This document shows positions 1-64,000 of a stretch of DNA of 64,000 nucleotides, piece by piece. The number at the start of each line of letters is the position of its first letter. Positions within the stretch are counted from its first letter, which is position 1. The notes under the pieces were generated by a model. That model made no database searches, was not told the origin of the DNA, and was given only the letters and a program-made list of their open reading frames with translations. Position numbers and translations under genes: made by a program. The DNA is from Bradyrhizobium septentrionale (GTDB taxonomy: Bacteria > Pseudomonadota > Alphaproteobacteria > Rhizobiales > Xanthobacteraceae), in the NCBI RefSeq assembly GCF_011516645.4, contig NZ_CP088285.1, positions 9,008,501 through 9,072,500 of the forward strand, in the 5' to 3' direction.

Positions 1-1967
1 TTGAGCGCCCAGCCGATGCCCTGCGCGACCCCGCCCTGAAGCTGGCCCTCGACATAGCTCGGATGCACGGCGCGGCCGACATCCTGCACGGCGGTGTAGC
101 GGATCACCCTGACGATGCCGAGATCGACATCGACCTCGACGTCGCAAATATGCGTGCCGAAGCCGCCCTCCGCGCCCTGGGTGTTGAGCTGCACGCTGGC
201 GCCGATCGGGCCGCCCTGCGACGGCGCCTTCTCGGCAAGGTCGGCGAGCGTCAGCGGCTCGAACTGGCCGGCATTCGGGCTGACCGGATGCGCGGCGCCG
301 TTCTCCCACTTCACGGCTTCGGGGTCGATCTCCCAGATCTTCGCCGCGCGCTCACGCAAGGTCGCGATCACCTTGTCGGCCGCCTGCGTCACCACCATTG
401 CGGAGGCGAACAGCACGCGGCTGCCGCCGGTGAGGTTGGAGAAGCCGACCGTCTGGGTGTCGCCGATGATGACGGAGATGCGCTTGTAGTCGATGCCGAG
501 CAGCTCGGCGCAGATGTTGGCGATGCCGGCGCGCGAGCCGCCGATATCGGGGTGACCGGTGGTGACGACGACGTTGCCGTCCTCGGTGATGTTGACCTGC
601 GCGGAGGATTCACCGCCGGCGTTGAACCAGAAGCCGGAGGCCACGCCCCTGCCCTGATATTTGCCGAGCGGCGCGGCGTAATGCGGATGGTTCCTGGCAG
701 CTTCCAGCGTCTCGATATAGCCGATGCGCGGGAACACCGGGCCGTGCGCCGCCTTGGTGCCTTCCTTGGCCGCGTTCTTCAGCCGCAACTCCAGCGGATC
801 GATCTTGAGGCTATCGGCGAGCTCGTCGAGCACGCATTCCACCGCATAGGCGCCGATCGGCGCGCCGGGCGCGCGATAGGCCGCGACCTTGGAACGGTTG
901 GAGCAGACGTCGAAGCCTTCCGACAGCACATGCGGAATGTCGTAGGGCGCAAAGCTGCAACCGACCGCGCCGCGGATCGGCGAACCCGGAAAGGCGCCGG
1001 CCTGCAGATAGAAGGTGCCGTGGGCGGCGACGATGGTGCCGTCCTTCTTCGCGCCGATCTTCACCGTGCTCTTGGAGCCCGAGGTCGGCCCGGTCGCGCG
1101 CATCACCTCCTCGCGGGTCATCACCATCTTGACCGGGCGGCCGGACTTCCTGGCGAGCAAGGTCGCGAGCGGCTCGAGATAGACGATGGTCTTGCCGCCG
1201 AAGCCGCCGCCGATCTCGGCGGGGATGGCGCGGATGTCGCTTTGCGGGATGCCCGTCAGCATCGAGGTCATCGCGCGCACCATGAACTGGCCCTGGCTCG
1301 ACGACCAGATCGTGGTCTTGCCGTCGGCCGCAACCGAGATCAGGCAGGCATGCGGCTCGATATAGCCCTGGTGCACCGGGCGGGTGGTGAAGGAGCGCTC
1401 GATCACGACATCGGCGTCCTTGAAGCCTTGCGCGATATCGCCCTTCTTGGACTCGATCCGGCCCATGATGTTCGAGGGCTTGCCGTCGAATTTGTTGAAC
1501 TCGTGCAAGATCGGCGCATCAGGCTTCATCGCGTCGTCGATCTCGATCGCCCAGGGCAACACCTCGTAATCGACCTCGATCAGCTGGCAGGCTTCGGCTG
1601 CGATCGCTTCCGTGGTCGCGGCGACAGCGGCGACGGGATGGCCGGGAAACAGCGCCTTGTCGCGCGCCATCACGTTGCGGCACATCCAGCGCATGTCCTG
1701 GATGCCGAGCATCACGGCGCCCTTCTCGATCGTGAAGTCGACGATGTCGCGCGAGGTCACGACCGCCTTGACGCCGGGTAGCGCCTCCGCCTTGGCGGTG
1801 TTGATCGACCTGATCCGGGCATGCGGATGCGGGCTGCGCAACACCTTGCCCCAGATCATGCCGGGCATGGTGGTGTCGGCGGCAAACGCCGCGCGGCCCG
1901 TCACCTTGTCGACGCCATCGGGCCTGATGGTGCGCTGGCCGATCCATTTGTTGTTGACGACGTTCAT
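1..1967 (-). CDS. Xanthine dehydrogenase-family molybdopterin-binding subunit (partial, 3' end off window)
   Basis: Large, Mo-cofactor-binding subunit of a three-subunit molybdenum hydroxylase. About 655 residues are visible and the C-terminus lies beyond position 1. The ATG at 1967 overlaps the stop of the 2Fe-2S subunit by four bases (ATGA), which fixes the start. The protein opens with MNVVNNKWIGQRTIRPDGVD and carries the cofactor loop EIGGGFGGKT in the middle. The loop that in CO dehydrogenases holds the catalytic Cys (AYRCSFR) here reads AAYRAPGAPIG, so it has no Cys and is not the form II AYRGAGR either. The family is clear. The substrate is unknown, and CO oxidation is unlikely on this evidence. 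It is the last gene of the minus-strand M-S-L operon. Confidence 0.93.
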   Translation of the reverse strand, partial: MNVVNNKWIGQRTIRPDGVDKVTGRAAFAADTTMPGMIWGKVLRSPHPHARIRSINTAKAEALPGVKAVVTSRDIVDFTIEKGAVMLGIQDMRWMCRNVMARDKALFPGHPVAAVAATTEAIAAEACQLIEVDYEVLPWAIEIDDAMKPDAPILHEFNKFDGKPSNIMGRIESKKGDIAQGFKDADVVIERSFTTRPVHQGYIEPHACLISVAADGKTTIWSSSQGQFMVRAMTSMLTGIPQSDIRAIPAEIGGGFGGKTIVYLEPLATLLARKSGRPVKMVMTREEVMRATGPTSGSKSTVKIGAKKDGTIVAAHGTFYLQAGAFPGSPIRGAVGCSFAPYDIPHVLSEGFDVCSNRSKVAAYRAPGAPIGAYAVECVLDELADSLKIDPLELRLKNAAKEGTKAAHGPVFPRIGYIETLEAARNHPHYAAPLGKYQGRGVASGFWFNAGGESSAQVNITEDGNVVVTTGHPDIGGSRAGIANICAELLGIDYKRISVIIGDTQTVGFSNLTGGSRVLFASAMVVTQAADKVIATLRERAAKIWEIDPEAVKWENGAAHPVSPNAGQFEPLTLADLAEKAPSQGGPIGASVQLNTQGAEGGFGTHICDVEVDVDLGIVRVIRYTAVQDVGRAVHPSYVEGQLQGGVAQGIGWAL

Positions 1968-2446
1968 CGAGCAGTCTCCCGCATTTCAGCCGCGGTCTCC
2001 ATCACCGCGCGGACGATCTTGTCGTAACCGGTGCAGCGGCAGAGATTGCCGGCGAGCCAGAAACGGACTTCCTCTTCGGTCGGATTTGAGTTCTTGGCGA
2101 GCAGCGCCTCGGAGGCGACCAGCATCCCCGAAGTGCAGATGCCGCACTGGAGCGCGGCATGTTCGAGGAATTTCTGCTGCAGGGGATGCAGCTCGCCGCC
2201 CCTGGCCATGCCCTCGATGGTCCGGATCTCATGCCCCTCGGCCTCGGCCGCGAGCATCAGGCAGGAGCAGATCAGGCGGCCGTCGAGCGTGATCGAGCAG
2301 GCGCCGCAATCGCCGGAAGCGCAGCCCTCCTTGGAGCCGGTGAGCGCCAATTGCCCGCGCAAGGCGTCGAGCATGGTCTCATAGGGCTCGCACAGGAATT
2401 CGACCGGCTCGCCGTTGACCGAGGTGGTGACGTGCAGTTTCGCCAT
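1964..2446 (-). CDS. 2Fe-2S iron-sulfur subunit of molybdenum hydroxylase
   Basis: A 160-residue electron-transfer subunit that links the Mo site to the FAD subunit. The N-terminal ferredoxin-like cluster uses Cys42, Cys47, Cys50 and Cys62 (GCASGDCGAC). The C-terminal helical domain has Cys100-x2-Cys103 (CGIC) and Cys135-x-Cys137 (LCRCTGY). Length and both motifs match CoxS/XdhA-type subunits. The start is taken at MAKLHV because the open frame further upstream is low-complexity Pro/Ser/Ala sequence that overlaps the preceding gene. It lies four bases after the FAD subunit and overlaps the large subunit by four bases, so the three are probably co-transcribed and translationally coupled. Confidence 0.95.
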   Translation of the reverse strand: MAKLHVTTSVNGEPVEFLCEPYETMLDALRGQLALTGSKEGCASGDCGACSITLDGRLICSCLMLAAEAEGHEIRTIEGMARGGELHPLQQKFLEHAALQCGICTSGMLVASEALLAKNSNPTEEEVRFWLAGNLCRCTGYDKIVRAVMETAAEMRETAR

Positions 2447-2450
2447 GGTG

Positions 2451-3320
2451 CTAGTGTCCTCCGGCGCGCTGGGCGGCGATCGCGGCGGTGCGCTTGAGCA
2501 GCACGCCGGCGGTTTTGATGCGGTAAGCGATGGTGCCGCGCTTGTCGTCGATCGGACGGCAGGTGGCGCGGCAGGCAGCGGCGGCGGCCTCCAGCGCTGT
2601 AGCGTCGAGTTTCGAGCCAACAAGCGCCTTTGCCGCCGGCGCGACCAGCAGCACGGTCGGCGCCACTGCGCCGAGGCCGATGCGGGCCGCGGTGCAGACG
2701 CCGTCCTTCAAGGTCAGGCTGACGCCGATGCCGACGACGGCGATGTCCATCTCGGTGCGCGGGATCATCCGCAAGTAAGCATCGCCGGAGCCCGCGGGCC
2801 GCGGCGGCAGCGCAAAACTGACGAGGATCTCGCCCGGCTTGAGGTTGGTCCGTCCCGGCCCGGCCGGCACGTCCTCGACCTTGATCTCGCGGCGGCCGCT
2901 CGGGCCCTGCACCGTGACGATTGCGCCCGCCGCGATCATCGCCGGCACGCTGTCGCCGGCCGGCGAGCCGTTGCAGAGATTGCCGCCGGCGGATGCCCGG
3001 CCCTGCACCTGCTTGGAGCCGATCAGGTTGATGGCCTCGAGCACGCCGGGCCAGACCTTGCCGAAGCGTGCGTGCTCGGCGAGCTCCATGCCTGAGACGG
3101 CAGCACCCACGCGGAAACCGCCGTCGGCGGCCTCGGTAATCTCGGTCATCTCGCCGATCTTCTTGATGTCGACGATCAATCCCGGCCGCACCAGGCCGGC
3201 GCGCATTTGCACCAATAAGTCGGTACCCCCTGCCATAATGCGGGCGGCACTCCCGGCGGCAGCGAATGCGCCAATCGCTTCATCAAGCGAGCGCGGTGCT
3301 ACGTATCGGATATCGGTCAT
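2451..3320 (-). CDS. FAD-binding subunit of molybdenum hydroxylase (CoxM-like)
   Basis: A 289-residue medium subunit that binds FAD and passes electrons to the final acceptor. The two FAD-loop motifs of the CoxM/vanillyl-alcohol-oxidase fold are present: AGGTDLLVQM at residues 30-39 and GGNLCNGSPAGDS near residue 113. Length is typical of CoxM proteins. It is the first gene of the minus-strand operon, ahead of the 2Fe-2S and Mo subunits. The 356 bases between this start and the divergent binding-protein gene at 3677 must hold promoters for both. I see no further gene or clear operator in them. Confidence 0.94.
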   Translation of the reverse strand: MTDIRYVAPRSLDEAIGAFAAAGSAARIMAGGTDLLVQMRAGLVRPGLIVDIKKIGEMTEITEAADGGFRVGAAVSGMELAEHARFGKVWPGVLEAINLIGSKQVQGRASAGGNLCNGSPAGDSVPAMIAAGAIVTVQGPSGRREIKVEDVPAGPGRTNLKPGEILVSFALPPRPAGSGDAYLRMIPRTEMDIAVVGIGVSLTLKDGVCTAARIGLGAVAPTVLLVAPAAKALVGSKLDATALEAAAAACRATCRPIDDKRGTIAYRIKTAGVLLKRTAAIAAQRAGGH

Positions 3321-3676
3321 GTGGCTCTTCTTGACTCCCTCGGCTGCTTGTTCCCTTTGCGGGATATGGCCTTATTGCTGGCCGGCAGGACGCAAGCCTA
3401 CACGGCAGAGCACGCTCCGAACAGCCGTCGAGGTGCGGTGGAAAGCGCAGGCTCCTATGCAGGATGCGCGCTTGCGCGGCCCCGGCGCAGCCCGCGCCAC
3501 GGCGGCGGTCATGGAACGTTCACGTCCAGAGCCCGCGCGAATCCGGCGCCGGAATCCGGCTTGTGCGCATCCGAGACCGGCGGCATGGGGCTTGCTTGCG
3601 TTGAGCAGCGGATTGGTGAAGCATGCCGGTCGCTGTGGCATGCGTGCCGGCGCAACGACAAATCGGGAGACGGCGA

Positions 3677-5287
3677 ATGGTCGATGTTTCGCGCAGAACG
3701 CTCCTCAAGCTCGCGGCCAGCGTGCCGCCGGCGATCGCGGTCCCGGCCATCCTCCCGTCGCGCGCGATCGCCGCGGCCAAGGGCAAGACCATCACCGCGG
3801 TGATGCATTCGGATTTGCGCATCATCGATCCCGGTTTCACCACCGCCTACATCACCCGCGACCATGGCTACATGGTCTACGACACGCTGCTCGGCATCGA
3901 TGCAAGCTTCAAGGTCCGGCCGCAGATGGCGGAGTGGACGATCTCCGACGACAAGCTCACCTACACCTTCACCTTGCGCGACGGACTGAAATGGCATGAC
4001 GGCGCGCCTGTCACGGCGGAGGACTGCATCGCCTCGCTGAAGCGCTGGGCCACCAATGACGGCACGGGACAGAAGCTGATGGACTTCACGGCGGCGCTCG
4101 AGGCCGCCGGACCCGGGACCATCGTGCTCAAATTGAAGGAGCCCTATGGCCTGGTGCTGGAGAGCATCGCAAAGCCCTCCTCCTATGTCGCCTTCATGAT
4201 GCCGAAGCGGCTCGCCGAAACGCAGCCGGGCAAGCAGATCGCCGAACAGATCGGCTCCGGCCCGTTCAAGTTCTTGACCGCCGAATTCCAGCCGGGCGTC
4301 AAGGCGGTCTACGAGCGCAACGCCGATTACGTGCCGCGCAAGGAGAAACCGGAATGGACCTCCGGCGGCAAGGTGGCGAAGGTCGATCGCGTCGAATGGC
4401 TCACGATGCCCGACGCGCAGACCGCGATCAACGCGCTGCAATCCGGCGACATCGATTTCCTGGAGCAACCGTCGATCGACATGGTGCCGGTGCTCGAGAC
4501 CAATCCCGATCTGACCGTGGCCGTGCTGAACAAGTTCGGCTTCCAGATCGAAGGCCGGATGAATTTCCTGCACCCGCCGTTCGACAACCCCAAGATCCGC
4601 CGCGCCGCGTTCCTGGCGATGAACCAGAAGGACGTGCTCGACGCCACGGTCGGCAATTCCAAATATTACGAGATCTGCGGCGCCTTTTTTGCCTGCGACA
4701 CGCCGCTCGCCAGCGACGCCGGCGCGGAGACCCTGATCAAGGGCAACGGCATGGCCGAAGCCAAAAAGGCGCTGGCCGCCTCGGGCTATGACGGCACGCC
4801 GGTCGTGATCATGATCCCCGGCGACGTGCAGACCCTGAAGGGACCGCCGACCGTCGCGGCGCAGCTGTTGCGCGCGGCCGGCTTCAATGTCGACGCGCAG
4901 GTGACGGACTGGCAGACCGTGGTCAGCCGGCGCGCCAGCCAGAAGCCGCCGAAGGAAGGCGGCTGGAACATGTTCTTCACCTTCACGGGCGCCACCGAAA
5001 CGATGAACCCGATCGTCAACAACCAGATCGCCGCGAACGGCAAGCGCGCCTGGTTCGGCTGGCCGGAGAACGCCAAGATCGAGCAGATGCGCGACGCCTT
5101 CGCGCGCGCGACCGCCCCTGAAGCACAGAAGCAGCTCGCAGTCGACATCCAGACGGAGGCCTATGAGCAGGTGATCTATATCCCGCTCGGCCAGTTCCGG
5201 ATGCCGAGCGCCTGGCGCAAATCGCTGAGCGGCGTGCTGGACGGTCCGGCGCCGCCGGTGTTCTGGAACGTCGACAAGACCGAATAG
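3677..5287 (+). CDS. Orphan ABC transporter substrate-binding protein, family 5 (peptide type), Tat-like signal
   Basis: A 536-residue periplasmic solute-binding protein of the DppA/OppA class. The start MVDVSRRTLLKL is chosen because gggaga lies 6 bases upstream and because it gives a twin-arginine-like signal (SRRTLLK, hydrophobic stretch, cleavage near AIAAAKGK). Family features include the WHDGAPVTAEDC segment after LRDGLK and IGSGPFKF in the middle. It is strikingly like the binding protein encoded at 39840-41459 along the whole length, for example GGWNMFFT and VIYIPLGQ. That paralogue has an ordinary Sec-type signal. No permease or ATPase gene is next to this one. It probably works with a permease encoded elsewhere, plausibly the dpp-like set at 46-50 kb; this is inference. 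Confidence 0.92.
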   Translation: MVDVSRRTLLKLAASVPPAIAVPAILPSRAIAAAKGKTITAVMHSDLRIIDPGFTTAYITRDHGYMVYDTLLGIDASFKVRPQMAEWTISDDKLTYTFTLRDGLKWHDGAPVTAEDCIASLKRWATNDGTGQKLMDFTAALEAAGPGTIVLKLKEPYGLVLESIAKPSSYVAFMMPKRLAETQPGKQIAEQIGSGPFKFLTAEFQPGVKAVYERNADYVPRKEKPEWTSGGKVAKVDRVEWLTMPDAQTAINALQSGDIDFLEQPSIDMVPVLETNPDLTVAVLNKFGFQIEGRMNFLHPPFDNPKIRRAAFLAMNQKDVLDATVGNSKYYEICGAFFACDTPLASDAGAETLIKGNGMAEAKKALAASGYDGTPVVIMIPGDVQTLKGPPTVAAQLLRAAGFNVDAQVTDWQTVVSRRASQKPPKEGGWNMFFTFTGATETMNPIVNNQIAANGKRAWFGWPENAKIEQMRDAFARATAPEAQKQLAVDIQTEAYEQVIYIPLGQFRMPSAWRKSLSGVLDGPAPPVFWNVDKTE

Positions 5288-5314
5288 GATCGGCCTGTCC
5301 GCAGATTCGCTTCG

Positions 5315-5434
5315 CCTCTCCCGCTTGCGGGGGAGGTCGGAACGCATGCCAGATGCGTTCCGGGTGGGGGCTCTCTCCACAATGCGACTCGCGGTGACAC
5401 CCCCACCCCGGCCCTCCCCCGCAAGCGGGAGAGG
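5315..5434. repeat. Intergenic palindromic repeat (long hairpin)
   Basis: Two complementary arms, 5315-5336 and 5413-5434, are built on CTCCCGCTTGCGGGGGAGG and its complement. They enclose about 75 bases and can form a long stem. The same core (ctccccgcaagcgggg-like) recurs at 62293-62340 and 63741-63790, so this belongs to a dispersed palindrome family. It sits between the convergent binding-protein and SPFH genes, where it could act as a bidirectional transcription stop. Confidence 0.75.
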
Positions 5435-5490
5435 GAGTGCACTTTCTTCGCGGCGATTTGTCCGACCTTATCTCACCGCACTATCGCCGT

Positions 5491-7388
5491 TCACTGGCCG
5501 TTGGTCCGGCGTGCGGCCTTTGGCGCCTCGTCCTTCAGCTTCTCCAGCGCGCCGGGCATCATCTGCCCGAACATCGAGCTCAGCATTGCGGTCGGGATCA
5601 AGCCCGCATTGCTGTTCTCCTGCGCGGCACCGCCGGACATCAAGAACTGCGGCACCAAGGGCTGATTGATCCGCGTCAGGGCGTCGGCGAATTTTGCAAA
5701 ATTCTGCTCGGCCAGCCGGTACTCCGGCCCGCCATAGGCATCGACCGACAGCTTGGTCGCCTGCGCGTTGGCCGTGCCGACCGCGAGCACCCGGTCAGCC
5801 TCGCCCTGGCCTTCGAGCCTGGACTGCTCGCCGACTGCGCCGCCGCGGTCGCCTTGGCCTCGTTCAGCGCGCGCTCCTGCACCGCGGCCTTCTCCTGCTC
5901 CTGATAGGTCTCGATCTGCTCGCGCGCGATCTGGCGCGAGCGCAGCTGAATCAGGATGTTCTCGATAGTGTGGTCGCCGGCGGCGGCGCGCGGCGTGCCG
6001 ATCAGGACCTCCTGGAGGTCGAGCGAATAACCCTCGAACTTCGCCTTCATCACCTGCGCCGATTCCTCCTGGATCGCGGCGCGGTTCTGCAACAGCTCGA
6101 TCAGCGTCATCTTCTGCGCGATGTTCTTGAAGAACGCGCTGACCATCGGGTCGAGCGTCTGCTCGACCAGCTTCTTCACGTCGCCGAAGCGCTGGATGAT
6201 CATCGGCGCCTTCTTGTAATCGATATGCATCACCACCGAGAGCGGCAGCGTCGGCTCGAACGCGTCCTTGGTGATCAGCGAGATTTCCGACAGGTTCTCG
6301 TCGAGCTTCATCGCGCCGACCTCGCCGCGCACCCATTTCAGGATGAAGTTGACGGTCGGGATGATCTCGATTTTGCCGGCATAGGTGTTGAAGGCGTACT
6401 TGCCCGGCAACAGCGGGTCCTTCCAGACGCCGCGGCTGCCGTTGAGCACCAGTTCGCCGTGACGATACTGCTCGCCCGAGACGTCGTCGGTGCGCGGGCC
6501 GGTGTAGAAGATCACGACGCCGACATTGCCGACCGGGATCACCGTCTTCGGCACCGCCTCGACGGTCGCGAACAGGCGGTTGATGTACCAGGTGCCCTCG
6601 ACGATGACCTGCAGCTGCCGGCCGCGATAGCCGCCGCCGCGCAGGAATTTCTCGGGCTCCTGGAAGTTGTTGTGGAACGTCTCGCCGTCGCGCAGCTCGA
6701 TGCCGACCTCGGGCGCAATGATCTCGCCCGGAGGCAGCGAGGGGCCGTCATGCACGGTGACGATGCCGACCAGATCGTGATCGGCCGCCAGCACGACCGG
6801 TGCAAAGCCCCAGCGCTCGGTGATCGTGAGTTGCATGCCCTCGAGCACGCCGCGTTCGCGCTCGCTCAGAGCATAACCATAGACGCATTCGTCGGTAATG
6901 ATCGCGAACTGGGTGGTGTTGATCGCATAGGTGCCCTCGCGCAGCACCTTGCGCTGCGGGCCCTTCTGGCCGCCGCCGAGCAGGAAGCGGCGCGCGTCCT
7001 GGAAGTCCGACTTCTCCTCGGTGTCATTGGCACCGAGCACCTGCGACGACTCCAGCGCCGCGCCGTCGCGCGCGAACACATAGGCGATCTTGCCCTGGCC
7101 GACGGTCACGAGATCCGAGCGGTGAATCCGGTACATGAACGGAAACAACACATGCAGGCCGCCGCGCAGCACTTCAGGCTCGTAGCCGGCCTCGCCGTTC
7201 AGCGCGATGAAGCCGTCGTCGATCGAACCCTTCAGCGACCACAGCTTTTCGACGATGCCGACCTGATTGTTGGGAATGTAGCGAAACACGTTTGATACGC
7301 GCAGCAGGATCACACATGCGACCGCTGCAGCGATCCAAATGGCAGGCTGGGTTGAACCTGAACCATTAAGAAAACCGAGGAAGTCCAT
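5491..7388 (-). pseudogene. SPFH/band-7 (flotillin-like) membrane protein, frame disrupted near 5821-5840
   Basis: The ATG at 7388 has GGAGA 7 bases upstream and begins MDFLGFLNGSG, followed by a membrane segment (about residues 17-31). A long SPFH/band-7 region and a charged helical stretch (QEQEKAAVQERALNEAKAT) come next. At 5821-5840 the sense switches frame: the original frame continues into low-quality sequence, while the next frame resumes EGQGEADRVLAVGTANAQA and runs in good codon usage to a TGA at 5491. The span is 1898 bases, one short of a multiple of three. Family members usually scaffold membrane microdomains. The break may be a deletion, since the helical part looks short, or a sequencing error. 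Function of the broken form is unknown. Confidence 0.8.
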
Positions 7389-7964
7389 AGTCCATCTCCA
7401 CAATTCGCAACTGGGCAGTTTGGGAGCCCAAACCTGCACCCAAGAATTGCGGTGCGGAAATGTGGTGCGCGGCTTTATCCGCGCAAGGCGGTGAATATTG
7501 TTCGCTCGGCCAATCTTTTTTTGATGACAGGATGAACCGCCGATCGAGTCGCGTGACATCGATTGGCGCGATCAATTTGCTGCGATTGCGCATCACTCGC
7601 AGCGTACGGGTGCGCCGCGCTTGACGCGGCGATGGTGCGCAAGAGGCGCGCTGTCCCGGACGAGGAGCTCACGCCTTACAGGAACGTGGCTCGCTGATCA
7701 GCCGGGAATATTTCCACGCCGCTTCGGGCAAAACGCCCAACGACATCGCGAGACCGCCTGCGCGTGCCAATGCTATGGAGTCCGTTTGCTGAACCGGCGC
7801 GGCGCGAGAACCGGCATGGAAGCACGCAGATTCTACCACGAGGGAATGCTTGCGCGGCAGCAGGCGGCCGAGAGTCGGCGCCTGGTCGACGGTCGCACCA
7901 CGCCCGCCACAACCCGGTGCGCGGGACGTCCCGTCGACAACACCGACGGCCGTGGAGCCGCGTG
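7389..7964. other. Non-coding stretch between divergent genes
   Basis: About 575 bases separate the SPFH gene (minus) and the LivJ-type gene (plus). The open frames here have poor codon use and no convincing ribosome site. The region must hold two promoters. I see only a short GC hairpin (7613-7631, cgccgcg/cgcggcg) and no recognisable RNA gene. Confidence 0.5.
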
Positions 7965-9185
7965 ATGCGAAAGAGCTGGTACAGACCGGCAGCCGGAGCC
8001 GCAATCATCAGCCTCGCTCTGTTCGCTGCGGCCGACCTCTGCGCCGAAGGCCGCAAATATGATCCCGGCGCCAGCGATGCCGAGATCAAGATCGGACAGA
8101 CGATGCCCTATAGCGGCCCGGTGTCGGCCTTCTCCGTCATCGGCAAGGTGCAGGCCGCCTACTTCCGGATGATCAACGACGGCGGCGGCATCAACGGCCG
8201 CCGGATCAACCTGATCTCCTATGACGATGCGGCAACGCCGGCCAAGACGGTCGAGCAGGCTCGCAAACTGGTCGAGCGCGACGAGGTCCTGTTCACGTTC
8301 CAGGGCGTCGGTAACGCCTCGAACATCGCGGTGCAGAAGTATCTCAACGACCGCCATATCCCCCAGCTGTTCGCCGGTGGGCGCGCCACGCGGTTCGAGG
8401 ATCCGGTCGGCTTTCCCTGGACCATGGGATTCGCGCCGAACCTGCGGACCGAAATCCGCGTCTATGCGCGGTTCATTCTCGACAATTATCCGAACGCAAG
8501 GATCGGCCTGCTCTTCCAAAATGACGAGAGCGGCAAGGAATATCTCGCGGGGCTCAAGGACGCGCTCGGCGCGCGGGCGCCGGACATGCTTGGGTCCGAA
8601 GCCCCGTATGATGCGACGGACCCGACCATCGACTCGCAGGTGGTCCGGCTCAAGGCCGCAGCGGTCGACGTGCTGATCGACATGGCCGCGCCGAAATTCG
8701 CCGCCCAGGCCATCCGCAAGACGGCCGAGCTCGGCTGGAAACCACTGCACCTGCTCGGCGTCGGTCCGTCCTCGATCGACGCGGTGCTGGTGCCGGCGGG
8801 ACTAGAGAATGCCAAAGGGCTGATCTCGGCGAGCTCGTTCAAGGAGGCCGCCGACCCGACCTGGGCTGACGATGCGGGCATGAAGAAATGGCGCGCGTTC
8901 ATGGACTCCTACTATCCGGACGGCGACAGGAAGAGCCTCTTCACGGTCTACGGCTATAGTGCCGCCGAGCTGCTGGTGGATGTGCTGCAGCAATGCGGCG
9001 ACGATGTCTCGCGCGACAACATCATGCGCCAGGCCGCCAGTCTGAAGAATGTGAAGCTCGATCTGCTGCTGCCGGGTCTTGCCATCAATACCAGCCGCAC
9101 CGACTATCGCGTGATCAAGGAGTTCCGGATGATGCGCTTCAGCGGCGAACGATGGGAGCCGTTCGGGCCGATCGTCGCCGACTAG
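7965..9185 (+). CDS. ABC transporter substrate-binding protein, LivJ type (Peripla_BP_6)
   Basis: A 406-residue periplasmic binding protein of the branched-chain amino acid/amide class. The ATG at 7965 (MRKSWYRPAAG) follows GTGGAG and starts a Sec signal peptide that ends near LCAEGRKYDPG. The mature part opens in the family way: EIKIGQTMPYSGPVSAFS, then DDAATPAKTVEQARKLVE. Upstream in-frame sequence is Arg/His-rich and not signal-like, so it is excluded. No permease or ATPase genes are adjacent, so it is an orphan binding protein. Ligand cannot be read from sequence; this subfamily often binds aromatic acids or amino acids. Confidence 0.9.
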   Translation: MRKSWYRPAAGAAIISLALFAAADLCAEGRKYDPGASDAEIKIGQTMPYSGPVSAFSVIGKVQAAYFRMINDGGGINGRRINLISYDDAATPAKTVEQARKLVERDEVLFTFQGVGNASNIAVQKYLNDRHIPQLFAGGRATRFEDPVGFPWTMGFAPNLRTEIRVYARFILDNYPNARIGLLFQNDESGKEYLAGLKDALGARAPDMLGSEAPYDATDPTIDSQVVRLKAAAVDVLIDMAAPKFAAQAIRKTAELGWKPLHLLGVGPSSIDAVLVPAGLENAKGLISASSFKEAADPTWADDAGMKKWRAFMDSYYPDGDRKSLFTVYGYSAAELLVDVLQQCGDDVSRDNIMRQAASLKNVKLDLLLPGLAINTSRTDYRVIKEFRMMRFSGERWEPFGPIVAD

Positions 9186-9394
9186 AGTATCGGTTCTGAT
9201 TGACTCAGATCCTTACTCCAGCTTGTTATTTTGACGCGTTTTCCTTGCGCGAACCGGCATCAACTTCGCTGGAAAACGCCTTAAAGCGCGATGCGATTGG
9301 GTCGAATTGTCATCGCGCTGTAGCTCTTTGTCTAAGCAAACGCGTTCCGCGTTTGTCGCGACGGAAAACCGCTTCGCGCTTTTCCGATCATGCT
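9186..9394. repeat. Two dispersed intergenic repeat units
   Basis: The first unit (about 9186-9290) contains gcgcgaaccggcatcaactt and resembles, in reverse orientation, the unit at 39668-39772. A part of the same family is at 31752-31815. The second unit (about 9286-9406) contains aaagcgcgatgcgattgggt and ttccgatcatgctttag. Its halves recur at 28672-28715 and 29375-29430. The second unit reaches the last codons of the minus-strand gene ending at 9395. Confidence 0.7.
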
Positions 9395-9970
9395 TTAGCG
9401 CGGATGTCTTGGTCGCTTGAGTTCGGCGACTCGAAACTTTCCGGCGGCGTCCAGGCTGCTGCAAACCCAGTAGGCTCTGTTTCGGTAGTCGCCCAAGAAC
9501 ACTTTGGTCTCGACGCAGTCGACGTAGGATTTGTAGGTGAGGTTGTCTCTGCACGTCGACGAGAAAGGCCCATGTGCTTGTCCGCCCGCCGACTCGCTAC
9601 ATCCAACCCAAGGGTCTTTGCCGTGTGGGAGGCTTGATTCACAACCACCGTTGCAATTGCTGGCGACTTTCTCCAGCCTGGCAATCCTCCCCAATATTGA
9701 ATCTGGCGCTGGCGATGGCGTTCGAGCAGTTGACGATGACGTTTGAGCGGATGGCGTTCGACCGGTTGACGACGTCCGGCGAGATGCCCCTGTGTTTGCC
9801 GCCTGCTTCGGCCTATTTGGTCTTGCTGCCTCCTTCGGCGCATCGACCGTGATGCCGGGAAGCGGGTTGGCGGAGTCTGTTGGGGTTTGCGACGCTGCCG
9901 GGCCGCACAGCAAGACAGTTGAGAAGAAAGCGACGGCTGAGCGCGCGACAAGCCTTGACGACAATCTCAT
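9395..9970 (-). CDS. Secreted hypothetical protein with Cys-containing C-terminal region
   Basis: A 191-residue exported protein, not assigned to a family. MRLSSRLVARSAV begins a clear signal peptide that ends at GPAASQ. A Pro/Ser/Thr-rich linker follows, then a C-terminal region with Cys residues in CNGGC, GCSES, STCRDN, DCVET and WVCSS that could form disulfides in the periplasm. AGAGG lies 8 bases before this ATG. Another ATG two codons upstream is too close to the AGAGG. It stands alone between repeats and an amidohydrolase gene. The adjoining 9971-10223 gap holds no gene I can support, though 10187-10230 resembles a short stretch at 29333-29365. Confidence 0.72.
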   Translation of the reverse strand: MRLSSRLVARSAVAFFSTVLLCGPAASQTPTDSANPLPGITVDAPKEAARPNRPKQAANTGASRRTSSTGRTPSAQTSSSTARTPSPAPDSILGRIARLEKVASNCNGGCESSLPHGKDPWVGCSESAGGQAHGPFSSTCRDNLTYKSYVDCVETKVFLGDYRNRAYWVCSSLDAAGKFRVAELKRPRHPR

Positions 9971-10223
9971 GACCATGTCCTCTCGAGGACGGACATCCCG
10001 TCCCAATTGCGTTACCACGCATACTCAACTAGCCGAAATATCCGAACTTGGCCACTGAGGGTCAAAGGGATTTCTACCGATGGCCGCCATTGACATGGTT
10101 GCCGAGGATCATGCGGACACCTCGCCCAAAGCCGTTGCCGTGTCTGATTGTATCTCACGGGCGACCGGCTTCGATGTTGCTTTCTTGAGAGCAAAGCGGA
10201 CACGGGTTTTATGAGCACGCGCC

Positions 10224-11363
10224 CTATCTCGGATGCCACCAGCGTCCGCCGATCACCACGCCTTCGGATGCGATCCTGCGATCGCCCGTCAGGTGCTCGC
10301 CGACCACGTCGACATAGTCGAACCGACCTTCCCTGATCGAGATCAGCGTGGCGTCGCCGACGCTGCCCGGCTTCAGGCTGCCGAGCTCCGGACGCCGCAA
10401 TGCCATCGCAGCATTGACCGTGGACGCCGCGATCACGTCCGGCAGCGACATTCCCATACAGAGGAGCTTCGACATCGTCGTCACCTGGTCGAACGCCGGC
10501 CCGTCGATGCAGAGCTGATGGATGTCGGAGGAGATGGTGTCGGGGTAAAAGCCGTTGGCGAGCATCGCACGCGCGGTCTTGAAGGCGAACGAGCCCTTGC
10601 CGTGGCCGATGTCGAACAGCACGCCGCGCTCGCGCGCCTCCAGCACCACCTTCTTCACCGTGCCCTGCGCGGTCGCGGGCGTGTTGGGGAACGGACGGAA
10701 CGCATGGGTCAGCACGTCGCCGGGGCGCAGGCGCGCCAGCACCTCCTCATAGCTCGGCGGCGGATGGTCGATATGCGCCATCAGCGGCATGCCGACCTGT
10801 TCCGCAACCTCCAGCGCGATCTCGAGCGGCACCAGCCCCGAAGTGCCCGAGGCGAACAGACCGACCCGCACCTTGATGCCGACGATCAGGTCGCGGTTCT
10901 CATCCGCAACCCGCGCGGCGTCGACCGGGTTCATCAGCCGCAACTCCTCGCTCTCGCCGACCATCACCCGGTCCGAGAAGCCGAAGATGCCGGCATGCGA
11001 GACATGCAGATAGGCGAGGATGCGGACCTGGCTCGGCTCGATCACATGCTTGCGGAAGCCGGCAAAGTTTCCGGGGCCAGCGCTGCCGGTATCGACCGAG
11101 GTGGTGACGCCGGAGTTGCGGCAGAATTCCTCGGCGTCGATGCCGAGCGAGGTGCCGCCCCAATAGACATGGGTGTGCAGGTCGATGATCCCCGGCGTCA
11201 CGATCAACCCGGAGACATCACGCACCTGGGTTGCGGGATCGGCGACAAGCCGCTGTCCAACCGCAGCAACCTTGCCGCCCGAGAACGCCACGTCAGTCAC
11301 GGCATCGAGTTTTTGCGACGGGTCGACCACACGTCCGCCGCGCAGAATCAAATCGAAAGGCAT
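10224..11363 (-). CDS. Amidohydrolase/deacetylase family metallohydrolase (dihydroorotase-like)
   Basis: A 379-residue cytoplasmic TIM-barrel metal hydrolase of the amidohydrolase superfamily. Metal-site residues are in order: His63 and His65 (DLHTHVYWGG), a candidate bridging Lys164 (VGIKVRVG), His197 and His200 (MAHIDH), His220 (LTHAF) and Asp280 (SSDIHQ). The start at 11363 is preferred because ggag sits 6 bases upstream; the ATG two codons earlier is directly against it. The family contains deacetylases and cyclic-amide hydrolases. The exact substrate is unknown. The next genes on the same strand (patatin, alcohol dehydrogenase) do not suggest a pathway. Confidence 0.88.
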   Translation of the reverse strand: MPFDLILRGGRVVDPSQKLDAVTDVAFSGGKVAAVGQRLVADPATQVRDVSGLIVTPGIIDLHTHVYWGGTSLGIDAEEFCRNSGVTTSVDTGSAGPGNFAGFRKHVIEPSQVRILAYLHVSHAGIFGFSDRVMVGESEELRLMNPVDAARVADENRDLIVGIKVRVGLFASGTSGLVPLEIALEVAEQVGMPLMAHIDHPPPSYEEVLARLRPGDVLTHAFRPFPNTPATAQGTVKKVVLEARERGVLFDIGHGKGSFAFKTARAMLANGFYPDTISSDIHQLCIDGPAFDQVTTMSKLLCMGMSLPDVIAASTVNAAMALRRPELGSLKPGSVGDATLISIREGRFDYVDVVGEHLTGDRRIASEGVVIGGRWWHPR

Positions 11364-11422
11364 CGTCATCTCCGGATTCCAGTCCGGCACGATGGTCGAG
11401 ATCGCCTAAGCCCGCAAGCGGC

Positions 11423-13354
11423 TCAGCCGGCGCGGGCCTCCTGGGACAGCGGCGCGGTCACCGTCGCCTCGTCCGCGCTGTTGTCCGCATCCTCATCCGC
11501 CGCCTTGGCCGACGCGACGATGGCCGCAATAGCCGGGTTATGCTCCGCCTCCGAGGCAGCAATGGTCTCGCGGGCCCAATGGTAGGAGGATTGGAAGATC
11601 TCCTGATGGCGGTCGAAATCGGTCACGTCGATGCCGTCAGGCGTCGGCGGGCGCATCACCATGTCGAGCGGCGTGGTCGGCAACGTATCGTAGCGTTGAT
11701 GGGCGACGAGGCTCCGCCACAGCACGTTGACGGCGCTCGGCGCGGCCGGGAGCGACTTCCTCCGGAACGGCGTCAGCAGGGACGCAAGCAGTTCAAACCG
11801 TCCCGGCAACTTGGCATAGTCGACGTCGAACATTTCACTGGCCGGCTCGCCGAAATGGACCACCAGATTCGGGCCGCTCTTCAACTGATGCATTTGCGCC
11901 AGCGGAACGTTGTCGACGAGACATCCATCGACCAGCATCAAGCCGTCCCTTGTGTAAAACGGTGGCAGCAGGCCGGGGATGGCGCTCGATGCGCGCACCG
12001 CCTGCCAGAGCAGGCCGGTCCGGATCAATTCGAGGCTGTGCGTCGAAAGATTGGTCGCAACCGCCGCGAACGGCCGCCAGCAGTCCTCGATCCGGCAGTG
12101 ATGGCCGTACTGATCGGCAAGCGCGGAATCGAAAGCCTTGTGATCCAGCAGTGCGTAGCGCGGCCAGGTCGGACGGCGGAAGCTGCGGCTGGAGACGAAG
12201 ATCTCATGGGTGCCGCGCTCGAGATGCTCGGCGTCGTAGTTCTTGGCAAAGCCCGCCGCCATCGCCGAACCGACGCTGGTGCCGACGAAGATGTCGAACA
12301 TCACGCCGCGCTCACGAAACGCCTTGTAGATTCCGACATGCGCCGTGCCGAGGCTGCCGCCGCCACCGGCGACAAATCCGACGGCGCGGCCGCAGAGAAA
12401 GCGGACCAGGCTGTCGATATCGATCATGTCCTCGAGCGCGACATGGTGGTGCATGAAGCAGGGCAGCCGGATCAGCCAGGCCGCGGTGCCGCTGACCTCG
12501 TTGCGCCTGATATCATGAACACGAACGAGGCGCCGCGTTGACGCCGGATGCACCCCGCAGGCGAACCTTTCGATCTCCGTCAGATCAGGCGCAGGCGCAT
12601 GGCCACGGCAGGCGAATACGACGAGGTCAGCCTGGCGAATGGTTTTTCGCGCCCACTCCGATGCGTCAGCTCCACCGAAATAGGCCACCAGCGGCGCGTC
12701 ATACTCGATCCTGTTGAGCCAATCGGCCACTTCGGATGCATCCAGCGGGCGGCCGGGAAACATGGCTTGGACCCGCGCGAGGTCGACGATCTCGGCACCG
12801 GCGGCGGCAAGGCTCTGACGCATGCGCTGTTCAAAGGCGGCAGGCACCGGCTCCCGTCCGCCGGAGATCAGCGCGACGGTGCGCGCCTTCGGTGACGCCC
12901 GGGCGGGCAACAGGCGCGCGGTCTGGATGGCAAACCGTTGAGCAAGAGCGGCAAGCAGCGCCTCGACGATCTCAGGCGTCTCTTGCACAAGCGTCGCATA
13001 GGCCGCACGCGTCAACGCCAGCACGCTGCTATCGCGGATCGCGATCACATTGGCCGTGCGCGGGATGTTGGCGAAGAATCCGATCTCGCCGACCAGTTCG
13101 CCGGCGCGAAGCTCCGCAATCGGTTCAGGATGATCGGTCCTGTACACGGCGAGCGCGCCGTGCAACACCAGAAACAATGCGTCCGAGGGGCCGCCCTGCT
13201 CGACCAGCAACTGGCCACGCACGAGGTCTTGCCGGGTCATTGCGCCGATGGCGATCAGCCGCTGCTCCGCGCTGAGCGTTCTGAACAGCGGGAAGTCATC
13301 GGACACGTTTCCCCACGCAGACGTTGCACTCGGCGGCACGCGGTTCGATTGCAT
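11423..13354 (-). CDS. Patatin-like phospholipase with N-terminal cyclic-nucleotide-binding domain (NTE/RssA type)
   Basis: A 643-residue lipid hydrolase. Residues 20-145 form a cNMP-binding-like beta roll (ELVGEIGFF, IPRTANVIA). A middle region (155-290) resembles the linker of neuropathy-target-esterase proteins. The patatin domain starts near 320 with the oxyanion loop GGGGSLG (330-336), nucleophile Ser360 in GTSVG and catalytic Asp476 in VDGCLVDN. Together these predict a membrane-associated lysophospholipase/esterase gated or positioned by the N-terminal domain. The ATG at 13354 has GGAG only one base upstream, so the start is less secure than the domains. Confidence 0.9.
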   Translation of the reverse strand: MQSNRVPPSATSAWGNVSDDFPLFRTLSAEQRLIAIGAMTRQDLVRGQLLVEQGGPSDALFLVLHGALAVYRTDHPEPIAELRAGELVGEIGFFANIPRTANVIAIRDSSVLALTRAAYATLVQETPEIVEALLAALAQRFAIQTARLLPARASPKARTVALISGGREPVPAAFEQRMRQSLAAAGAEIVDLARVQAMFPGRPLDASEVADWLNRIEYDAPLVAYFGGADASEWARKTIRQADLVVFACRGHAPAPDLTEIERFACGVHPASTRRLVRVHDIRRNEVSGTAAWLIRLPCFMHHHVALEDMIDIDSLVRFLCGRAVGFVAGGGGSLGTAHVGIYKAFRERGVMFDIFVGTSVGSAMAAGFAKNYDAEHLERGTHEIFVSSRSFRRPTWPRYALLDHKAFDSALADQYGHHCRIEDCWRPFAAVATNLSTHSLELIRTGLLWQAVRASSAIPGLLPPFYTRDGLMLVDGCLVDNVPLAQMHQLKSGPNLVVHFGEPASEMFDVDYAKLPGRFELLASLLTPFRRKSLPAAPSAVNVLWRSLVAHQRYDTLPTTPLDMVMRPPTPDGIDVTDFDRHQEIFQSSYHWARETIAASEAEHNPAIAAIVASAKAADEDADNSADEATVTAPLSQEARAG

Positions 13355-13473
13355 GCTCCGATGTTAGCCCCGGGCCGCCGTCCCGGCGAGCGATATCAGG
13401 CCATACCGGCCTCACCCTCGCCACTATTGTTGGGAGCACTGCAACAGGATTTGCAGCACCGCATTCGCCGGGC

Positions 13474-14625
13474 TCACTCGACCAATTCCGGCCACGGCAC
13501 GATGGTCGACTTCACCGTCTTCATGGCCATCGCGTCCGCGACCGCCTGCGCGACGCCCTCCTCGGTGAACGGATAGATCGTCTGCATATCGAGCCAGGGA
13601 TATTTGTTGCGGGTGCGGTAGAGCATGTCGACGCCGAGCGGCAGGTCGTTGCCGGTGAAGCCCCAGGAGCCGAGCACGTTGAGATCCTTGGTGCAGATGC
13701 GGTGCCACGACGTGTTGATCGAGCCGGCATCGGTGAACTGGCCCATTTCGACGTAGGTGCCGCCGTCGCGCAGCATCTCGATGCCCTCGGGGCCGGCGGT
13801 TGGATGGCCCGAGCAATCCATCACGAGGTCGGCGCGGAAACCGCCGACGATGTCGCGCACCGCCTTGATGCGCTCTTCCGGCGTCTTGAGCGCTTCGATA
13901 TCGACGGTCGCCTCGGCGCCGAATTTGCGCGCCAGCGCCAACCGCGGCGTCTCCGGCGCACCGACGCAGATCACGCGCCCTGCCCCCATCTCCTGCGCGG
14001 CAGCGACCGCGAGGATGCCGATCGGGCCCGAGCCCTGGATCACCACCGTGTCGCCCCAGCTGAAGCCGCCGGCGCGCGTGGCGCGGTTGAAGGCGCGGAT
14101 GCAGGAGGTCAACGGCTCCGAGAGCGCCCCCAGCCGCAGCGACATGTCGTCGGGCAATCTGTAGATCTTGGTGCCCGGCAGCATGTCGAGATCGACATAG
14201 ACATATTCGGCCCAACCGCCCCACATGTGCGGCGGCTTGTCGAAGCCGAGATAGCGGCCGTAATACACCGGCGTCAGGCACTTGTTGGCGCTTTGCGGGT
14301 AGTGAATGCAGTAATAGCAGCGGCCACACGGCATCAAGGGCGGGATCATCACCTTCGATCCCACCTGCAGCGGCTTGCTCATGAAATCTTCTGAAAGCTC
14401 CGGGCCGCATTCGACGATCACGCCGCCGAGCTCATGGCCGAGCGTGAACGGCCATGGCAGCGGCTTCGGCCAGTGCCCCTTCAGGATATGCAGGTCAGTG
14501 CCGCAGACGCCGCAGGCACCGACCTTGATCAGAGCCGCCTTTTTGCTGACATCAGGCCATGGCACGGTGCGGATCACCGGCTTGGCGCCCGGCCCCTCAT
14601 GCGTGCAGACGCGGATCTGCTCCAT
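13474..14625 (-). CDS. Zinc-dependent alcohol dehydrogenase (medium-chain reductase family)
   Basis: A 383-residue MDR-family NAD(P)-dependent dehydrogenase. Catalytic zinc ligands are Cys38 (GACGVCGTD) and His64-Glu65 (LGHELGG). Structural zinc Cys residues are 100, 103, 106 and 116 (PCGRCYYC and later Cys). The Rossmann glycine motif is GSGPIGILAV. An agggagg ribosome site precedes the ATG at 14625. The substrate is unknown. The 5' flank (14626-14744) contains a short tgtccttgtccttgtc run and is followed directly by an insertion sequence, which may have separated this gene from its original divergent neighbour. Confidence 0.92.
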   Translation of the reverse strand: MEQIRVCTHEGPGAKPVIRTVPWPDVSKKAALIKVGACGVCGTDLHILKGHWPKPLPWPFTLGHELGGVIVECGPELSEDFMSKPLQVGSKVMIPPLMPCGRCYYCIHYPQSANKCLTPVYYGRYLGFDKPPHMWGGWAEYVYVDLDMLPGTKIYRLPDDMSLRLGALSEPLTSCIRAFNRATRAGGFSWGDTVVIQGSGPIGILAVAAAQEMGAGRVICVGAPETPRLALARKFGAEATVDIEALKTPEERIKAVRDIVGGFRADLVMDCSGHPTAGPEGIEMLRDGGTYVEMGQFTDAGSINTSWHRICTKDLNVLGSWGFTGNDLPLGVDMLYRTRNKYPWLDMQTIYPFTEEGVAQAVADAMAMKTVKSTIVPWPELVE

Positions 14626-14748
14626 CGGTTCGTCCTCCCTGTCCTTGTCCTTGTCGTTGGGCCGGGTTCGGCCGTGCCGACTTTAGGTCAGGACGATCGG
14701 GATGTCATGAAGGCAGCTTAAAGCGGCAGCCTAAAGCGAATGGGCTAG

Positions 14749-16380
14749 CCCGTCCTATTCGTGAGAGTGCGTTTTTTAGTCCGCTTGATGTGGCCGCACA
14801 TCTGCTCTGACGAGGCGCGCGGGATTGCCTTCGGCTTTTCACCGCCTGACCGACCCGTACTTTGCAACGCGCTTGAGGTGTAGGTTGGGCGAACGGGGGG
14901 CGGATGCCCCGCCGGTCAAGGACCGAGCGGCAGCAGCGCGCCTGGCAAGCCGCGGATCAGGTCGGCTTCGGGACATGCCGCGGCAAACGCAAGGCGAATG
15001 CGGCTCGTGGTCTCGACGACACGGGCAGCGAGTTTCAAGAGACGAAGACGCAGCGTCGCGAACTCGGCTGTGGCCAATTCCCGGGCTTTGGGAATCGCGT
15101 CGCGCACGGTCAGCATCAGCCAATAAGCGGCGGTGTGGAGAACGAGGCGGACTTGATTGGCGAGCGCCGAACGGCAGCTGGTGCGATCGGAGGCGAGCTG
15201 TGTCTTATGCAGCTTGATCAGATTCTCGGCTTGGCCGCGCGCGCAATACAGGCTGTCGTAGATCCACTCGGCCGAGCCGACATCGAGGCTGGTGACGACG
15301 AAACGGATGTCGAGGCCGAGCATCGTCGCCTCAATACGGGCGACGGTACGCCGTTCGCGATCCCAGGACTTGGCCTTGTGGCGCGTCTCGGTATAGCCAC
15401 GCAGAACCGGCAGGTTCTCGATGGCGCGTCGCGTGCGGATGTCGTCGGCGGCCTCGTCGAGTTTTCTGGCGAGCGGCTTGGTGCCGGACAGACCGAAGAT
15501 GTAGTCGATGCCGTTGGTCTCGCACCACGCCATGGCCTCCGGCCGGGCATAGTGCCCGTCGCCACGGAACGTAATTCGCGTGTTGTGCCACCGCGTCCGG
15601 ATATGCCGGATCAGGCGGCGCAGATGGGCACGCACCTCGACGCCGCCCGGCGTCTTGCCGGGCCGCAACACGACCGCCACGGGCCGGCTCTTCTCCGTGT
15701 CGTAGACGTGGATCGGCAGGAAGCAGCGTTCGTCATAATGAGCGTTGAACAGCGAGAGCTGCTGATGGCCGTGGACGACATCGCAGGTATCATCGATGTC
15801 GAGCGTGACGGATGCCGGCTCGCGCGGGTAGCTATCCATCCATGCGTCGACCAAAGTGTAGGTCAGTCGGATCACGTCGCGCAGGCGCGGAGCATTCTCC
15901 AGCCGCGACAGCGTCGGTTGGGAACACAGATCGCGACCCGTGTCCGGCAGCCGTCCGCAGGCCAGCTTGAATGCGGGATCGGACCGCAGATGATCGAGGT
16001 CGTCGGCGTCCTCGTAGCCGCAGCAGATCGCGAACATGCGCGCGCGGAACATATCGACAAGGCTGTGCACGACCCGCGTCGGATCGCGCCGATCCGGGAA
16101 CACCCGGGCCAAATTGTCGGCCAAGCCGAGACGCCGCTCGGCCATCGCCAGAAGCATCACGCCCCCGTTCGAGGTCAGCCGACCGCCATCGAAGGCAGCT
16201 GTGACTTTCTTGGCGTGAACGGCTGGAAACGAGAAGGGCAGAATCGTATCGTCGGTCATGGCGGGCGTGGCGTTCGCGGTTGAGGTGATGGGGTTGGCTT
16301 CGCAACCGAATCCTACGCCGCATCAGCGCTTTACACCACGCTCGCCAGCCTCTCAGGCGCACTCTGACGAATAAGACGGG
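14749..16380 (-). mobile_element. IS1380-family insertion sequence, copy 1 (1632 bp)
   Basis: The ends are read directly. Terminal inverted repeats are cccgtcctattcgtgagag (left, 14749 on) and the complement of cccgtcttattcgtcagag (right, ending 16380), 21 of 23 matching. A 4-bp target duplication CTAG lies at 14745-14748 and 16381-16384. It carries one transposase gene on the minus strand. A second copy of the same length lies at 22681-24312 on the other strand. Confidence 0.95.
14916..16259 (-). CDS. IS1380-family DDE transposase (copy 1)
   Basis: A 447-residue transposase that moves its own element by DDE chemistry. It begins MTDDTILPFSFPAVHAKKV. The likely catalytic acids are in LDIDDTCD, FRGDGHYARPEAM and GQAENLIKLHK, spaced as in IS1380 transposases. 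It is predicted to be identical to the copy-2 protein. The frame is intact, so the element may be active. It occupies most of the element, with about 120 bases before it and 165 after it. Confidence 0.95.
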   Translation of the reverse strand: MTDDTILPFSFPAVHAKKVTAAFDGGRLTSNGGVMLLAMAERRLGLADNLARVFPDRRDPTRVVHSLVDMFRARMFAICCGYEDADDLDHLRSDPAFKLACGRLPDTGRDLCSQPTLSRLENAPRLRDVIRLTYTLVDAWMDSYPREPASVTLDIDDTCDVVHGHQQLSLFNAHYDERCFLPIHVYDTEKSRPVAVVLRPGKTPGGVEVRAHLRRLIRHIRTRWHNTRITFRGDGHYARPEAMAWCETNGIDYIFGLSGTKPLARKLDEAADDIRTRRAIENLPVLRGYTETRHKAKSWDRERRTVARIEATMLGLDIRFVVTSLDVGSAEWIYDSLYCARGQAENLIKLHKTQLASDRTSCRSALANQVRLVLHTAAYWLMLTVRDAIPKARELATAEFATLRLRLLKLAARVVETTSRIRLAFAAACPEADLIRGLPGALLPLGP

Positions 16381-16406
16381 CTAGTAGCATCGCGGAGAAA
16401 GGCACG

Positions 16407-16889
16407 ATGAATCCGGGTATCGAAGGTATCGTTGGCATGTACGTCAAGCTGGGCGAGCTGGACACGCTCGAACGGATGAAAGAGCATCGGCAGGGCCTGC
16501 TGGACCAATGCGTCGATACCGAGCATTTCAGCTTCGATGTGACGCGGTCGATCTACAGGAGCGACCTCGACGTGATCGAGGCCGGCATCGAGAGCCTCTC
16601 GGGCGAGATCACTGGCCATGTCGACGCCTTCAACGAAAACAGGATCGCCGGCTGGGCCCTTTACGACCAGCGCCCCGACAAACGGGTGAGGATCGATATC
16701 TACTTCAACGGCGACCACGTTGCCGAAGTCGTCGCCGATCAGTTCCGCAATGATCTTCTCAAGCTCAACAAGGGTGACGGGCACCACGCCTTCGTGTTCG
16801 TGCCGCCGAGCGGGTCGTTCCAGCCGCCCCTGGAGCTTGAGGTCCGCGCGGCGAACAGGAAGGTCCTGAAAGCGGTGACTGTTGAATAG
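16407..16889 (+). CDS. Hypothetical protein with polysaccharide-enzyme-associated 'GWALYD' domain
   Basis: A 160-residue soluble protein, not firmly assigned. GGAGAAAGG lies just before the ATG. Residues 70-140 (GHVDAFNENRIAGWALYD, then VADQFRNDLLKLNKGDG) resemble a small beta-rich module seen beside glycosyltransferases and SGNH proteins in alphaproteobacteria; that link is from memory of the pattern. The two neighbours are SGNH hydrolases, which fits a role in surface glycan handling. The IS copy ends at 16380 and its target duplication at 16384, only 22 bases before the ATG. The native promoter has therefore been cut away, and expression now depends on the element or is lost. Confidence 0.7.
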   Translation: MNPGIEGIVGMYVKLGELDTLERMKEHRQGLLDQCVDTEHFSFDVTRSIYRSDLDVIEAGIESLSGEITGHVDAFNENRIAGWALYDQRPDKRVRIDIYFNGDHVAEVVADQFRNDLLKLNKGDGHHAFVFVPPSGSFQPPLELEVRAANRKVLKAVTVE

Positions 16890-16980
16890 GCAGTGAACGC
16901 CGCGATCAATCGGCGCCGAGATCAGATGACGGTGCGGCCCGACAACCTGTCGAGCCGATTTGTCAGACACAACCCAGTCA

Positions 16981-18081
16981 TCATTCCCAAATAACCTGCG
17001 CGAGCTTGTTTGCGCTTTTGGGCGTCCAACGGGTCATGTGCCCATTTGCCGGGCGCCTCGACCTGTAAGTGAAGAGGTCATAGCCCCTTTCCACGATGAT
17101 TTCCGACGCCTCGACGAAGCCCAGATCGTCTTCCGGCGTCTTGACGCTGTGGAAGGTCGTGTCGCTCTCAATTGGGGCGCCATCGGCAATCGTCAACGCA
17201 ATTGCTCCCCCTCCATCCCGGAGCGGCTTGCAGATCGGAACCAGGCGCACCTCAAAATTCGTTGGATGGTAGGCCCGCAGCCGGAGGTTCTTGTAGAACT
17301 TCCGGTCGCCCTCGATTTCAAGCACGCCCTTGCACGCCGCGGAATTGAGCATCATGCCACTCAATGCGCTGATGCTTCCGACCTTCAGCTCATAGGTTTT
17401 CCCTCGTTCAAGACGCACGCCCCTGAATTCGATCAGGGATGTCTTGTAGTTTGCCGGGGAAGCCGTCAGCCGATCCTGCAGGTTGATCACCTCGAACCGG
17501 GTGATCGGGAACATCCTGTCCACCTCGATCATCGGCATCGCGCGAATTGCGCTGATCAGTTCCTTCAGGCTGTCGGCAATGAGTTCCGAGAGTTCCACGC
17601 CGGGATGGCTGGGATCCTTGTAGAGGTTCTCGGGACGTCTGGTTCCGTCTTCAAGAAGGTGGGTGATGCAATCGCGAACATCCAGATAGAACCATTCGTT
17701 TCGTTCAAACACCGAGATACAGTTCGCGATCAAATGCCTGGAGAGCTCCACGGTGCTGACCGGGATGCAGACGAAGATCGGTTCGCATCCATTCTTCTTG
17801 GCGCTGTGCCCGATCCATTCGATCCATTTCACCACGTCGTAAAGCCCGATTGCACCGGCCGACAGCAGCGAGTAATCGATCGCGCACATGTCAATGATGC
17901 AAAATTCAGCATTCCGAAAGAACGAGCGGCTAGCAAAATAGGGGCCAAGCAGCGATGGGCTGGCGCCCACGCGTCCCATCGACACCACTTCAATCGGCTG
18001 ATGGCGATCTAAAAATTTGTTGAAGAAGCCTTCCTTGAGAATGCTGTTGGATTGACCCAAAATCGCGATCCTAGTTGTCAT
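16981..18081 (-). CDS. SGNH/GDSL-like hydrolase family protein
   Basis: A 366-residue protein without a signal peptide. ILGQSNSIL near the N-terminus matches the block I serine region in altered form, and DPSHPG near residue 175 fits the block V Asp-x-x-His. The C-terminal half is beta-rich and unassigned. ATG 18081 is chosen because GGGGAG lies 5 bases upstream; the in-frame TTG at 18093 would swallow that site. Family members hydrolyse esters, often acetyl groups on surface glycans. It is divergent from the second SGNH gene, with only 25 bases between the two starts, so promoters must overlap. Confidence 0.75.
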   Translation of the reverse strand: MTTRIAILGQSNSILKEGFFNKFLDRHQPIEVVSMGRVGASPSLLGPYFASRSFFRNAEFCIIDMCAIDYSLLSAGAIGLYDVVKWIEWIGHSAKKNGCEPIFVCIPVSTVELSRHLIANCISVFERNEWFYLDVRDCITHLLEDGTRRPENLYKDPSHPGVELSELIADSLKELISAIRAMPMIEVDRMFPITRFEVINLQDRLTASPANYKTSLIEFRGVRLERGKTYELKVGSISALSGMMLNSAACKGVLEIEGDRKFYKNLRLRAYHPTNFEVRLVPICKPLRDGGGAIALTIADGAPIESDTTFHSVKTPEDDLGFVEASEIIVERGYDLFTYRSRRPANGHMTRWTPKSANKLAQVIWE

Positions 18082-18106
18082 TCCACTCCCCAACGGCTGT
18101 CAGCAT

Positions 18107-18844
18107 ATGCTCAGACTTCGACATCGAACCATCCCGCTTGCATTGTCAATCGTTGCAATGGCCATCATCTCATCAACCAGTGCCGCGCCATTGAGCGGGC
18201 CCGCATGCGACGAGGCGGACCAGCAGATTGCGTCGACGCCGACGGTCCCTGACTCCGCAAATGCACTTCGGCGCGACCTGAAGAACGTCAGCTCGCTTCC
18301 TGCCGAAGCCTCGATCGTGATGCTTGGCGACTCGCTGGTCGAAGCCTGGCCGCAAGACCTCGCCTCCTCGCTCGCTGCGGGACGTCCCGTCCTGAACCTC
18401 GGGGTCGGTCGAGATCGCATCCAGAATACGCTGTGGTTGTTGACCTCATTCGAACAACAGCTCAAACGCATCCAACCTCAGTCCGTGATCCTGCTGCTTG
18501 GCACGAACAACATTTACCTGGACAAGCCGTGCGGCGTCCGGCTTGCCTTTGACCACCTGTTCGACCGCATCAGCCGGATATGGCCAAAGGCTCGTCTGGT
18601 CCAGATTCTCATTTTGCCGCGCGGCCCGAATATGACGGGCGCAAAGGAAAACATTTCAGCCGTCAACGCATCGCTCTCGTCGCGAGAGAAGTCGGTGCAG
18701 AAGTACCGCGTCCTCGATGCATCGGCGATCGCCTGCCAGAACAGCACGCCCTGCGCCAACTACCGCGAAGACCTGCTGCACCTGACAAGGACAGGATATG
18801 AGCAGTTGACACAGATCGTCAGGACAAACCTCAGCAGCAACTGA
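18107..18844 (+). CDS. Secreted SGNH/GDSL-family hydrolase
   Basis: A 245-residue exported esterase-like protein. The signal peptide is MLRLRHRTIPLALSIVAMAI with cleavage near TSAAP. The four SGNH blocks are visible: Ser in VMLGDSLVEAW, Gly in NLGVGRDRI, Asn in LLLGTNN and Asp-x-x-His in EDLLHLTRTGY. The catalytic set is complete, so a periplasmic or surface esterase activity is likely. Substrate unknown. It is divergently paired with the cytoplasmic-looking SGNH gene at 16981-18081. Confidence 0.88.
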   Translation: MLRLRHRTIPLALSIVAMAIISSTSAAPLSGPACDEADQQIASTPTVPDSANALRRDLKNVSSLPAEASIVMLGDSLVEAWPQDLASSLAAGRPVLNLGVGRDRIQNTLWLLTSFEQQLKRIQPQSVILLLGTNNIYLDKPCGVRLAFDHLFDRISRIWPKARLVQILILPRGPNMTGAKENISAVNASLSSREKSVQKYRVLDASAIACQNSTPCANYREDLLHLTRTGYEQLTQIVRTNLSSN

Positions 18845-18963
18845 GCGGCTTCTGACAAGACCGCCGGAGATGCCAATGTCGGCTGCGACATGACGGACGT
18901 GCGCGGCTAATTGACAGCGACGATCGCTTCACCGCAACCTGCGACACAACCTCAGGTGATGGA

Positions 18964-19890
18964 ATGAAGCTGCAGCCCGGCTCCGAACGACTCTTCGCGG
19001 ATAGCAGCACCGATCCGCTGGACGGACAGGTGCGATGGGCGCCAGCGAAATCGCTGTGGCTCGGCACCATGACCGCGGTCGCGATCATGTTTGGACCAAT
19101 GACATTCTCGTGGAGCGCATTCGCGCTGTTCATCGTGACCAGCGCGATCACCCTGTCCTTCGGGCATTCCGTCGGCATGCACCGCCGCCTGATCCATGCA
19201 AGTTTCGACTGCCCGCTGTGGCTCGAACGGTTCTGCGTCTATCTCGGCACGCTGGTCGGCATGGCCGGCCCCTACGGCATGGTACGGCTGCATGATTTCC
19301 GCGACTGGGCGCAACGCCAGGCCGCGTGTCACGACTATTCCTGCCACCGCGCCGGCTTCTGGCGCGATGCCTGGTGGCAGCTGCACTGCGCGCTCGTGTT
19401 GAAACACCCGCCGGTCTTCCAGCTCGAGCCGCGGCTCGCCAATGACCGCTTCTACGCCTTGGTCGATCGAACCTGGATGTGGCAGCAATTACCCTGGGCG
19501 CTGCTGTTCCTTGCGATCGGATCGTCGAGCTGGCTGGTCTGGGGCATCTGCGTCCGCGTCGCCGTCTGCGTCACCGGTCATTGGCTGATCGGTCATTACT
19601 CGCATCGCAAGGGCGGACAGACCTGGATCATCGAAGGCGTCGCGGCCCAGGGCTACAATGTCGGCATCGCCGGGCTGATCAGCATGGGCGAGAGCTGGCA
19701 CAACAATCACCATGCCTATCCGAGCTCCGCGAAGCTCGGGCTGCTGCCCGGTCAGATCGATCTCGGCTGGTGGCTGATCAAAACGTTCGAGGCCGCAGGA
19801 CTCGCGACCAACATCAACACGCCGGACAATCTTGCGCCGCGCCCGGGCGCGCGCCGGGTCGGCAGCGCGGATGCAGTCGCCGGGACATAG
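18964..19890 (+). CDS. Membrane fatty acid (acyl-CoA/acyl-lipid) desaturase
   Basis: A 308-residue integral-membrane di-iron desaturase that introduces a double bond into acyl chains. Histidine-box motifs are GHSVGMHRR (His-x4-His), RLHDFRDWAQRQ and GESWHNNHH, the latter a textbook HxxHH box. Hydrophobic segments lie around residues 33-62, 82-100 and 163-192. In the second box the usual final His is replaced by Gln-Arg-Gln, although CHDYSCH follows and may supply ligands; activity should not be taken for granted. A monooxygenase remnant follows 23 bases downstream. Confidence 0.88.
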   Translation: MKLQPGSERLFADSSTDPLDGQVRWAPAKSLWLGTMTAVAIMFGPMTFSWSAFALFIVTSAITLSFGHSVGMHRRLIHASFDCPLWLERFCVYLGTLVGMAGPYGMVRLHDFRDWAQRQAACHDYSCHRAGFWRDAWWQLHCALVLKHPPVFQLEPRLANDRFYALVDRTWMWQQLPWALLFLAIGSSSWLVWGICVRVAVCVTGHWLIGHYSHRKGGQTWIIEGVAAQGYNVGIAGLISMGESWHNNHHAYPSSAKLGLLPGQIDLGWWLIKTFEAAGLATNINTPDNLAPRPGARRVGSADAVAGT

Positions 19891-19913
19891 CGGCCGTGGA
19901 TAAGTCCGCATGA

Positions 19914-20333
19914 ACCGCACAGGCAGATCGCGATCTGATCGAGACGCCCGACGGCGCGACCTACTTTGCCGAGCGTGTGTGGGGTGTTTCGCTGCGCTAC
20001 GACCTTGGCGGCAGCCATCCGCTGGTCGGCCGCAGCGCGCCCGACTTCGAGCTCGCCTGCGGGCGCAGGCTCGGCGAGCTGCTCAGGAACGGGCGCGGCC
20101 TGCTGCTCGACTTCGACGCGTGCGCTTCCCTACAAGCCGTTGCAGCTCGCTGGAGCAAGCGGATCACCTATGTCGCAAGCGACGCCCGGGATCGACTCGG
20201 CTTGCGCGCGATGCTGGTGCGCCCCGATGGCTTCGTCACCTGGGCCACCGACGCGGCCCCTCACCTCGAGGACGCCGCTCAAGCGATTGCACGATGGTTC
20301 GGCGAAGCTGACGCGGCACATGAAGGTGCCTAA
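19914..20333 (+). pseudogene. C-terminal remnant of an FAD-dependent aromatic monooxygenase
   Basis: An open stretch of about 139 codons, beginning just after an in-frame TGA (19911-19913), reads DLIETPDGATYFAERVWG, then GSHPLVGRSAPDFEL and a thioredoxin-like end (LVRPDGFVTWAT). This is the C-terminal domain of PheA/TfdB-like class A flavoprotein hydroxylases. The roughly 400-residue FAD-binding part that should precede it is absent; the desaturase gene ends 23 bases upstream instead. So this is a leftover after deletion or rearrangement. An 18-bp hairpin terminator follows its stop codon directly, as expected for the end of a former transcription unit. Confidence 0.75.
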
Positions 20334-20336
20334 GTC

Positions 20337-20380
20337 CCCGGACACGGCGCGAGAATCTCTCTCGCGCCGTGTCCGGGTTC
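20337..20380 (+). terminator. Perfect 18-bp stem hairpin
   Basis: The arms 20337-20354 (CCCGGACACGGCGCGAGA) and 20360-20377 are perfectly complementary around a 5-base loop. They start four bases after the remnant's TAA. Only two T follow, so termination may be weak or of another type, but the position fits. Confidence 0.7.
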
Positions 20381-20464
20381 CCTCCCACAACCGTAACGCC
20401 CCGTTAACCCTATCAGCCTTAGGGTCATCGGGGCTCCGAATGGACGGCGGCCGGGTTTGTTGTG

Positions 20465-21082
20465 ATGTCGTTTGCACAGAAGAAAACTACCGTCGTCCCC
20501 ATGGCCGAGGAGCGGCGGCGCTTCCAGCGCGTCAAGGTGCATCTGCTCGGCCGCTACATGCTGCCCGACCGGCGCGAGTTTCCCTGCCAGATTATCAATA
20601 TGTCCCCGGGCGGCCTCGCGCTGCTGGCGCCGGGCATCGGCAATGTCGGCGACCGCGTGATCGCCTATCTCGACCATATCGGCCGGGTCGAAGGCCGCAT
20701 CACCCGGATCATCGACAACGGCTTTGCGATGACGATCGGCGCCACCGCGCGCAAGCGCGACAAGCTCGCCGCCCAGCTGACCTGGCTCGCCAACCGCGAC
20801 ATCCTCAACCTGCCCGAGGATCGCCGCCACGACCGTATCGTGCCGCGCAACCCGATCGCCCTGCTCACCCAGGAGGACGGCACGCGGATGACCTGCCGCA
20901 TCATCGACCTTTCGTTGTCCGGTGCCGCGATTGCCGCGGAGAACCGTCCGCCGCTGAAGTCGCTCGTGATGCTCGGCAAGGTGCAGTCCCGCGTGGTGCG
21001 AAATCTCGAGGAAGGCTTCGCGCTCGAGTTCGTCCACGAGCAGTCCGCGGAAACGCTCGAAGAGAGCGTTACCGCGAGGTAA
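20465..21082 (+). CDS. Tandem PilZ-domain protein
   Basis: A 205-residue cytoplasmic protein with two PilZ units. Unit 1 has ERRRFQRVKV then NMSPGGLALL; unit 2 has EDRRHDRIVPR then DLSLSGAAIA. These are the Arg-rich and (D/N)xSxxG parts of the c-di-GMP-binding motif. It is likely a c-di-GMP effector acting on motility or envelope. GTG at 20462 directly precedes the ATG and is an alternative start. There is no good ribosome site. It is monocistronic, between two hairpins. Confidence 0.87.
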   Translation: MSFAQKKTTVVPMAEERRRFQRVKVHLLGRYMLPDRREFPCQIINMSPGGLALLAPGIGNVGDRVIAYLDHIGRVEGRITRIIDNGFAMTIGATARKRDKLAAQLTWLANRDILNLPEDRRHDRIVPRNPIALLTQEDGTRMTCRIIDLSLSGAAIAAENRPPLKSLVMLGKVQSRVVRNLEEGFALEFVHEQSAETLEESVTAR

Positions 21083-21117
21083 AGCGAAAAGCCGCTCAAG
21101 CCCCCCGTTTTCAGCCC

Positions 21118-21155
21118 GCGAAGGCGGCCTCCGGTGTACCGGTGGCCGCCTTCGC
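21118..21155 (+). terminator. Hairpin after the PilZ gene
   Basis: The 12-bp arms gcgaaggcggcc (21118-21129) and ggccgccttcgc (21144-21155) enclose a loop that itself contains ccggt/accgg. It lies 36 bases after the stop. There is no T-run, so Rho-independent function is uncertain. Confidence 0.5.
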
Positions 21156-21246
21156 CGCGTTTGGGCCGGTGAAATCGGCGGTTAACGGCCGGCGCGTTTG
21201 GCGCAACAAACCGCACAGGCGCAGCGCGCGCCGGGTTAATGCATAA

Positions 21247-21295
21247 AATTTGAATCAATTGCAGTTGTTTCAAATTTTACGCGAATTTGATTCAA
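21247..21295 (+). promoter_or_regulatory. Repeated and inverted AT-rich motifs upstream of the cysteine peptidase
   Basis: An unusually AT-rich 60-base stretch holds AATTTGAATCAA (21247-21258) and AATTTGATTCAA (21284-21295), a near-direct repeat 37 bases apart. Their cores TTGAATCAA/TTGATTCAA are also perfect inverted repeats. Between them, CAAATT (21271-21276) pairs with AATTTG (21284-21289). This looks like a binding region for a dimeric regulator, 120 bases before the ATG at 21416. The regulator is unknown. Confidence 0.5.
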
Positions 21296-21415
21296 GTATA
21301 GATCGAATTTGCCGCAGGTTTTACGAGTATTCGCGTCAAATCTACTTTGCGTACTTAGCGGCGGCGAAAAAGCTTTGTGCGACACGTGGTCCCAACAAGA
21401 AGAACGGGGGCCACA

Positions 21416-22030
21416 ATGTTTGGGTTCAGGGGACAGGGGAAAGGTTTGGCGGTTGCCGCCATCCTGTTTGCGACGTGCGTGTCGGCCAAGGCCGGCGACG
21501 TGGTCTACGCCAGCCTGGGTGACGTCGCGCGTTCACCGATCGGCTGGGTCGAATTCTGCGCCGACAATCCGGGCGACTGCCGCGGCGGCGCGACGCAACC
21601 ACGCGACATCGTGTTGTCGCAGACCGCCTGGCGCGACCTGGTGCGGGTCAACAAGTGGGTCAACGAATCCATCAAGCCGATGACCGACATGGATCATTGG
21701 GGCGTGATCGAGAAATGGTCGTTGCCATCAGACGGTTACGGCGACTGCGAGGACTACGTGCTCCTGAAGCGCAAGATGCTGATGGATGCCGGCTGGCCCC
21801 GCGAGGCGCTGTTGATCACGGTGGTCCGCGACAAGAAGGGCGAAGGTCACGCGGTGCTGACGGTGAAGACCGACAAGGGCGAGTTCGTGCTCGATAACCA
21901 GAACGAGAGCATCGTCGCCTGGACGGACACCGGCTACCGCTTCGTCAAGCGGCAATCGCAGAGCGATCCCAATGTGTGGGTCTCGCTCGGTGACAACCGC
22001 CCGGCAGTTTCAACGGCAAGCTCGCGCTGA
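21416..22030 (+). CDS. Transglutaminase-like cysteine peptidase (BTLCP family)
   Basis: A 204-residue exported protein with signal peptide MFGFRGQGKGLAVAAILFAT, cleaved near SAKAGD. The catalytic triad of bacterial transglutaminase-like Cys peptidases is visible: Cys in GYGDCEDYVLLK, His in GEGHAVLTV and Asp in FVLDNQNE. The family includes LapG, which cuts surface adhesins in the periplasm under c-di-GMP control. No LapD or adhesin gene is adjacent here, so target is unknown, though a PilZ gene lies just upstream. ATG 21416 follows a gggg-rich weak ribosome site. An intrinsic terminator lies after the stop. Confidence 0.88.
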   Translation: MFGFRGQGKGLAVAAILFATCVSAKAGDVVYASLGDVARSPIGWVEFCADNPGDCRGGATQPRDIVLSQTAWRDLVRVNKWVNESIKPMTDMDHWGVIEKWSLPSDGYGDCEDYVLLKRKMLMDAGWPREALLITVVRDKKGEGHAVLTVKTDKGEFVLDNQNESIVAWTDTGYRFVKRQSQSDPNVWVSLGDNRPAVSTASSR

Positions 22031-22103
22031 GCAGAGCAAGGAGTTTCGAGTTCGCGACCCGGTCACATCCCCACCCCTCCCCGTCCCAGACCGGTTCGCG
22101 CGC

Positions 22104-22140
22104 GGCCAGGCTTCCCCCAAAGCCTGGCCGCAACCTTTTT
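22104..22140 (+). terminator. Rho-independent terminator
   Basis: The 10-bp stem GGCCAGGCTT/AAGCCTGGCC (22104-22113 and 22120-22129) has a 6-base loop and is followed by caaccttttt. It ends the cysteine peptidase transcript. Confidence 0.8.
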
Positions 22141-22209
22141 GGAGGCTGGAAAGCCTTGAGACTCCGGATGAAGGTGATCGAGGCTTGCAATGCTGGCAGG
22201 CGCGCGTCG

Positions 22210-22596
22210 CTACGCGAATTGCGTAACCAGCCAGGTCACATAGACGAAGTTCAGCGGTGGAAAGAACATCGCTGTGCTCTTCAAAAGCACTCCGCTGCAG
22301 GCAACAGCGCCGCCGCAATCGCCCCAACTGCTCGACAGGCAGTGACCGGCAGCGAAAAGCCCCAGCGCAAACGAGATGCTCTTCCGCCCATCCGTCGCCG
22401 TCACGGCATTATCGATGGCATCGAGCATCGGCCCGAAACCGTTCGCGACCGGCCACCAGATCGGCCAGATGAGGGTGCATATGATCTGCTTGACGCCGAT
22501 CGCGTGCTCGCGATCGCGGTAGAAGGCGCCGATCGTGAAGATGCAGCCAAGTGCGTAGACAACGAAAATTGGCAACAGAACCTTGTCAGCGCCCAT
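22210..22596 (-). CDS. Small hypothetical membrane protein
   Basis: A 128-residue protein I do not recognise. Hydrophobic stretches lie around residues 4-25 (VLLPIFVVYALGCIFTIGAF), 36-50 (VKQIICTLIWPIWWP) and 107-126 (FFPPLNFVYVTWLVTQ). Two Cys sit in SSWGDCGGAVACSG. GGGGGAAG lies just before the ATG, supporting this start. It converges with the cysteine peptidase gene. The second IS1380 copy inserted 81 bases upstream of its start (after 22680), so its promoter may be affected. Confidence 0.65.
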   Translation of the reverse strand: MGADKVLLPIFVVYALGCIFTIGAFYRDREHAIGVKQIICTLIWPIWWPVANGFGPMLDAIDNAVTATDGRKSISFALGLFAAGHCLSSSWGDCGGAVACSGVLLKSTAMFFPPLNFVYVTWLVTQFA

Positions 22597-22680
22597 CGCT
22601 TCCCCCAGCGTGCTAACAGAACGTCGCAGGGCCCGCTTTGCAGAAGGCCTGCTTAAAAACCTGATCGAAAAAGGTACTAA

Positions 22681-24312
22681 CCCGTCTTATTCGTCAGAGT
22701 GCGCCTGAGAGGCTGGCGAGCGTGGTGTAAAGCGCTGATGCGGCGTAGGATTCGGTTGCGAAGCCAACCCCATCACCTCAACCGCGAACGCCACGCCCGC
22801 CATGACCGACGATACGATTCTGCCCTTCTCGTTTCCAGCCGTTCACGCCAAGAAAGTCACAGCTGCCTTCGATGGCGGTCGGCTGACCTCGAACGGGGGC
22901 GTGATGCTTCTGGCGATGGCCGAGCGGCGTCTCGGCTTGGCCGACAATTTGGCCCGGGTGTTCCCGGATCGGCGCGATCCGACGCGGGTCGTGCACAGCC
23001 TTGTCGATATGTTCCGCGCGCGCATGTTCGCGATCTGCTGCGGCTACGAGGACGCCGACGACCTCGATCATCTGCGGTCCGATCCCGCATTCAAGCTGGC
23101 CTGCGGACGGCTGCCGGACACGGGTCGCGATCTGTGTTCCCAACCGACGCTGTCGCGGCTGGAGAATGCTCCGCGCCTGCGCGACGTGATCCGACTGACC
23201 TACACTTTGGTCGACGCATGGATGGATAGCTACCCGCGCGAGCCGGCATCCGTCACGCTCGACATCGATGATACCTGCGATGTCGTCCACGGCCATCAGC
23301 AGCTCTCGCTGTTCAACGCTCATTATGACGAACGCTGCTTCCTGCCGATCCACGTCTACGACACGGAGAAGAGCCGGCCCGTGGCGGTCGTGTTGCGGCC
23401 CGGCAAGACGCCGGGCGGCGTCGAGGTGCGTGCCCATCTGCGCCGCCTGATCCGGCATATCCGGACGCGGTGGCACAACACGCGAATTACGTTCCGTGGC
23501 GACGGGCACTATGCCCGGCCGGAGGCCATGGCGTGGTGCGAGACCAACGGCATCGACTACATCTTCGGTCTGTCCGGCACCAAGCCGCTCGCCAGAAAAC
23601 TCGACGAGGCCGCCGACGACATCCGCACGCGACGCGCCATCGAGAACCTGCCGGTTCTGCGTGGCTATACCGAGACGCGCCACAAGGCCAAGTCCTGGGA
23701 TCGCGAACGGCGTACCGTCGCCCGTATTGAGGCGACGATGCTCGGCCTCGACATCCGTTTCGTCGTCACCAGCCTCGATGTCGGCTCGGCCGAGTGGATC
23801 TACGACAGCCTGTATTGCGCGCGCGGCCAAGCCGAGAATCTGATCAAGCTGCATAAGACACAGCTCGCCTCCGATCGCACCAGCTGCCGTTCGGCGCTCG
23901 CCAATCAAGTCCGCCTCGTTCTCCACACCGCCGCTTATTGGCTGATGCTGACCGTGCGCGACGCGATTCCCAAAGCCCGGGAATTGGCCACAGCCGAGTT
24001 CGCGACGCTGCGTCTTCGTCTCTTGAAACTCGCTGCCCGTGTCGTCGAGACCACGAGCCGCATTCGCCTTGCGTTTGCCGCGGCATGTCCCGAAGCCGAC
24101 CTGATCCGCGGCTTGCCAGGCGCGCTGCTGCCGCTCGGTCCTTGACCGGCGGGGCATCCGCCCCCCGTTCGCCCAACCTACACCTCAAGCGCGTTGCAAA
24201 GTACGGGTCGGTCAGGCGGTGAAAAGCCGAAGGCAATCCCGCGCGCCTCGTCAGAGCAGATGTGCGGCCACATCAAGCGGACTAAAAAACGCACTCTCAC
24301 GAATAGGACGGG
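22681..24312 (+). mobile_element. IS1380-family insertion sequence, copy 2 (1632 bp)
   Basis: Same length and ends as copy 1 but in the opposite orientation. It begins cccgtcttattcgtcagag at 22681 and ends with the complement of cccgtcctattcgtgagag at 24312. The target duplication is CTAA (22677-22680 and 24313-24316), different from the CTAG of copy 1, so the two are separate insertions. Confidence 0.95.
22802..24145 (+). CDS. IS1380-family DDE transposase (copy 2)
   Basis: A 447-residue transposase with the same predicted sequence as the copy at 14916-16259, including the acidic motifs LDIDDTCD, FRGDGHYARPEAM and GQAENLIKLHK. The frame is intact. The identity of two complete copies points to recent movement. 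Confidence 0.95.
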   Translation: MTDDTILPFSFPAVHAKKVTAAFDGGRLTSNGGVMLLAMAERRLGLADNLARVFPDRRDPTRVVHSLVDMFRARMFAICCGYEDADDLDHLRSDPAFKLACGRLPDTGRDLCSQPTLSRLENAPRLRDVIRLTYTLVDAWMDSYPREPASVTLDIDDTCDVVHGHQQLSLFNAHYDERCFLPIHVYDTEKSRPVAVVLRPGKTPGGVEVRAHLRRLIRHIRTRWHNTRITFRGDGHYARPEAMAWCETNGIDYIFGLSGTKPLARKLDEAADDIRTRRAIENLPVLRGYTETRHKAKSWDRERRTVARIEATMLGLDIRFVVTSLDVGSAEWIYDSLYCARGQAENLIKLHKTQLASDRTSCRSALANQVRLVLHTAAYWLMLTVRDAIPKARELATAEFATLRLRLLKLAARVVETTSRIRLAFAAACPEADLIRGLPGALLPLGP

Positions 24313-24396
24313 CTAACTGGCCAATATTCTAACTCCGGGCGGGGCCTCCTGCAATCAGTAGGACCTCGGGTGACGCCCGGTTCCCGACCGCAGGCC

Positions 24397-24628
24397 TCAG
24401 AAGAAGCGATCGAGAAAGGACGCAGCCTCGTCCGTGATGCCGACGATCTCGTTGGTGGCCTGGCGATAGAATTTAAAGTTGAGCTCGCGGCCGCCCCACT
24501 CTCGCTGGCAAACAGGTCCACGATATCGTCGGCGTCGACTTGCCCGCCGCTATGCTGGTTTTCTGCGCGGTGAAGCTGAACGCCTTCGCCCGTGGATCGG
24601 GGATCCCGGTCTTGATCGCAAACGCCAT
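24397..24628 (-). pseudogene. Degraded small gene, family unknown
   Basis: The ATG at 24628 has GGAGGG seven bases upstream and begins MAFAIKTGIPDPRAKAFSFT. Good coding sense then moves to a second frame (DADDIVDLFASES) and to a third (GGRELNFKFYRQATNEIV, then TDEAASFLDRFF and a TGA at 24399). The span is 232 bases, one more than a multiple of three, so at least two frame changes are needed. The restored product would be about 76 residues. I do not recognise it. It is next to the IS copy and likely a decayed gene. Confidence 0.55.
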
Positions 24629-24672
24629 CGCAGGCCCTCCACCGGTTCACTGCGCCATCAGGCATCGGAGCC

Positions 24673-24714
24673 TTGACATGCTGGCGGCAGCGTTATTGAA
24701 TTGAATTCAATTCA
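24673..24714 (+). promoter_or_regulatory. Promoter and palindromic operator of the TetR-fabA unit
   Basis: A consensus -35 box TTGACA is at 24673-24678. Downstream is a perfect 18-bp palindrome TGAATTGAATTCAATTCA (24697-24714), placed over the expected -10 position and 18 bases before the regulator's ATG. Such a site fits autorepression by the TetR-type protein encoded next. Confidence 0.75.
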
Positions 24715-24732
24715 GCAGGCGGTGAGCAACCA

Positions 24733-25386
24733 ATGAACGCGGCGAGTAGCGCGACGAGTCCTGGGACACGGGAACGGCTGCTCGCGGCGGCGCAAGAGGA
24801 GCTCATCGAGGGCCACGGGCACCTGGAGATGCAGGCCGTCGCCAGGCGGGCACAGGTGTCGGTGGGGCTCGCCTATCATCACTTCGGCTCCAAGGCGGGC
24901 CTGATCGCCGCCGTGGTCGAGGAGTTCTACGGCCGGCTCGACCAAGCGGCATTCGCCGGTGCCAGACTGTCAGCCGAGAGCTGGGCGGACCGGGAAATGC
25001 AGCGGATCGGGGCCTACGTCGCCTTTCACTACGATCATCCGTTTGCGCCGCTGGTCATCGGACCGCTGAGCCGCGCGTCCGAGGTCCTCGATGTCGAGAC
25101 TGCCTTTACCAGCCGCCAGCTCGCAGCCGGCGCCCGGATGCTTGAAGCCGCCCGGCGCGACGGGATCGTATCCGGCGACATCGACCCTCACCTCACCATC
25201 GCGCTGATGATCGGCGGCATCCGCCAGGCGCTGATCGGCGCACTCACCGGCGAGCAGCGGCCCGATCCGGCACAGCTGACCGACGACATCTGGGCCTTCA
25301 TGGCGGCCGCGCTGCGGCTCCCTGTCGAGGCTCAATCCGGGCCGTCAAAGACCATCCGGCAAAGCCGCCCTAACGTTCAACAATAA
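24733..25386 (+). CDS. TetR/AcrR-family transcriptional regulator
   Basis: A 217-residue DNA-binding regulator. The N-terminal helix-turn-helix (about residues 12-57) contains [18 protein letters not shown], then [20 protein letters not shown], the usual TetR pattern. The C-terminal ligand domain is helical. ggtgag lies 7 bases before the ATG. fabA follows 11 bases after the stop, so the two are probably one operon behind the palindromic operator at 24697-24714. By analogy with FabR/DesT-type regulators it may sense acyl-CoA or acyl-ACP and set unsaturated fatty acid output; this is inference from the neighbourhood. Confidence 0.9.
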
Positions 25387-25397
25387 CCGCAATTTCG

Positions 25398-25937
25398 ATG
25401 GCCAGCTTGTTCAACCCGCACGATTTTCACGCACCGCAATCATCCTACACAAAGCCGGATCTGCTGCGATCGAGCGACGGCGGCTATTTCGGCCCCGGCA
25501 ACGCGCAGCTGCCGGCGCCGCCGATGCTGATGATGGACCGCATCACCGAAATCAGCCTCGACGGCGGCGCCTTCGGCAAGGGCCATGTCGCCGGCGAGCT
25601 CGACATCGCACCCGGTCACTGGTTCTTCGCCTGCCACTTTGCCGGAGATCCTGTGATGCCGGGATGCCTCGGTCTCGATGCGATGTGGCAGATCATCGGC
25701 TTCTGGCTCGGATGGTCGGGCTCGCCGGGTAAAGGCCGGGCGCTTGGGGTCGGCGAGGTCAAGTTCAGGGGCCACATCACGCCGGACGTCCGGCTGGTCC
25801 GCTATGAGGTCGACATCCGCCAGGTCAGGCGCGGCCGGCTCGTGCTCGGCATCGCCGATGGCCGCGTGCTCGCCGACGGCAGCTGCGTCTATGTCGCGAA
25901 GGACATGCGGGTTGGCCTCGTCGCGCCCGCGACTTGA
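25398..25937 (+). CDS. fabA: 3-hydroxydecanoyl-ACP dehydratase/isomerase (FabA)
   Basis: A 179-residue hot-dog-fold enzyme of type II fatty acid synthesis that dehydrates 3-hydroxydecanoyl-ACP and isomerises the product to start the unsaturated branch. The active-site His80 ([12 protein letters not shown]) and Asp94 (LGLDAMWQ) match E. coli His70 and Asp84. Length is normal. Unlike common rhizobial fabA-fabB-fabI clusters, no fabB follows; the only partner is the TetR regulator upstream. This may therefore be a second, separately regulated FabA copy. Confidence 0.93.
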
Positions 25938-26088
25938 CCTGCGGCGGCAGGCCCGTCGGCCTGTCGGAAGCCGTCCCGTTTTGGGGCAGCGCGTGCAGTT
26001 TTCGGCAAATTTCGCTGTCGCCGCATGGGCCTAGCGGGCCCCGGGTTTTGCCCGCGCCGCGGTTGTGCTAATCAAAATCTTTCAATTG

Positions 26089-26586
26089 ATGTCCGGTTCT
26101 GGTCGCATGGTCGAACTTGCCCCCCGGAATTCACCAGTCGGCAGCCTGATTGGCGTGCAGCCGATCGCGATCGGCGCCGTGGCACTCGTGCTCGTGCTGT
26201 TCGGAATCGGCTCGATCGCGCTGTGGCGCAGCTTCACCGGCAGCGTGCCCGAGACCGACCGCATGGTCGCCGCCCGTCTGTTGCAGGCCCGGACCGCGCA
26301 GGTCTCCGAGGCCCTGGTGGAGAAGACCAAGGGGATGGAGGAGACCCAGCAGGAGGCGATCGACCAGTTGCAGCTGGTCCAGGACGAGTTGCAGACCATG
26401 CGCAAGCAGTTCGCGGCGCAGCAGGCCAACGCCAAGAAGCTGTCCGATCAGGTCGCCGCGCTGACCGAACAGGTCGAGGGCCTGCGCCAGTCACTGGCGA
26501 GCGCACAGGCCAACGAGCCGGCCGTCGAGCCCTCCCCGCGCAAGCGCTCGAAGGCCAGCCGGAAGCGCCACCGATCGCGCGGTTGA
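26089..26586 (+). CDS. Membrane-anchored coiled-coil protein
   Basis: A 165-residue protein with one membrane segment (IGAVALVLVLFGIGSIAL, about residues 29-46). A long predicted coiled coil follows (QVSEALVEKTKGMEETQQ to VEGLRQSLASAQ), then a basic tail (PRKRSKASRKRHRSRG). Function unknown. A GTG at 26065 and an ATG at 26107 are alternative starts, and no ribosome site settles it. It stands alone after fabA. The 26587-27004 stretch that follows holds open frames on the plus strand but none with convincing codon use or ribosome site. Confidence 0.65.
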   Translation: MSGSGRMVELAPRNSPVGSLIGVQPIAIGAVALVLVLFGIGSIALWRSFTGSVPETDRMVAARLLQARTAQVSEALVEKTKGMEETQQEAIDQLQLVQDELQTMRKQFAAQQANAKKLSDQVAALTEQVEGLRQSLASAQANEPAVEPSPRKRSKASRKRHRSRG

Positions 26587-27004
26587 TCCCTCGCGAGATA
26601 TCCACGTCGCTCCCCAATAGGCCGGCCCCGTAAAACTCCGTAAAACCGACGAAGTGCCCGTTAGCGGGAATTAATCCTGAGTTTGTGAACTGGTTCACAT
26701 ATCAGACTTCGAATCCGAGTCATGTTCCAGTCACCGGATGGCGTGAGCCGATTTCAATATCCGGGGCTGGCAAGGTCGTTGACGGTATACTACGTCGACG
26801 GCCTTGTTCTTTTGAGGGCCTTGGAATGCGGCCCGCCCTTCCCGACTATCATCGGCGCGCTCGGGACAGGTACACCCGCGCAGCGATGCGCAAGCGGCCG
26901 CCGACGGCTGAAATCAGATGCAGGCGTGGCTAAAGAAATACGGCGCGAAACAGCGCCGCGGCCGGCTCGAGCTGATCGAAACCCCCGCGTGCAGCATTGC
27001 GGAC

Positions 27005-27154
27005 TTAACCGATGCGTTCGCGGCGGGCCCGATCAACTCTCAGCCTCAGCCGGGCAAGCTTCGGCTCGAGTTGATGGAGCATGTAGATCAACGCAACGGC
27101 GAGACTCGACACAACGACCATGAACAGCAATGTCAGATCAGGAATGGTCAGCAT
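27005..27154 (-). CDS. Small single-pass membrane protein (49 aa)
   Basis: MLTIPDLTLLFMVVVSSLAV begins a 49-residue protein with one hydrophobic helix (residues 8-25) and a strongly basic, amphipathic tail (KLARLRLRVDRARRERIG). An agaggatatcagag stretch precedes the ATG. This layout is common for real small membrane proteins and is better than any frame on the other strand. Function unknown. A terminator-like hairpin on the opposite strand lies 17 bases from its start. Confidence 0.5.
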   Translation of the reverse strand: MLTIPDLTLLFMVVVSSLAVALIYMLHQLEPKLARLRLRVDRARRERIG

Positions 27155-27170
27155 CTCTGATATCCTCTGA

Positions 27171-27205
27171 GGCCCGGCTCAAATCGCAGCCGGGCCCTTT
27201 GTTTT
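27171..27205 (+). terminator. Rho-independent terminator on the plus strand
   Basis: The 9-bp stem GGCCCGGCT/AGCCGGGCC (27171-27179 and 27188-27196) has an 8-base loop and is followed by ctttgtttt. It would stop a plus-strand transcript, yet no solid plus-strand gene is seen in 26587-27170. Confidence 0.7.
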
Positions 27206-27365
27206 CGTGACGCGTTCACGCATCAACTGCCGCAATGCGATGCAAGCCGCATACCAGTGCGCGACAGCCAACGTAGCCCCAACATCGCAACACCGAGGCC
27301 GCGCCAACCATTCCAAGACCATCACCATGGCGATCGAATGGACTGGCCATGCGTCAATGGATGGC

Positions 27366-27869
27366 TCAGTTGCAAACCTGCACAGGGCGGATCTGCCAGC
27401 CATACGACGTCAGCATGCGACGGCGAACGACGTAGCAGCCGCCGTCACTATAGCCGTTGCCATAACCATAGCCGTCGTCGTAGCCGTAACCGGCGTTGTA
27501 CGGATAACCGCCACCGTAGTAGCCGTCATAGTAATCGTAAGCGCCGTAGCCGAGGCCGAAACCAACCGCTGCAGCAGCGAGCGGATAGCCCCAGCCGCGC
27601 CGGAAGCCGCCGCCGTGCCAACCGCGGCCGGCCCAACCGCGGCCAGCCCAACCGGCGCCGCCGATCGCAGCCGAGCGAAAGCCGCCGCCTCCGCCCATGG
27701 CGCGGAAGGCGCCGCCATGGAAGCCGCCGAAACCGCCGCCGCCGCGGAAGCCGCCACCACCACCGTGGAAGCCGCCGCCGCCAAAACCGCCGCGCGCCGA
27801 CGCGGCGTCGACCGTGAACAGGCCGACCGAAGCCGCAGCCAGCAAGGCAATCATCGTTTTACGCAACAT
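27366..27869 (-). CDS. Secreted glycine/tyrosine-rich protein
   Basis: A 167-residue exported low-complexity protein. The signal peptide is MLRKTMIALLAAASVGLFTV with cleavage near DAASARGG. The first mature half is Gly/Phe/Trp/Arg rich (GGFGGGGFHGGGG) with repeated AGRGW. The second half is Tyr/Gly rich (YDYYDGYYGGGYPYNAGY), and the end has two Cys (GGCYV, PVQVCN). AAGGAG lies 9 bases upstream of the ATG; a GTG just before it is possible. Such proteins are common in rhizobia and presumed envelope-associated. No function is established. Confidence 0.8.
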   Translation of the reverse strand: MLRKTMIALLAAASVGLFTVDAASARGGFGGGGFHGGGGGFRGGGGFGGFHGGAFRAMGGGGGFRSAAIGGAGWAGRGWAGRGWHGGGFRRGWGYPLAAAAVGFGLGYGAYDYYDGYYGGGYPYNAGYGYDDGYGYGNGYSDGGCYVVRRRMLTSYGWQIRPVQVCN

Positions 27870-28027
27870 CACCCGTTACTCCTTCTTTCCAAGGCTTTTC
27901 TTTTCAAGCCTCCTCCGCCGCGTCCCGCGCATGCTAACTCAATGTAGGACCGCAGCTTCCGCCGCGCGCCTTTGTCGCACTCACTTCTACGCGACCATCG
28001 TTCGTCGAAGACGCGGCCGGCGAAAAG

Positions 28028-28320
28028 CTAACAGCCGCCGCAGATGCTGTTCATCCGGCGATCGACCATCCTGTTCTCGTCGGCGATTGCCTTGTCGATG
28101 CTTTCGGTCGACGCGGTGGTGACGCCTTCACCGCCGTTCAGCCGGCCGGAGGATTGCGCCGTGCCGGCTCTGTTGGTGCCGGGTGGCGGCGACGTGACCT
28201 GCAGCGAGGCCGGGCTGGCTGATGAGGGGCTGCCGCTCCCAGTGTTTTGGGCGACGGTAACCGCAGCGTCAGCAGAATGGCGATTGTCGCTGACGCGGCG
28301 GTGGCGGATAATTTGCGCAT
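28028..28320 (-). pseudogene. Secreted small protein with single-base frameshift in its signal peptide
   Basis: The ATG at 28320 follows AAGGGAGAATTCC and encodes MRKLSATAASATIAILLTL, a good signal start. The frame then runs into basic nonsense, while the neighbouring frame gives AVTVAQNTGSGSPSSASPA, a natural cleavage region, and continues to NSICGGC and TAG at 28030. The span is 293 bases, one short of a multiple of three, so one base is missing near 28262-28268. Restored, it is about a 97-residue Ser/Pro/Thr-rich secreted protein of unknown role. Confidence 0.65.
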
Positions 28321-28406
28321 GGAATTCTCCCTTGCGGACATCAACGAGTCCGCAAAACCCCGGTTTCGGCATGCGTTGGAGCAATACAGTTTGGGAGCAA
28401 TGCAAT

Positions 28407-28661
28407 TTGCGCAAGCTGATCGAGTTTGACGACGACACATTCGACAAGCTGAAGCAGCTTGGCCGCGACCGGATGGCGACCCTGCAGGAGCTCGCCGACG
28501 AGGCCTTCGCCGACCTCTTCAAGAAGCACGGTATTCCGATCGACCTGAAGGATGCGCTGCGCAAGAGCGCAAGACTTCAGGGAGCGGCAAGCCTGCAGGA
28601 GGCAGCAAAGCCAGGCGGCGCAGCACCAAAGCGCGCGCGCAAGCAGGGCCGGAAGCGTTGA
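28407..28661 (+). CDS. Small basic protein, possible ribbon-helix-helix type (TTG start)
   Basis: An 84-residue protein starting at TTG 28407, with gggag 8 bases upstream. It begins MRKLIEFDDDTFDKLKQLGR, then ATLQELADEAFADLFKKHG, which resembles small ribbon-helix-helix-like proteins, and ends in a Lys/Arg-rich tail. The in-frame sequence further upstream is antisense to the gene at 28028-28320 and is excluded. It may bind DNA. Function not known. Confidence 0.65.
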   Translation: MRKLIEFDDDTFDKLKQLGRDRMATLQELADEAFADLFKKHGIPIDLKDALRKSARLQGAASLQEAAKPGGAAPKRARKQGRKR

Positions 28662-28671
28662 GGGCTAAAGC

Positions 28672-28715
28672 GCGATGAGATTGGGTTGGATCATCATCGC
28701 GCTTCCAGGGCGTGT
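28672..28715. repeat. Dispersed repeat fragment
   Basis: The sequence aaagcgcgatgagattgggt followed by atcatcgcgct matches the first half of the repeat unit at 9286-9406. Confidence 0.6.
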
Positions 28716-28884
28716 ACCGATAAATCCGCCCGCCGAACGACGGCCGCATTACCGTCAGAAGCGGACAAAGAGGCGCGCTTGGTCATGTCGGCTAAGGCCA
28801 TAAGCGGTCATTCAAGCCAGTCGAGAGCGAATTAGCTTGCCTTGCTTTGAGTCCTTTTGCACTCTGAGGCAAGGAGGCCGATGC

Positions 28885-29163
28885 ATGAAGATAATTACCG
28901 TCGCGTGCGCTCTCGGAGCGGCCCTGGTGCTGTGTAACCTCGGGACGTCTGGTGCTGAAGCCCGGGCGCGGAAGGCACAAGTCGTTCATGAACCAAGGAG
29001 GGTTGTTATCTCGGTGCCCGTGATAACGCCAACTCCGTGGGATTATTATATTGTTCCACGATATCGTTATCGCCCTGAAGACGACCGGGTCGATCCATAC
29101 GCCCCGCCCTTGGTGTCGTCGTGGCGCCTCTATGAGGGGTGGCGGTGGCCATACTGGTGGTGA
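28885..29163 (+). CDS. Small secreted hypothetical protein
   Basis: A 92-residue exported protein. An excellent ribosome site (aaggagg, 7 bases before the ATG) fixes the start at MKIITVACALGAALVLCNLG. The signal peptide ends near GAEARA. The mature chain is rich in Arg, Pro, Tyr and Trp (WDYYIVPRYRYRPEDD, ending YEGWRWPYWW). It looks like many small rhizobial envelope proteins. No function is known. Confidence 0.72.
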   Translation: MKIITVACALGAALVLCNLGTSGAEARARKAQVVHEPRRVVISVPVITPTPWDYYIVPRYRYRPEDDRVDPYAPPLVSSWRLYEGWRWPYWW

Positions 29164-29332
29164 ACAGCGATCACGCCAAACAGATCGCATTCCGGGGGAA
29201 GTGGTGATCGTTCCCCTGACGGACGGTGAAGCGTAACGCCGGGATGAAACCGCGCATCGTGATGCCGCGTTGTGGCTGCGGACCGCCATGGGTCACAAGG
29301 CGATATCCCTGACGTCGCGTGTCTGCTTCGCC

Positions 29333-29430
29333 CCTGAAAGCGGGCCCAGTTTATGAGTACGCGCCCTGATTCTTGCTTAAGCATGATCTCTTTGAAAAAT
29401 CGCTTCGCACTTTTCCGGACCATGCTTTAG
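29333..29430. repeat. Dispersed repeat fragments
   Basis: The stretch aaagcgggcccagtttatga with tacgcgccct (29338-29367) resembles 10190-10230. The stretch 29375-29430 (aagcatgatct, then cgcttcgcacttttccgga) repeats the second half of the unit at 9286-9406. The rest of 29164-29332 shows no feature. Confidence 0.6.
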
Positions 29431-29957
29431 CCGATCTTCTTCAGCCCGGCTTTGTACTGCGGGCCCCTGATCGCGTAGGACTTCGCCGGCCGCGACAACG
29501 CCTCGATCTGGGCGGCGTCGAGCGTGCGCACCACGCGCGCGGGCGCACCGATGATCAGGGAGTATTCCGGAAATTCCTTGCCCTCGGTGATGACGGAGCC
29601 GGCGCCGACGACGCTGCCGCGCCGGATGCGCGCGCCGTTCATCACGATCGATCCCATCCCGATCAACACGCGGTCTTCCAGCGTGCAGCCGTGCACGATC
29701 GCGTTGTGGCCGATGGTGACGTGGTTGCCGATGGTCAGGGGAAAGCCGGGATCGACATGCAGGGTCGAATTGTCCTGGACGTTGGAGCCCTCGCCGATCT
29801 CGATCCATTCGTTGTCGCCGCGCAGCACGGCGCCGAACCAGACGCTCGCCGCGGACTTGAGGCGCACCTTGCCGATCACGACGGCATTGTCGGCGATGAA
29901 ATAGCTGCCGTCAGCGGGAAGATCGGGCTCCTGCCCGTCGAGTTCGTAGATCGCCAT
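29427..29957 (-). CDS. Gamma-carbonic anhydrase-like hexapeptide-repeat protein
   Basis: A 176-residue left-handed beta-helix protein of the gamma-carbonic-anhydrase/YrdA group. The three zinc-ligand positions are occupied: His in STLHVDPG and two His five apart in GHNAIVH. Hexapeptide repeats run through the middle (IGMGSIVMNGARI, VVGAGSVI). gaaggagacc precedes the ATG at 29957; the longer open frame upstream lacks support. Many members bind zinc without proven carbonic anhydrase activity, so the biochemical role is open. It is alone on its strand here. Confidence 0.88.
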   Translation of the reverse strand: MAIYELDGQEPDLPADGSYFIADNAVVIGKVRLKSAASVWFGAVLRGDNEWIEIGEGSNVQDNSTLHVDPGFPLTIGNHVTIGHNAIVHGCTLEDRVLIGMGSIVMNGARIRRGSVVGAGSVITEGKEFPEYSLIIGAPARVVRTLDAAQIEALSRPAKSYAIRGPQYKAGLKKIG

Positions 29958-30083
29958 GAAGGTCTCCTTCGAGCGTGTTCTGATACAGTCAGAACCGAAG
30001 CTCTGGTCAGGGCGACCTTGGCACAGCGGCGGATGTGGTTTCAAGCAACCGCAGCCATTGATCCGGCGCGGATCGCGACCGGA

Positions 30084-30413
30084 TCAGGCGAGCACGCCGG
30101 CAGCGCGCAGCGTCATCATGAAGAAGGTGCCGGACATCAGGCTCCAGAAGCCGGAGATCACGGTTGCCATCATCACGAATTCGAAACGGCGGCGCTCGAT
30201 GCGGGCGCCGCGCAGCGTGTTGCGCATGATGATGAACGGTGCGGCGAAGACGAGGAACGGGACCGCGGCAAAGGTCTTCGGCGCCACGCCCTCCTGCAGC
30301 AGGCCGAAGCCGGCCGGCCGCTCCGCCATTGCCTGATAGCCGCTGGCCAGTGCGCCGGCGAACGCGAAGCCAATGAAAAGCGAGAACAGGGAATTCAGGG
30401 TATCGGGCGACAT
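30084..30413 (-). CDS. Small hypothetical membrane protein
   Basis: A 109-residue protein with about three hydrophobic segments: LFSLFIGFAFAGALASGY (residues 9-26), AVPFLVFAAPFIIM (50-63) and FVMMATVISGFWSLMSGTFF (79-98). A basic loop RNTLRGARIERRR lies between the second and third. cggaag sits upstream of the ATG. The type is common in Bradyrhizobium-like genomes; function unknown. Confidence 0.68.
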   Translation of the reverse strand: MSPDTLNSLFSLFIGFAFAGALASGYQAMAERPAGFGLLQEGVAPKTFAAVPFLVFAAPFIIMRNTLRGARIERRRFEFVMMATVISGFWSLMSGTFFMMTLRAAGVLA

Positions 30414-30632
30414 CGGCACTTCCGCTACGCAACAGGCCACTCACCCTGCTTCGCAGAATTGGTGGCCGGCCGCCACATCATCCTTAAGGAAAGGTTAACC
30501 GGACTGCCCCGACGTGGCGTTTGCGCATGGCCCATCAATTTGGGATTCCATTGGAATCGTACGGAAATTCCTCGCCTCGTGGCATATTCGGCAGGTGATT
30601 CGGCCACTCCCGGCCTGCTCTCAGCTTCGCCC

Positions 30633-31343
30633 ATGACGCTTCTTTCGACGGCCCAGCATCTCGCCCGCGACACCCGCCGCAACCCGCGCGCGCATCTCGT
30701 TCCGATCATCGCCTCGGCAGTGATCGCAGCCGGCGCGATCACGCTCGTCGCCTATCTGTTGTGGCCGACCTACACCACCGCTCCGCCGAGCGATCCGTCG
30801 CGGCTGCCGGTGAGCGTCGGCGGCACGCTGTTCAACGTGCCAACCATGGCCGTGCGCATGAAGATCCAGCGCCATTCCGGGCCGCAGGAGCGCGTCGATC
30901 TGAGCTTCCTCTATCCGTCGCTGGAGGCGCCTGCCGCGCCGAAGCACTACAGTGCCGACACTGTCGAGGACAAGGTGCAGCCGATCGACCGGATCTTCGT
31001 GTCGATCGCGGCGCACCACGATTCACTCGCACCCGAGATGCGGCTGCGCACGATCTATCCGCGCTATCTGGACGAGCGCGCCAATACCGATGATGGCTTG
31101 ACGGCGCGCGCGTTCCGCGACGGCACGCCCTATGGCGGCGAGGACCTGTTCACCGCGAGCGAGCCGCAGCTGACCGCGCGCTGCACGCGCGATAGCTCGA
31201 CGCCCGGCATGTGCCTGAGTGAGCAGCGCATCGAGGGCGCCGATCTGACCTTCCGCTTTCCGCGCGGCTGGCTGGGGCAATGGCGCGACATCGCCACCGC
31301 GATGAACCGCCTCTCCGCGCAGATGCACAGCGCGAAGGGCTAG
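30633..31343 (+). CDS. Membrane-anchored hypothetical protein
   Basis: A 236-residue protein with one N-terminal membrane segment (LVPIIASAVIAAGAITLVAY, about residues 22-41) and a large periplasmic part. Two Cys are close together (ARCTRDSSTPGMCLSEQ). I recognise no catalytic motif. The ATG at 30633 is chosen because the frame upstream is antisense to the carbonic-anhydrase-like gene and is compositionally odd. Function unknown. Confidence 0.7.
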   Translation: MTLLSTAQHLARDTRRNPRAHLVPIIASAVIAAGAITLVAYLLWPTYTTAPPSDPSRLPVSVGGTLFNVPTMAVRMKIQRHSGPQERVDLSFLYPSLEAPAAPKHYSADTVEDKVQPIDRIFVSIAAHHDSLAPEMRLRTIYPRYLDERANTDDGLTARAFRDGTPYGGEDLFTASEPQLTARCTRDSSTPGMCLSEQRIEGADLTFRFPRGWLGQWRDIATAMNRLSAQMHSAKG

Positions 31344-31439
31344 CCTCCTCGTCATTGCGAGCAGAGAGAAGCCTGATATCGGGCGCGCATTCGCGCGCCC
31401 CGTCGTGACAGCGTGACAGGCAGCGAGGCCGTTCGGCCG

Positions 31440-31652
31440 TTACTCGCTCAGATCTTCTTCCAGGATCGCCATCTGGAACTGGAACGAGCGATCATCGTCC
31501 TCGTCGTCGACGAACAGCACGCCGATGAACTCCTCGCCGATATAGACCTCGGCCGAGTCGTCCTTCTTGGGCCGCGGCACCACGCGGATCTTGGGATTGC
31601 TGAACACGCGTTTGAGATACGCGTCGAGCTTCCTGACTTCCTGAACGTCCAC
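31440..31652 (-). CDS. DUF3126 family protein
   Basis: A 70-residue acidic protein. VDVQEVRKLDAYLKRVF and the middle part AEVYIGEEFIGVLFVDDEDD are typical of the alphaproteobacterial DUF3126 family. GTG 31652 is chosen because GGAG lies six bases upstream; an in-frame TTG at 31664 would overlap that site. It lies downstream of cysE on the same strand, a pairing often seen in alphaproteobacteria as I recall it. This suggests a link to cysteine synthesis, though no role is proven. Bases 31344-31439 show nothing. Confidence 0.82.
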   Translation of the reverse strand: MDVQEVRKLDAYLKRVFSNPKIRVVPRPKKDDSAEVYIGEEFIGVLFVDDEDDDRSFQFQMAILEEDLSE

Positions 31653-31751
31653 GGCCGTCTCCAATCGGGTCGATGATTTTCGGGGGAGTTTTAGGACGAG
31701 ACGGCAAAGATCGCCAGAGCCTTTTCAGGCTTTGGCGACGTGATGTTGCGC

Positions 31752-31815
31752 ACACGATTCTTGGTTTGGCGCGCTTTCCCGACGCGAACCGGTGCCCACT
31801 TCGCTGAAAAACGCG
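31752..31815. repeat. Dispersed repeat fragment
   Basis: The core gacgcgaaccggtgcccact followed by tcgctgaaaaacgcg matches the units at 9186-9290 and 39668-39772. Confidence 0.65.
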
Positions 31816-31838
31816 CCGCGGTCAGAAAACGAGTGAAA

Positions 31839-32666
31839 TCAAAGACCGATCGCGTTGAGCATCTGGTCCATGGTGCGTGACGGCTCCGCACATCCGGCTT
31901 CGCCGACGATTTTCGCCGGCACGCCCGCAACCGTGACGTTGTGCGGCACAGGCTTGACCACGACGGAGCCTGCCGCGATGCGCGCGCAATGACCGATCTC
32001 GATATTGCCGAGAATCTTGGCGCCGGCGCCGATCAGCACGCCGTGGCGGATCTTCGGATGGCGGTCCTCGTTCTCCTTGCCGGTGCCGCCGAGCGTGACG
32101 CCATGCAGGATCGACACATCATCCTCGATGACGGCAGTCTCGCCGCAGACGAAACCGGTGGCGTGATCGAGGAAGATGCCGCGGCCGATCCTGGCGGCCG
32201 GGTTGATATCGGTCTGGAACACCGCCGACGAGCGGCTCTGCAGGTAGAACGCAAAATCCTTGCGCCCCTTCTGATGCAGCCAGTGTGCGAGACGATGGGT
32301 CTGCAGCGCGTGAAAGCCCTTGAAGTAGAGCAAGGGATCGATGAAGCGCGAGGTCGCGGGGTCGCGATCATAGACGGCGACGAGGTCGGCGCGGAAGGCG
32401 TTGCCGATATCGGGCGCATCGCGCAACGCCTCGTCATAGGTCTGGCGGATCAGGTCGCCCGACAGCGCGGCGTGATCGAGCCGCTCGGCGATGCGATGGA
32501 CCACCGAATCTTCCAGGCGCTCATGATGCAGCACGGTCGCATAGATGAAGGATGCGAGTTCCGGCTCGCGCCGCAGGATGTCTTCCGCCTCGCCGCGGAT
32601 TCGATCCCAGATCGGATCGAGCGCCGCCAGCTTTCCCCCCTGCGGACTGACCTGATGAACTGCCAT
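31839..32666 (-). CDS. cysE: Serine O-acetyltransferase
   Basis: A 275-residue enzyme that acetylates L-serine with acetyl-CoA, the first step of cysteine synthesis. The N-terminal helical domain (about 1-140) is followed by a left-handed beta-helix with IGRGIFLDHATGFVCGE, holding the catalytic Asp-His, then HGVTLGGTG and the ARIAAGSVVV repeats. The C-terminal tail, where cysteine feedback and CysK binding occur in the family, ends MLNAIGL, an Ile-Gly-Leu end that is plausible for docking into CysK. DUF3126 lies downstream. Bases 32667-32921, upstream, contain no gene. Confidence 0.95.
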   Translation of the reverse strand: MAVHQVSPQGGKLAALDPIWDRIRGEAEDILRREPELASFIYATVLHHERLEDSVVHRIAERLDHAALSGDLIRQTYDEALRDAPDIGNAFRADLVAVYDRDPATSRFIDPLLYFKGFHALQTHRLAHWLHQKGRKDFAFYLQSRSSAVFQTDINPAARIGRGIFLDHATGFVCGETAVIEDDVSILHGVTLGGTGKENEDRHPKIRHGVLIGAGAKILGNIEIGHCARIAAGSVVVKPVPHNVTVAGVPAKIVGEAGCAEPSRTMDQMLNAIGL

Positions 32667-32921
32667 GGCTGCTCTCGCAATTCGGTTGTTCTGATGTGCG
32701 TTATAGCACGATGGACCCAGCGCGTCCCGGGATGGCTCGGTACGGTAAACCTCAGCCGAACACCCCCGGGCCGACGTCTAAGGGAGTTGGTCGGGATTTT
32801 GCCGAAATCAAGCCGTGCTTCTGCAACTATTGGCGGATTTCGTCGCGAGTGTGGTTTTGGGCATGGTCGGCCCCAATAAAAAGGGGGCAACATCATCAAT
32901 ACCCGGAGTTTACGCGCCCGC

Positions 32922-34388
32922 GTGACCGACGCGCGGTCGGTCTGGATCGCCACCATCGCCATCCCCCTGCTCCTGCTCGCCCCTGCCTTCTGGAACGGCT
33001 ATCCGCTGCTCCAATGGGATACCGGCGGCTATCTGGCGCGCTGGTACGAGGGCTATCTGGTGCCGAGCCGGTCCACGGTGTTCGGCATCTACCTCCATGT
33101 CGGCGAGGCATCCAGCTTCTGGCTCAACCTCGGCATCCAGACCCTGGCGACGCTGTGGATCCTGCAGCTGACGCTGCGCGTGCTCGACCTCGCCCGGCCG
33201 GTCCGGCTGATCGCGATCAGCCTCGCGCTGGTCGCAACCACAGCCCTGCCATGGCTCGCGAGCATGCTGCTGACCGACATCTTTGCCGGCCTTGCGGTGC
33301 TCGCACTCTTCATCCTCATCCTGCATGGCGAACGGATTTCGGCGCTGGAGAAGGCGGTGCTGTTTGGCTTCATCGCATTTTCGGCCGCAACGCACAGCGC
33401 GACGCTCGCCGTGCTGCTCGGCCTGTGCTGCGCCGGCTGGATGCTGCGTCCGTGGCTCGGCCGGCGCATCCCGATCGCGGGCCTCGTGCAGGGCAGCCTG
33501 ACCGCCGTCGCCGGTGCGGCGATGCTGCTGGCGGCGAATTTCGCGCTGTCCGGGCAGCTTGCCTGGACGCCCGGCGGCGTAGGCGTCGCCTTCGGCCGCA
33601 TGCTGCAGGATGGCATCGTGACGCAATATCTGCGCGACCATTGCGCGAAGGAGAACCTGAAGCTCTGCCCCTATCGCGACGAGCTGCCGGCGACCGCCGA
33701 CGACTTCCTGTGGGGCCACAGCATGTTCAACACGCTCGGCCGCTTCCAGGGACTGAATGACGAGATGGGCTATATCGTGGAGCGTTCGCTGGCCGAATAT
33801 CCGGGATGGCAGGCCAAGGCGGCGCTGGAAGCCACCGTCGACCAGCTGATGCATGTCGCAACCGGCGAAGGCTCCTCGGGCTGGATCCCGCACACCTACG
33901 GCATCATCGCGCGCTACATTCCCAAACAGGTCGCGCCGATGCGCGCCGCGCGACAGCAGCGCTGGCGCCTCGACTTCACCGCCATCAACCGCATCCATGT
34001 GCCGGTCGCACTGGCCTCGATGCTTGTGGTCGTGATCCTGTTCGGCCGCGGGCTGTGGCAGCGGCGGCTCGACGACCTCACGCTGCTCGCCGGCACCGTC
34101 ACGCTCGCGCTGCTCGGCAATGCCGCGATCTGCGGCGTGATCTCGGGTCCGCACGACCGCTACGGCGCGCGCATGGTGTGGCTTGCGACCTTCGTGGTGC
34201 TGATCGCGGCGGCGCGCGCCTTCGCCAAAGACGATGCGGAGAACGAAGCCGACGAGCTATTTACGCCGCGACAGGAAGTCGATGACGCCGGTCTTGTAGA
34301 CCTTGTCGCCGACCGCCCGCATGTGATCGCGGTTCGGGATGTCGAGCACCTCCGAACCCGGAATGATCCTGCCGAGCGCCGCCGCTGA
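32922..34388 (+). CDS. Multi-pass hypothetical membrane protein
   Basis: A 488-residue integral membrane protein with about ten hydrophobic segments and an N-terminal LLQWDTGGYLARWYEGY region reminiscent of membrane glycosyltransferase-like proteins. I cannot name a family. The GTG start lacks a close ribosome site; gccggag-like sequence is 17 bases away. From residue 444 on, after the last hydrophobic segment (LATFVVLIAAARAF), the frame runs over the 3' end of the convergent hydrolase gene for 132 bases. So the last 45 or so residues look like read-through rather than a conserved domain. Confidence 0.75.
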   Translation: MTDARSVWIATIAIPLLLLAPAFWNGYPLLQWDTGGYLARWYEGYLVPSRSTVFGIYLHVGEASSFWLNLGIQTLATLWILQLTLRVLDLARPVRLIAISLALVATTALPWLASMLLTDIFAGLAVLALFILILHGERISALEKAVLFGFIAFSAATHSATLAVLLGLCCAGWMLRPWLGRRIPIAGLVQGSLTAVAGAAMLLAANFALSGQLAWTPGGVGVAFGRMLQDGIVTQYLRDHCAKENLKLCPYRDELPATADDFLWGHSMFNTLGRFQGLNDEMGYIVERSLAEYPGWQAKAALEATVDQLMHVATGEGSSGWIPHTYGIIARYIPKQVAPMRAARQQRWRLDFTAINRIHVPVALASMLVVVILFGRGLWQRRLDDLTLLAGTVTLALLGNAAICGVISGPHDRYGARMVWLATFVVLIAAARAFAKDDAENEADELFTPRQEVDDAGLVDLVADRPHVIAVRDVEHLRTRNDPAERRR

Positions 34389-35012
34389 GCCGGCGATCTC
34401 GTCCTTGCTGCCGACTGCGATCAGAACCGGCACGCGGATGCCGGCCGCCTCCACGCGCGTCATCAGCCGGCGCGAGCCGCGCAGGCAGGCGGCGAGTGCG
34501 CGGCGGTCGGAGCGGGTCTGATCGGCAAAGGCGCGGAAGGTGCGGCCGACCGGATCGGTCACATCGTCGAGCGCCGGCGCCTCCAGCGCGAGGGCTACGG
34601 TCTCGCCGGGACCACCGCCCTCGATCAGCCCGATGCCGATGCCTCCCAGGATCGCCGAGCGCACCCGATCGGAATTTTCGAGCGCAAGGATCGCCGTCAT
34701 CCGCGAGCCCAGCGAATAGCCCATGATGTCGGCGCGCGCGATCCCAAGATGATCCATCAGCGCGATCACATCGCTCGCCATGATCGCGATCTCGTACTGC
34801 GCGGCGTCATAGAGCTTGGCGGATTCGCCGTGGCCGCGATTGTCGAGCGCGATGACGCGCCGGCCGGCCTTGACGAGATCCGACACCCAGGTCGGATAGA
34901 TCCAGTTGACGTTCTTGCTCGAGGCGAAGCCGTGCACGAGCACGATCGGCTCGCCCTCGCCTTCGTCGATATAGGCAATTTCAACGTCGCCGTGATGGAA
35001 ACTCGGCATCAT
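34257..35012 (-). CDS. Alpha/beta-fold hydrolase
   Basis: A 251-residue hydrolase with the complete triad: nucleophile Ser in IMGYSLGSR, Asp in VGSKDEIAG and His in NRDHMRAV. The oxyanion strand is IVLVHGFASS. A second ATG follows the first. The weak GGAATGG precedes them. The substrate is unknown. The family includes esterases, lactonases and dehalogenase-like enzymes. Its 3' end overlaps the convergent membrane-protein gene by 132 bases. Confidence 0.88.
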   Translation of the reverse strand: MMPSFHHGDVEIAYIDEGEGEPIVLVHGFASSKNVNWIYPTWVSDLVKAGRRVIALDNRGHGESAKLYDAAQYEIAIMASDVIALMDHLGIARADIMGYSLGSRMTAILALENSDRVRSAILGGIGIGLIEGGGPGETVALALEAPALDDVTDPVGRTFRAFADQTRSDRRALAACLRGSRRLMTRVEAAGIRVPVLIAVGSKDEIAGSAAALGRIIPGSEVLDIPNRDHMRAVGDKVYKTGVIDFLSRRK

Positions 35013-35067
35013 CCATTCCGTTGTTTTTTTGGGATTGAGTTTGGCGATCGAAAAGCCGACCGCGAGC

Positions 35068-36201
35068 TTAGCCTTGGGCAGCGGAACCCGCCAGCGCAAC
35101 CTGAGCGGACATCTGCCACCGCAGGCGCCGCGCCTTGCCCCGTCTGAGCCACCACGCGGTAGCCCGTTCGGTGATCGCCTTGATCGAGGACAGGAAGCCG
35201 AACAGCGCAAGCAGCGCGCCGAACAGCCACATGGTGAGATTGAACGTGCCGACCGCAAGCAGCAGCGCGCCGCGGCCGAGCAGCTTGAGGATCGCGCGGG
35301 TCTGGCCGCCCTTCGCCTCCGCGAGGCGGGCCGCGCGCGCGATCTCCTGCGGGTTCTCAGCGACCTTCAGCGTGTCCCGTGCGGCACGAATCCCGGCGGC
35401 CTCGCCGACGCGTCCGACGTCCTTGGCGACGCGCACCAGCGCCCCGGCCTTCTCGGCGCGGAACGCCGCGCGGATCGCGGTTGCGGTCTCTGCCGGGCGA
35501 AGCACCGAGCCGGTGGCGACCGCCTCGCGCAGCGCCGGCTGGTCGACGACCTCGCGGGTCGAACGCCCGGCCCATTCGATCAGTCCCTCGCTCAGCCGTC
35601 CCGCCTTGCGCGTATCCTTGACCAGCGTCAGCCCGGCGCGCAGCGGCCCGGCGCCACCGACCGACACATAGGTCGCCGCCGTCACCGCGAGCCCGGCGGC
35701 CGCAAGCCCAAGCACCAGCTGGTCGGTGTCCTCGCCCATCACGAGATGCTTGCCCTCGCGCACGACGTCCCTGACATCGCCGAACACGAACAGGTCGCCA
35801 GCGACCGTGCCGGACAGGCTTGCGACATCGTCGGCGTTGCCGGTCACGAAGCCGGTGGCGAACCCCTTGGCGAAATGCGTGGTGGACGACTGCTCGGCGC
35901 GCGCGTCGTCGACCCGCCTTGTGAGATCATCGCCGAGCGCGATGTCCTGCTCGGCGGCGAGCGCGACAAAGCTCGTCGCAAGGTCGGCATCCCCCGCGGC
36001 CAGCGCCGCCTCGATATTGTCCGAAATCAACGCCGGGTTGTTGCGCAGCACGGAATTGATCCTGAGGTCGGCGAGCGCAGCGGGATCGTCCCGCGCGGCG
36101 AGGATCGTGCCGGCGTCACGGGCATGCGGCCAAATGACCGCGCCGATGGCAGCGCTCATTGCCAGACCGGCCACCGCAAAACTGAGGCGAACCCCGTTCA
36201 T
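35068..36201 (-). CDS. Hypothetical membrane protein
   Basis: A 377-residue protein with an N-terminal hydrophobic signal/anchor (LSFAVAGLAMSAAIGAVIW). A middle hydrophobic stretch is LVLGLAAAGLAVTAATYVSV and a C-terminal membrane segment is LWLFGALLALFGFLSS-like (TMWLFGALLALFGFLSSIKA). The region between is Ala/Arg-rich and helical. No catalytic motif is seen and I do not recognise the family. ATG 36201 follows AGCGGA. It lies on the same strand as the hydrolase, 55 bases upstream of it, so they may be co-transcribed. Confidence 0.7.
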   Translation of the reverse strand: MNGVRLSFAVAGLAMSAAIGAVIWPHARDAGTILAARDDPAALADLRINSVLRNNPALISDNIEAALAAGDADLATSFVALAAEQDIALGDDLTRRVDDARAEQSSTTHFAKGFATGFVTGNADDVASLSGTVAGDLFVFGDVRDVVREGKHLVMGEDTDQLVLGLAAAGLAVTAATYVSVGGAGPLRAGLTLVKDTRKAGRLSEGLIEWAGRSTREVVDQPALREAVATGSVLRPAETATAIRAAFRAEKAGALVRVAKDVGRVGEAAGIRAARDTLKVAENPQEIARAARLAEAKGGQTRAILKLLGRGALLLAVGTFNLTMWLFGALLALFGFLSSIKAITERATAWWLRRGKARRLRWQMSAQVALAGSAAQG

Positions 36202-36436
36202 TCCGCTTGAAACCTCAAGTTTAACTCGCCTTGGAAATAGTGTGCCGTTTTTGCGACACAACGGCTCCGACCAAAGAAGGGCTTCTCTGGGACGACAAGA
36301 TTGTGTCGAATTTGCATGAGCAAATGAGCCGTCTGGGCTCTAGGAATCAACTGTTCCCGCCAGTATGGTGCGCGGCATTTCGCGATGCCGCATGCTGTCG
36401 ATTGCGTCTGCCCATCGTTGCCACCAAGGTGAGAAT

Positions 36437-36682
36437 ATGTCCGACCACGTCGTCCCGCACTTCCATAACGATGCCGGTGTCTCGGTGATCGAAATCGGAT
36501 CGCAGGAGTTCATGTGCGTGGGCGCCAACCCGCCGTTCGACCACCCGCACGTGTTCCTCGACCTCGGCAACGACAGCGAGATCATCTGCCCGTACTGCTC
36601 GACGCTGTATCGCTTCGCGCCCGACCTCGCTGCCGGCGAGGCGCGGCCGCCCGAATGCGTGCTGAAAGACAAGGTCGCCTGA
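36437..36682 (+). CDS. Zinc-finger domain protein (NDUFS6/zf-CHCC type)
   Basis: An 81-residue protein with a C-H-C-C zinc site: Cys27 (EFMCVG), His36 or His38 (FDHPHVFLD), Cys51 and Cys54 (IICPYCSTLYRF). This matches the bacterial counterpart of the complex I subunit NDUFS6, thought to support respiratory complex I. aaggtgaga precedes the ATG. A flavin monooxygenase starts 7 bases after its stop, so the two are likely co-transcribed. The 5' gap 36202-36436 holds no gene. Confidence 0.88.
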   Translation: MSDHVVPHFHNDAGVSVIEIGSQEFMCVGANPPFDHPHVFLDLGNDSEIICPYCSTLYRFAPDLAAGEARPPECVLKDKVA

Positions 36683-36689
36683 CCGCTCC

Positions 36690-37892
36690 GTGGCGCTGAC
36701 GCGAACCGTCATCGTTGCAGGCGCCGGGATCGGAGGACTGACGGCGTCGCTGACACTGGCCGCACAAGGCTTTCGCGTCGTCGTGCTGGAGAAGGCCGAG
36801 CGGCTCGAGGAAGCCGGCGCCGGCATCCAGCTCTCTCCCAATGCCAGCCGCATCCTCGTCGGGCTCGGGCTCAAGGAACCACTTGCGCGGCGCGCGGTCA
36901 CGCCTGAATCCGTCAACATTCTGAGCGCGCGGGCCGGCGGCGAGATCGCGCGGATGCCGCTCGGCCAGGCGGCCGAGTTCCGCGCCGGCGCCCCCTATTG
37001 GGTGATCCACCGCGCCGACCTGCAAGCCGCACTGCAGGCCGCGGTCAACGACCATCCCGATATCGACCTGCGGCTCGGCTGCCAGTTCGAGGATGTCACA
37101 AAGCACGCCAAGGGGTTGACGGTGGTGCAGCGCCGCGGCAATGCACGGCAGGAGGAATTGGCCGTCGCGCTGATCGGCGCCGACGGCATCTGGTCCGCCG
37201 TGCGCGGGCATTTGTTTCCGGATGTACAGCCGAAATTCTCCGGCTTGATCGCTTGGCGCGGCACGCTGGACGCAACCGCCCTGCCGCGTGAATACACCGC
37301 ACCGCGCGTCCAGCTCTGGATGGGGCCGGACGCCCATCTCGTGGCCTATCCGATCTCGGGTGGGCGCCAGATCAACGTGGTCGCGATCGTCTCAGGCACC
37401 TGGAACCGGCCGGGCTGGAGCGCACCCGGCGACATCAACGAGATCAAGGGCGCGTTCGCCACGGCGCGCTGGCCCGCAACCGCGCGGATGCTGATCGGCG
37501 CCGTCGACGGCTGGCGCAAATGGGCGCTATTCACCCTGCCCGACATCGGCCGCTGGAGCGAAGGCGCGGTGACGCTGCTCGGCGATGCCGCGCATGCGAT
37601 GTTGCCGTTCGCCGCGCAGGGCGCCGGCATGGCAATCGAGGATGCCGCCGTGCTCGCCAAGGCGCTCAGCGACTGCACCGGGGAAAACACCTCAGGCATT
37701 CCCGCCGCGCTGAAGCGCTACGCCGAGATGCGGCGCAGGCGCGTGCTGAAGGTCCAGCGCATGGCGCGGCAGCAGGGCCGCATCTATCACTTGCGCGGGC
37801 CGCTCGCGATCACGCGCGATCTCGCGATCCGCGCCATCGGTCCGCAGCGCATGCTGGCGCGGCAGGACTGGATCTACGACTGGCGCGTCTGA
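36690..37892 (+). CDS. FAD-dependent monooxygenase (salicylate hydroxylase/UbiH-like)
   Basis: A 400-residue class A flavoprotein hydroxylase. The FAD dinucleotide motif is GAGIGG (residues 11-16), and the GD motif that binds FAD ribose is LLGDAAHAMLPFAAQGAG. Length and the YWVIHRADLQ segment fit the salicylate 1-monooxygenase-like group. It uses NAD(P)H and O2 to hydroxylate an aromatic or similar substrate; which one is not evident. GTG start, 7 bases after the zinc-finger gene. Confidence 0.9.
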   Translation: MALTRTVIVAGAGIGGLTASLTLAAQGFRVVVLEKAERLEEAGAGIQLSPNASRILVGLGLKEPLARRAVTPESVNILSARAGGEIARMPLGQAAEFRAGAPYWVIHRADLQAALQAAVNDHPDIDLRLGCQFEDVTKHAKGLTVVQRRGNARQEELAVALIGADGIWSAVRGHLFPDVQPKFSGLIAWRGTLDATALPREYTAPRVQLWMGPDAHLVAYPISGGRQINVVAIVSGTWNRPGWSAPGDINEIKGAFATARWPATARMLIGAVDGWRKWALFTLPDIGRWSEGAVTLLGDAAHAMLPFAAQGAGMAIEDAAVLAKALSDCTGENTSGIPAALKRYAEMRRRRVLKVQRMARQQGRIYHLRGPLAITRDLAIRAIGPQRMLARQDWIYDWRV

Positions 37893-37944
37893 GCCGTCAG
37901 CTGAGCGCGCGACCGGCGATCGGCTTCGCTCGAAAGCGCTGAGC

Positions 37945-38382
37945 TTAGTGGACGACGCCCCGCGGGGCGCGTGCCCCCTTCGCGGCCGGCGCCGGCGCGG
38001 CGGGCGCTGCGGCCGCAGCGGTCTCGTCCGGCGGGCTTTCATGACACTTGTTGCTGCGCCAGGCCTGATCGGCAAGTTTCTGCCGGGCGCGAATCGAGAT
38101 CAGCTCGTTGCGATAGACCATCTCGGAGACCACGGTACCACCGACGCCGGTCTCCGCCTTGGCCATCAGCTTTTCCTGATCCGCAGCGCTGGTCGCGAGG
38201 CTCTTGCGCTCGGTCTCGAGCTGCTTGCAATCATAGAGGTCGTATTTGGCGGGATCGGCGAACGCTGGTGACATGGTATCGCCGATCTGCGCGCAGCCGG
38301 AAACGCCCGCGGCCGAGGCGAGCAGCACAATGACGGCCGCCGCGCGCGACGGCTTTGAGCGGCGTGGGAAACGAACAGACAT
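37945..38382 (-). CDS. Hypothetical lipoprotein
   Basis: A 145-residue envelope lipoprotein. A signal sequence (RAAAVIVLLASAAGVSGC) ends in a lipobox-like GVSGC with Cys at residue 30. The middle is charged (YDLYDCKQLETERKSLAT) and the end is Ala/Pro-rich. There are further Cys in YDCKQ and NKCHESPP. No family is recognised beyond small rhizobial lipoproteins. A weak aagaaag lies before the ATG. Confidence 0.75.
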   Translation of the reverse strand: MSVRFPRRSKPSRAAAVIVLLASAAGVSGCAQIGDTMSPAFADPAKYDLYDCKQLETERKSLATSAADQEKLMAKAETGVGGTVVSEMVYRNELISIRARQKLADQAWRSNKCHESPPDETAAAAAPAAPAPAAKGARAPRGVVH

Positions 38383-38606
38383 TCGGCTTTCTTAGTCAGA
38401 CAGTGTTGAGATTGCCTAAACCAGCCACCGGTGTCCGGATTGAGGCTCAATCGCGGCGGCGCGCTGCTTATCCCAATGCGGGGCGGCCGAAGCAAATGGA
38501 ATTGCAGGCCACTGTTTAAGTCTTTGAAACCGCACCTGTTAGCACCGGATAATGACAATTCCACTTCGCGCTCAAACGCGCTAGAAATCGGCGCGCCTGG
38601 CGCAAT

Positions 38607-38693
38607 GCGGACGTGGCGGAACTGGTAGACGCAAGGGACTTAAAATCCCTCGATGGCAACGTCGTGTGGGTTCGACTCCCACCGCCCGCACCA
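38607..38693 (+). tRNA. tRNA-Leu (anticodon TAA)
   Basis: An 87-base tRNA with encoded CCA. The D arm is gcg/cgc around gaactggtaga. The anticodon arm is aggga-cttaaaa-tccct, giving TAA. A long class II variable arm (cgatggcaacgtcgt) follows, then the T arm gtggg-ttcgact-cccac. The acceptor pairs gcggacg with cgcccgc, leaving an A5-C68 mismatch. Confidence 0.95.
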
Positions 38694-38785
38694 GCCTTCG
38701 CTCGCGAAATGAATAGCGTTGGCGCCACCGCCAGCCAGGCGAAAGCGATGCGGTTGCGGCGAGCTACGGCTCGGCAGGCCGAGCC

Positions 38786-39073
38786 TCACGCGAACCCCAG
38801 ACCGATCCGCCGCTCCTTCTTCCAGATGACCCGGCAGGTGTGCCGCTGGCCGTCGACGGCGAGGACGAAGCGGTCGGGAAACCACAGCGGCGAATTGACT
38901 TCGATGCAGGCCCCCTGCGGAGAAAGGTTTCGGACCGTGCAGGGTATCGCTTCATTGCCGAACTCGATCGCCCCCGATTTGAGGACGCGGCGACGGGAGC
39001 CGCTGCGCCGCTCATCGGTCGGCTTTGGCTGCTGCCCGCCAGCTGGTGCGGGCCTGCTATCGTCGTCGGCCAT
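38786..39073 (-). CDS. PilZ-domain protein
   Basis: A 95-residue single-domain PilZ protein. DERRSGSRRRVLKSG and RNLSPQGACIEV carry the Arg-rich motif and the (D/N)xSxxG motif for c-di-GMP binding. The end is VIWKKERRIGLGFA, as in many alphaproteobacterial PilZ proteins. The start MADDDSRPAPAG is chosen because the long frame upstream is basic, unstructured and unsupported. It stands alone. The 39074-39368 gap shows no gene. Confidence 0.83.
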   Translation of the reverse strand: MADDDSRPAPAGGQQPKPTDERRSGSRRRVLKSGAIEFGNEAIPCTVRNLSPQGACIEVNSPLWFPDRFVLAVDGQRHTCRVIWKKERRIGLGFA

Positions 39074-39368
39074 GAACCCGTCGCGATCGGTACACACGCT
39101 GGCGGTCAGGTTACGACGCGATTCTGACGGGAACCTTAAGACATCGCCAGCCGCGTTGGCATGCCACGCGCCTGCCGACGGCTTGGGCGGCAGGCGCGGT
39201 ATCACATTGCTAGCATCACCTGATCGTGTTTCCCGGGCTGTGGCGCGGTTCACAAGCCGGGATCGCGGCGTGTCGTAGTCTCGATGCATTGTCTTGGCGC
39301 GATGGAAATTCCGGCCGCATATTTCGCGGCCGTCGCATTTCGAAATCAATTTTGGTCGGAGATCGGTG

Positions 39369-39665
39369 ATGGAGATTGCAAACTGCAATCGAATTGCTGG
39401 CGACAGGGCGCGCGATCAAGGCGCCTCCATTCTCGAGCATGGCGACGACGCGGCCCATTGCAGCAACGGGCTCAATGCCCAGACATTCCACGACGCGACG
39501 CCCGACGAGCGCGTGATCTACCGGCGATGGATTCGTCGCGCGATCATGCTGTACGGACTGCTAGCACTCGCCGCAGGAACAGCGGTCTGGATCAACGGCG
39601 CGGCTGTCGGGCCGACACAGCTCTCCAGCCTGTCGAGTGCGAGCGACGCGAAATCGGGTCACTGA
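39369..39665 (+). CDS. Small hypothetical membrane protein
   Basis: A 98-residue protein with one predicted membrane segment (AIMLYGLLALAAGTAVWING, about residues 58-77), a charged N-terminal part and a short Ser-rich tail. The ATG at 39369 has ggaga 8 to 12 bases upstream. I do not recognise it. Function unknown. Confidence 0.6.
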   Translation: MEIANCNRIAGDRARDQGASILEHGDDAAHCSNGLNAQTFHDATPDERVIYRRWIRRAIMLYGLLALAAGTAVWINGAAVGPTQLSSLSSASDAKSGH

Positions 39666-39667
39666 CA

Positions 39668-39772
39668 CTAGAGCGTTTTCGAGCGAAGTGGGCACCGGTT
39701 CGCGTGAAGAAAACGCGTCAAACAAGGAGCTAGAGCTTCGGTTCTGATTCAATCAGATCCGGAGCTCTAGAA
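39668..39772. repeat. Dispersed intergenic repeat unit
   Basis: It begins ctagagcgttttcgagcgaa and ends with ggttctgattcaatcagatc and ggagctctag. It is the reverse-orientation counterpart of 9186-9290 and a fuller form of 31752-31815. Its ends ctagagc/gctctag are complementary. Confidence 0.7.
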
Positions 39773-39782
39773 GCGACAGTTC

Positions 39783-39816
39783 GAAACGAAAAATGGCCGG
39801 GACAACGCCCGGCCAT
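39783..39816 (-). terminator. Rho-independent terminator of the dppA-like gene
   Basis: The 9-bp stem ATGGCCGGG/CCCGGCCAT (39793-39801 and 39808-39816) is followed on the minus strand by ttttcgtttcg. It lies 24 bases past the stop codon at 39840. Confidence 0.85.
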
Positions 39817-39839
39817 TCGTCGTTAGCAAGACCGCAAGC

Positions 39840-41459
39840 CTACTCGGACTTGTCGATATTCCAGAAGATCGGCGTCGCCGGTCCGTCGAGGACACCGGTC
39901 AACGACTTCCGCCAGGCACTCGGAACCGTGTACTGGCCGAGCGGAATGTAGATCACCTGATCGTAGGCCTCGGTCTGGATGTCAGCGGCGATCTTCTTCT
40001 TTTCCTCGGCCGAGCCAGCGCGCGCGAACTTGTCGCGCAGCTCCTCGATCTTCGGATCTTCGGCCCAGCCGAACCAGCCGCCGTTCTTGCCACGACCGGT
40101 GATCGACGCGTTGACGATCGGATCGGCGACGTCGGCTGCGACCCAGTTGGTGAAGAACATATTCCAGCCGCCTTCCTTCGGCGACTTCTGGCTGGCGCGG
40201 CGGGTCACGACGGTCTGCCAATCGGTGGCCTGGAAATCCACCTTGAAGCCGGCATCGCGCAACTGCTGCGCCACGACGATCGGCTGGGCCTTCAGCGTGG
40301 TGACATCGCCCGGCCCCATGATCACGACGGGCGTGCCGTCATAGCCGGACGCGGCAAGCGCCTTCTTGGCTTCCGCCATGCCGCTGCCCTTCACCAAGGT
40401 CTCGGCACCGACGTCGGTCTCCAGCGGCGTGCCGCAGACGAAGAAGGCGCCGCAGATCTTCTGGTACTTGGCATTGCCGACCAGCGCGTCGAGCACGTCC
40501 TTCTGGTTCATCGCCAGGAACGCGGCGCGGCGTACCTTCGGATTGTCGAACGGCGGATAGAGGAAGTTCATGCGACCAAGGGTCTGGAAGCCGAACTTGT
40601 TGAGCACGTCGATCTTGAGATCCGGATTGGCTTCGAGCACCGGCAGCATGTCAAACGGAAGCTGTTCCATGAAATCGATGTCGCCGGACTGCAGCGCGTT
40701 CACCGCGGTCTGCGCATCGGCCATCGTGATCCACTCGACGCGGTCGACCTTGACGACCTTGCCGCCTGCGGTCCAGCTCGCCGGCTCCTTGCGCGGCACG
40801 TAGTCCTTGTTCTTCTCATAGACCGCCTTCACGCCCGGCTGGAATTCCGCCTGCACGAACTTGAACGGTCCGGATCCGATCTGTTCCGGGATCGGCTTGT
40901 CCGGCGGCGTCTCGGCGAGACGCTTCGGCATCATGAACGGTACACGCGACGACGGCTTGCCGATCGATTCGAGCACGAGGCCGTAGGGCTCCTTCAGCTT
41001 CAGCGTGATGGTCTTGGCGTCGGTCGCCTCCAGGCTCGCGACGAAGTCCATCAGCTTCTGGCCCATGCCGTCGACCTTGCCCCAGCGCTGCAGCGAGGCG
41101 ACGCAGTCTTCCGCGGTGACCGGCGCGCCGTCGTGCCACTTCAGGCCGTCGCGCAGCGTGAACGTATAGGTCAGCTTGTCGTCGGAGACCTTCCAGTCCG
41201 CCATCTGCGGCTGGATCTTGAAGTTGGAATCCGTCGCCAGCAGCGTGTCATAGATCATGTAGCCGTGATCGCGGGTGATGTAGGCGGTGGTCATGATCGG
41301 ATCGATGACGCGCAGATCCGAGTGCATCACCGCGGTGATGGTCTTGCCCGCAGCCATCGCCTGCGGTGCAAATGACAATTCCTGCGGCGCGAACGACAGT
41401 GCAAGCGCCGTCAACGCAGCCGCGAGCGTGCGGTGCTTCCAACGCGAGATAGGGAACAT
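39840..41459 (-). CDS. ABC transporter substrate-binding protein, family 5 (DppA-like)
   Basis: A 539-residue periplasmic peptide-binding protein. aggagag precedes the ATG. The Sec-type signal peptide contains a small internal duplication, LSFAPQ-E-LSFAPQ, before AMAAGK. Family features include LRDGLKWHDGAPVTAEDC and IGSGPFKFV. It is a full-length paralogue of the protein at 3677-5287. It is divergent from the M20 peptidase gene (265 bases between starts) and lies near dppBC-DF at 46-50 kb, so it is the likely binding component of that transporter. Ligands may be peptides or amino acid derivatives. Confidence 0.92.
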   Translation of the reverse strand: MFPISRWKHRTLAAALTALALSFAPQELSFAPQAMAAGKTITAVMHSDLRVIDPIMTTAYITRDHGYMIYDTLLATDSNFKIQPQMADWKVSDDKLTYTFTLRDGLKWHDGAPVTAEDCVASLQRWGKVDGMGQKLMDFVASLEATDAKTITLKLKEPYGLVLESIGKPSSRVPFMMPKRLAETPPDKPIPEQIGSGPFKFVQAEFQPGVKAVYEKNKDYVPRKEPASWTAGGKVVKVDRVEWITMADAQTAVNALQSGDIDFMEQLPFDMLPVLEANPDLKIDVLNKFGFQTLGRMNFLYPPFDNPKVRRAAFLAMNQKDVLDALVGNAKYQKICGAFFVCGTPLETDVGAETLVKGSGMAEAKKALAASGYDGTPVVIMGPGDVTTLKAQPIVVAQQLRDAGFKVDFQATDWQTVVTRRASQKSPKEGGWNMFFTNWVAADVADPIVNASITGRGKNGGWFGWAEDPKIEELRDKFARAGSAEEKKKIAADIQTEAYDQVIYIPLGQYTVPSAWRKSLTGVLDGPATPIFWNIDKSE

Positions 41460-41724
41460 GCAATCTCTCCTGACGTGAAACTGGTCAAAGCCGGCTTATT
41501 CGTTATGCATGAGGTTCGTTATTTAGGCGAACTAACATGCTGTATGGCTTGTGAAATCGAGACTTGCACCAAGCGCAATGCGCGTCAATCGGTTTCGGGC
41601 GAGATCGGACGTACACAAACGAATGAGGCCGCGCGCCAGATTTTGGCTTTACAAATTCGTCGGCTGAGATTTTCGTAACGCGCGCGCGATGCCGGCGCGA
41701 TCAAAACAACAAGAGAGAAAAACG

Positions 41725-42855
41725 ATGAACCCAGCCAATCTTCCCTTTGATTCCGAAGCGATGTTGCAGGGCCTGCGCGGCTGGGTGGAATGCGAGAGCC
41801 CGACCTGGGATTCGGCGGCAGTCGAACGCATGCTCGACCTTGCCGCGCGCGAGATGGCGATCATGGGTGCGACGATCGAGCGCATCGCGGGACGCCAGGG
41901 CTTTGCCGGCTGCGTCCGCGCCCGTTTTCCTCATCCGAAGCGAGGCCAGCCCGGCATCCTGATATCAGGTCATCTGGACACCGTGCACCCGGTCGGCACC
42001 ATCGAGAAGCTGAAGTGGCGGCGCGAAGGCAACAAATGTTTCGGGCCCGGCATCTTCGACATGAAGGGCGGCAACTACCTGTCGGTCGAGGCGATCAGAC
42101 AATTGGCGCGCGCCGCCTTCACGACGCCGCTGCCGATCACGGTGCTGTTCACACCCGATGAAGAGGTCGGCACGCCGTCGACGCGCGACATCATCGAGGC
42201 AGAAGCCGCGCGCAACAAATACGTGCTAGTGCCGGAGCCCGGCCGTCCGAATAACGGCGTCGTCACCGGCCGCTACGCGATCGCGCGCTTCAATCTGGAA
42301 GCAACAGGCAAGCCGAGCCATGCCGGCGCGACGTTGTCTTCGGGTCGCTCCGCGATCCGCGAGATGGCGCGGCAGATCATCGCCATCGACGGCATGACCA
42401 CCGAGGACTGCACGTTCTCGGTCGGCGTCGTGCATGGCGGCCAATGGGTCAATTGCGTTGCGACGACCTGCACCGGTGAAGCGCTCAGCATGGCCAAGCG
42501 CCAGGCCGATCTCGATCGCGGCGTCGAGCGCATGCTGGCGCTGTCCGGCACCGCCAACGACGTGACCTTCAACGTGACGCGCGGCGTCACCCGCCCGGTG
42601 TGGGAGCCGGATGCCGGCACCATGGCGCTCTATGAAAAGGCAAAGGGCCTCGCGGCGGCGATGGGCCTCGATCTGCCGCATGGCAGCGCCGGCGGCGGCT
42701 CGGACGGCAACTTCACCGGTGCGATGGGCATCCCCACGCTCGACGGCCTCGGCGTTCGCGGCGCCGACGCGCATACGCTCAACGAACATATCGAGGTCGA
42801 CAGCCTCGCCGAGCGCGGCCGCCTGATGGCGGCGCTGCTGGCGACGCTGGACTGA
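41725..42855 (+). CDS. M20-family metallopeptidase (glutamate carboxypeptidase-like)
   Basis: A 376-residue di-zinc exopeptidase of the carboxypeptidase G2/ArgE group. Metal and catalytic motifs are in order: ISGHLDTVHP, GPGIFDMKGG, TPDEEVGTPST, PEPGRP and a final His in DAHTLNEHIEV. There is no signal peptide, so it works in the cytoplasm on imported substrates, removing C-terminal glutamate or a similar residue from peptides or N-acyl amino acids. aagagag precedes the ATG at 41725. It opens the plus-strand part of the peptide-use locus. Confidence 0.9.
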   Translation: MNPANLPFDSEAMLQGLRGWVECESPTWDSAAVERMLDLAAREMAIMGATIERIAGRQGFAGCVRARFPHPKRGQPGILISGHLDTVHPVGTIEKLKWRREGNKCFGPGIFDMKGGNYLSVEAIRQLARAAFTTPLPITVLFTPDEEVGTPSTRDIIEAEAARNKYVLVPEPGRPNNGVVTGRYAIARFNLEATGKPSHAGATLSSGRSAIREMARQIIAIDGMTTEDCTFSVGVVHGGQWVNCVATTCTGEALSMAKRQADLDRGVERMLALSGTANDVTFNVTRGVTRPVWEPDAGTMALYEKAKGLAAAMGLDLPHGSAGGGSDGNFTGAMGIPTLDGLGVRGADAHTLNEHIEVDSLAERGRLMAALLATLD

Positions 42856-42951
42856 CATCGATTTGCACTGCACAACACGTTGGCACTGCCGGATCGAAAT
42901 TTAGCCTTGTCCAATTTTCAGGCTTCGCCTACGGTCCGGCCGTCCAACACG

Positions 42952-43177
42952 ACGATGCGGGAGAGATCGAAGCGACAACATGCGTGTTGTTGGCTTCGGC
43001 GCCGACGGAGCAACCGCCCCGGAAACTCTCAGGCAGAAGGACTGTATCGTCAGGACGATCTGGAGAGAGACGGACATGGCCGCACATCAAGGGCCGTGAC
43101 GTCCACCGAAGGGGATAGTTCGCTATTGGGCTCCGACCCGATGCGGATCAAGCTCTCAGGTACCGTGACAGATGGGG
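42952..43177 (+). promoter_or_regulatory. Tandem glycine riboswitch (two aptamers)
   Basis: Aptamer 1 (about 42952-43050) has GGGAGAGA, GCGCCGACGGAGCAA and GGAAACTCTCAGGCAGAAGG, closed by ACGAT/ATCGT. Aptamer 2 (about 43056-43177) has TGGAGAGAG, CACCGAAGGGGATAG and CTCTCAGGTACCGTGACAGA, then tgggg. These are the conserved blocks of the tandem glycine riboswitch. The downstream 43178-43212 stretch can fold (cgccga/tcggcg with ccggt/accgg inside) and may be the expression platform before the ATG at 43239. There is no clear T-run, so control may be at translation. Confidence 0.93.
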
Positions 43178-43238
43178 CGCCGACGCCGGTTTCACCGGTG
43201 GTTCGGCGACTCTAACCCACGGGAGCCTGAAGACCATC

Positions 43239-44546
43239 ATGCCTCACATTGCGATCATTGGCGCCGGCATCACCGGCGTGACGACGGCCTATGCCCTGCT
43301 CGAACGCGGCTACCGGGTGACTGTCCTCGACAGGCATCGCTACGCCGCGATGGAAACCTCGTTCGCCAATGGCGGACAACTCTCCGCCAGCAACGCGGAA
43401 GTCTGGAACAGCGCCGCAACCATCCTCAAGGGTCTGCGCTGGATGCTCAGGAGCGATGCGCCGCTCTTGATGAACCCGAAGCCGAGCTGGCACAAGTATT
43501 CCTGGATCAGTGAGTTCGTCGGCAACATCGGCCGCTATCGCAGCAACACCATCGAGACCACGCGGCTCGCCATTGAGGCGCGCAAGCATCTGTTCTCGAT
43601 CGCACAGCGCGAGAACATCGCCTTCGATCTCGAACGCCGCGGCATCCTGCACGTCTATCACGACAAGGCCGCCTTCGAAGCGGGCCTGCGGGTCAACACG
43701 CTGCTGCAGCAAGGCGGGCTCGACCGCCGGCCGGTGACCGCTGACGAAATCCGCAGCCTCGAGCCCGCGCTGCAGACGGCCTGCTATGGCGGCTTCTTCA
43801 CGCCGTCGGACGCGACCGGCGATATCCACAAGTTCACCCGCGGGCTTGCCGACGCCTGCATCCGCCGCGGCGCAGCCTTCATCCACGAAGCCGATGTCGA
43901 TGCGATCGCGCGCGGCGACGATGGCTTCCGTGTCAGTTGGAACGCTGCCGCTTCGCATGATGCCGACTTCGCGACGCGACATGAGTTGCAGGCCGACGGG
44001 ATCGTGATTTGCGCCGGCGTCGCGAGCCGCCACTTCGCTGGCATGCTCAACGACCGCGTCAATGTCTATCCGGTGAAGGGTTATTCGATCACGGTGCAGC
44101 TCGATGCGCCGCAAAGCCGCGACGCTGCGCCGACCGTAAGCCTGCTCGATGAAGCTGCGAAAATCGTCACCAGCCGGCTCGGCGCCGACCGCTTCCGCGT
44201 CGCCGGCACCGCCGAGTTCAACGGCTTCAACCGCGACATTCGCGCCGACCGGATCCAGCCGCTGGTGGACTGGGTGCGACATCATTTCCCAGGGATCGAC
44301 ACGTCGGCGATCGTGCCGTGGGCGGGCCTGCGCCCGATGATGCCGAACATGATGCCGGTGGTTCGCGCCGGACGGATTCCGGGCGTGTTCTACAATACGG
44401 GCCACGGTCATCTCGGCTGGACGCTCTCGGCCGCGACGGCGCAGATGGTAGCAGGGGCGATCGATGATTGGAGCGACCTCGACACGCCTTCAATGGTGCC
44501 GTCGCAGGTCGATACGACCGAGACCACCCACGCAGCTTTCCCCTAA
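43239..44546 (+). CDS. FAD-dependent amino acid oxidoreductase (DadA / glycine-oxidase-like)
   Basis: A 435-residue DAO-family flavoprotein. The N-terminal FAD motif is GAGITGVTTAYALLERGY (from residue 8), followed by TSFANGGQLSASNAEVW and the C-terminal NTGHGHLGWTLS segment typical of D-amino acid dehydrogenase small subunits. It oxidatively deaminates an amino acid to an oxo-acid and ammonia. The tandem glycine riboswitch just upstream implies that glycine is either the substrate or the signal. The neighbours hydrolyse peptides and amides, so it may deal with released glycine or D-amino acids. The following 235 bases (44547-44781) hold only a doubtful 39-codon frame. Confidence 0.9.
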   Translation: MPHIAIIGAGITGVTTAYALLERGYRVTVLDRHRYAAMETSFANGGQLSASNAEVWNSAATILKGLRWMLRSDAPLLMNPKPSWHKYSWISEFVGNIGRYRSNTIETTRLAIEARKHLFSIAQRENIAFDLERRGILHVYHDKAAFEAGLRVNTLLQQGGLDRRPVTADEIRSLEPALQTACYGGFFTPSDATGDIHKFTRGLADACIRRGAAFIHEADVDAIARGDDGFRVSWNAAASHDADFATRHELQADGIVICAGVASRHFAGMLNDRVNVYPVKGYSITVQLDAPQSRDAAPTVSLLDEAAKIVTSRLGADRFRVAGTAEFNGFNRDIRADRIQPLVDWVRHHFPGIDTSAIVPWAGLRPMMPNMMPVVRAGRIPGVFYNTGHGHLGWTLSAATAQMVAGAIDDWSDLDTPSMVPSQVDTTETTHAAFP

Positions 44547-44781
44547 TTATCCGGCCGGAGAGGAAGAATATGAGCGTATTTGCGTGTGGCCAAGTCGGAA
44601 TTCGCCGAGAAACGCCGCGTGACTAGGACTAGCGTCACAACGGGGAAAAGCGCTTCATCTCGGGAGGGGACAATGCGCATTGGGGTGGCGGGCACGCATG
44701 ACATTGCGCCGACTTCGTGCGCCGTCTTTCCAAGACAGTCAATGCTCAGGCTTCTGCGCCGGGCTCCACGAAAGGCGCGAC

Positions 44782-46080
44782 ATGACAACTGAGACGTTGA
44801 CCAAGCCGGATCAGATTGCCGCAGAGCTGTGCGCGGCCGTCGATCGAAACTTCGACGATCAGATCGCGTTCCTGTCGCGCATGGTGCAGTTCCGCAGCTT
44901 GCGCGGACAGGAAGCGCCGCAACAAGTTTGGCTGGCCGAGCAGTTCGCAAAGCGCGGCTACGACGTCGATGTGTTCAGCCTTGCGGACGTCAACCTGATG
45001 AGCCATCCGAAGGCTGCGCCAATGGACGGCATCGATCTTGCCGGATCGCAGCAGGTTGTTGCGACGAAGAACAGCAAAGGCAGCGGGCGCAGCCTGATCT
45101 TGCAAGGTCATATCGACGTGGTGCCGGAGGGGCCCGCTGACCTTTGGGACCAGCCGCCGTTCGCAGGCGCCGTGCACGACGGCTGGATGTTCGGGCGTGG
45201 CGCGCAGGACATGAAGGCCGGTGTCTCGGCAATGATCTTCGCGCTCGATGCTATCCGCGACGCCGGATATGCCCCGGGCGGGCGCGTCCATCTGCAGACC
45301 GTGACCGAGGAAGAGAGCACCGGCAACGGCGCATTGTCCACTCTGATGCGCGGCTATCGCGCCGACGCCTGCCTCATTCCCGAACCGACCGGACACACGC
45401 TGACGCGCGCCCAGGTCGGCGCCATCTGGTTTCGCCTGCGCGTGCGCGGCACGCCGGTGCATGTCGCCTATTCCGAGGCCGGTACGAGCGCCATCCTGTC
45501 GGCGATGCATCTGGTGCGCGCGTTCCAGAATTACACCAAAACGCTCAATGCCCGAGCGCTCGACAACAGCTGGTTCCGCAGCGTCAAGAATCCGATCAAG
45601 TTCAACGTCGGGATCATCAAAGGCGGCGACTGGGCCAGTTCGACCGCGGCCTGGTGCGAGCTGGATTGCCGGCTCGGTCTCCTGCCGGGCGAGACACCGC
45701 GAGAGGCGATGCGTGGCATCGAAGAATGCCTGACTGAGGCGCACAAGGCCGACGACTTCCTGTCCGACAATCCGGCTGAGCTCGTGTGGAGTGGTTTTCA
45801 GGCAGACCCGGCGGTGTGCGAGCCCGGCAGCGAAGCGGAAGCAGCTCTGTCTGCCGCCCATCACTCCGTGTTCCAGGCTCCAATGCAGGAGCGCCTATCC
45901 ACGGCCGTCAACGACACCCGCTACTATCGTGTCGACTACGGCATCCCTGCCCTTTGCTATGGTCCTTACGGCATCGGCCCGCATGCGTTCAACGAACGCG
46001 TCGAGCTCGACAGCCTTCGCAAGACAACGCAGAGCATCGCATTGTTCGTCGCCAACTGGTGCGGCGTGATGAGAGTGTGA
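44782..46080 (+). CDS. M20-family metallopeptidase (ArgE/DapE/ACY1-like)
   Basis: A 432-residue cytoplasmic di-zinc deacylase/peptidase. Motifs are LQGHIDVVPEGP, GRGAQDMKAG, TEEESTGNG, PEPTGH and GPHAFNERVEL. It is an ArgE/DapE-type enzyme acting on N-acyl amino acids or dipeptides. The start MTTETLTKPDQ with aaagg upstream is preferred over a basic upstream extension. It lies between the riboswitch-controlled oxidoreductase and the dpp genes. The 269 bases after it contain no gene. Confidence 0.9.
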   Translation: MTTETLTKPDQIAAELCAAVDRNFDDQIAFLSRMVQFRSLRGQEAPQQVWLAEQFAKRGYDVDVFSLADVNLMSHPKAAPMDGIDLAGSQQVVATKNSKGSGRSLILQGHIDVVPEGPADLWDQPPFAGAVHDGWMFGRGAQDMKAGVSAMIFALDAIRDAGYAPGGRVHLQTVTEEESTGNGALSTLMRGYRADACLIPEPTGHTLTRAQVGAIWFRLRVRGTPVHVAYSEAGTSAILSAMHLVRAFQNYTKTLNARALDNSWFRSVKNPIKFNVGIIKGGDWASSTAAWCELDCRLGLLPGETPREAMRGIEECLTEAHKADDFLSDNPAELVWSGFQADPAVCEPGSEAEAALSAAHHSVFQAPMQERLSTAVNDTRYYRVDYGIPALCYGPYGIGPHAFNERVELDSLRKTTQSIALFVANWCGVMRV

Positions 46081-46358
46081 ATCGACCTGTCGTTTCAGGT
46101 CGGTGGCGCATGACGAAATGTGCAATTCGAAATAGCAGCTTCGGATAGAGCAGCTTCAGACCAAGGGAGGCTTTCAACGGGCTGAACCGCACCTTGATAT
46201 AGCGTCGCCATTGGCACAGTATTTGCCTGCAAATTCATCACTTTCGCGCTAGCCTTGAGAGAAGATGCAGAAGCGCATGAGACACATCACGGGGACACCA
46301 TGACTATGATGCGGCCCAGCCTTCGCTTCGCACCATCGGATGGGAGGAGATGGCAACG

Positions 46359-47300
46359 ATGATCGGCTATCTCATCCGCCGCATCCTCGCCGCCGTTCCC
46401 GTGATGGGCGTGGTGGCCCTGTTCGTGTTCCTGTTGCTGCGGCTGACGCCGGGCGATCCCGCCGCAATTCTCGCCGGCGACAATGCGACGCCGGAACAAC
46501 TCGAACGCATCAGGACCTCGCTTGGTCTCAACGAGCCGATCTACATCCAGTTCTACACCTGGGTCGCCAAGCTGCTGCACGGCGACCTCGGCGTCTCCCT
46601 GATCTCGAACAAGCCGATCCTCGAGATGATCGGCCCGCGCCTCGAGCCCTCGATCTCGGTCGCGCTCGCCACCATCATCCTCTCGATCCTGGTCGCGGTG
46701 CCGCTCGGCGTGATCGCGGCGTGGAAGCACGGCACATGGATCGATCGCTTCGTGATGGGGCTTTCGGTGCTCGGCTTCTCGGTGCCGGTGTTCGTGATCG
46801 GCTATGTGCTGATCCAGATCTTTGCGATCGATCTGCGCTGGGTGCCGGTGCAGGGCTTCAAGAGCATCTCGGCCGGCTTCGGTCCGTTCTTCCAGCGCAT
46901 CATCCTGCCGACCTGTACGCTCTCCTTCATCTATGTCGCCTTGATCGCGCGCATGACGCGGGCTTCGATGCTCGATGTTCTGGGTGAGGATTACGTGCGC
47001 ACGGCACGCGCCAAGGGCATCGGCGAGACCGGCGTGCTGCTGCGCCATGCGCTGCGCAACGCCGCGGTTCCGGTCATCACCGTGATCGGTTCCGGATTCG
47101 CACTCCTGATCTCCGGTGTCGTCGTCACCGAGAGTGTGTTCAACCTGCCCGGCATCGGCCGCCTCACCGTCGATGCGGTGCTGGCGCGCGATTATCCGGT
47201 GATCCAGGCGATGATCCTTCTGACGTCGGGTATCTATGTCGCGGTCAATCTGTTGATCGACCTCGCCTACACCCTGCTCGATCCTCGTATCCGGTACTGA
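46359..47300 (+). CDS. dppB: Peptide ABC transporter permease (DppB-like)
   Basis: A 313-residue inner-membrane permease with six expected membrane segments. The family signature near the ATPase-contact loop is EDYVRTARAKGIGE followed by LRHALRNAAVPV. The N-terminus MIGYLIRRILAAVPV and the LTPGDPAAIL loop are typical of DppB/OppB. GGGAGGAG is 9-10 bases before ATG 46359; another ATG three codons upstream is directly against that site. dppC starts 4 bases after the stop, in the same operon. Confidence 0.93.
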   Translation: MIGYLIRRILAAVPVMGVVALFVFLLLRLTPGDPAAILAGDNATPEQLERIRTSLGLNEPIYIQFYTWVAKLLHGDLGVSLISNKPILEMIGPRLEPSISVALATIILSILVAVPLGVIAAWKHGTWIDRFVMGLSVLGFSVPVFVIGYVLIQIFAIDLRWVPVQGFKSISAGFGPFFQRIILPTCTLSFIYVALIARMTRASMLDVLGEDYVRTARAKGIGETGVLLRHALRNAAVPVITVIGSGFALLISGVVVTESVFNLPGIGRLTVDAVLARDYPVIQAMILLTSGIYVAVNLLIDLAYTLLDPRIRY

Positions 47301-47303
47301 GCA

Positions 47304-48191
47304 ATGGCGATCGAAACCCTTCCCGAATCCTCTATCCCCGTCACCCGGCCGTTCCGCGTCAAGCTCGGCTTCCTCACCTCGACGCCGATCATCGCGGTTG
47401 CGACGATCTGTCTCGCCCTCATCATCCTGATGGCGATCTTTGCGCCGCTGCTCGCGCCGCACGATCCGCTGCTGCTGACGCCGTCGCAGCGGCTGAAGCC
47501 GTCGAGCGCGCAATACCTGCTCGGCACCGACGCCTATGGACGCGACCTGTTGTCGCGCGTCATCTACGGCGCACGGATCTCGCTGGTGATCGGGCTCGGC
47601 GCCGCCGTCTGCTCGATCGCTATCGGGCTGCTGATCGGCCTCGTCGCCGGCTTCTTCCGCTGGGTCGACGCGGTGTTGATGCGCGTGATGGACGGCTTGA
47701 TGGCGATCCCCGCCATCCTGCTCGCAATCGCCGTGGTGTCGCTGTCGGGCGCCAGCATCTGGACCGTGATGGTCGCGATCACCATCCCCGAGATCCCGCG
47801 CGTGGCGCGGCTGGTGCGCTCGGTGGTGCTGACCGCACGCGAGGAGCCCTATGTCGAGGCTGCGATCTCGCTCGGCTCCAGCCTGCCCAAGATCATGTGG
47901 CGGCATTTGATGCCGAACACGATCGCGCCGCTGATCGTGCAAGGCACCTATGTCTGCGCATCCGCGATCCTGACCGAGGCGATCCTGTCGTTCCTCGGCG
48001 CCGGCATCTCGCCGGAAACGCCGACCTGGGGCAACATCATGGCCGAGGGCCGCGCCTACTTCCAGGTCAAGCCGTCGCTGATCTTCTGGCCGGGGCTGCT
48101 GCTTTCGATCGCCATTCTCAGCATCAATCTGATCGGCGACGCCGCCCGCGACGCGCTCGATCCCCGCATGAAACAGCGTGAGGGCAAGTGA
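47304..48191 (+). CDS. dppC: Peptide ABC transporter permease (DppC-like)
   Basis: A 295-residue inner-membrane permease. It has the DppC-type N-terminal segment (IIAVATICLALIILMAIFAP), the LLGTDAYGRDLLSRVIYGAR motif and the coupling loop EEPYVEAAISLGSS with LMPNTIAPLIV. It pairs with DppB to form the channel. Its stop overlaps the start of the ATPase gene by four bases (GTGA), which indicates translational coupling. Confidence 0.93.
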   Translation: MAIETLPESSIPVTRPFRVKLGFLTSTPIIAVATICLALIILMAIFAPLLAPHDPLLLTPSQRLKPSSAQYLLGTDAYGRDLLSRVIYGARISLVIGLGAAVCSIAIGLLIGLVAGFFRWVDAVLMRVMDGLMAIPAILLAIAVVSLSGASIWTVMVAITIPEIPRVARLVRSVVLTAREEPYVEAAISLGSSLPKIMWRHLMPNTIAPLIVQGTYVCASAILTEAILSFLGAGISPETPTWGNIMAEGRAYFQVKPSLIFWPGLLLSIAILSINLIGDAARDALDPRMKQREGK

Positions 48192-49852
48192 CCGCAACCA
48201 GCTCGACCAACGTCGTCCTCGACATCAACAATCTCGTCGTCGGCCTCGGCCGCAAGCAGGATGCGCACCGCATCATCGACGACCTCTCGCTGCAGGTGCA
48301 CGAAGGCGAGACGCTCTGCCTGGTCGGCGAAAGCGGCTCGGGCAAGTCGGTGACCTCCTTGACCGTGATGGGCCTACTGCAGAAGGGCACGCTGGTGCCG
48401 TCCGGCGGCAGCGTCAAACTGGTTGGCGAGGAGCTGCTCACCGCCAGCGACCGGCGGCTGCGCCAGCTTCGCGCCACGCGGATGGCGATGATCTTCCAGG
48501 AGCCGATGACCGCGCTCAACCCGGTGGTGCCGGTCGGGCGCCAGATCGACGAGGTGCTGCGCGCCCATACCGATCTCGACGCCCGCGCGCGGCGCCAGAA
48601 GATCCTGGCAATGATGGAGCATGTGCGGCTGCCGGACGTGGAGCGTATCTTCTCGTCCTACCCGCACCGCCTGTCCGGCGGACAGCGCCAGCGCATCATG
48701 ATCGCGATGGCGCTGGTGCTGGAGCCGAAGCTCCTGATCGCCGACGAGCCGACCACCGCGCTCGACGTCACCACCCAGAAGCAGATCCTCACCCTGATCC
48801 GCGACCTGCAGCGCGATCACGGCACCGCGGTGCTGTTCATCACTCACGACATGGGCGTGGTCGCCGAGATCGCCGATCGCGTCTCGGTGATGCGGCACGG
48901 CCGGCTGGTCGAGACCGGCCCGCTGCAGGACGTGCTGCGCAATCCGACGATGGAGTACACCCGCAATCTCTTGTCCTCGGTGCCGAGCCTGGTGCCGCGC
49001 GCGCCACGCCCGGAGACGACCGAGCCGGTGGTGCTGGAGGCCAACGAGCTCAGCAAGGTCTACCGGGAGCGGTCGCTGTACGGCAAAGCCCGTGAAGTCG
49101 CGGCCGCCAGCAACGTCACGCTCACTCTGCGCAAGGGCCGCACCCTTGGCATCGTCGGCGAAAGCGGCTCCGGCAAATCGACGGTGGCGCGCTGTATCGT
49201 CCGCCTGATCGATCCGACCTCGGGCGGCGTGCGCCTCGCCGGCCGCGAGATCTCCGACCTGTCGCGCCGGCTGTTGCAGCCGCATCGCCAGAAGATCCAG
49301 ATCATCTTCCAGGACCCCTACCGCTCGCTCAATCCGCGCATCACCGTCGGCGAGAGCATCGCGGAGGGCCCGATCAATTACGGCATGCCGCGCAAGGACG
49401 CGCTGGCGCGGGCCCGCGAGCTGCTCGAGCTGGTCCATTTGCCGCCCGACGCGATCTCACGCTACCCGCACCAGTTCTCCGGCGGCCAGCGCCAGCGCAT
49501 CGCGATCGCACGCGCACTGGCGCTCGATCCCGACGTTCTGGTGGCGGATGAAGCCGTGTCCGCGCTCGACGTCTCGGTGCAGGCGCAGGTTTTGAACCTG
49601 CTTGACGAAATCCAGCAGCGTCTGGGCATCGCACTGTTGTTCATCACGCATGATCTGCGCGTCGCCGCACAAATCTGCGACGACGTCGCCGTTATGCAGC
49701 GCGGCCGCGTCGTGGAACAGGGACCAGCGGCCGAGGTGCTGACCAATCCGCAGCAGGCCTATACCCGCGCGCTACTTGATGCCGCACCCGGCCGCGGCTG
49801 GGATTTTGCGAACTTCCGCCCGGTTTCGGAAGGCATTGTGGCGACGGCCTAA
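48188..49852 (+). CDS. Fused double ATPase of peptide ABC transporter (DppD-DppF)
   Basis: A 554-residue protein with two complete ABC ATPase domains. Domain 1 has Walker A GESGSGKSVTS (47-57), signature LSGGQRQR and Walker B LLIADEPTTALD. Domain 2 has GESGSGKSTVAR (about 325), FSGGQRQR and VLVADEAVSALD, where the usual Pro after Glu is Ala. Each domain ends with the oligopeptide-transporter extension near NPTMEYTRNLL and NPQQAYTRALL. GTG start, overlapping dppC. Fusion replaces the usual two genes. Confidence 0.94.
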   Translation: MTATSSTNVVLDINNLVVGLGRKQDAHRIIDDLSLQVHEGETLCLVGESGSGKSVTSLTVMGLLQKGTLVPSGGSVKLVGEELLTASDRRLRQLRATRMAMIFQEPMTALNPVVPVGRQIDEVLRAHTDLDARARRQKILAMMEHVRLPDVERIFSSYPHRLSGGQRQRIMIAMALVLEPKLLIADEPTTALDVTTQKQILTLIRDLQRDHGTAVLFITHDMGVVAEIADRVSVMRHGRLVETGPLQDVLRNPTMEYTRNLLSSVPSLVPRAPRPETTEPVVLEANELSKVYRERSLYGKAREVAAASNVTLTLRKGRTLGIVGESGSGKSTVARCIVRLIDPTSGGVRLAGREISDLSRRLLQPHRQKIQIIFQDPYRSLNPRITVGESIAEGPINYGMPRKDALARARELLELVHLPPDAISRYPHQFSGGQRQRIAIARALALDPDVLVADEAVSALDVSVQAQVLNLLDEIQQRLGIALLFITHDLRVAAQICDDVAVMQRGRVVEQGPAAEVLTNPQQAYTRALLDAAPGRGWDFANFRPVSEGIVATA

Positions 49853-49867
49853 GTCTTTAGCCGCAGC

Positions 49868-49920
49868 CTTACGACCTAGCCTTGATGACCTGGCCTTATG
49901 ACCTGGCCTTATGACCTGGC
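49868..49920. repeat. Short tandem repeat, four 13-14-bp units
   Basis: Units CTTACGACCTAGC, CTTGATGACCTGGC, CTTATGACCTGGC and CTTATGACCTGGC follow one another shortly after the ATPase stop. The last two are identical. The remainder up to the next gene (50134) shows no feature. Confidence 0.8.
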
Positions 49921-50133
49921 CTTGGGCCTTTACGCCCATAGGGCATGCAAATCCGGTAGTGCTCCCCGGCTTGCGCTGGGCGCGACGACACGCTTAACGT
50001 CGCGCGCTAGAGCGTGAGCCGGAAGGTGGATACCAGCTTCTCCGAAAGATCGCGCTCCAACCAACGAGACGAGATCGTGGCGCGGGCCGTTCCAATCGCA
50101 TCATGGTCGAAGAAGCGTATCGAGACCAACTTG

Positions 50134-51654
50134 ATGACCCGCATTGCCGTTGGCGGCTTCCTGCACGAGACCAACACCTTCGCGCCGACGAAGGCAACCT
50201 ATGACGACTTCGTGCATGGCGGTGGCTGGCCGTCGATGACGCATGGGGCCGATGTGCTCAAGATCATGCGCAAGATCAATGTCGGCCTCGCCGGTTTTGT
50301 CGAGGCGGCGGAAGCCAATGGCTGGGAGCTGGTGCCGACGATTTTCGCGGCGGCGAGCCCATCGGCGCATGTGAACAAAGATGCGTATGAGCGGATCGTG
50401 GCCGAAATGGTCGACGGCATCGCAGCCGCCGGGCCGATCGATGCCCTCTATCTCGACCTGCACGGCGCCATGGTCGCCGAGCACAATGACGACGGTGAAG
50501 GCGAGGTCCTCGCCCGCGTACGCAAGGTGATCGGCAACGACCTCCCCTTGGTCGTGAGCCTCGATCTGCATGCGAACGTCTCGCCCAGGATGATCGAGCA
50601 CGCCGATGCGCTGATCGCCTACCGCACCTATCCGCATGTCGACATGGCCGACACCGGCCGCGCCTGCGCCAGGCATCTGGCGCTGCTGCTGAAAACAAAG
50701 CAACGCTTCGCAAAGGCGTTCCGGCAATTGCCGTTCCTGATCCCGATCAGCTGGCAATGCACCAACGACCAGCCGACCAAGGGCATCTATCAACAGCTCG
50801 CCGCGCTCGAGAGCGACGCGGTGCCGACGCTGTCATTTGCGCCGGGCTTCCCGGCGGCCGATTTCCGGGATTGCGGGCCGAGCGTGTTCGCCTATGGCCG
50901 GACCCAGGCCGATGCGGATGCCGCCGCCGACAAGATTGTCGCCCTCGTCGAAAGCCATGAGGACGATTTCGACGGCCGTATCTACTCGCCCGACGAAGGC
51001 GTCCAGCTGGCGATGGAACTGGCAAAGTCGGCAAGCAAGCCGATCATCATCGCCGACACCCAGGACAATCCCGGCGCCGGCGGCGATTCCGACACCACAG
51101 GCATGCTGCGCGCGCTGGTGCGCAACAGAGCGAGCGCCGCGACCGGCGTGATCTACGACCCGCAATCGGCCAAGGCCGCACACACCGCCGGGATCGGCGC
51201 GACCGTCACGCTCGAACTCGGCGGCAAGTCCGGCATTCCCGGTGACGCGCCATACCGGGAGAGTTTCGTGGTCGAAAAACTGTCGGACGGCAAGTTCGTT
51301 GCACCGGGCCCCTATTTCGGCGGCCGCGACATGGATATGGGACCTTCCGCCTGCCTGCGCATCGGCGACGTCCGCGTCGTGGTCGGCTCCTACAAGGCCC
51401 AGCTTGCCGACCAGTCGATGTACCGCTATGTCGGCATCGAGCCGACGGCGCAGAAGATCCTGGTCAACAAGAGCTCGGTGCATTTCCGCGCCGATTTCGA
51501 GCCGATCGCCGAAAAGCTTCTGATCTGCGCCGCGCCGGGCGCGATGCCGGCCGATACCGCTACGCTGCCGTGGAAACATTTGCGTCCCGGCATCCGTATC
51601 AAGCCCAACGGCCCGACTTTCGCACCCACTTCCCCATCACGTACAAACGGATAG
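50134..51654 (+). CDS. M81-family metallopeptidase (MlrC/microcystinase C-like)
   Basis: A 506-residue cytoplasmic metalloprotein. The N-terminal motif MTRIAVGGFLHETNTFAP is the family hallmark. Candidate metal residues are in LDLHGAMVAEH, SLDLHANVS and YRTYPHVDMADTG. MlrC, the named member, degrades linear peptide products of microcystin; most homologues have unknown substrates. The start is at MTRIAV, because the upstream in-frame stretch is basic and unsupported. It follows the transporter operon and precedes an M20 amidohydrolase by 5 bases, so it is probably co-transcribed with it. Confidence 0.9.
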   Translation: MTRIAVGGFLHETNTFAPTKATYDDFVHGGGWPSMTHGADVLKIMRKINVGLAGFVEAAEANGWELVPTIFAAASPSAHVNKDAYERIVAEMVDGIAAAGPIDALYLDLHGAMVAEHNDDGEGEVLARVRKVIGNDLPLVVSLDLHANVSPRMIEHADALIAYRTYPHVDMADTGRACARHLALLLKTKQRFAKAFRQLPFLIPISWQCTNDQPTKGIYQQLAALESDAVPTLSFAPGFPAADFRDCGPSVFAYGRTQADADAAADKIVALVESHEDDFDGRIYSPDEGVQLAMELAKSASKPIIIADTQDNPGAGGDSDTTGMLRALVRNRASAATGVIYDPQSAKAAHTAGIGATVTLELGGKSGIPGDAPYRESFVVEKLSDGKFVAPGPYFGGRDMDMGPSACLRIGDVRVVVGSYKAQLADQSMYRYVGIEPTAQKILVNKSSVHFRADFEPIAEKLLICAAPGAMPADTATLPWKHLRPGIRIKPNGPTFAPTSPSRTNG

Positions 51655-51659
51655 AAACC

Positions 51660-52832
51660 ATGCCGACCATTGAGCGCATCGACAGTTTTGCCGACGAACT
51701 CACTGCCATCAGACGGGATCTGCATGCGCATCCCGAGATCGGCTTCGAGGAGGTCCGCACCTCCGGCATCGTCGCCGACAAGCTGACGAGTTGGGGCATC
51801 GAAGTGCATCGCGGCCTCGGCGGCACCGGCGTGGTCGGCGTGCTCAAGGGCAAGGGCAGCGGCACCAAAAAGATCGGCCTGCGCGCCGACATGGACGCGC
51901 TGCCGATGGAGGAGAACACCAATCTGAAGTGGCGTTCGACCATTCCCGGCCGCTTCCACGGCTGCGGCCATGACGGCCACACCACGATGCTGCTCGGCTC
52001 GGCGCGCTATCTCGCCGAGACCCGCAATTTCGACGGCACCGTGCATTTCATCTTCCAGCCGGCCGAGGAAGGCCTCGGCGGCGCCCGCGCCATGATCAAG
52101 GACGGCCTGTTCAAGCAATTCCCCTGCGACGAGGTCTATGGCCTGCACAACGCGCCCGACCTGAACCATGGCGAGATCGCCATCCTGCCGGGCCCGGCGA
52201 TGGCCGGTGCCGACTTCTTCGACATCAAGATCCACGGCTACGGCGCCCATGGCGCGATGCCGGAACGCTCCAAGGATGCGGTGGTGATCGCGATGACGCT
52301 TGGACAGGCGATCCAGTCGATCGTCAGTCGCAATGTCGATCCGCTGCAGCCGGCGGTGGTCTCGATCACCCAGATTCACTCCGGCTCCGCCTACAACGTC
52401 ATTCCGGGCGAAGCCTGGTTGTGCGGCACCGTGCGCGCCTTCGACGACGACACCCGTGCCCTGATCCGCAAGCGCATGCGCGCGATCTGCGCCGGCATGG
52501 CCGCGGCCTATGACGTCGAGATCGAGGCCGATATCCGCGACACCTTCAGCGTGCTGGTGAACCAGGAAGAGCAGTCCCGCGTGGTCGAGGAAGTCGCGCG
52601 CACCGTCGTCGATCCGGCCAAGGTGCTCACCCGCTCGACGCCCAAGATGGGCAGCGAAGATTTCGCCGACATGATGCAGGCCATTCCCGGCGCGTATTTC
52701 TGGGTTGGCCATGACGGTTCGGTGCCCGTGCACAATCCCGGTTACGTTCTCGACGACAAGATCCTGCCGATCGGCGCCAGCATGTTTGCCCGCATCATCG
52801 AGAAACGCATGCCGGCAGGTGCCCATGCATAA
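51660..52832 (+). CDS. M20D-family amidohydrolase (aminoacylase/hippurate hydrolase-like)
   Basis: A 390-residue di-metal amidohydrolase that frees amino acids from N-acyl derivatives. Motifs are LHAHPEIGFEE, GLRADMDALPM, HGCGHDGHTTMLLG (with the Cys that ligates metal in this subfamily), FQPAEEGLGGARAM and GSEDFADMM. There is no signal peptide. It starts 5 bases after the M81 gene and its end overlaps the amidase start by 8 bases, giving a tight M81-M20-amidase unit. Confidence 0.93.
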   Translation: MPTIERIDSFADELTAIRRDLHAHPEIGFEEVRTSGIVADKLTSWGIEVHRGLGGTGVVGVLKGKGSGTKKIGLRADMDALPMEENTNLKWRSTIPGRFHGCGHDGHTTMLLGSARYLAETRNFDGTVHFIFQPAEEGLGGARAMIKDGLFKQFPCDEVYGLHNAPDLNHGEIAILPGPAMAGADFFDIKIHGYGAHGAMPERSKDAVVIAMTLGQAIQSIVSRNVDPLQPAVVSITQIHSGSAYNVIPGEAWLCGTVRAFDDDTRALIRKRMRAICAGMAAAYDVEIEADIRDTFSVLVNQEEQSRVVEEVARTVVDPAKVLTRSTPKMGSEDFADMMQAIPGAYFWVGHDGSVPVHNPGYVLDDKILPIGASMFARIIEKRMPAGAHA

Positions 52833-54243
52833 GCCGAAAGCGGACACCATCACATCGCTGCACGATCTCACGGCCGTCGACCTGCTCGCAGGCTACCGTG
52901 CCAAGCAGTTCTCGCCCTCCGAAGTGCTTGAGGAAATCATCTCCCAGGTCGCGACCTGGGAGCCGCACATCAAGGCGCTTTATCTGTACGACCCTGACGG
53001 AGCGCGGAAGGTCGCCAAGACCGCAACCGAGCGCTGGCAGCAAGGCGAGCCGGTCGGCACGCTCGATGGCGTGCCCGTCACCATCAAGGACAACGTTGCG
53101 ACCAAGGGCCAGCCGGTGCCGCTGGGTGCCGCGAGCGTCAAGCTCGCGCCGGCGGAGAAGGATGCGCCGCCCGCGGCGCGGCTGCGCGAAGCCGGCTGCG
53201 TGATCTTCTCCAAGACCACGATGCCGGATTACGGCATGCTGTCGTCGGGACTGTCGTCGTTCCATCCCCTCACCCGCAATCCCTGGGATGTCAGCAAGAA
53301 CCCCGGCGGCTCGAGCGCCGGCGCCGGCGCGGCCGGCGCCGCCGGCTATGGTCCCTTGCATCTCGGCACCGATATCGGCGGCTCGGTGCGGCTGCCGGCC
53401 TCCTGGTGCGGCCTCGTCGCCCTGAAGCCGAGCCTCGGCCGCGTGCCGATCGACCCACCCTATGTCGGCCGCGTCGCCGGTCCGATGACCCGCACCGTCG
53501 ACGACGCCGCGCTGATGATGAGCGTGCTGTCGCGCCCCGACCGCCGCGACGGCATGAGCCTGCCGGCGCTTGAGGTGAACTGGAAGGCGATCGAGAAGTC
53601 GCCGCGCAAGCTGCGCATCGGGCTGATGCTCGACGCCGGGGCCGGCCAGAAGGTCGAGAAGGAGGTCCGCGAAATCGTCGTCAAGGCAGCGAAGGCGTTC
53701 GAATCCGCCGGCGCCGTCATCACCGAGATCGACGGCATCCTGACTCCGGAGATGCTCGAGGGGCTCGACAATTTCTGGCGGGCGCGGACCTGGGACGAGC
53801 TGTCGAAATTGCCGCAGGCCGACCGCGGCAAGACCCTGCCCTATATCCTCAACTGGGCCGAGGCCGGCGCAAAGCTCTCCGGTGTCGATGTGATGCGCGG
53901 CTTCAACATGACCATGGCGATCCGCGCGGCCGCCGCAAAACTGTTCTGCGAGTTCGACTATGTGATCTCACCGGTGTCGCCGGTGGTGAACTTCCCGGCG
54001 GAGTTCGCAGCCCCACTCAACGACCCCGCAAAGCCGTTCGAGCACATCTGCTTTACCGTGCCGTGGAATATGTCGGAGAACCCGGCGCTGTCGATCAACG
54101 GCGGCTACGACAAGAAGGGCTTTCCGATCGGCGTCCAGATCATCGGCCGCCGCTTCGACGACATCGGCGTGCTCGGCATGGGCAAGGCTTTCGAAGCCCT
54201 GCGCGGCCCGCAGGAGCCGTGGCCGACGCCGCCGAAGAAGTAG
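52825..54243 (+). CDS. Amidase (amidase-signature family)
   Basis: A 472-residue amide hydrolase. The Ser-cisSer-Lys triad is present: Lys in VTIKDNVATKG, the Ser pair region NPGGSSAGAGAAG and the nucleophile region GTDIGGSVRLPAS. Length is normal. ATG 52825 lies inside the end of the M20 gene. It likely acts on small amides or peptide amides brought in or produced by the neighbouring enzymes. The gap 54244-54377 shows no gene. Confidence 0.93.
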   Translation: MHKPKADTITSLHDLTAVDLLAGYRAKQFSPSEVLEEIISQVATWEPHIKALYLYDPDGARKVAKTATERWQQGEPVGTLDGVPVTIKDNVATKGQPVPLGAASVKLAPAEKDAPPAARLREAGCVIFSKTTMPDYGMLSSGLSSFHPLTRNPWDVSKNPGGSSAGAGAAGAAGYGPLHLGTDIGGSVRLPASWCGLVALKPSLGRVPIDPPYVGRVAGPMTRTVDDAALMMSVLSRPDRRDGMSLPALEVNWKAIEKSPRKLRIGLMLDAGAGQKVEKEVREIVVKAAKAFESAGAVITEIDGILTPEMLEGLDNFWRARTWDELSKLPQADRGKTLPYILNWAEAGAKLSGVDVMRGFNMTMAIRAAAAKLFCEFDYVISPVSPVVNFPAEFAAPLNDPAKPFEHICFTVPWNMSENPALSINGGYDKKGFPIGVQIIGRRFDDIGVLGMGKAFEALRGPQEPWPTPPKK

Positions 54244-54377
54244 CGCCTCAACGCAAGTCGCGATGCGCGAAACCACGTCGCGCATGCGACTTCTTCACAA
54301 GGGATGATTGCCGGGTTAACTGGATGGAGACGCGCGTTGCGCCGCCCATTCAAGAAAACCGAGAGGAAATCATCCCC

Positions 54378-55263
<886 letters not shown>

Positions 55264-55267
<4 letters not shown>

Positions 55268-55941
55268 GCGAGCGGCGTCCCGCGGCGTCTCCATCTGACG
55301 GCGTCGTCCTGCTGCACGGTATCAGCAGGACGGCGCGCTCGTTTCGCAGGATGGAGCTGGCGCTTGACGATGCCGGCTTTGCTACCCTCAATCTCGACTA
55401 TGACAGCCGGCGCAAGCCGCTCGATGCGCTGGCGGAAGACATCCATCCGGCGCTCGACCGGTTCGCGCACAGCCTCGACGGCGCCGTGCATTTCGTCTGC
55501 CATTCGATGGGCGGGCTGCTGGCTCGCGTCTATCTGGCACAACATCGTCCGGCCCGGCTCGGCCGCGTCGTGATGCTGGGTACGCCGAATGGCGGCAGCG
55601 AGATCGCCGACCGCCTGAAAAACCTCGCCGCCTATCGCGCCTTCTTCGGTCCGGCCGGCCAGCAGCTCGTCACCCGCCGCGATGCCGCGACCAGCGCGTT
55701 GCTGCCGGCGATCGATTACCCGACCGGCGTCATCGCCGGCAATCGCTCGATCTATCCGATCACGTCCATCGGCCTGCCGCGGCCGCATGACGGACGGGTG
55801 TCGGTCGCCAACACCCGGCTCGACGGCATGGCCGATCACATCGTGATCCGCACCTCGCATCCCTGGCTGGTGCGCAACAGGGATGCGATCGCGCAGACCA
55901 TCGCATTCTTGCACGACGGACAGTTCGCAAAGACGCGGTGA
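55264..55941 (+). CDS. Alpha/beta-fold lipase-like hydrolase
   Basis: A 225-residue hydrolase. The oxyanion region is GVVLLHGISRTARSF, the nucleophile Ser is in FVCHSMGGLLAR, and ADHIVIRTSHPWLV supplies a plausible catalytic His. It resembles LipA/EstA-type triacylglycerol lipases, but there is no signal peptide. GTG start overlapping the upstream stop by four bases suggests co-translation with the hydratase. Its stop abuts the convergent chemoreceptor gene with no spacing. Confidence 0.85.
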
Positions 55942-57988
55942 TCAGGCAGCCTTGATGCTGTCGATGAAGCCCTCGACGTGGATGCGCATCCGCGCAGACT
56001 GGCGCGACAGTTCTTCCGAAGCGCCGAGCACCTGGCTGGCGGCTGCCCCGGACTCCTCCGCCGCACCGGTGACCGCGCCGATATTGCCCGAGATATCGCC
56101 GGTCCCCTTGGCCGCGTGCTGGACGTTGCGCGCGATCTCCTGGGTCGCCGCGCCCTGCTGCTCGACGGCGCTGGCGATCGACGAGGCGATCTCGTTGATC
56201 TCGTCGATCGTGACGGTCATGCCCCGGATCGCGGTCACGACGTCGCCGGACGTCGCCTGGATTGCGCCGATCTGGGCCCGGATCTCGTCGGTCGCCTTGG
56301 CGGTCTGTTCCGCAAGCGTCTTCACCTCGGCAGCAACCACGGCAAAGCCGCGGCCGGCATCGCCGGCCCGCGCCGCCTCGATCGTGGCATTGAGCGCCAG
56401 CAAATTGGTCTGGCTCGCGATTTCGCTGATCAGCTTGACGACGTCGCCGATCTTCTCGGCGGCGGCGGAGAGCCCCTGTACCGTCTCATTGGTGCGCCGC
56501 CCGTCGGCCGCCGCACGCTGCGCGATTTGCGCCGACTGTGTCACCTGACGCCCGATCTCGCCGACCGAGCTCGACAATTCCTCGGTCGCGGCCGCAACTG
56601 TCTGCATGTTGCTGGACGCCGCCTGCGTCGCTTCCGCCACGCTTGCCGCCTGGTCGCTGGTCTTGCCCGCGCTCCTGTTCATCAGTGCAGACGTTGCCTC
56701 GAGCTGTGATGACGCCGATATCACGGCCTCGATGACCACGCCGATGTCGTCATGAAATTGATTGGTGAGCTCGCCGACGCGTGCGGCGCGGGCCGCACGC
56801 TGGTTGACGGCTTCGCTATCCTTCGCGGCGAGCTCGGCCGAGCGGATCATGCTCTCCTTGAAGAACTGAACTGCCCGCGCCATCACGCCGATCTCGTCGC
56901 CGCGATCGGTGGCGTCGACCTTGAGATCGAGATTCCCCTCGGCGAGCCTCGTCATATTGGACGCCAGCGTATTGATCGGCCCGGTGATGCTGCGCGCCAT
57001 CGCCAGCACCGCGAGCGATCCCACCAGCAGCGCCAGCAGCATCAGGCCGGCGACGATGCCGAGGCTCATGGTCGCCTCTTCCTTCTTGTCGGCCAATCAG
57101 GCGCGACAATTCGGCGGCAAGACCATCCTCGACCGTCTTGAGCATATCGATCCGGACAGTGGCGGCATCGAACCATGATTTGCTGTCGAGCGACTTGAAG
57201 TCACCCGCGAGCCCGCCCTGCTCTACCGTCTTGCGCATGGCGCTGAAGGAATCGATAGCGCCGCCCGACATCGATCGGGCGAACAACTCACGCGCTTTCC
57301 GCGACGCAGCAGCACGGAATGCACTGAAGAAGCTCTCCTGCGCCGCGGCCAGGCCGACCGCGCGCACATAGAGCTGAGGATCGAAGCGACCTGCCGCGAT
57401 GCCACCAGCGACGGCGGCACGTTCCTGCCCGGCGCGCTCCTTGCCCTCGATCAAACTGGCGTAGGCGGCGATGGACTTCGAGATGTCGTCATCGCTGCTG
57501 AGTTTGGCAATGCCGGTGATCACGGTGATGAGCCGGCCGATCGTATCGGTGAGATAACCGACGGCAGCCGGCGGCGCGATGGTCAATCCGTCGATATCGG
57601 TGCGGCGCTGCTCGAGCTGGCCAAGCCCGTCCTGGGCAGATTGCGCGGCCGTGGCGAGATCTACGGTGCCCGATTGCTTGAGACCGGCGAGCACTGACGT
57701 GGCGACCGACCGTTCCGCGTCGGTGCGCTTGCGTTGCTCGCCGAGTTCGGTGCGCATCTGGGCGCCCTTGCTGCCGAGATAAGCCGACGACAGGCCCCGC
57801 TCGCGCTGCAGCTCGTGCACCAGCCGGCTGAGCTTGCCGACGCCCTCGGCAATCGGCTTGATGCGGGTCATGTCTGTTCGAACCGACCACCTCGCCGAGA
57901 TGTCGTAGACCGCGAGCGCCACGAACGCGATCAAGGGCAGCACGGCGGAGAAAGCAATGCGATAAAGTATCTTGGTGTTCTTGAACAT
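55942..57988 (-). pseudogene. Methyl-accepting chemotaxis protein with NIT sensor domain, frameshifted near 57090
   Basis: The ATG at 57988 (gagg upstream) encodes MFKNTKILYRIAFSAVLPLI, a membrane anchor. A large helical periplasmic NIT (nitrate/nitrite-sensing type) domain follows with VHELQRERGLSSAYLGSKG. At the frame break, LAAELSRLIG runs into nonsense while the other frame continues DKKEEATMSLGIVAGLM, then HAMP and a complete signalling domain (EIASQTNLLALNATIEAARA). The span is 2047 bases, one more than a multiple of three; an extra G in attggccgac would account for it. Restored length is 681 residues, a normal NIT chemoreceptor. Confidence 0.85.
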
Positions 57989-58100
57989 GCCTCAACCCCG
58001 GGTTGGATCATGCCTACATTCGATTGGTAAAAAAGCCCTGCGGCAGCGCCGCTGAAGTTTTGGGCAGGTGCTGCGCAGAACACGTGCAAAGCAGGTAGTT

Positions 58101-59075
58101 CTACCCAGTGATCAGCGCCACACGCCCGATGGCCTTGCGCTCGATCAGGAGCCGCATCGCCTTCGCATAATCCTCCAGCGGCAACCGGTGCGAGATGTTT
58201 GGCCGCACCCGGCCCGCCTCGGCCCATTCGCTCAGCGCTTTGAACCTGACCTCGCCGAGCGCGGGGTTCTTCCGCACCGCCTCGCCGGCGCGAACGCCGA
58301 GCACACTCGCGCCCTTGATCATCAACAGATTGGTGCGGGCGAGACCGATGCCGCCGGTAAAGCCGACGACGAGAATCCGCGCGCCCCAGTTGATGCAGCG
58401 CATCGAGTTCTCGAATACCTCGCCGCCAACCGGATCGAACACGACGTCGGCGCCACGGCCGTCGGTGAGGCGCTTGACCGCGTCACGGAACGGCTCGCGC
58501 GCGTAGAGCACGAGATGATCTGCGCCGCGCGCTTTGGCGATTGCCAATTTCTCCTCGCTGGAGGCCGCCGCGATCACGGTGGCGCCGAGCAGCTTGCCGA
58601 TCTCGACCGCGGCAAGCCCGACGCCGCCGCCGGCGCCGTGCACCAGCAGCACCTCGCCGGGCTGGATCCGCCCGCGATCGATCAGCGCGTGATACGCCGT
58701 GCCGTGCGCGGCAAGGAAGGTCGCGCCTTCCGCATAGTCGAAGGTCGACGGCACCGGCACGAGCTGCGACGGCACGGCGACCGTCTCGTCGCAATAGGCG
58801 CCGAAGCGCATCTTGACGATCACCTTGTCGCCGACGGCGACACCAGCGGCATCGTTGACCTCAACGACGTCTCCGGCGGCTTCCGAGCCCGGCGTGAACG
58901 GCAGCGGCGGCTTGAGCTGGTACTCGCCGGCGGCCATCAGGATGTCGGGGAAATTGATCCCGGCGGCGCGGATCGCAACACGCACCTCGCCCGGCTTCAG
59001 CGGCACCGAGGCGAAGTTTTCCAGCTGCAGGCGCTCGGGCGGGCCGAGCTCGCGGCAAACAACGGCTTTCGGCAT
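58101..59075 (-). CDS. NADPH:quinone oxidoreductase-like protein (medium-chain reductase family)
   Basis: A 324-residue zinc-free MDR enzyme. Family features are AAGINFPDILMAAGEYQ, the cofactor loop HGAGGGVGLAAVEIGKLLGA and DPVGGEVFENSMR. It has no zinc-ligand Cys set. It reduces quinones or enones with NADPH. It overlaps the upstream isomerase gene by one base (TGATG), so both form one unit, perhaps for handling reactive aromatic or quinone compounds together with the GST gene. Confidence 0.92.
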   Translation of the reverse strand: MPKAVVCRELGPPERLQLENFASVPLKPGEVRVAIRAAGINFPDILMAAGEYQLKPPLPFTPGSEAAGDVVEVNDAAGVAVGDKVIVKMRFGAYCDETVAVPSQLVPVPSTFDYAEGATFLAAHGTAYHALIDRGRIQPGEVLLVHGAGGGVGLAAVEIGKLLGATVIAAASSEEKLAIAKARGADHLVLYAREPFRDAVKRLTDGRGADVVFDPVGGEVFENSMRCINWGARILVVGFTGGIGLARTNLLMIKGASVLGVRAGEAVRKNPALGEVRFKALSEWAEAGRVRPNISHRLPLEDYAKAMRLLIERKAIGRVALITG

Positions 59076-59686
59076 CAGGCAGCTCGCGCCTTGAGACGTG
59101 CCAGCGCCTCGCGGATCAACGGCAGGCGGTCGTTGCCGAAATACATGTCGGTCTTGTCGAGATAGATCGTGGGCGAGCCGAAGCCGCCGCGCGCCATCAC
59201 CTCCTCGGTGTTGGCCTTGAGCTGGTCCTTGATCGCCTGATCGCCGATGCCGGCAAGGAATTTTGCGGGATCGATCCTGACCTTGGTGCAGATCTCGGTC
59301 AGCACCGCGTCTTGCGAGATGTCCTTGTCATCGCCCCAATAGGCCTCGAACACGGCGCGGGCGAACGGCACCATCTTCTCGTTGCCGAGAAGGATGCAGC
59401 CGCGCATCGCCTTCACGCTGTTCACCGGGAACACGGTCGGCGGCATCTTGATCGCAAGGCCGGCCGAGCGCGCCCAGTCGGCGAGATCCTTCTTCATGTA
59501 GCGCGCCTTCAGCGGCACCGGCGTCTCGCGCTGCGCGTAGACCGATGGATTGACGGTGTTGAAGATGCCGCCGACCAGGATCGGCCGCCACGTAATTTCG
59601 GCGCCGAACTCCTTCGCGAGCGACTGGATGTTGTGCCAGGCCAGATAGGTCCACGGGCTGGAACAGTCGAAGAAGAATTCGATCAT
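59075..59686 (-). CDS. 2-hydroxychromene-2-carboxylate isomerase-like (DsbA-fold, kappa-GST family)
   Basis: A 203-residue glutathione-dependent isomerase-like protein. The thioredoxin-fold start MIEFFFDCSSPWTYLAWHN has the active-site Ser-Pro motif, and GGFGSPTIYLDKTDMYFGND is the C-terminal family motif. The named enzyme (NahD) acts in naphthalene breakdown, but many homologues have other glutathione-linked roles. It is coupled with the quinone oxidoreductase. ATG 59686 is chosen because the frame upstream runs into the dispersed repeat. Confidence 0.9.
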   Translation of the reverse strand: MIEFFFDCSSPWTYLAWHNIQSLAKEFGAEITWRPILVGGIFNTVNPSVYAQRETPVPLKARYMKKDLADWARSAGLAIKMPPTVFPVNSVKAMRGCILLGNEKMVPFARAVFEAYWGDDKDISQDAVLTEICTKVRIDPAKFLAGIGDQAIKDQLKANTEEVMARGGFGSPTIYLDKTDMYFGNDRLPLIREALARLKARAA

Positions 59687-59731
59687 TGGCGTTTCCCTTT
59701 TTGTGATGTTTGAATTGCTCTCTCCTCCGTC

Positions 59732-59812
59732 ATTGCGAGGAGCGAAGCGACGAAGCAATCCATGTCTCCGCGCGTGGCGCGATGGATTGCTTCGCTTCGC
59801 TCGCAATGACGG
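59732..59812. repeat. Inverted intergenic repeat (REP-like)
   Basis: cattgcgaggagcgaagcga with cgaagcaatccatg, and atggattgcttcgcttcgct with cgcaatg, are complementary halves that form a long hairpin between the isomerase and GST genes. Confidence 0.8.
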
Positions 59813-59823
59813 CGTAGGAACAT

Positions 59824-60528
59824 CTACTGTTTCCCCAACACTTCCCTGGCCTTTTGCCCGAACATATTCTTGCGTGATTCCTCGTCAAACGGCTCCTTGA
59901 CGAATTTTCCGATCGCCAGCCCGGCCTGCACCTGCGGGCGGGCGCGCACGGCCGCGTACCAGCGCTTGATGTTCGGGTAATCGTCGAGAGTAAAGCCCTG
60001 CGCCTTGTGGGTCATGGTCCAGGGGAAGCAGGCGATGTCGGCAATCGAATAGTCGTCGCCGGCGATATAGGCGCCGGTCTTGCCGAGCTGGCGGTCGAGC
60101 ACGCCGTAGAGCCGCGCCGTCTCGTCGCGGTAGCGCTCGATCGCATAGGGAATCTTCTCGGCCGCATAGAGCGCGAAATGGCCGTGCTGGCCGAGCATCG
60201 GCCCAAGGCCGCCCACCTGCCACATCACCCATTGGATGACGTTCGACCGCGCACGCAGCTCCCGGGACAGGAAACGGCCGGTCTTGTCGGCGAGATAGAT
60301 CAGGATCGCACCGGTCTCGAACACCGGGAACGGCCCGCCGCCGTCGGCAGGCGCATGGTCGACGATCGCAGGGATGCGGTTGTTCGGGCTGATCGGCAGG
60401 AATTCGGGTCGAAACTGCTCGCCGGCGCGGATGTTGACCGGGATCACCTGATAGGGCAGCCCCAGTTCCTCCAGCATGATCGAGATCTTCCAGCCGTTCG
60501 GCGTCGGCGCGTAGTGCAGGTCGATCAT
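59824..60528 (-). CDS. Glutathione S-transferase family protein
   Basis: A 234-residue GST. The N-terminal thioredoxin-fold has LHYAPTPNGWKISIMLEELG and the glutathione-binding NNRIPAIVDHA and FETGAILIYLA segments. The C-terminal helical domain has GDDYSIADIACFPW. It resembles YfcG/YghU-type enzymes with disulfide-bond reductase activity. AGGA lies 6-7 bases before ATG 60528. It is on the same strand as the isomerase and quinone reductase and divergent from the MetE-like gene, with 99 bases between starts. Confidence 0.9.
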   Translation of the reverse strand: MIDLHYAPTPNGWKISIMLEELGLPYQVIPVNIRAGEQFRPEFLPISPNNRIPAIVDHAPADGGGPFPVFETGAILIYLADKTGRFLSRELRARSNVIQWVMWQVGGLGPMLGQHGHFALYAAEKIPYAIERYRDETARLYGVLDRQLGKTGAYIAGDDYSIADIACFPWTMTHKAQGFTLDDYPNIKRWYAAVRARPQVQAGLAIGKFVKEPFDEESRKNMFGQKAREVLGKQ

Positions 60529-60627
60529 CGGCGTCCTATTCCCCATCACAAAGACTTTTGTTGTTCTGTACCTCCACCTTAGGACATGGCACACAGGCGC
60601 TCAATCAGAACCCATCGGGAGGCACCC

Positions 60628-61650
60628 ATGCTGTTTCCAACCACGATCGCAGGCTCCCTGCCGAAGCCGGAATGGCTCGCCGAACCGAACATGTTGTGGG
60701 CGCCCTGGAAGTCGGACGGCGCCGAGCTCGCCCGCGCCAAGCGCGATGCCACGGTGCTTGCGGTCAAGCTGCAGGAGGATGCCGGCGTCGACATCGTCAC
60801 CGAGGGCGAGCAGGCGCGCCAGCACTTCGTGCACGGTTTTCTGGAGCGGATCGAGGGCATCGATTTTGCCCACAAGGTCGAGATGGGCATCCGCAAGGAC
60901 CGCTACAAGGCGATGGTGCCGCAGGTGGTCGCACCGCTGCAACTCAAGGGCCGTGTCCACGAAAGCGAGGCGCGCGCGGCACGCGCCCACACCAAAAACA
61001 GGCTGAAGTTCACCCTGCCCGGCCCGATGACGATCATCGATACCATCGCCGACCAATACTATGGCGACCGCGTGAAGATGGCCTTCGCCTTCGCCGAGCT
61101 GTTGAACCAGGAAGCCAGGGCGTTGCAGGCCGACGGCGTTGACATGATCCAGTTCGATGAGCCCGCGTTCAATGTCTACATGGATGAGGTCCGCGACTGG
61201 GGCATCAAGGCGCTGGAGCGCGCCGCCGAGGGCCTGACCTGCGCCACGGCGGTTCACATCTGCTACGGCTACGGCATCAAGGCCAACACCGACTGGAAGC
61301 AGACGCTCGGCGGCGAGTGGCGGCAATATGAAGAGACTTTCCCGGTGATCGACAAGAGCACGATCCAGCAGGTCGCGATCGAATGTCGCAACTCGAAGGT
61401 GCCGATCGAGCTGCTCGCGGCGTTGCCCGGCAAGATCGTGCAGGCCGGCGTGATCGACGTCGCCAGCGACGAGGTCGAGACCGCCGAAGATGTCGTCAAG
61501 GTGATCGAGGCGGTCGCGAAATTCGTGCCGAAGGGCAACATCATCGCGACCACCAATTGCGGCATGGCGCCGATGCGGCGGGACATCGCCGAAGCCAAGC
61601 TGATTGCGCTCGGTGCGGGTGCAAAGCTGGCACGGCAGCGGCTGGCGTGA
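60628..61650 (+). CDS. MetE-like cobalamin-independent methyltransferase (C-terminal domain type)
   Basis: A 340-residue protein matching the catalytic C-terminal half of MetE. Zinc ligands are suggested by VHICYGYG (His, Cys) and ATTNCGMAPM (Cys). The TIAGSLPKPEWLAEP start and TLPGPMTIIDTIAD segment are typical of stand-alone MetE-like proteins. GGAGG lies 6 bases before the ATG, fixing the start. Such short forms often lack folate binding and may take methyl groups from other donors. The substrate is not clear here. Confidence 0.9.
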   Translation: MLFPTTIAGSLPKPEWLAEPNMLWAPWKSDGAELARAKRDATVLAVKLQEDAGVDIVTEGEQARQHFVHGFLERIEGIDFAHKVEMGIRKDRYKAMVPQVVAPLQLKGRVHESEARAARAHTKNRLKFTLPGPMTIIDTIADQYYGDRVKMAFAFAELLNQEARALQADGVDMIQFDEPAFNVYMDEVRDWGIKALERAAEGLTCATAVHICYGYGIKANTDWKQTLGGEWRQYEETFPVIDKSTIQQVAIECRNSKVPIELLAALPGKIVQAGVIDVASDEVETAEDVVKVIEAVAKFVPKGNIIATTNCGMAPMRRDIAEAKLIALGAGAKLARQRLA

Positions 61651-61666
61651 GGGTCGCGCCTGCGGC

Positions 61667-62290
61667 TCAGTCCGGAGCAGCCGCAGCGCTCGGATGCAAC
61701 ACCGGCCGGTAGCCGGCCTCAAAAGCGCGGACGGTTGACGGCGGCGTCAGCAGCATCGCGGGACCGGTCACGTCAGCCCGGTCGTAACCGGCGAACGACC
61801 AACGCAACGTCTTGCCATTGGCGACGAGATAGGTTTCCCCGTTCGCCTGCACCATCGTGCCGTCGGGCAGCCCGGCTATTGGCAGCAGCAGCGGATGCAG
61901 CCGCTTCTTGCCGCGATCGAGCCGCTCGGCGTGCAGCACCGCATCCATCGCCTTGGCACTGAGATCGCTGACGCCGTTGCCGCTCTCCCAGCAGCTGCGA
62001 AACCGCTTGGCGTCGTCGCGGCGGCAATAAAAGCACGGCCGGTGCCCGGCTGCGAAGGCGGTGGCTTCATCGAGGAAGAACAGCTCGGTCCAGCTCTGCC
62101 GGCTCATCACCTTGCGCCGCCGTCCCCTGAACTCGCAGACACAGGTCAGCCACGCCGGCGACGACCAGCGCTTGTTCAAGAGCGTCCGCGTCGCCGGATC
62201 GTGGATGATGCCGCGATTGCCGGTGAAGGTGCCGCGATGCTCTGACGCGACGATGTCTCCGGTCGGTGTGACGCGGTTCTGCAGGGGCAT
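61667..62290 (-). CDS. Conserved-type hypothetical protein
   Basis: A 207-residue soluble protein with no signal peptide. It includes HRGTFTGNRGIIHDP and a HRPCFYCRRDDAKRF segment in which two Cys three apart may bind metal. I know similar proteins in rhizobia without a function. It converges with the MetE-like gene, 16 bases apart. A hairpin repeat lies just upstream of its start. Confidence 0.72.
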   Translation of the reverse strand: MPLQNRVTPTGDIVASEHRGTFTGNRGIIHDPATRTLLNKRWSSPAWLTCVCEFRGRRRKVMSRQSWTELFFLDEATAFAAGHRPCFYCRRDDAKRFRSCWESGNGVSDLSAKAMDAVLHAERLDRGKKRLHPLLLPIAGLPDGTMVQANGETYLVANGKTLRWSFAGYDRADVTGPAMLLTPPSTVRAFEAGYRPVLHPSAAAAPD

Positions 62291-62292
62291 GC

Positions 62293-62340
62293 TCTTCCTT
62301 CTCCCTCTCCCCGCTCTTGCGGGGAGAGGGTTGGGGTGAG
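62293..62340. repeat. Palindromic intergenic repeat
   Basis: ctccctctccccgctcttgc and ggggagagggttggggtgag form a short hairpin of the same family as 5315-5434. Confidence 0.65.
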
Positions 62341-62353
62341 GGGCTATATCCGG

Positions 62354-63684
62354 GTACAGACCGGATAGATACCCGACAGTTTAGACCGGCATGATTGCCG
62401 ACAGGTTTCTAGAAGCATCGGCGGGAGGGCCCGACGATGCCGTTCAGAGAGACCAGTCGGATGGAAGAGCGTATCCGGATGCTTATGGAGTACGAGAGCG
62501 GGAACTGGAGCGTGTCGGAGTTGTGCCGCCGTCACGGTATCTGCCGCGACACGTTTTACGCATGGCGCCAGCGGAAGCAGAGCGGCGATCCGGAGTGGTT
62601 CAGGGACCGTTCGCACGCGCCGCAGCAATGCCGACAAACGACCGATGCGGCGATTGCAGAGAAGGTGATCGCGGCTCGGCAGCGCTTTCCCTATCTGGGA
62701 CCGCGCAAGCTGCTCGCCCTGCTTGACCGCCAGGCGCCGGAGATCGATTGGCCGGCGGCGTCGACGATTGGGAGCATTCTCAAGCGCGCGGGGCTGATCT
62801 CGCCGGTGAAGCGCCGCCGCCGTCCGCTCGACCAGCGGCGTCCCTGCACGCCGGTGCAGGAGCCGAACGACGAGTGGAGCGTGGACTTCAAGGGTTGGTT
62901 CCGCACCCGCGACCAGTGCCGGATTGATCCGTTGACGGTGGCTGACAGCCACAGTCGCTTCCTGATCGAACTGCAGATCGTCGCACCGACGACCGAGGGC
63001 GTCCGCCCCCGCTTCGAGAGGGCTTTCCGCGAGCATGGCCTGCCGCGGGCAATCCGCTGCGACAATGGTTCGCCGTTCGGCTCGCGCGGCGCCGGCGGTC
63101 TCACCACATTGTCGGTCTGGTGGCTGAAGCTCGGCATTACGCCGCACTTCATCCGTCCGGCCTCGCCGCAGGAGAACGGTCGCCATGAGCGCATGCATCG
63201 CACCTTGAAGGCGCAAACATCGAGCCCACCGGCAGATAATGCGTCCGAGCAACAGGCCCGCTTTGACGCCTTCCGAGAGCATTACAATAAGGAACGTCCT
63301 CACGAAGCGCTGGGCCAACGGCCGCCGGAGGACGCCTATCGAGCATCTCAACGCACCATGCCGGATCGCGAGCAAGACCCCTGGTATGACGCCGATCACC
63401 AGGCCCGCCGTGTTCGCGGCAATGGGGAGATTAAATGGAAAGGCAAGTTCGTCTTTATCGGTCAGGCGCTGGTGAACGAACTTGTCGGCATCGCCGAACT
63501 CGATACCGGTGACCACGTCGTCCGCTTCTGCGACCTCGACGTCGGTCTCATCGACCGCCGCGGCCTGTTCACCCGGTTCGCTCCGCCTCGTGAGGGGCTG
63601 CGCGAACCGGGCGAACAGACCGCTTAACCCAAACTGTCGGGGATCATGCCGGTCCAAAATGTCGGGAATCATGCCGGTTGAACA
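62354..63684 (+). mobile_element. IS481-family insertion sequence
   Basis: About 1.33 kb around one transposase gene. Each end holds two copies of an ACCGGcatgat-n-CCCGACA motif: left at about 62360 and 62385, right (complement) ending at about 63655 and 63678. The right end reads tgttcaaccgg inward, fitting the TGT start of this family. The left end (gtacagaccgg) is diverged. Exact ends and target duplication are not certain. Confidence 0.82.
62437..63627 (+). CDS. IS481-family transposase
   Basis: A 396-residue transposase. The N-terminal helix-turn-helix (SVSELCRRHGICRDTFYAWR) is followed by an integrase-core DDE domain with Asp in WSVDFKGWF, Asp in IRCDNGSPFG and Glu in PQENGRHERMHRTLK. 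gggaggg precedes the ATG. The frame is intact. It serves only its own element. Confidence 0.93.
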   Translation: MPFRETSRMEERIRMLMEYESGNWSVSELCRRHGICRDTFYAWRQRKQSGDPEWFRDRSHAPQQCRQTTDAAIAEKVIAARQRFPYLGPRKLLALLDRQAPEIDWPAASTIGSILKRAGLISPVKRRRRPLDQRRPCTPVQEPNDEWSVDFKGWFRTRDQCRIDPLTVADSHSRFLIELQIVAPTTEGVRPRFERAFREHGLPRAIRCDNGSPFGSRGAGGLTTLSVWWLKLGITPHFIRPASPQENGRHERMHRTLKAQTSSPPADNASEQQARFDAFREHYNKERPHEALGQRPPEDAYRASQRTMPDREQDPWYDADHQARRVRGNGEIKWKGKFVFIGQALVNELVGIAELDTGDHVVRFCDLDVGLIDRRGLFTRFAPPREGLREPGEQTA

Positions 63685-63740
63685 CCGCAAAGATAGTGAG
63701 AGATGAACTCGCGGTGAGTCCCATCACCCGGATCGCATTC

Positions 63741-63790
63741 CGCTTCGCTACATGCGCTCCGACCTCTCCCCGCAAGCGGGGCGAGGTGAC
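63741..63790. repeat. Palindromic intergenic repeat fragment
   Basis: gacctctccccgcaagcggg with gcgaggtg is one arm of the dispersed palindrome family seen at 5315-5434. It lies just past the stop of the gpt-like gene. Confidence 0.6.
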
Positions 63791-63793
63791 TCT

Positions 63794-64000
63794 CTAGGCC
63801 GCCCCGTCGCGGATCGGCGGCTGGAACGACAGTGCGGTATCCCAGGGAAAGAAGATCCAGGTGTCCTGCGACACTTCGGTGATGTAGGTGTCGACCAGCG
63901 GCCGGCCCTTCGGCTTAGCGTAGACGGTTGCGAAATGTGCGTCGGGCAACAGCTCGCGCACCAGCTTGCCGGTCTTGCCGGTATCGACGAGGTCGTCGAC
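63794..64000 (-). CDS. gpt: Xanthine phosphoribosyltransferase, C-terminal part (5' end off window)
   Basis: Sixty-eight codons and a TAG at 63796 are visible. The translation begins at the edge with the PRPP-binding motif [11 protein letters not shown], then [20 protein letters not shown] and ends [19 protein letters not shown]. This matches the C-terminal third of Gpt, which salvages xanthine and guanine with PRPP. The identification rests on this tail only. Confidence 0.85.

Follow-up and report, generated by a model that had tools for sequence, protein, structure and literature searches.

What does a glycine-sensing RNA do in front of a gene for a flavin-dependent amino acid oxidoreductase? 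The question is raised by a locus of Bradyrhizobium septentrionale (contig NZ_CP088285.1, positions 9,008,501 to 9,072,500; this whole stretch of 64,000 nucleotides is referred to as the window), for which the initial annotation had described two glycine aptamers in series directly 5' of an FAD amino acid oxidoreductase gene, inside a peptide-degradation locus. The answer that we favor, by a modest margin over doubt, is that the tandem riboswitch works as an ON switch at the level of translation, and that the DadA-like flavoenzyme under its control most likely oxidizes glycine, thereby disposing of it without the glycine cleavage system.

Tandem aptamers and the flavoenzyme gene

The RF00504 covariance search proposed in the initial annotation is significant for both aptamers and confirms their serial arrangement before the gene. 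Aptamer 1 (42948-43054, + strand) matches model positions 1-94 with 59.6 bits (E = 8.3e-10), and aptamer 2 (43058-43173, + strand) matches positions 9-86 with 39.8 bits (E = 1.4e-4), both above the Rfam gathering score of 32 bits; a single-genome search gave aptamer 2 46.2 bits over window positions 43050-43181. The P1 helix of aptamer 2 consists of AUCUG (43058-43062) and CAGAU (43169-43173). The element begins about 11 nt earlier than annotated, at a leader strand, CGUCC (42941-42945, + strand), which is able to pair with GGACG in the linker (43053-43057, + strand) as helix P0. Such leader-linker pairing is a feature of full tandem glycine riboswitches and is present in many, not all, members. 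In relatives, the two P0 strands co-vary (e.g., CGUUC/GAACG and UGUUCC/GGAACA), and for 28 representatives of 73 usable leaders, the mean energy of the own pairs was reached by 0 of 20,000 permutations, compared with 5960 of 20,000 for a control segment farther upstream. P0 is absent from the free fold of the whole leader; folding of the full leader (42935-43262) with aptamer 2 constrained yields P0, as well as a P1 of ten pairs in aptamer 1, without either being imposed. Two adjacent aptamers, a short linker, and covarying leader and linker strands together give the tandem architecture of RF00504.

The best-known counterpart is the tandem riboswitch of gcvT operons, which likewise combines a neighboring pair of RF00504 aptamers with leader-linker pairing. 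Here, however, the gene behind it encodes a flavin amino acid oxidoreductase instead of a glycine cleavage protein or a transporter, and the expression platform is built around the ribosome-binding site of the flavoenzyme. Searching the 10.4-Mb genome, we found just one further tandem glycine riboswitch, located before gcvT (PF01571/PF08669). The earlier remark that gcvT is not the target thus holds for the copy at 42948-43173, but gcvT in the same genome has a tandem riboswitch of its own.

The open reading frame (43239-44546, + strand) starts 65 nt past aptamer 2 and encodes a 435-residue protein of the DAO family (PF01266, E = 1.8e-71), a DadA-like FAD amino acid oxidoreductase with a score above the Pfam gathering score and the fold of the family; the mean pLDDT of its AlphaFold2 model is 91.3. 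The protein scores 720.1 bits against NF009074, the PRK12409 "D-amino acid dehydrogenase" equivalog (cut-off 494). It stays under the cut-offs of the ThiO glycine oxidase model TIGR02352 (132.9 vs 250.8 bits) and of DadA, NF001933/PRK00711, which is the nearest other NCBIfam model and is matched over almost its full length (325.7 vs 383 bits). Membership of ThiO or of classical DadA was rejected on these curated cut-offs, and the protein sequence would also fit a D-amino acid dehydrogenase. Glycine oxidases carry an arginine that we take to be functionally important. In the alignment with ThiO (TIGR02352; PDB 4ysh, 1ng3, and 1ryi), this arginine corresponds to His391 of the 435-residue protein. 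Structure searches recovered the superfamily and indicated no substrate; the structural neighbors include sarcosine oxidases, dimethylglycine dehydrogenase, iminodiacetate oxidase, and flavin opine dehydrogenase.

Predicted pairing of aptamer 2 with the ribosome-binding site

The region of the ribosome-binding site, CACGGGAG (43218-43225, + strand), contains a Shine-Dalgarno-like GGGAG (43221-43225). In the free folds of both the 43050-43262 segment and the whole leader, its start, CACGG (43218-43222), pairs with CCGUG (43163-43167) in the 3' side of aptamer 2 (43162-43173, + strand), adjoining the 3' strand of P1. In these folds P1 of aptamer 2 is unformed, and when P1 is enforced, the anti-RBS helix is gone. 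The corresponding regions of relatives pair with different letters, as ACAGACAG with CUGUCUGG in locus L070 and as ACCGGGAC with GUCCCGG in locus L076. We compared own with cross pairing between the anti-RBS and RBS segments in 110 leaders, of which 16 were dropped (pattern or SD-like site not found) and 21 representatives were chosen from the remaining 94; among them, the near-identical L034 stands for the window. With narrow segments, the own-pair value was reached in 4 of 20,000 permutations, and the controls were flat (18,475 for the coding start, 14,952 for a hairpin arm, and 17,666 for the aptamer interior, each of 20,000); with wide segments, it was reached in 30 of 10,000 permutations.

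Since the partner of the ribosome-binding site lies within the 3' side of aptamer 2 itself, glycine binding should free the site. In the mechanism that we propose, CCGUG (43163-43167) would pair with the ribosome-binding site and block translation in the absence of glycine, whereas in its presence aptamer 2 would close, P1 would form at the expense of the anti-RBS helix, and the enzyme would be made. We infer from these pairings the direction of regulation, and from the genomic context described below glycine as the substrate. The fold energies leave doubt about the ON-switch model, the blocked state being favored by 7.1 or 10.1 kcal/mol in calculations that exclude ligand and tertiary energy, as does the residual pairing of GG (43222-43223), which is still mostly paired in the shorter constrained fold. 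Regulation of the opposite sign, or by transcription termination, is conceivable, given that PMC6944388 describes glycine riboswitches that activate as well as ones that repress; we regard it as very unlikely here, because the leader contains no terminator-like site in 42600-43300 and because closure of an aptamer that holds the RBS competitor in its own 3' side should release the site.

Aptamer 2 is separated from the ribosome-binding site by a G+C-rich hairpin, which had been put forward, at 43178-43212, as the switching part. The hairpin itself is real (43178-43208, + strand), but it is identical in four of four folds, free or aptamer-constrained, and its 5' arm does not co-vary with the aptamer; its sequence varies in relatives. 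A role as terminator or switch was rejected on this constancy, the missing covariation, and the absence of a terminator-like site, and from the folds the hairpin is probably a constant spacer. UCAGG (43156-43160) was considered as a second blocker of the ribosome-binding site and set aside, as this pairing is seen in a short-segment fold only; in longer folds, the linker or another segment is the partner of CCUGA (43226-43230).

Conservation of the riboswitch-gene pair

Scanning named genomes for the protein, we retained the best 80 loci, which cover alpha-, beta-, and gammaproteobacteria at 62-94% identity (L050 and L052 are identical). A covariance model (R1), built from an alignment (A1) of 34 aptamers from 17 of these 80 loci plus the two of the window, places an aptamer immediately 5' of the flavoenzyme gene in 79 of the 80, the sole exception being an Amaricoccus MAG (L097); R1 is mostly sequence-based, since RNAalifold gave only 7 pairs on the pooled aptamers. 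The same 79 loci were recovered by an independent regular expression, and an R1 search of 1.26 Mb returned no further match at E 0.01. Searching with RF00504, independently of R1, we detected the family in each of the 75 distinct searchable genomes (G168 is in both sets; L043, L065, and L082 lie outside the search). Among further members of the protein family drawn evenly from the class and the phylum, 27 of 28 have the riboswitch (L171 is without it), and locus L115 also has it before the gene; L150 and L102 are one gene. In contrast, 28 outgroup DAO loci (L116-L143, 30-47% identity), not themselves typed as DadA, yield no glycine riboswitch, the best match being L117 at E = 0.62. A phylogeny of 66 proteins places the riboswitch-bearing rows, together with two that have none, in one group of 42 (support 94/80); the riboswitch label requires 3 changes on this tree vs 20.6 in shuffles. 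The pairing is thus conserved and clade-specific, the link noted in the source genome is kept far outside it, and the position of the tandem riboswitch supports control of the FAD amino acid oxidoreductase gene.

Within the genus, the two features also occur together. In 146 genomes, at least four aptamers are present in 50 and the gene (E <= 1e-85) in 49, with both in 48, aptamers only in 2, the gene only in 1, and neither in 95, so that 143 of 146 agree (Fisher p = 5.9e-35, relatedness uncorrected); this concordance counts co-presence per genome, whatever the position of the extra aptamers in each of the 48. In one of the aptamer-only genomes (G012), the extra riboswitch precedes a second gcvT-like ORF (L181), judged by its translated start alone; the other (G094) has gene remnants of 41-61% identity on either side of an ORF read as a transposase (L204, contig G094:C2). 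In the gene-only genome (G020), no glycine match was found before the gene (L201). A further riboswitch in G004 stands before a 49-residue remnant of the flavoenzyme gene (L205, contig G004:C1). L204 and L205 are broken copies of the flavoenzyme gene in which the riboswitch is retained, one of them seemingly interrupted by a transposase.

The initial annotation had tied glycine sensing to the surrounding peptide-degradation locus. In the window, the gene has an M20 peptidase gene on one side and, on the other, a second M20 gene and then an oligopeptide-type ABC transporter, with M81/MlrC, M20, and amidase genes further 3'. Such peptidase and peptide-transport neighbors would be a plausible source of D-residues for a true D-amino acid dehydrogenase, acting on D-alanine or others and induced at high glycine, e.g., because glycine disturbs the D-amino acid pools. 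With tblastn and ten window proteins, however, only 30 of the 80 loci show most of the locus (29 of them from Bradyrhizobium, one from a Tardiphaga MAG); the search did not detect it in the other 50, an absence that is less sure for several on short contigs (e.g., L090, 3109 bases). Because 49 of these 50 loci retain the riboswitch, the peptide locus is incidental, and it was rejected as the main explanation; the riboswitch tracks the enzyme rather than the locus.

Further observations concern the peptide genes and their surroundings. In G004, a tandem glycine riboswitch (L203, contig G004:C1, 5557-7170, - strand) precedes a gene for a peptide-binding protein that is 71% identical to the protein of window positions 39840-41459, with an S58 peptidase gene close by, a hint that points the other way on the peptide link. 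Of the 30 loci with the peptide locus, only L034 and L062 contain a close match (90-92% identity) to the M20 gene at 44680-46080, between the flavoenzyme gene and the ABC transporter; judging from this sparse distribution, the M20 gene looks like a recent insertion. A tRNA gene (38607-38690, + strand; RF00005, 55.5 bits) lies about 1.1 kb from the 3' end of the solute-binding-protein gene (39840-41459, - strand).

In the 50 loci where the peptide locus was not found, the neighbors vary; they were identified by GC3-weighted ORF calling, which replaced a length-based calling that gave many spurious ORFs, and both procedures are crude. These neighborhoods bear on a further explanation, namely that the enzyme oxidizes an N-substituted glycine (sarcosine, an opine, or an iminodiacetate-like compound) and that glycine is its product or a co-signal. 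Besides the sarcosine-, dimethylglycine-, iminodiacetate-, and opine-oxidizing enzymes among the structural neighbors, an octopine-dehydrogenase-domain protein is encoded near the gene in L093, its ORF cluster occurs in 4 loci, and a second ORF cluster in 4 other loci is similar judging by its start alone. Sensing of a product should, however, switch the gene off, whereas the leader resembles an ON switch, and the neighbors scanned in other genera are varied and mostly unrelated, so that we consider this explanation improbable. As an observation on gene order, L065, L066, L072, L080, and L081 share a recurrent neighborhood with three upstream ORF clusters, one of which is Amidohydro_1 in L066, and 4 of the 5 have a downstream ORF whose start resembles an octopine-type dehydrogenase.

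Glycine cleavage and the candidate role of the enzyme

If the flavoenzyme oxidizes glycine, it would convert it to glyoxylate and ammonia, a disposal route independent of the glycine cleavage system. In nine of 29 evenly drawn gene-bearing genomes (completeness 96-100%), gcvP (PF02347) is below cut-off, a frequency that describes gene-bearing genomes only; eight of these nine have the riboswitch before the flavoenzyme gene, and gcvP is present in the other 20. A second set consists of 12 genomes in which the sole glycine riboswitch is the one before the flavoenzyme gene; ten of them were examined (G185, G190, G191, G195, G196, G205, G209, G214, G219, and G220; G191 is a MAG, and G209 and G745 are apparently one genome), and the MAGs G197 and G208 were left out. 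Only one of the ten has gcvP (G190), and gcvT exceeds its cut-off in two, with two more just under it (224 and 218 vs 235.85 bits). All ten controls, genomes that carry the gene along with four or more aptamers, have gcvP; as these were picked for further riboswitches, often before gcvT, they validate the search more than they prove a contrast.

The strongest argument for glycine as the substrate is this occurrence of a glycine-sensing leader before the gene in genomes that appear unable to cleave glycine. The initial annotation had left the choice between use of glycine and clearance of D-amino acids; because the riboswitch-gene unit is present without glycine decarboxylase, use of glycine appears to fit better. 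The D-amino acid dehydrogenase introduced above has in its favor the NF009074 score and the 325.7 bits with the DadA model PRK00711, but the cut-off of the latter is missed, the peptide locus is not found in 50 of 80 relatives, and the near-constant glycine riboswitch, together with the unit where gcvP is missing, points to glycine itself; we hold this alternative to be unlikely, if the most credible of the rivals. Returning to glycine oxidation, a broader proposition, for and against which we find the balance about even, is that the PRK12409 family is an unrecognized glycine dehydrogenase or oxidase in a self-contained riboswitch-enzyme unit, carried across varied proteobacterial neighborhoods and taking over glycine disposal in a number of lineages without the glycine cleavage system (some Methylobacterium, Ancylobacter, Faunimonas, and others).

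The RNA itself is a typical representative of a known riboswitch family; what appears to be new is the conserved target class and a candidate function for the enzyme family. Earlier targets of glycine riboswitches comprise gcvTHP, transporters, glcB, serC, sdaA, and COG4198 genes, most of them tied to glycine, serine, or pyruvate metabolism (PMC2211319, PMC3766115, and PMC12452182). Supplementary target tables aside, we found no DAO-family flavoenzyme named among the targets in these papers, and the glycine oxidase in PMC12452182 is listed under TPP riboswitches. Nor did we find a DAO-family target of a glycine riboswitch in the open-licence literature, including PMC1273637, PMC6944388, PMC9495176, PMC7266159, PMC4710047, PMC5760752, and PMC12827605, again leaving supplementary tables aside; the twelve "glycine metabolism" orthologs of Additional file 5 of PMC3766115 may include the flavoenzyme gene described here.

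As a riboswitch names its metabolite, the near-constant association of glycine sensing with a single flavoenzyme clade is a strong and inexpensive pointer to the function of a family whose only annotation is D-amino acid dehydrogenase, and the flavoenzyme is probably an overlooked route of glycine disposal. If so, soil and plant-associated Proteobacteria would possess a second, cleavage-independent route of glycine catabolism, which would suggest how glycine is handled in genomes without gcvP, and the compact riboswitch-enzyme unit could be used for glycine-responsive expression. As a separate observation, two genomes, G060 and G055, contain, roughly 13 kb away from the riboswitch of the flavoenzyme, another glycine riboswitch (L202, contig G060:C90, 14953-16383, - strand; L188 in G055), which precedes an ORF whose start, identified by eye, resembles L-serine ammonia-lyase (sdaA).
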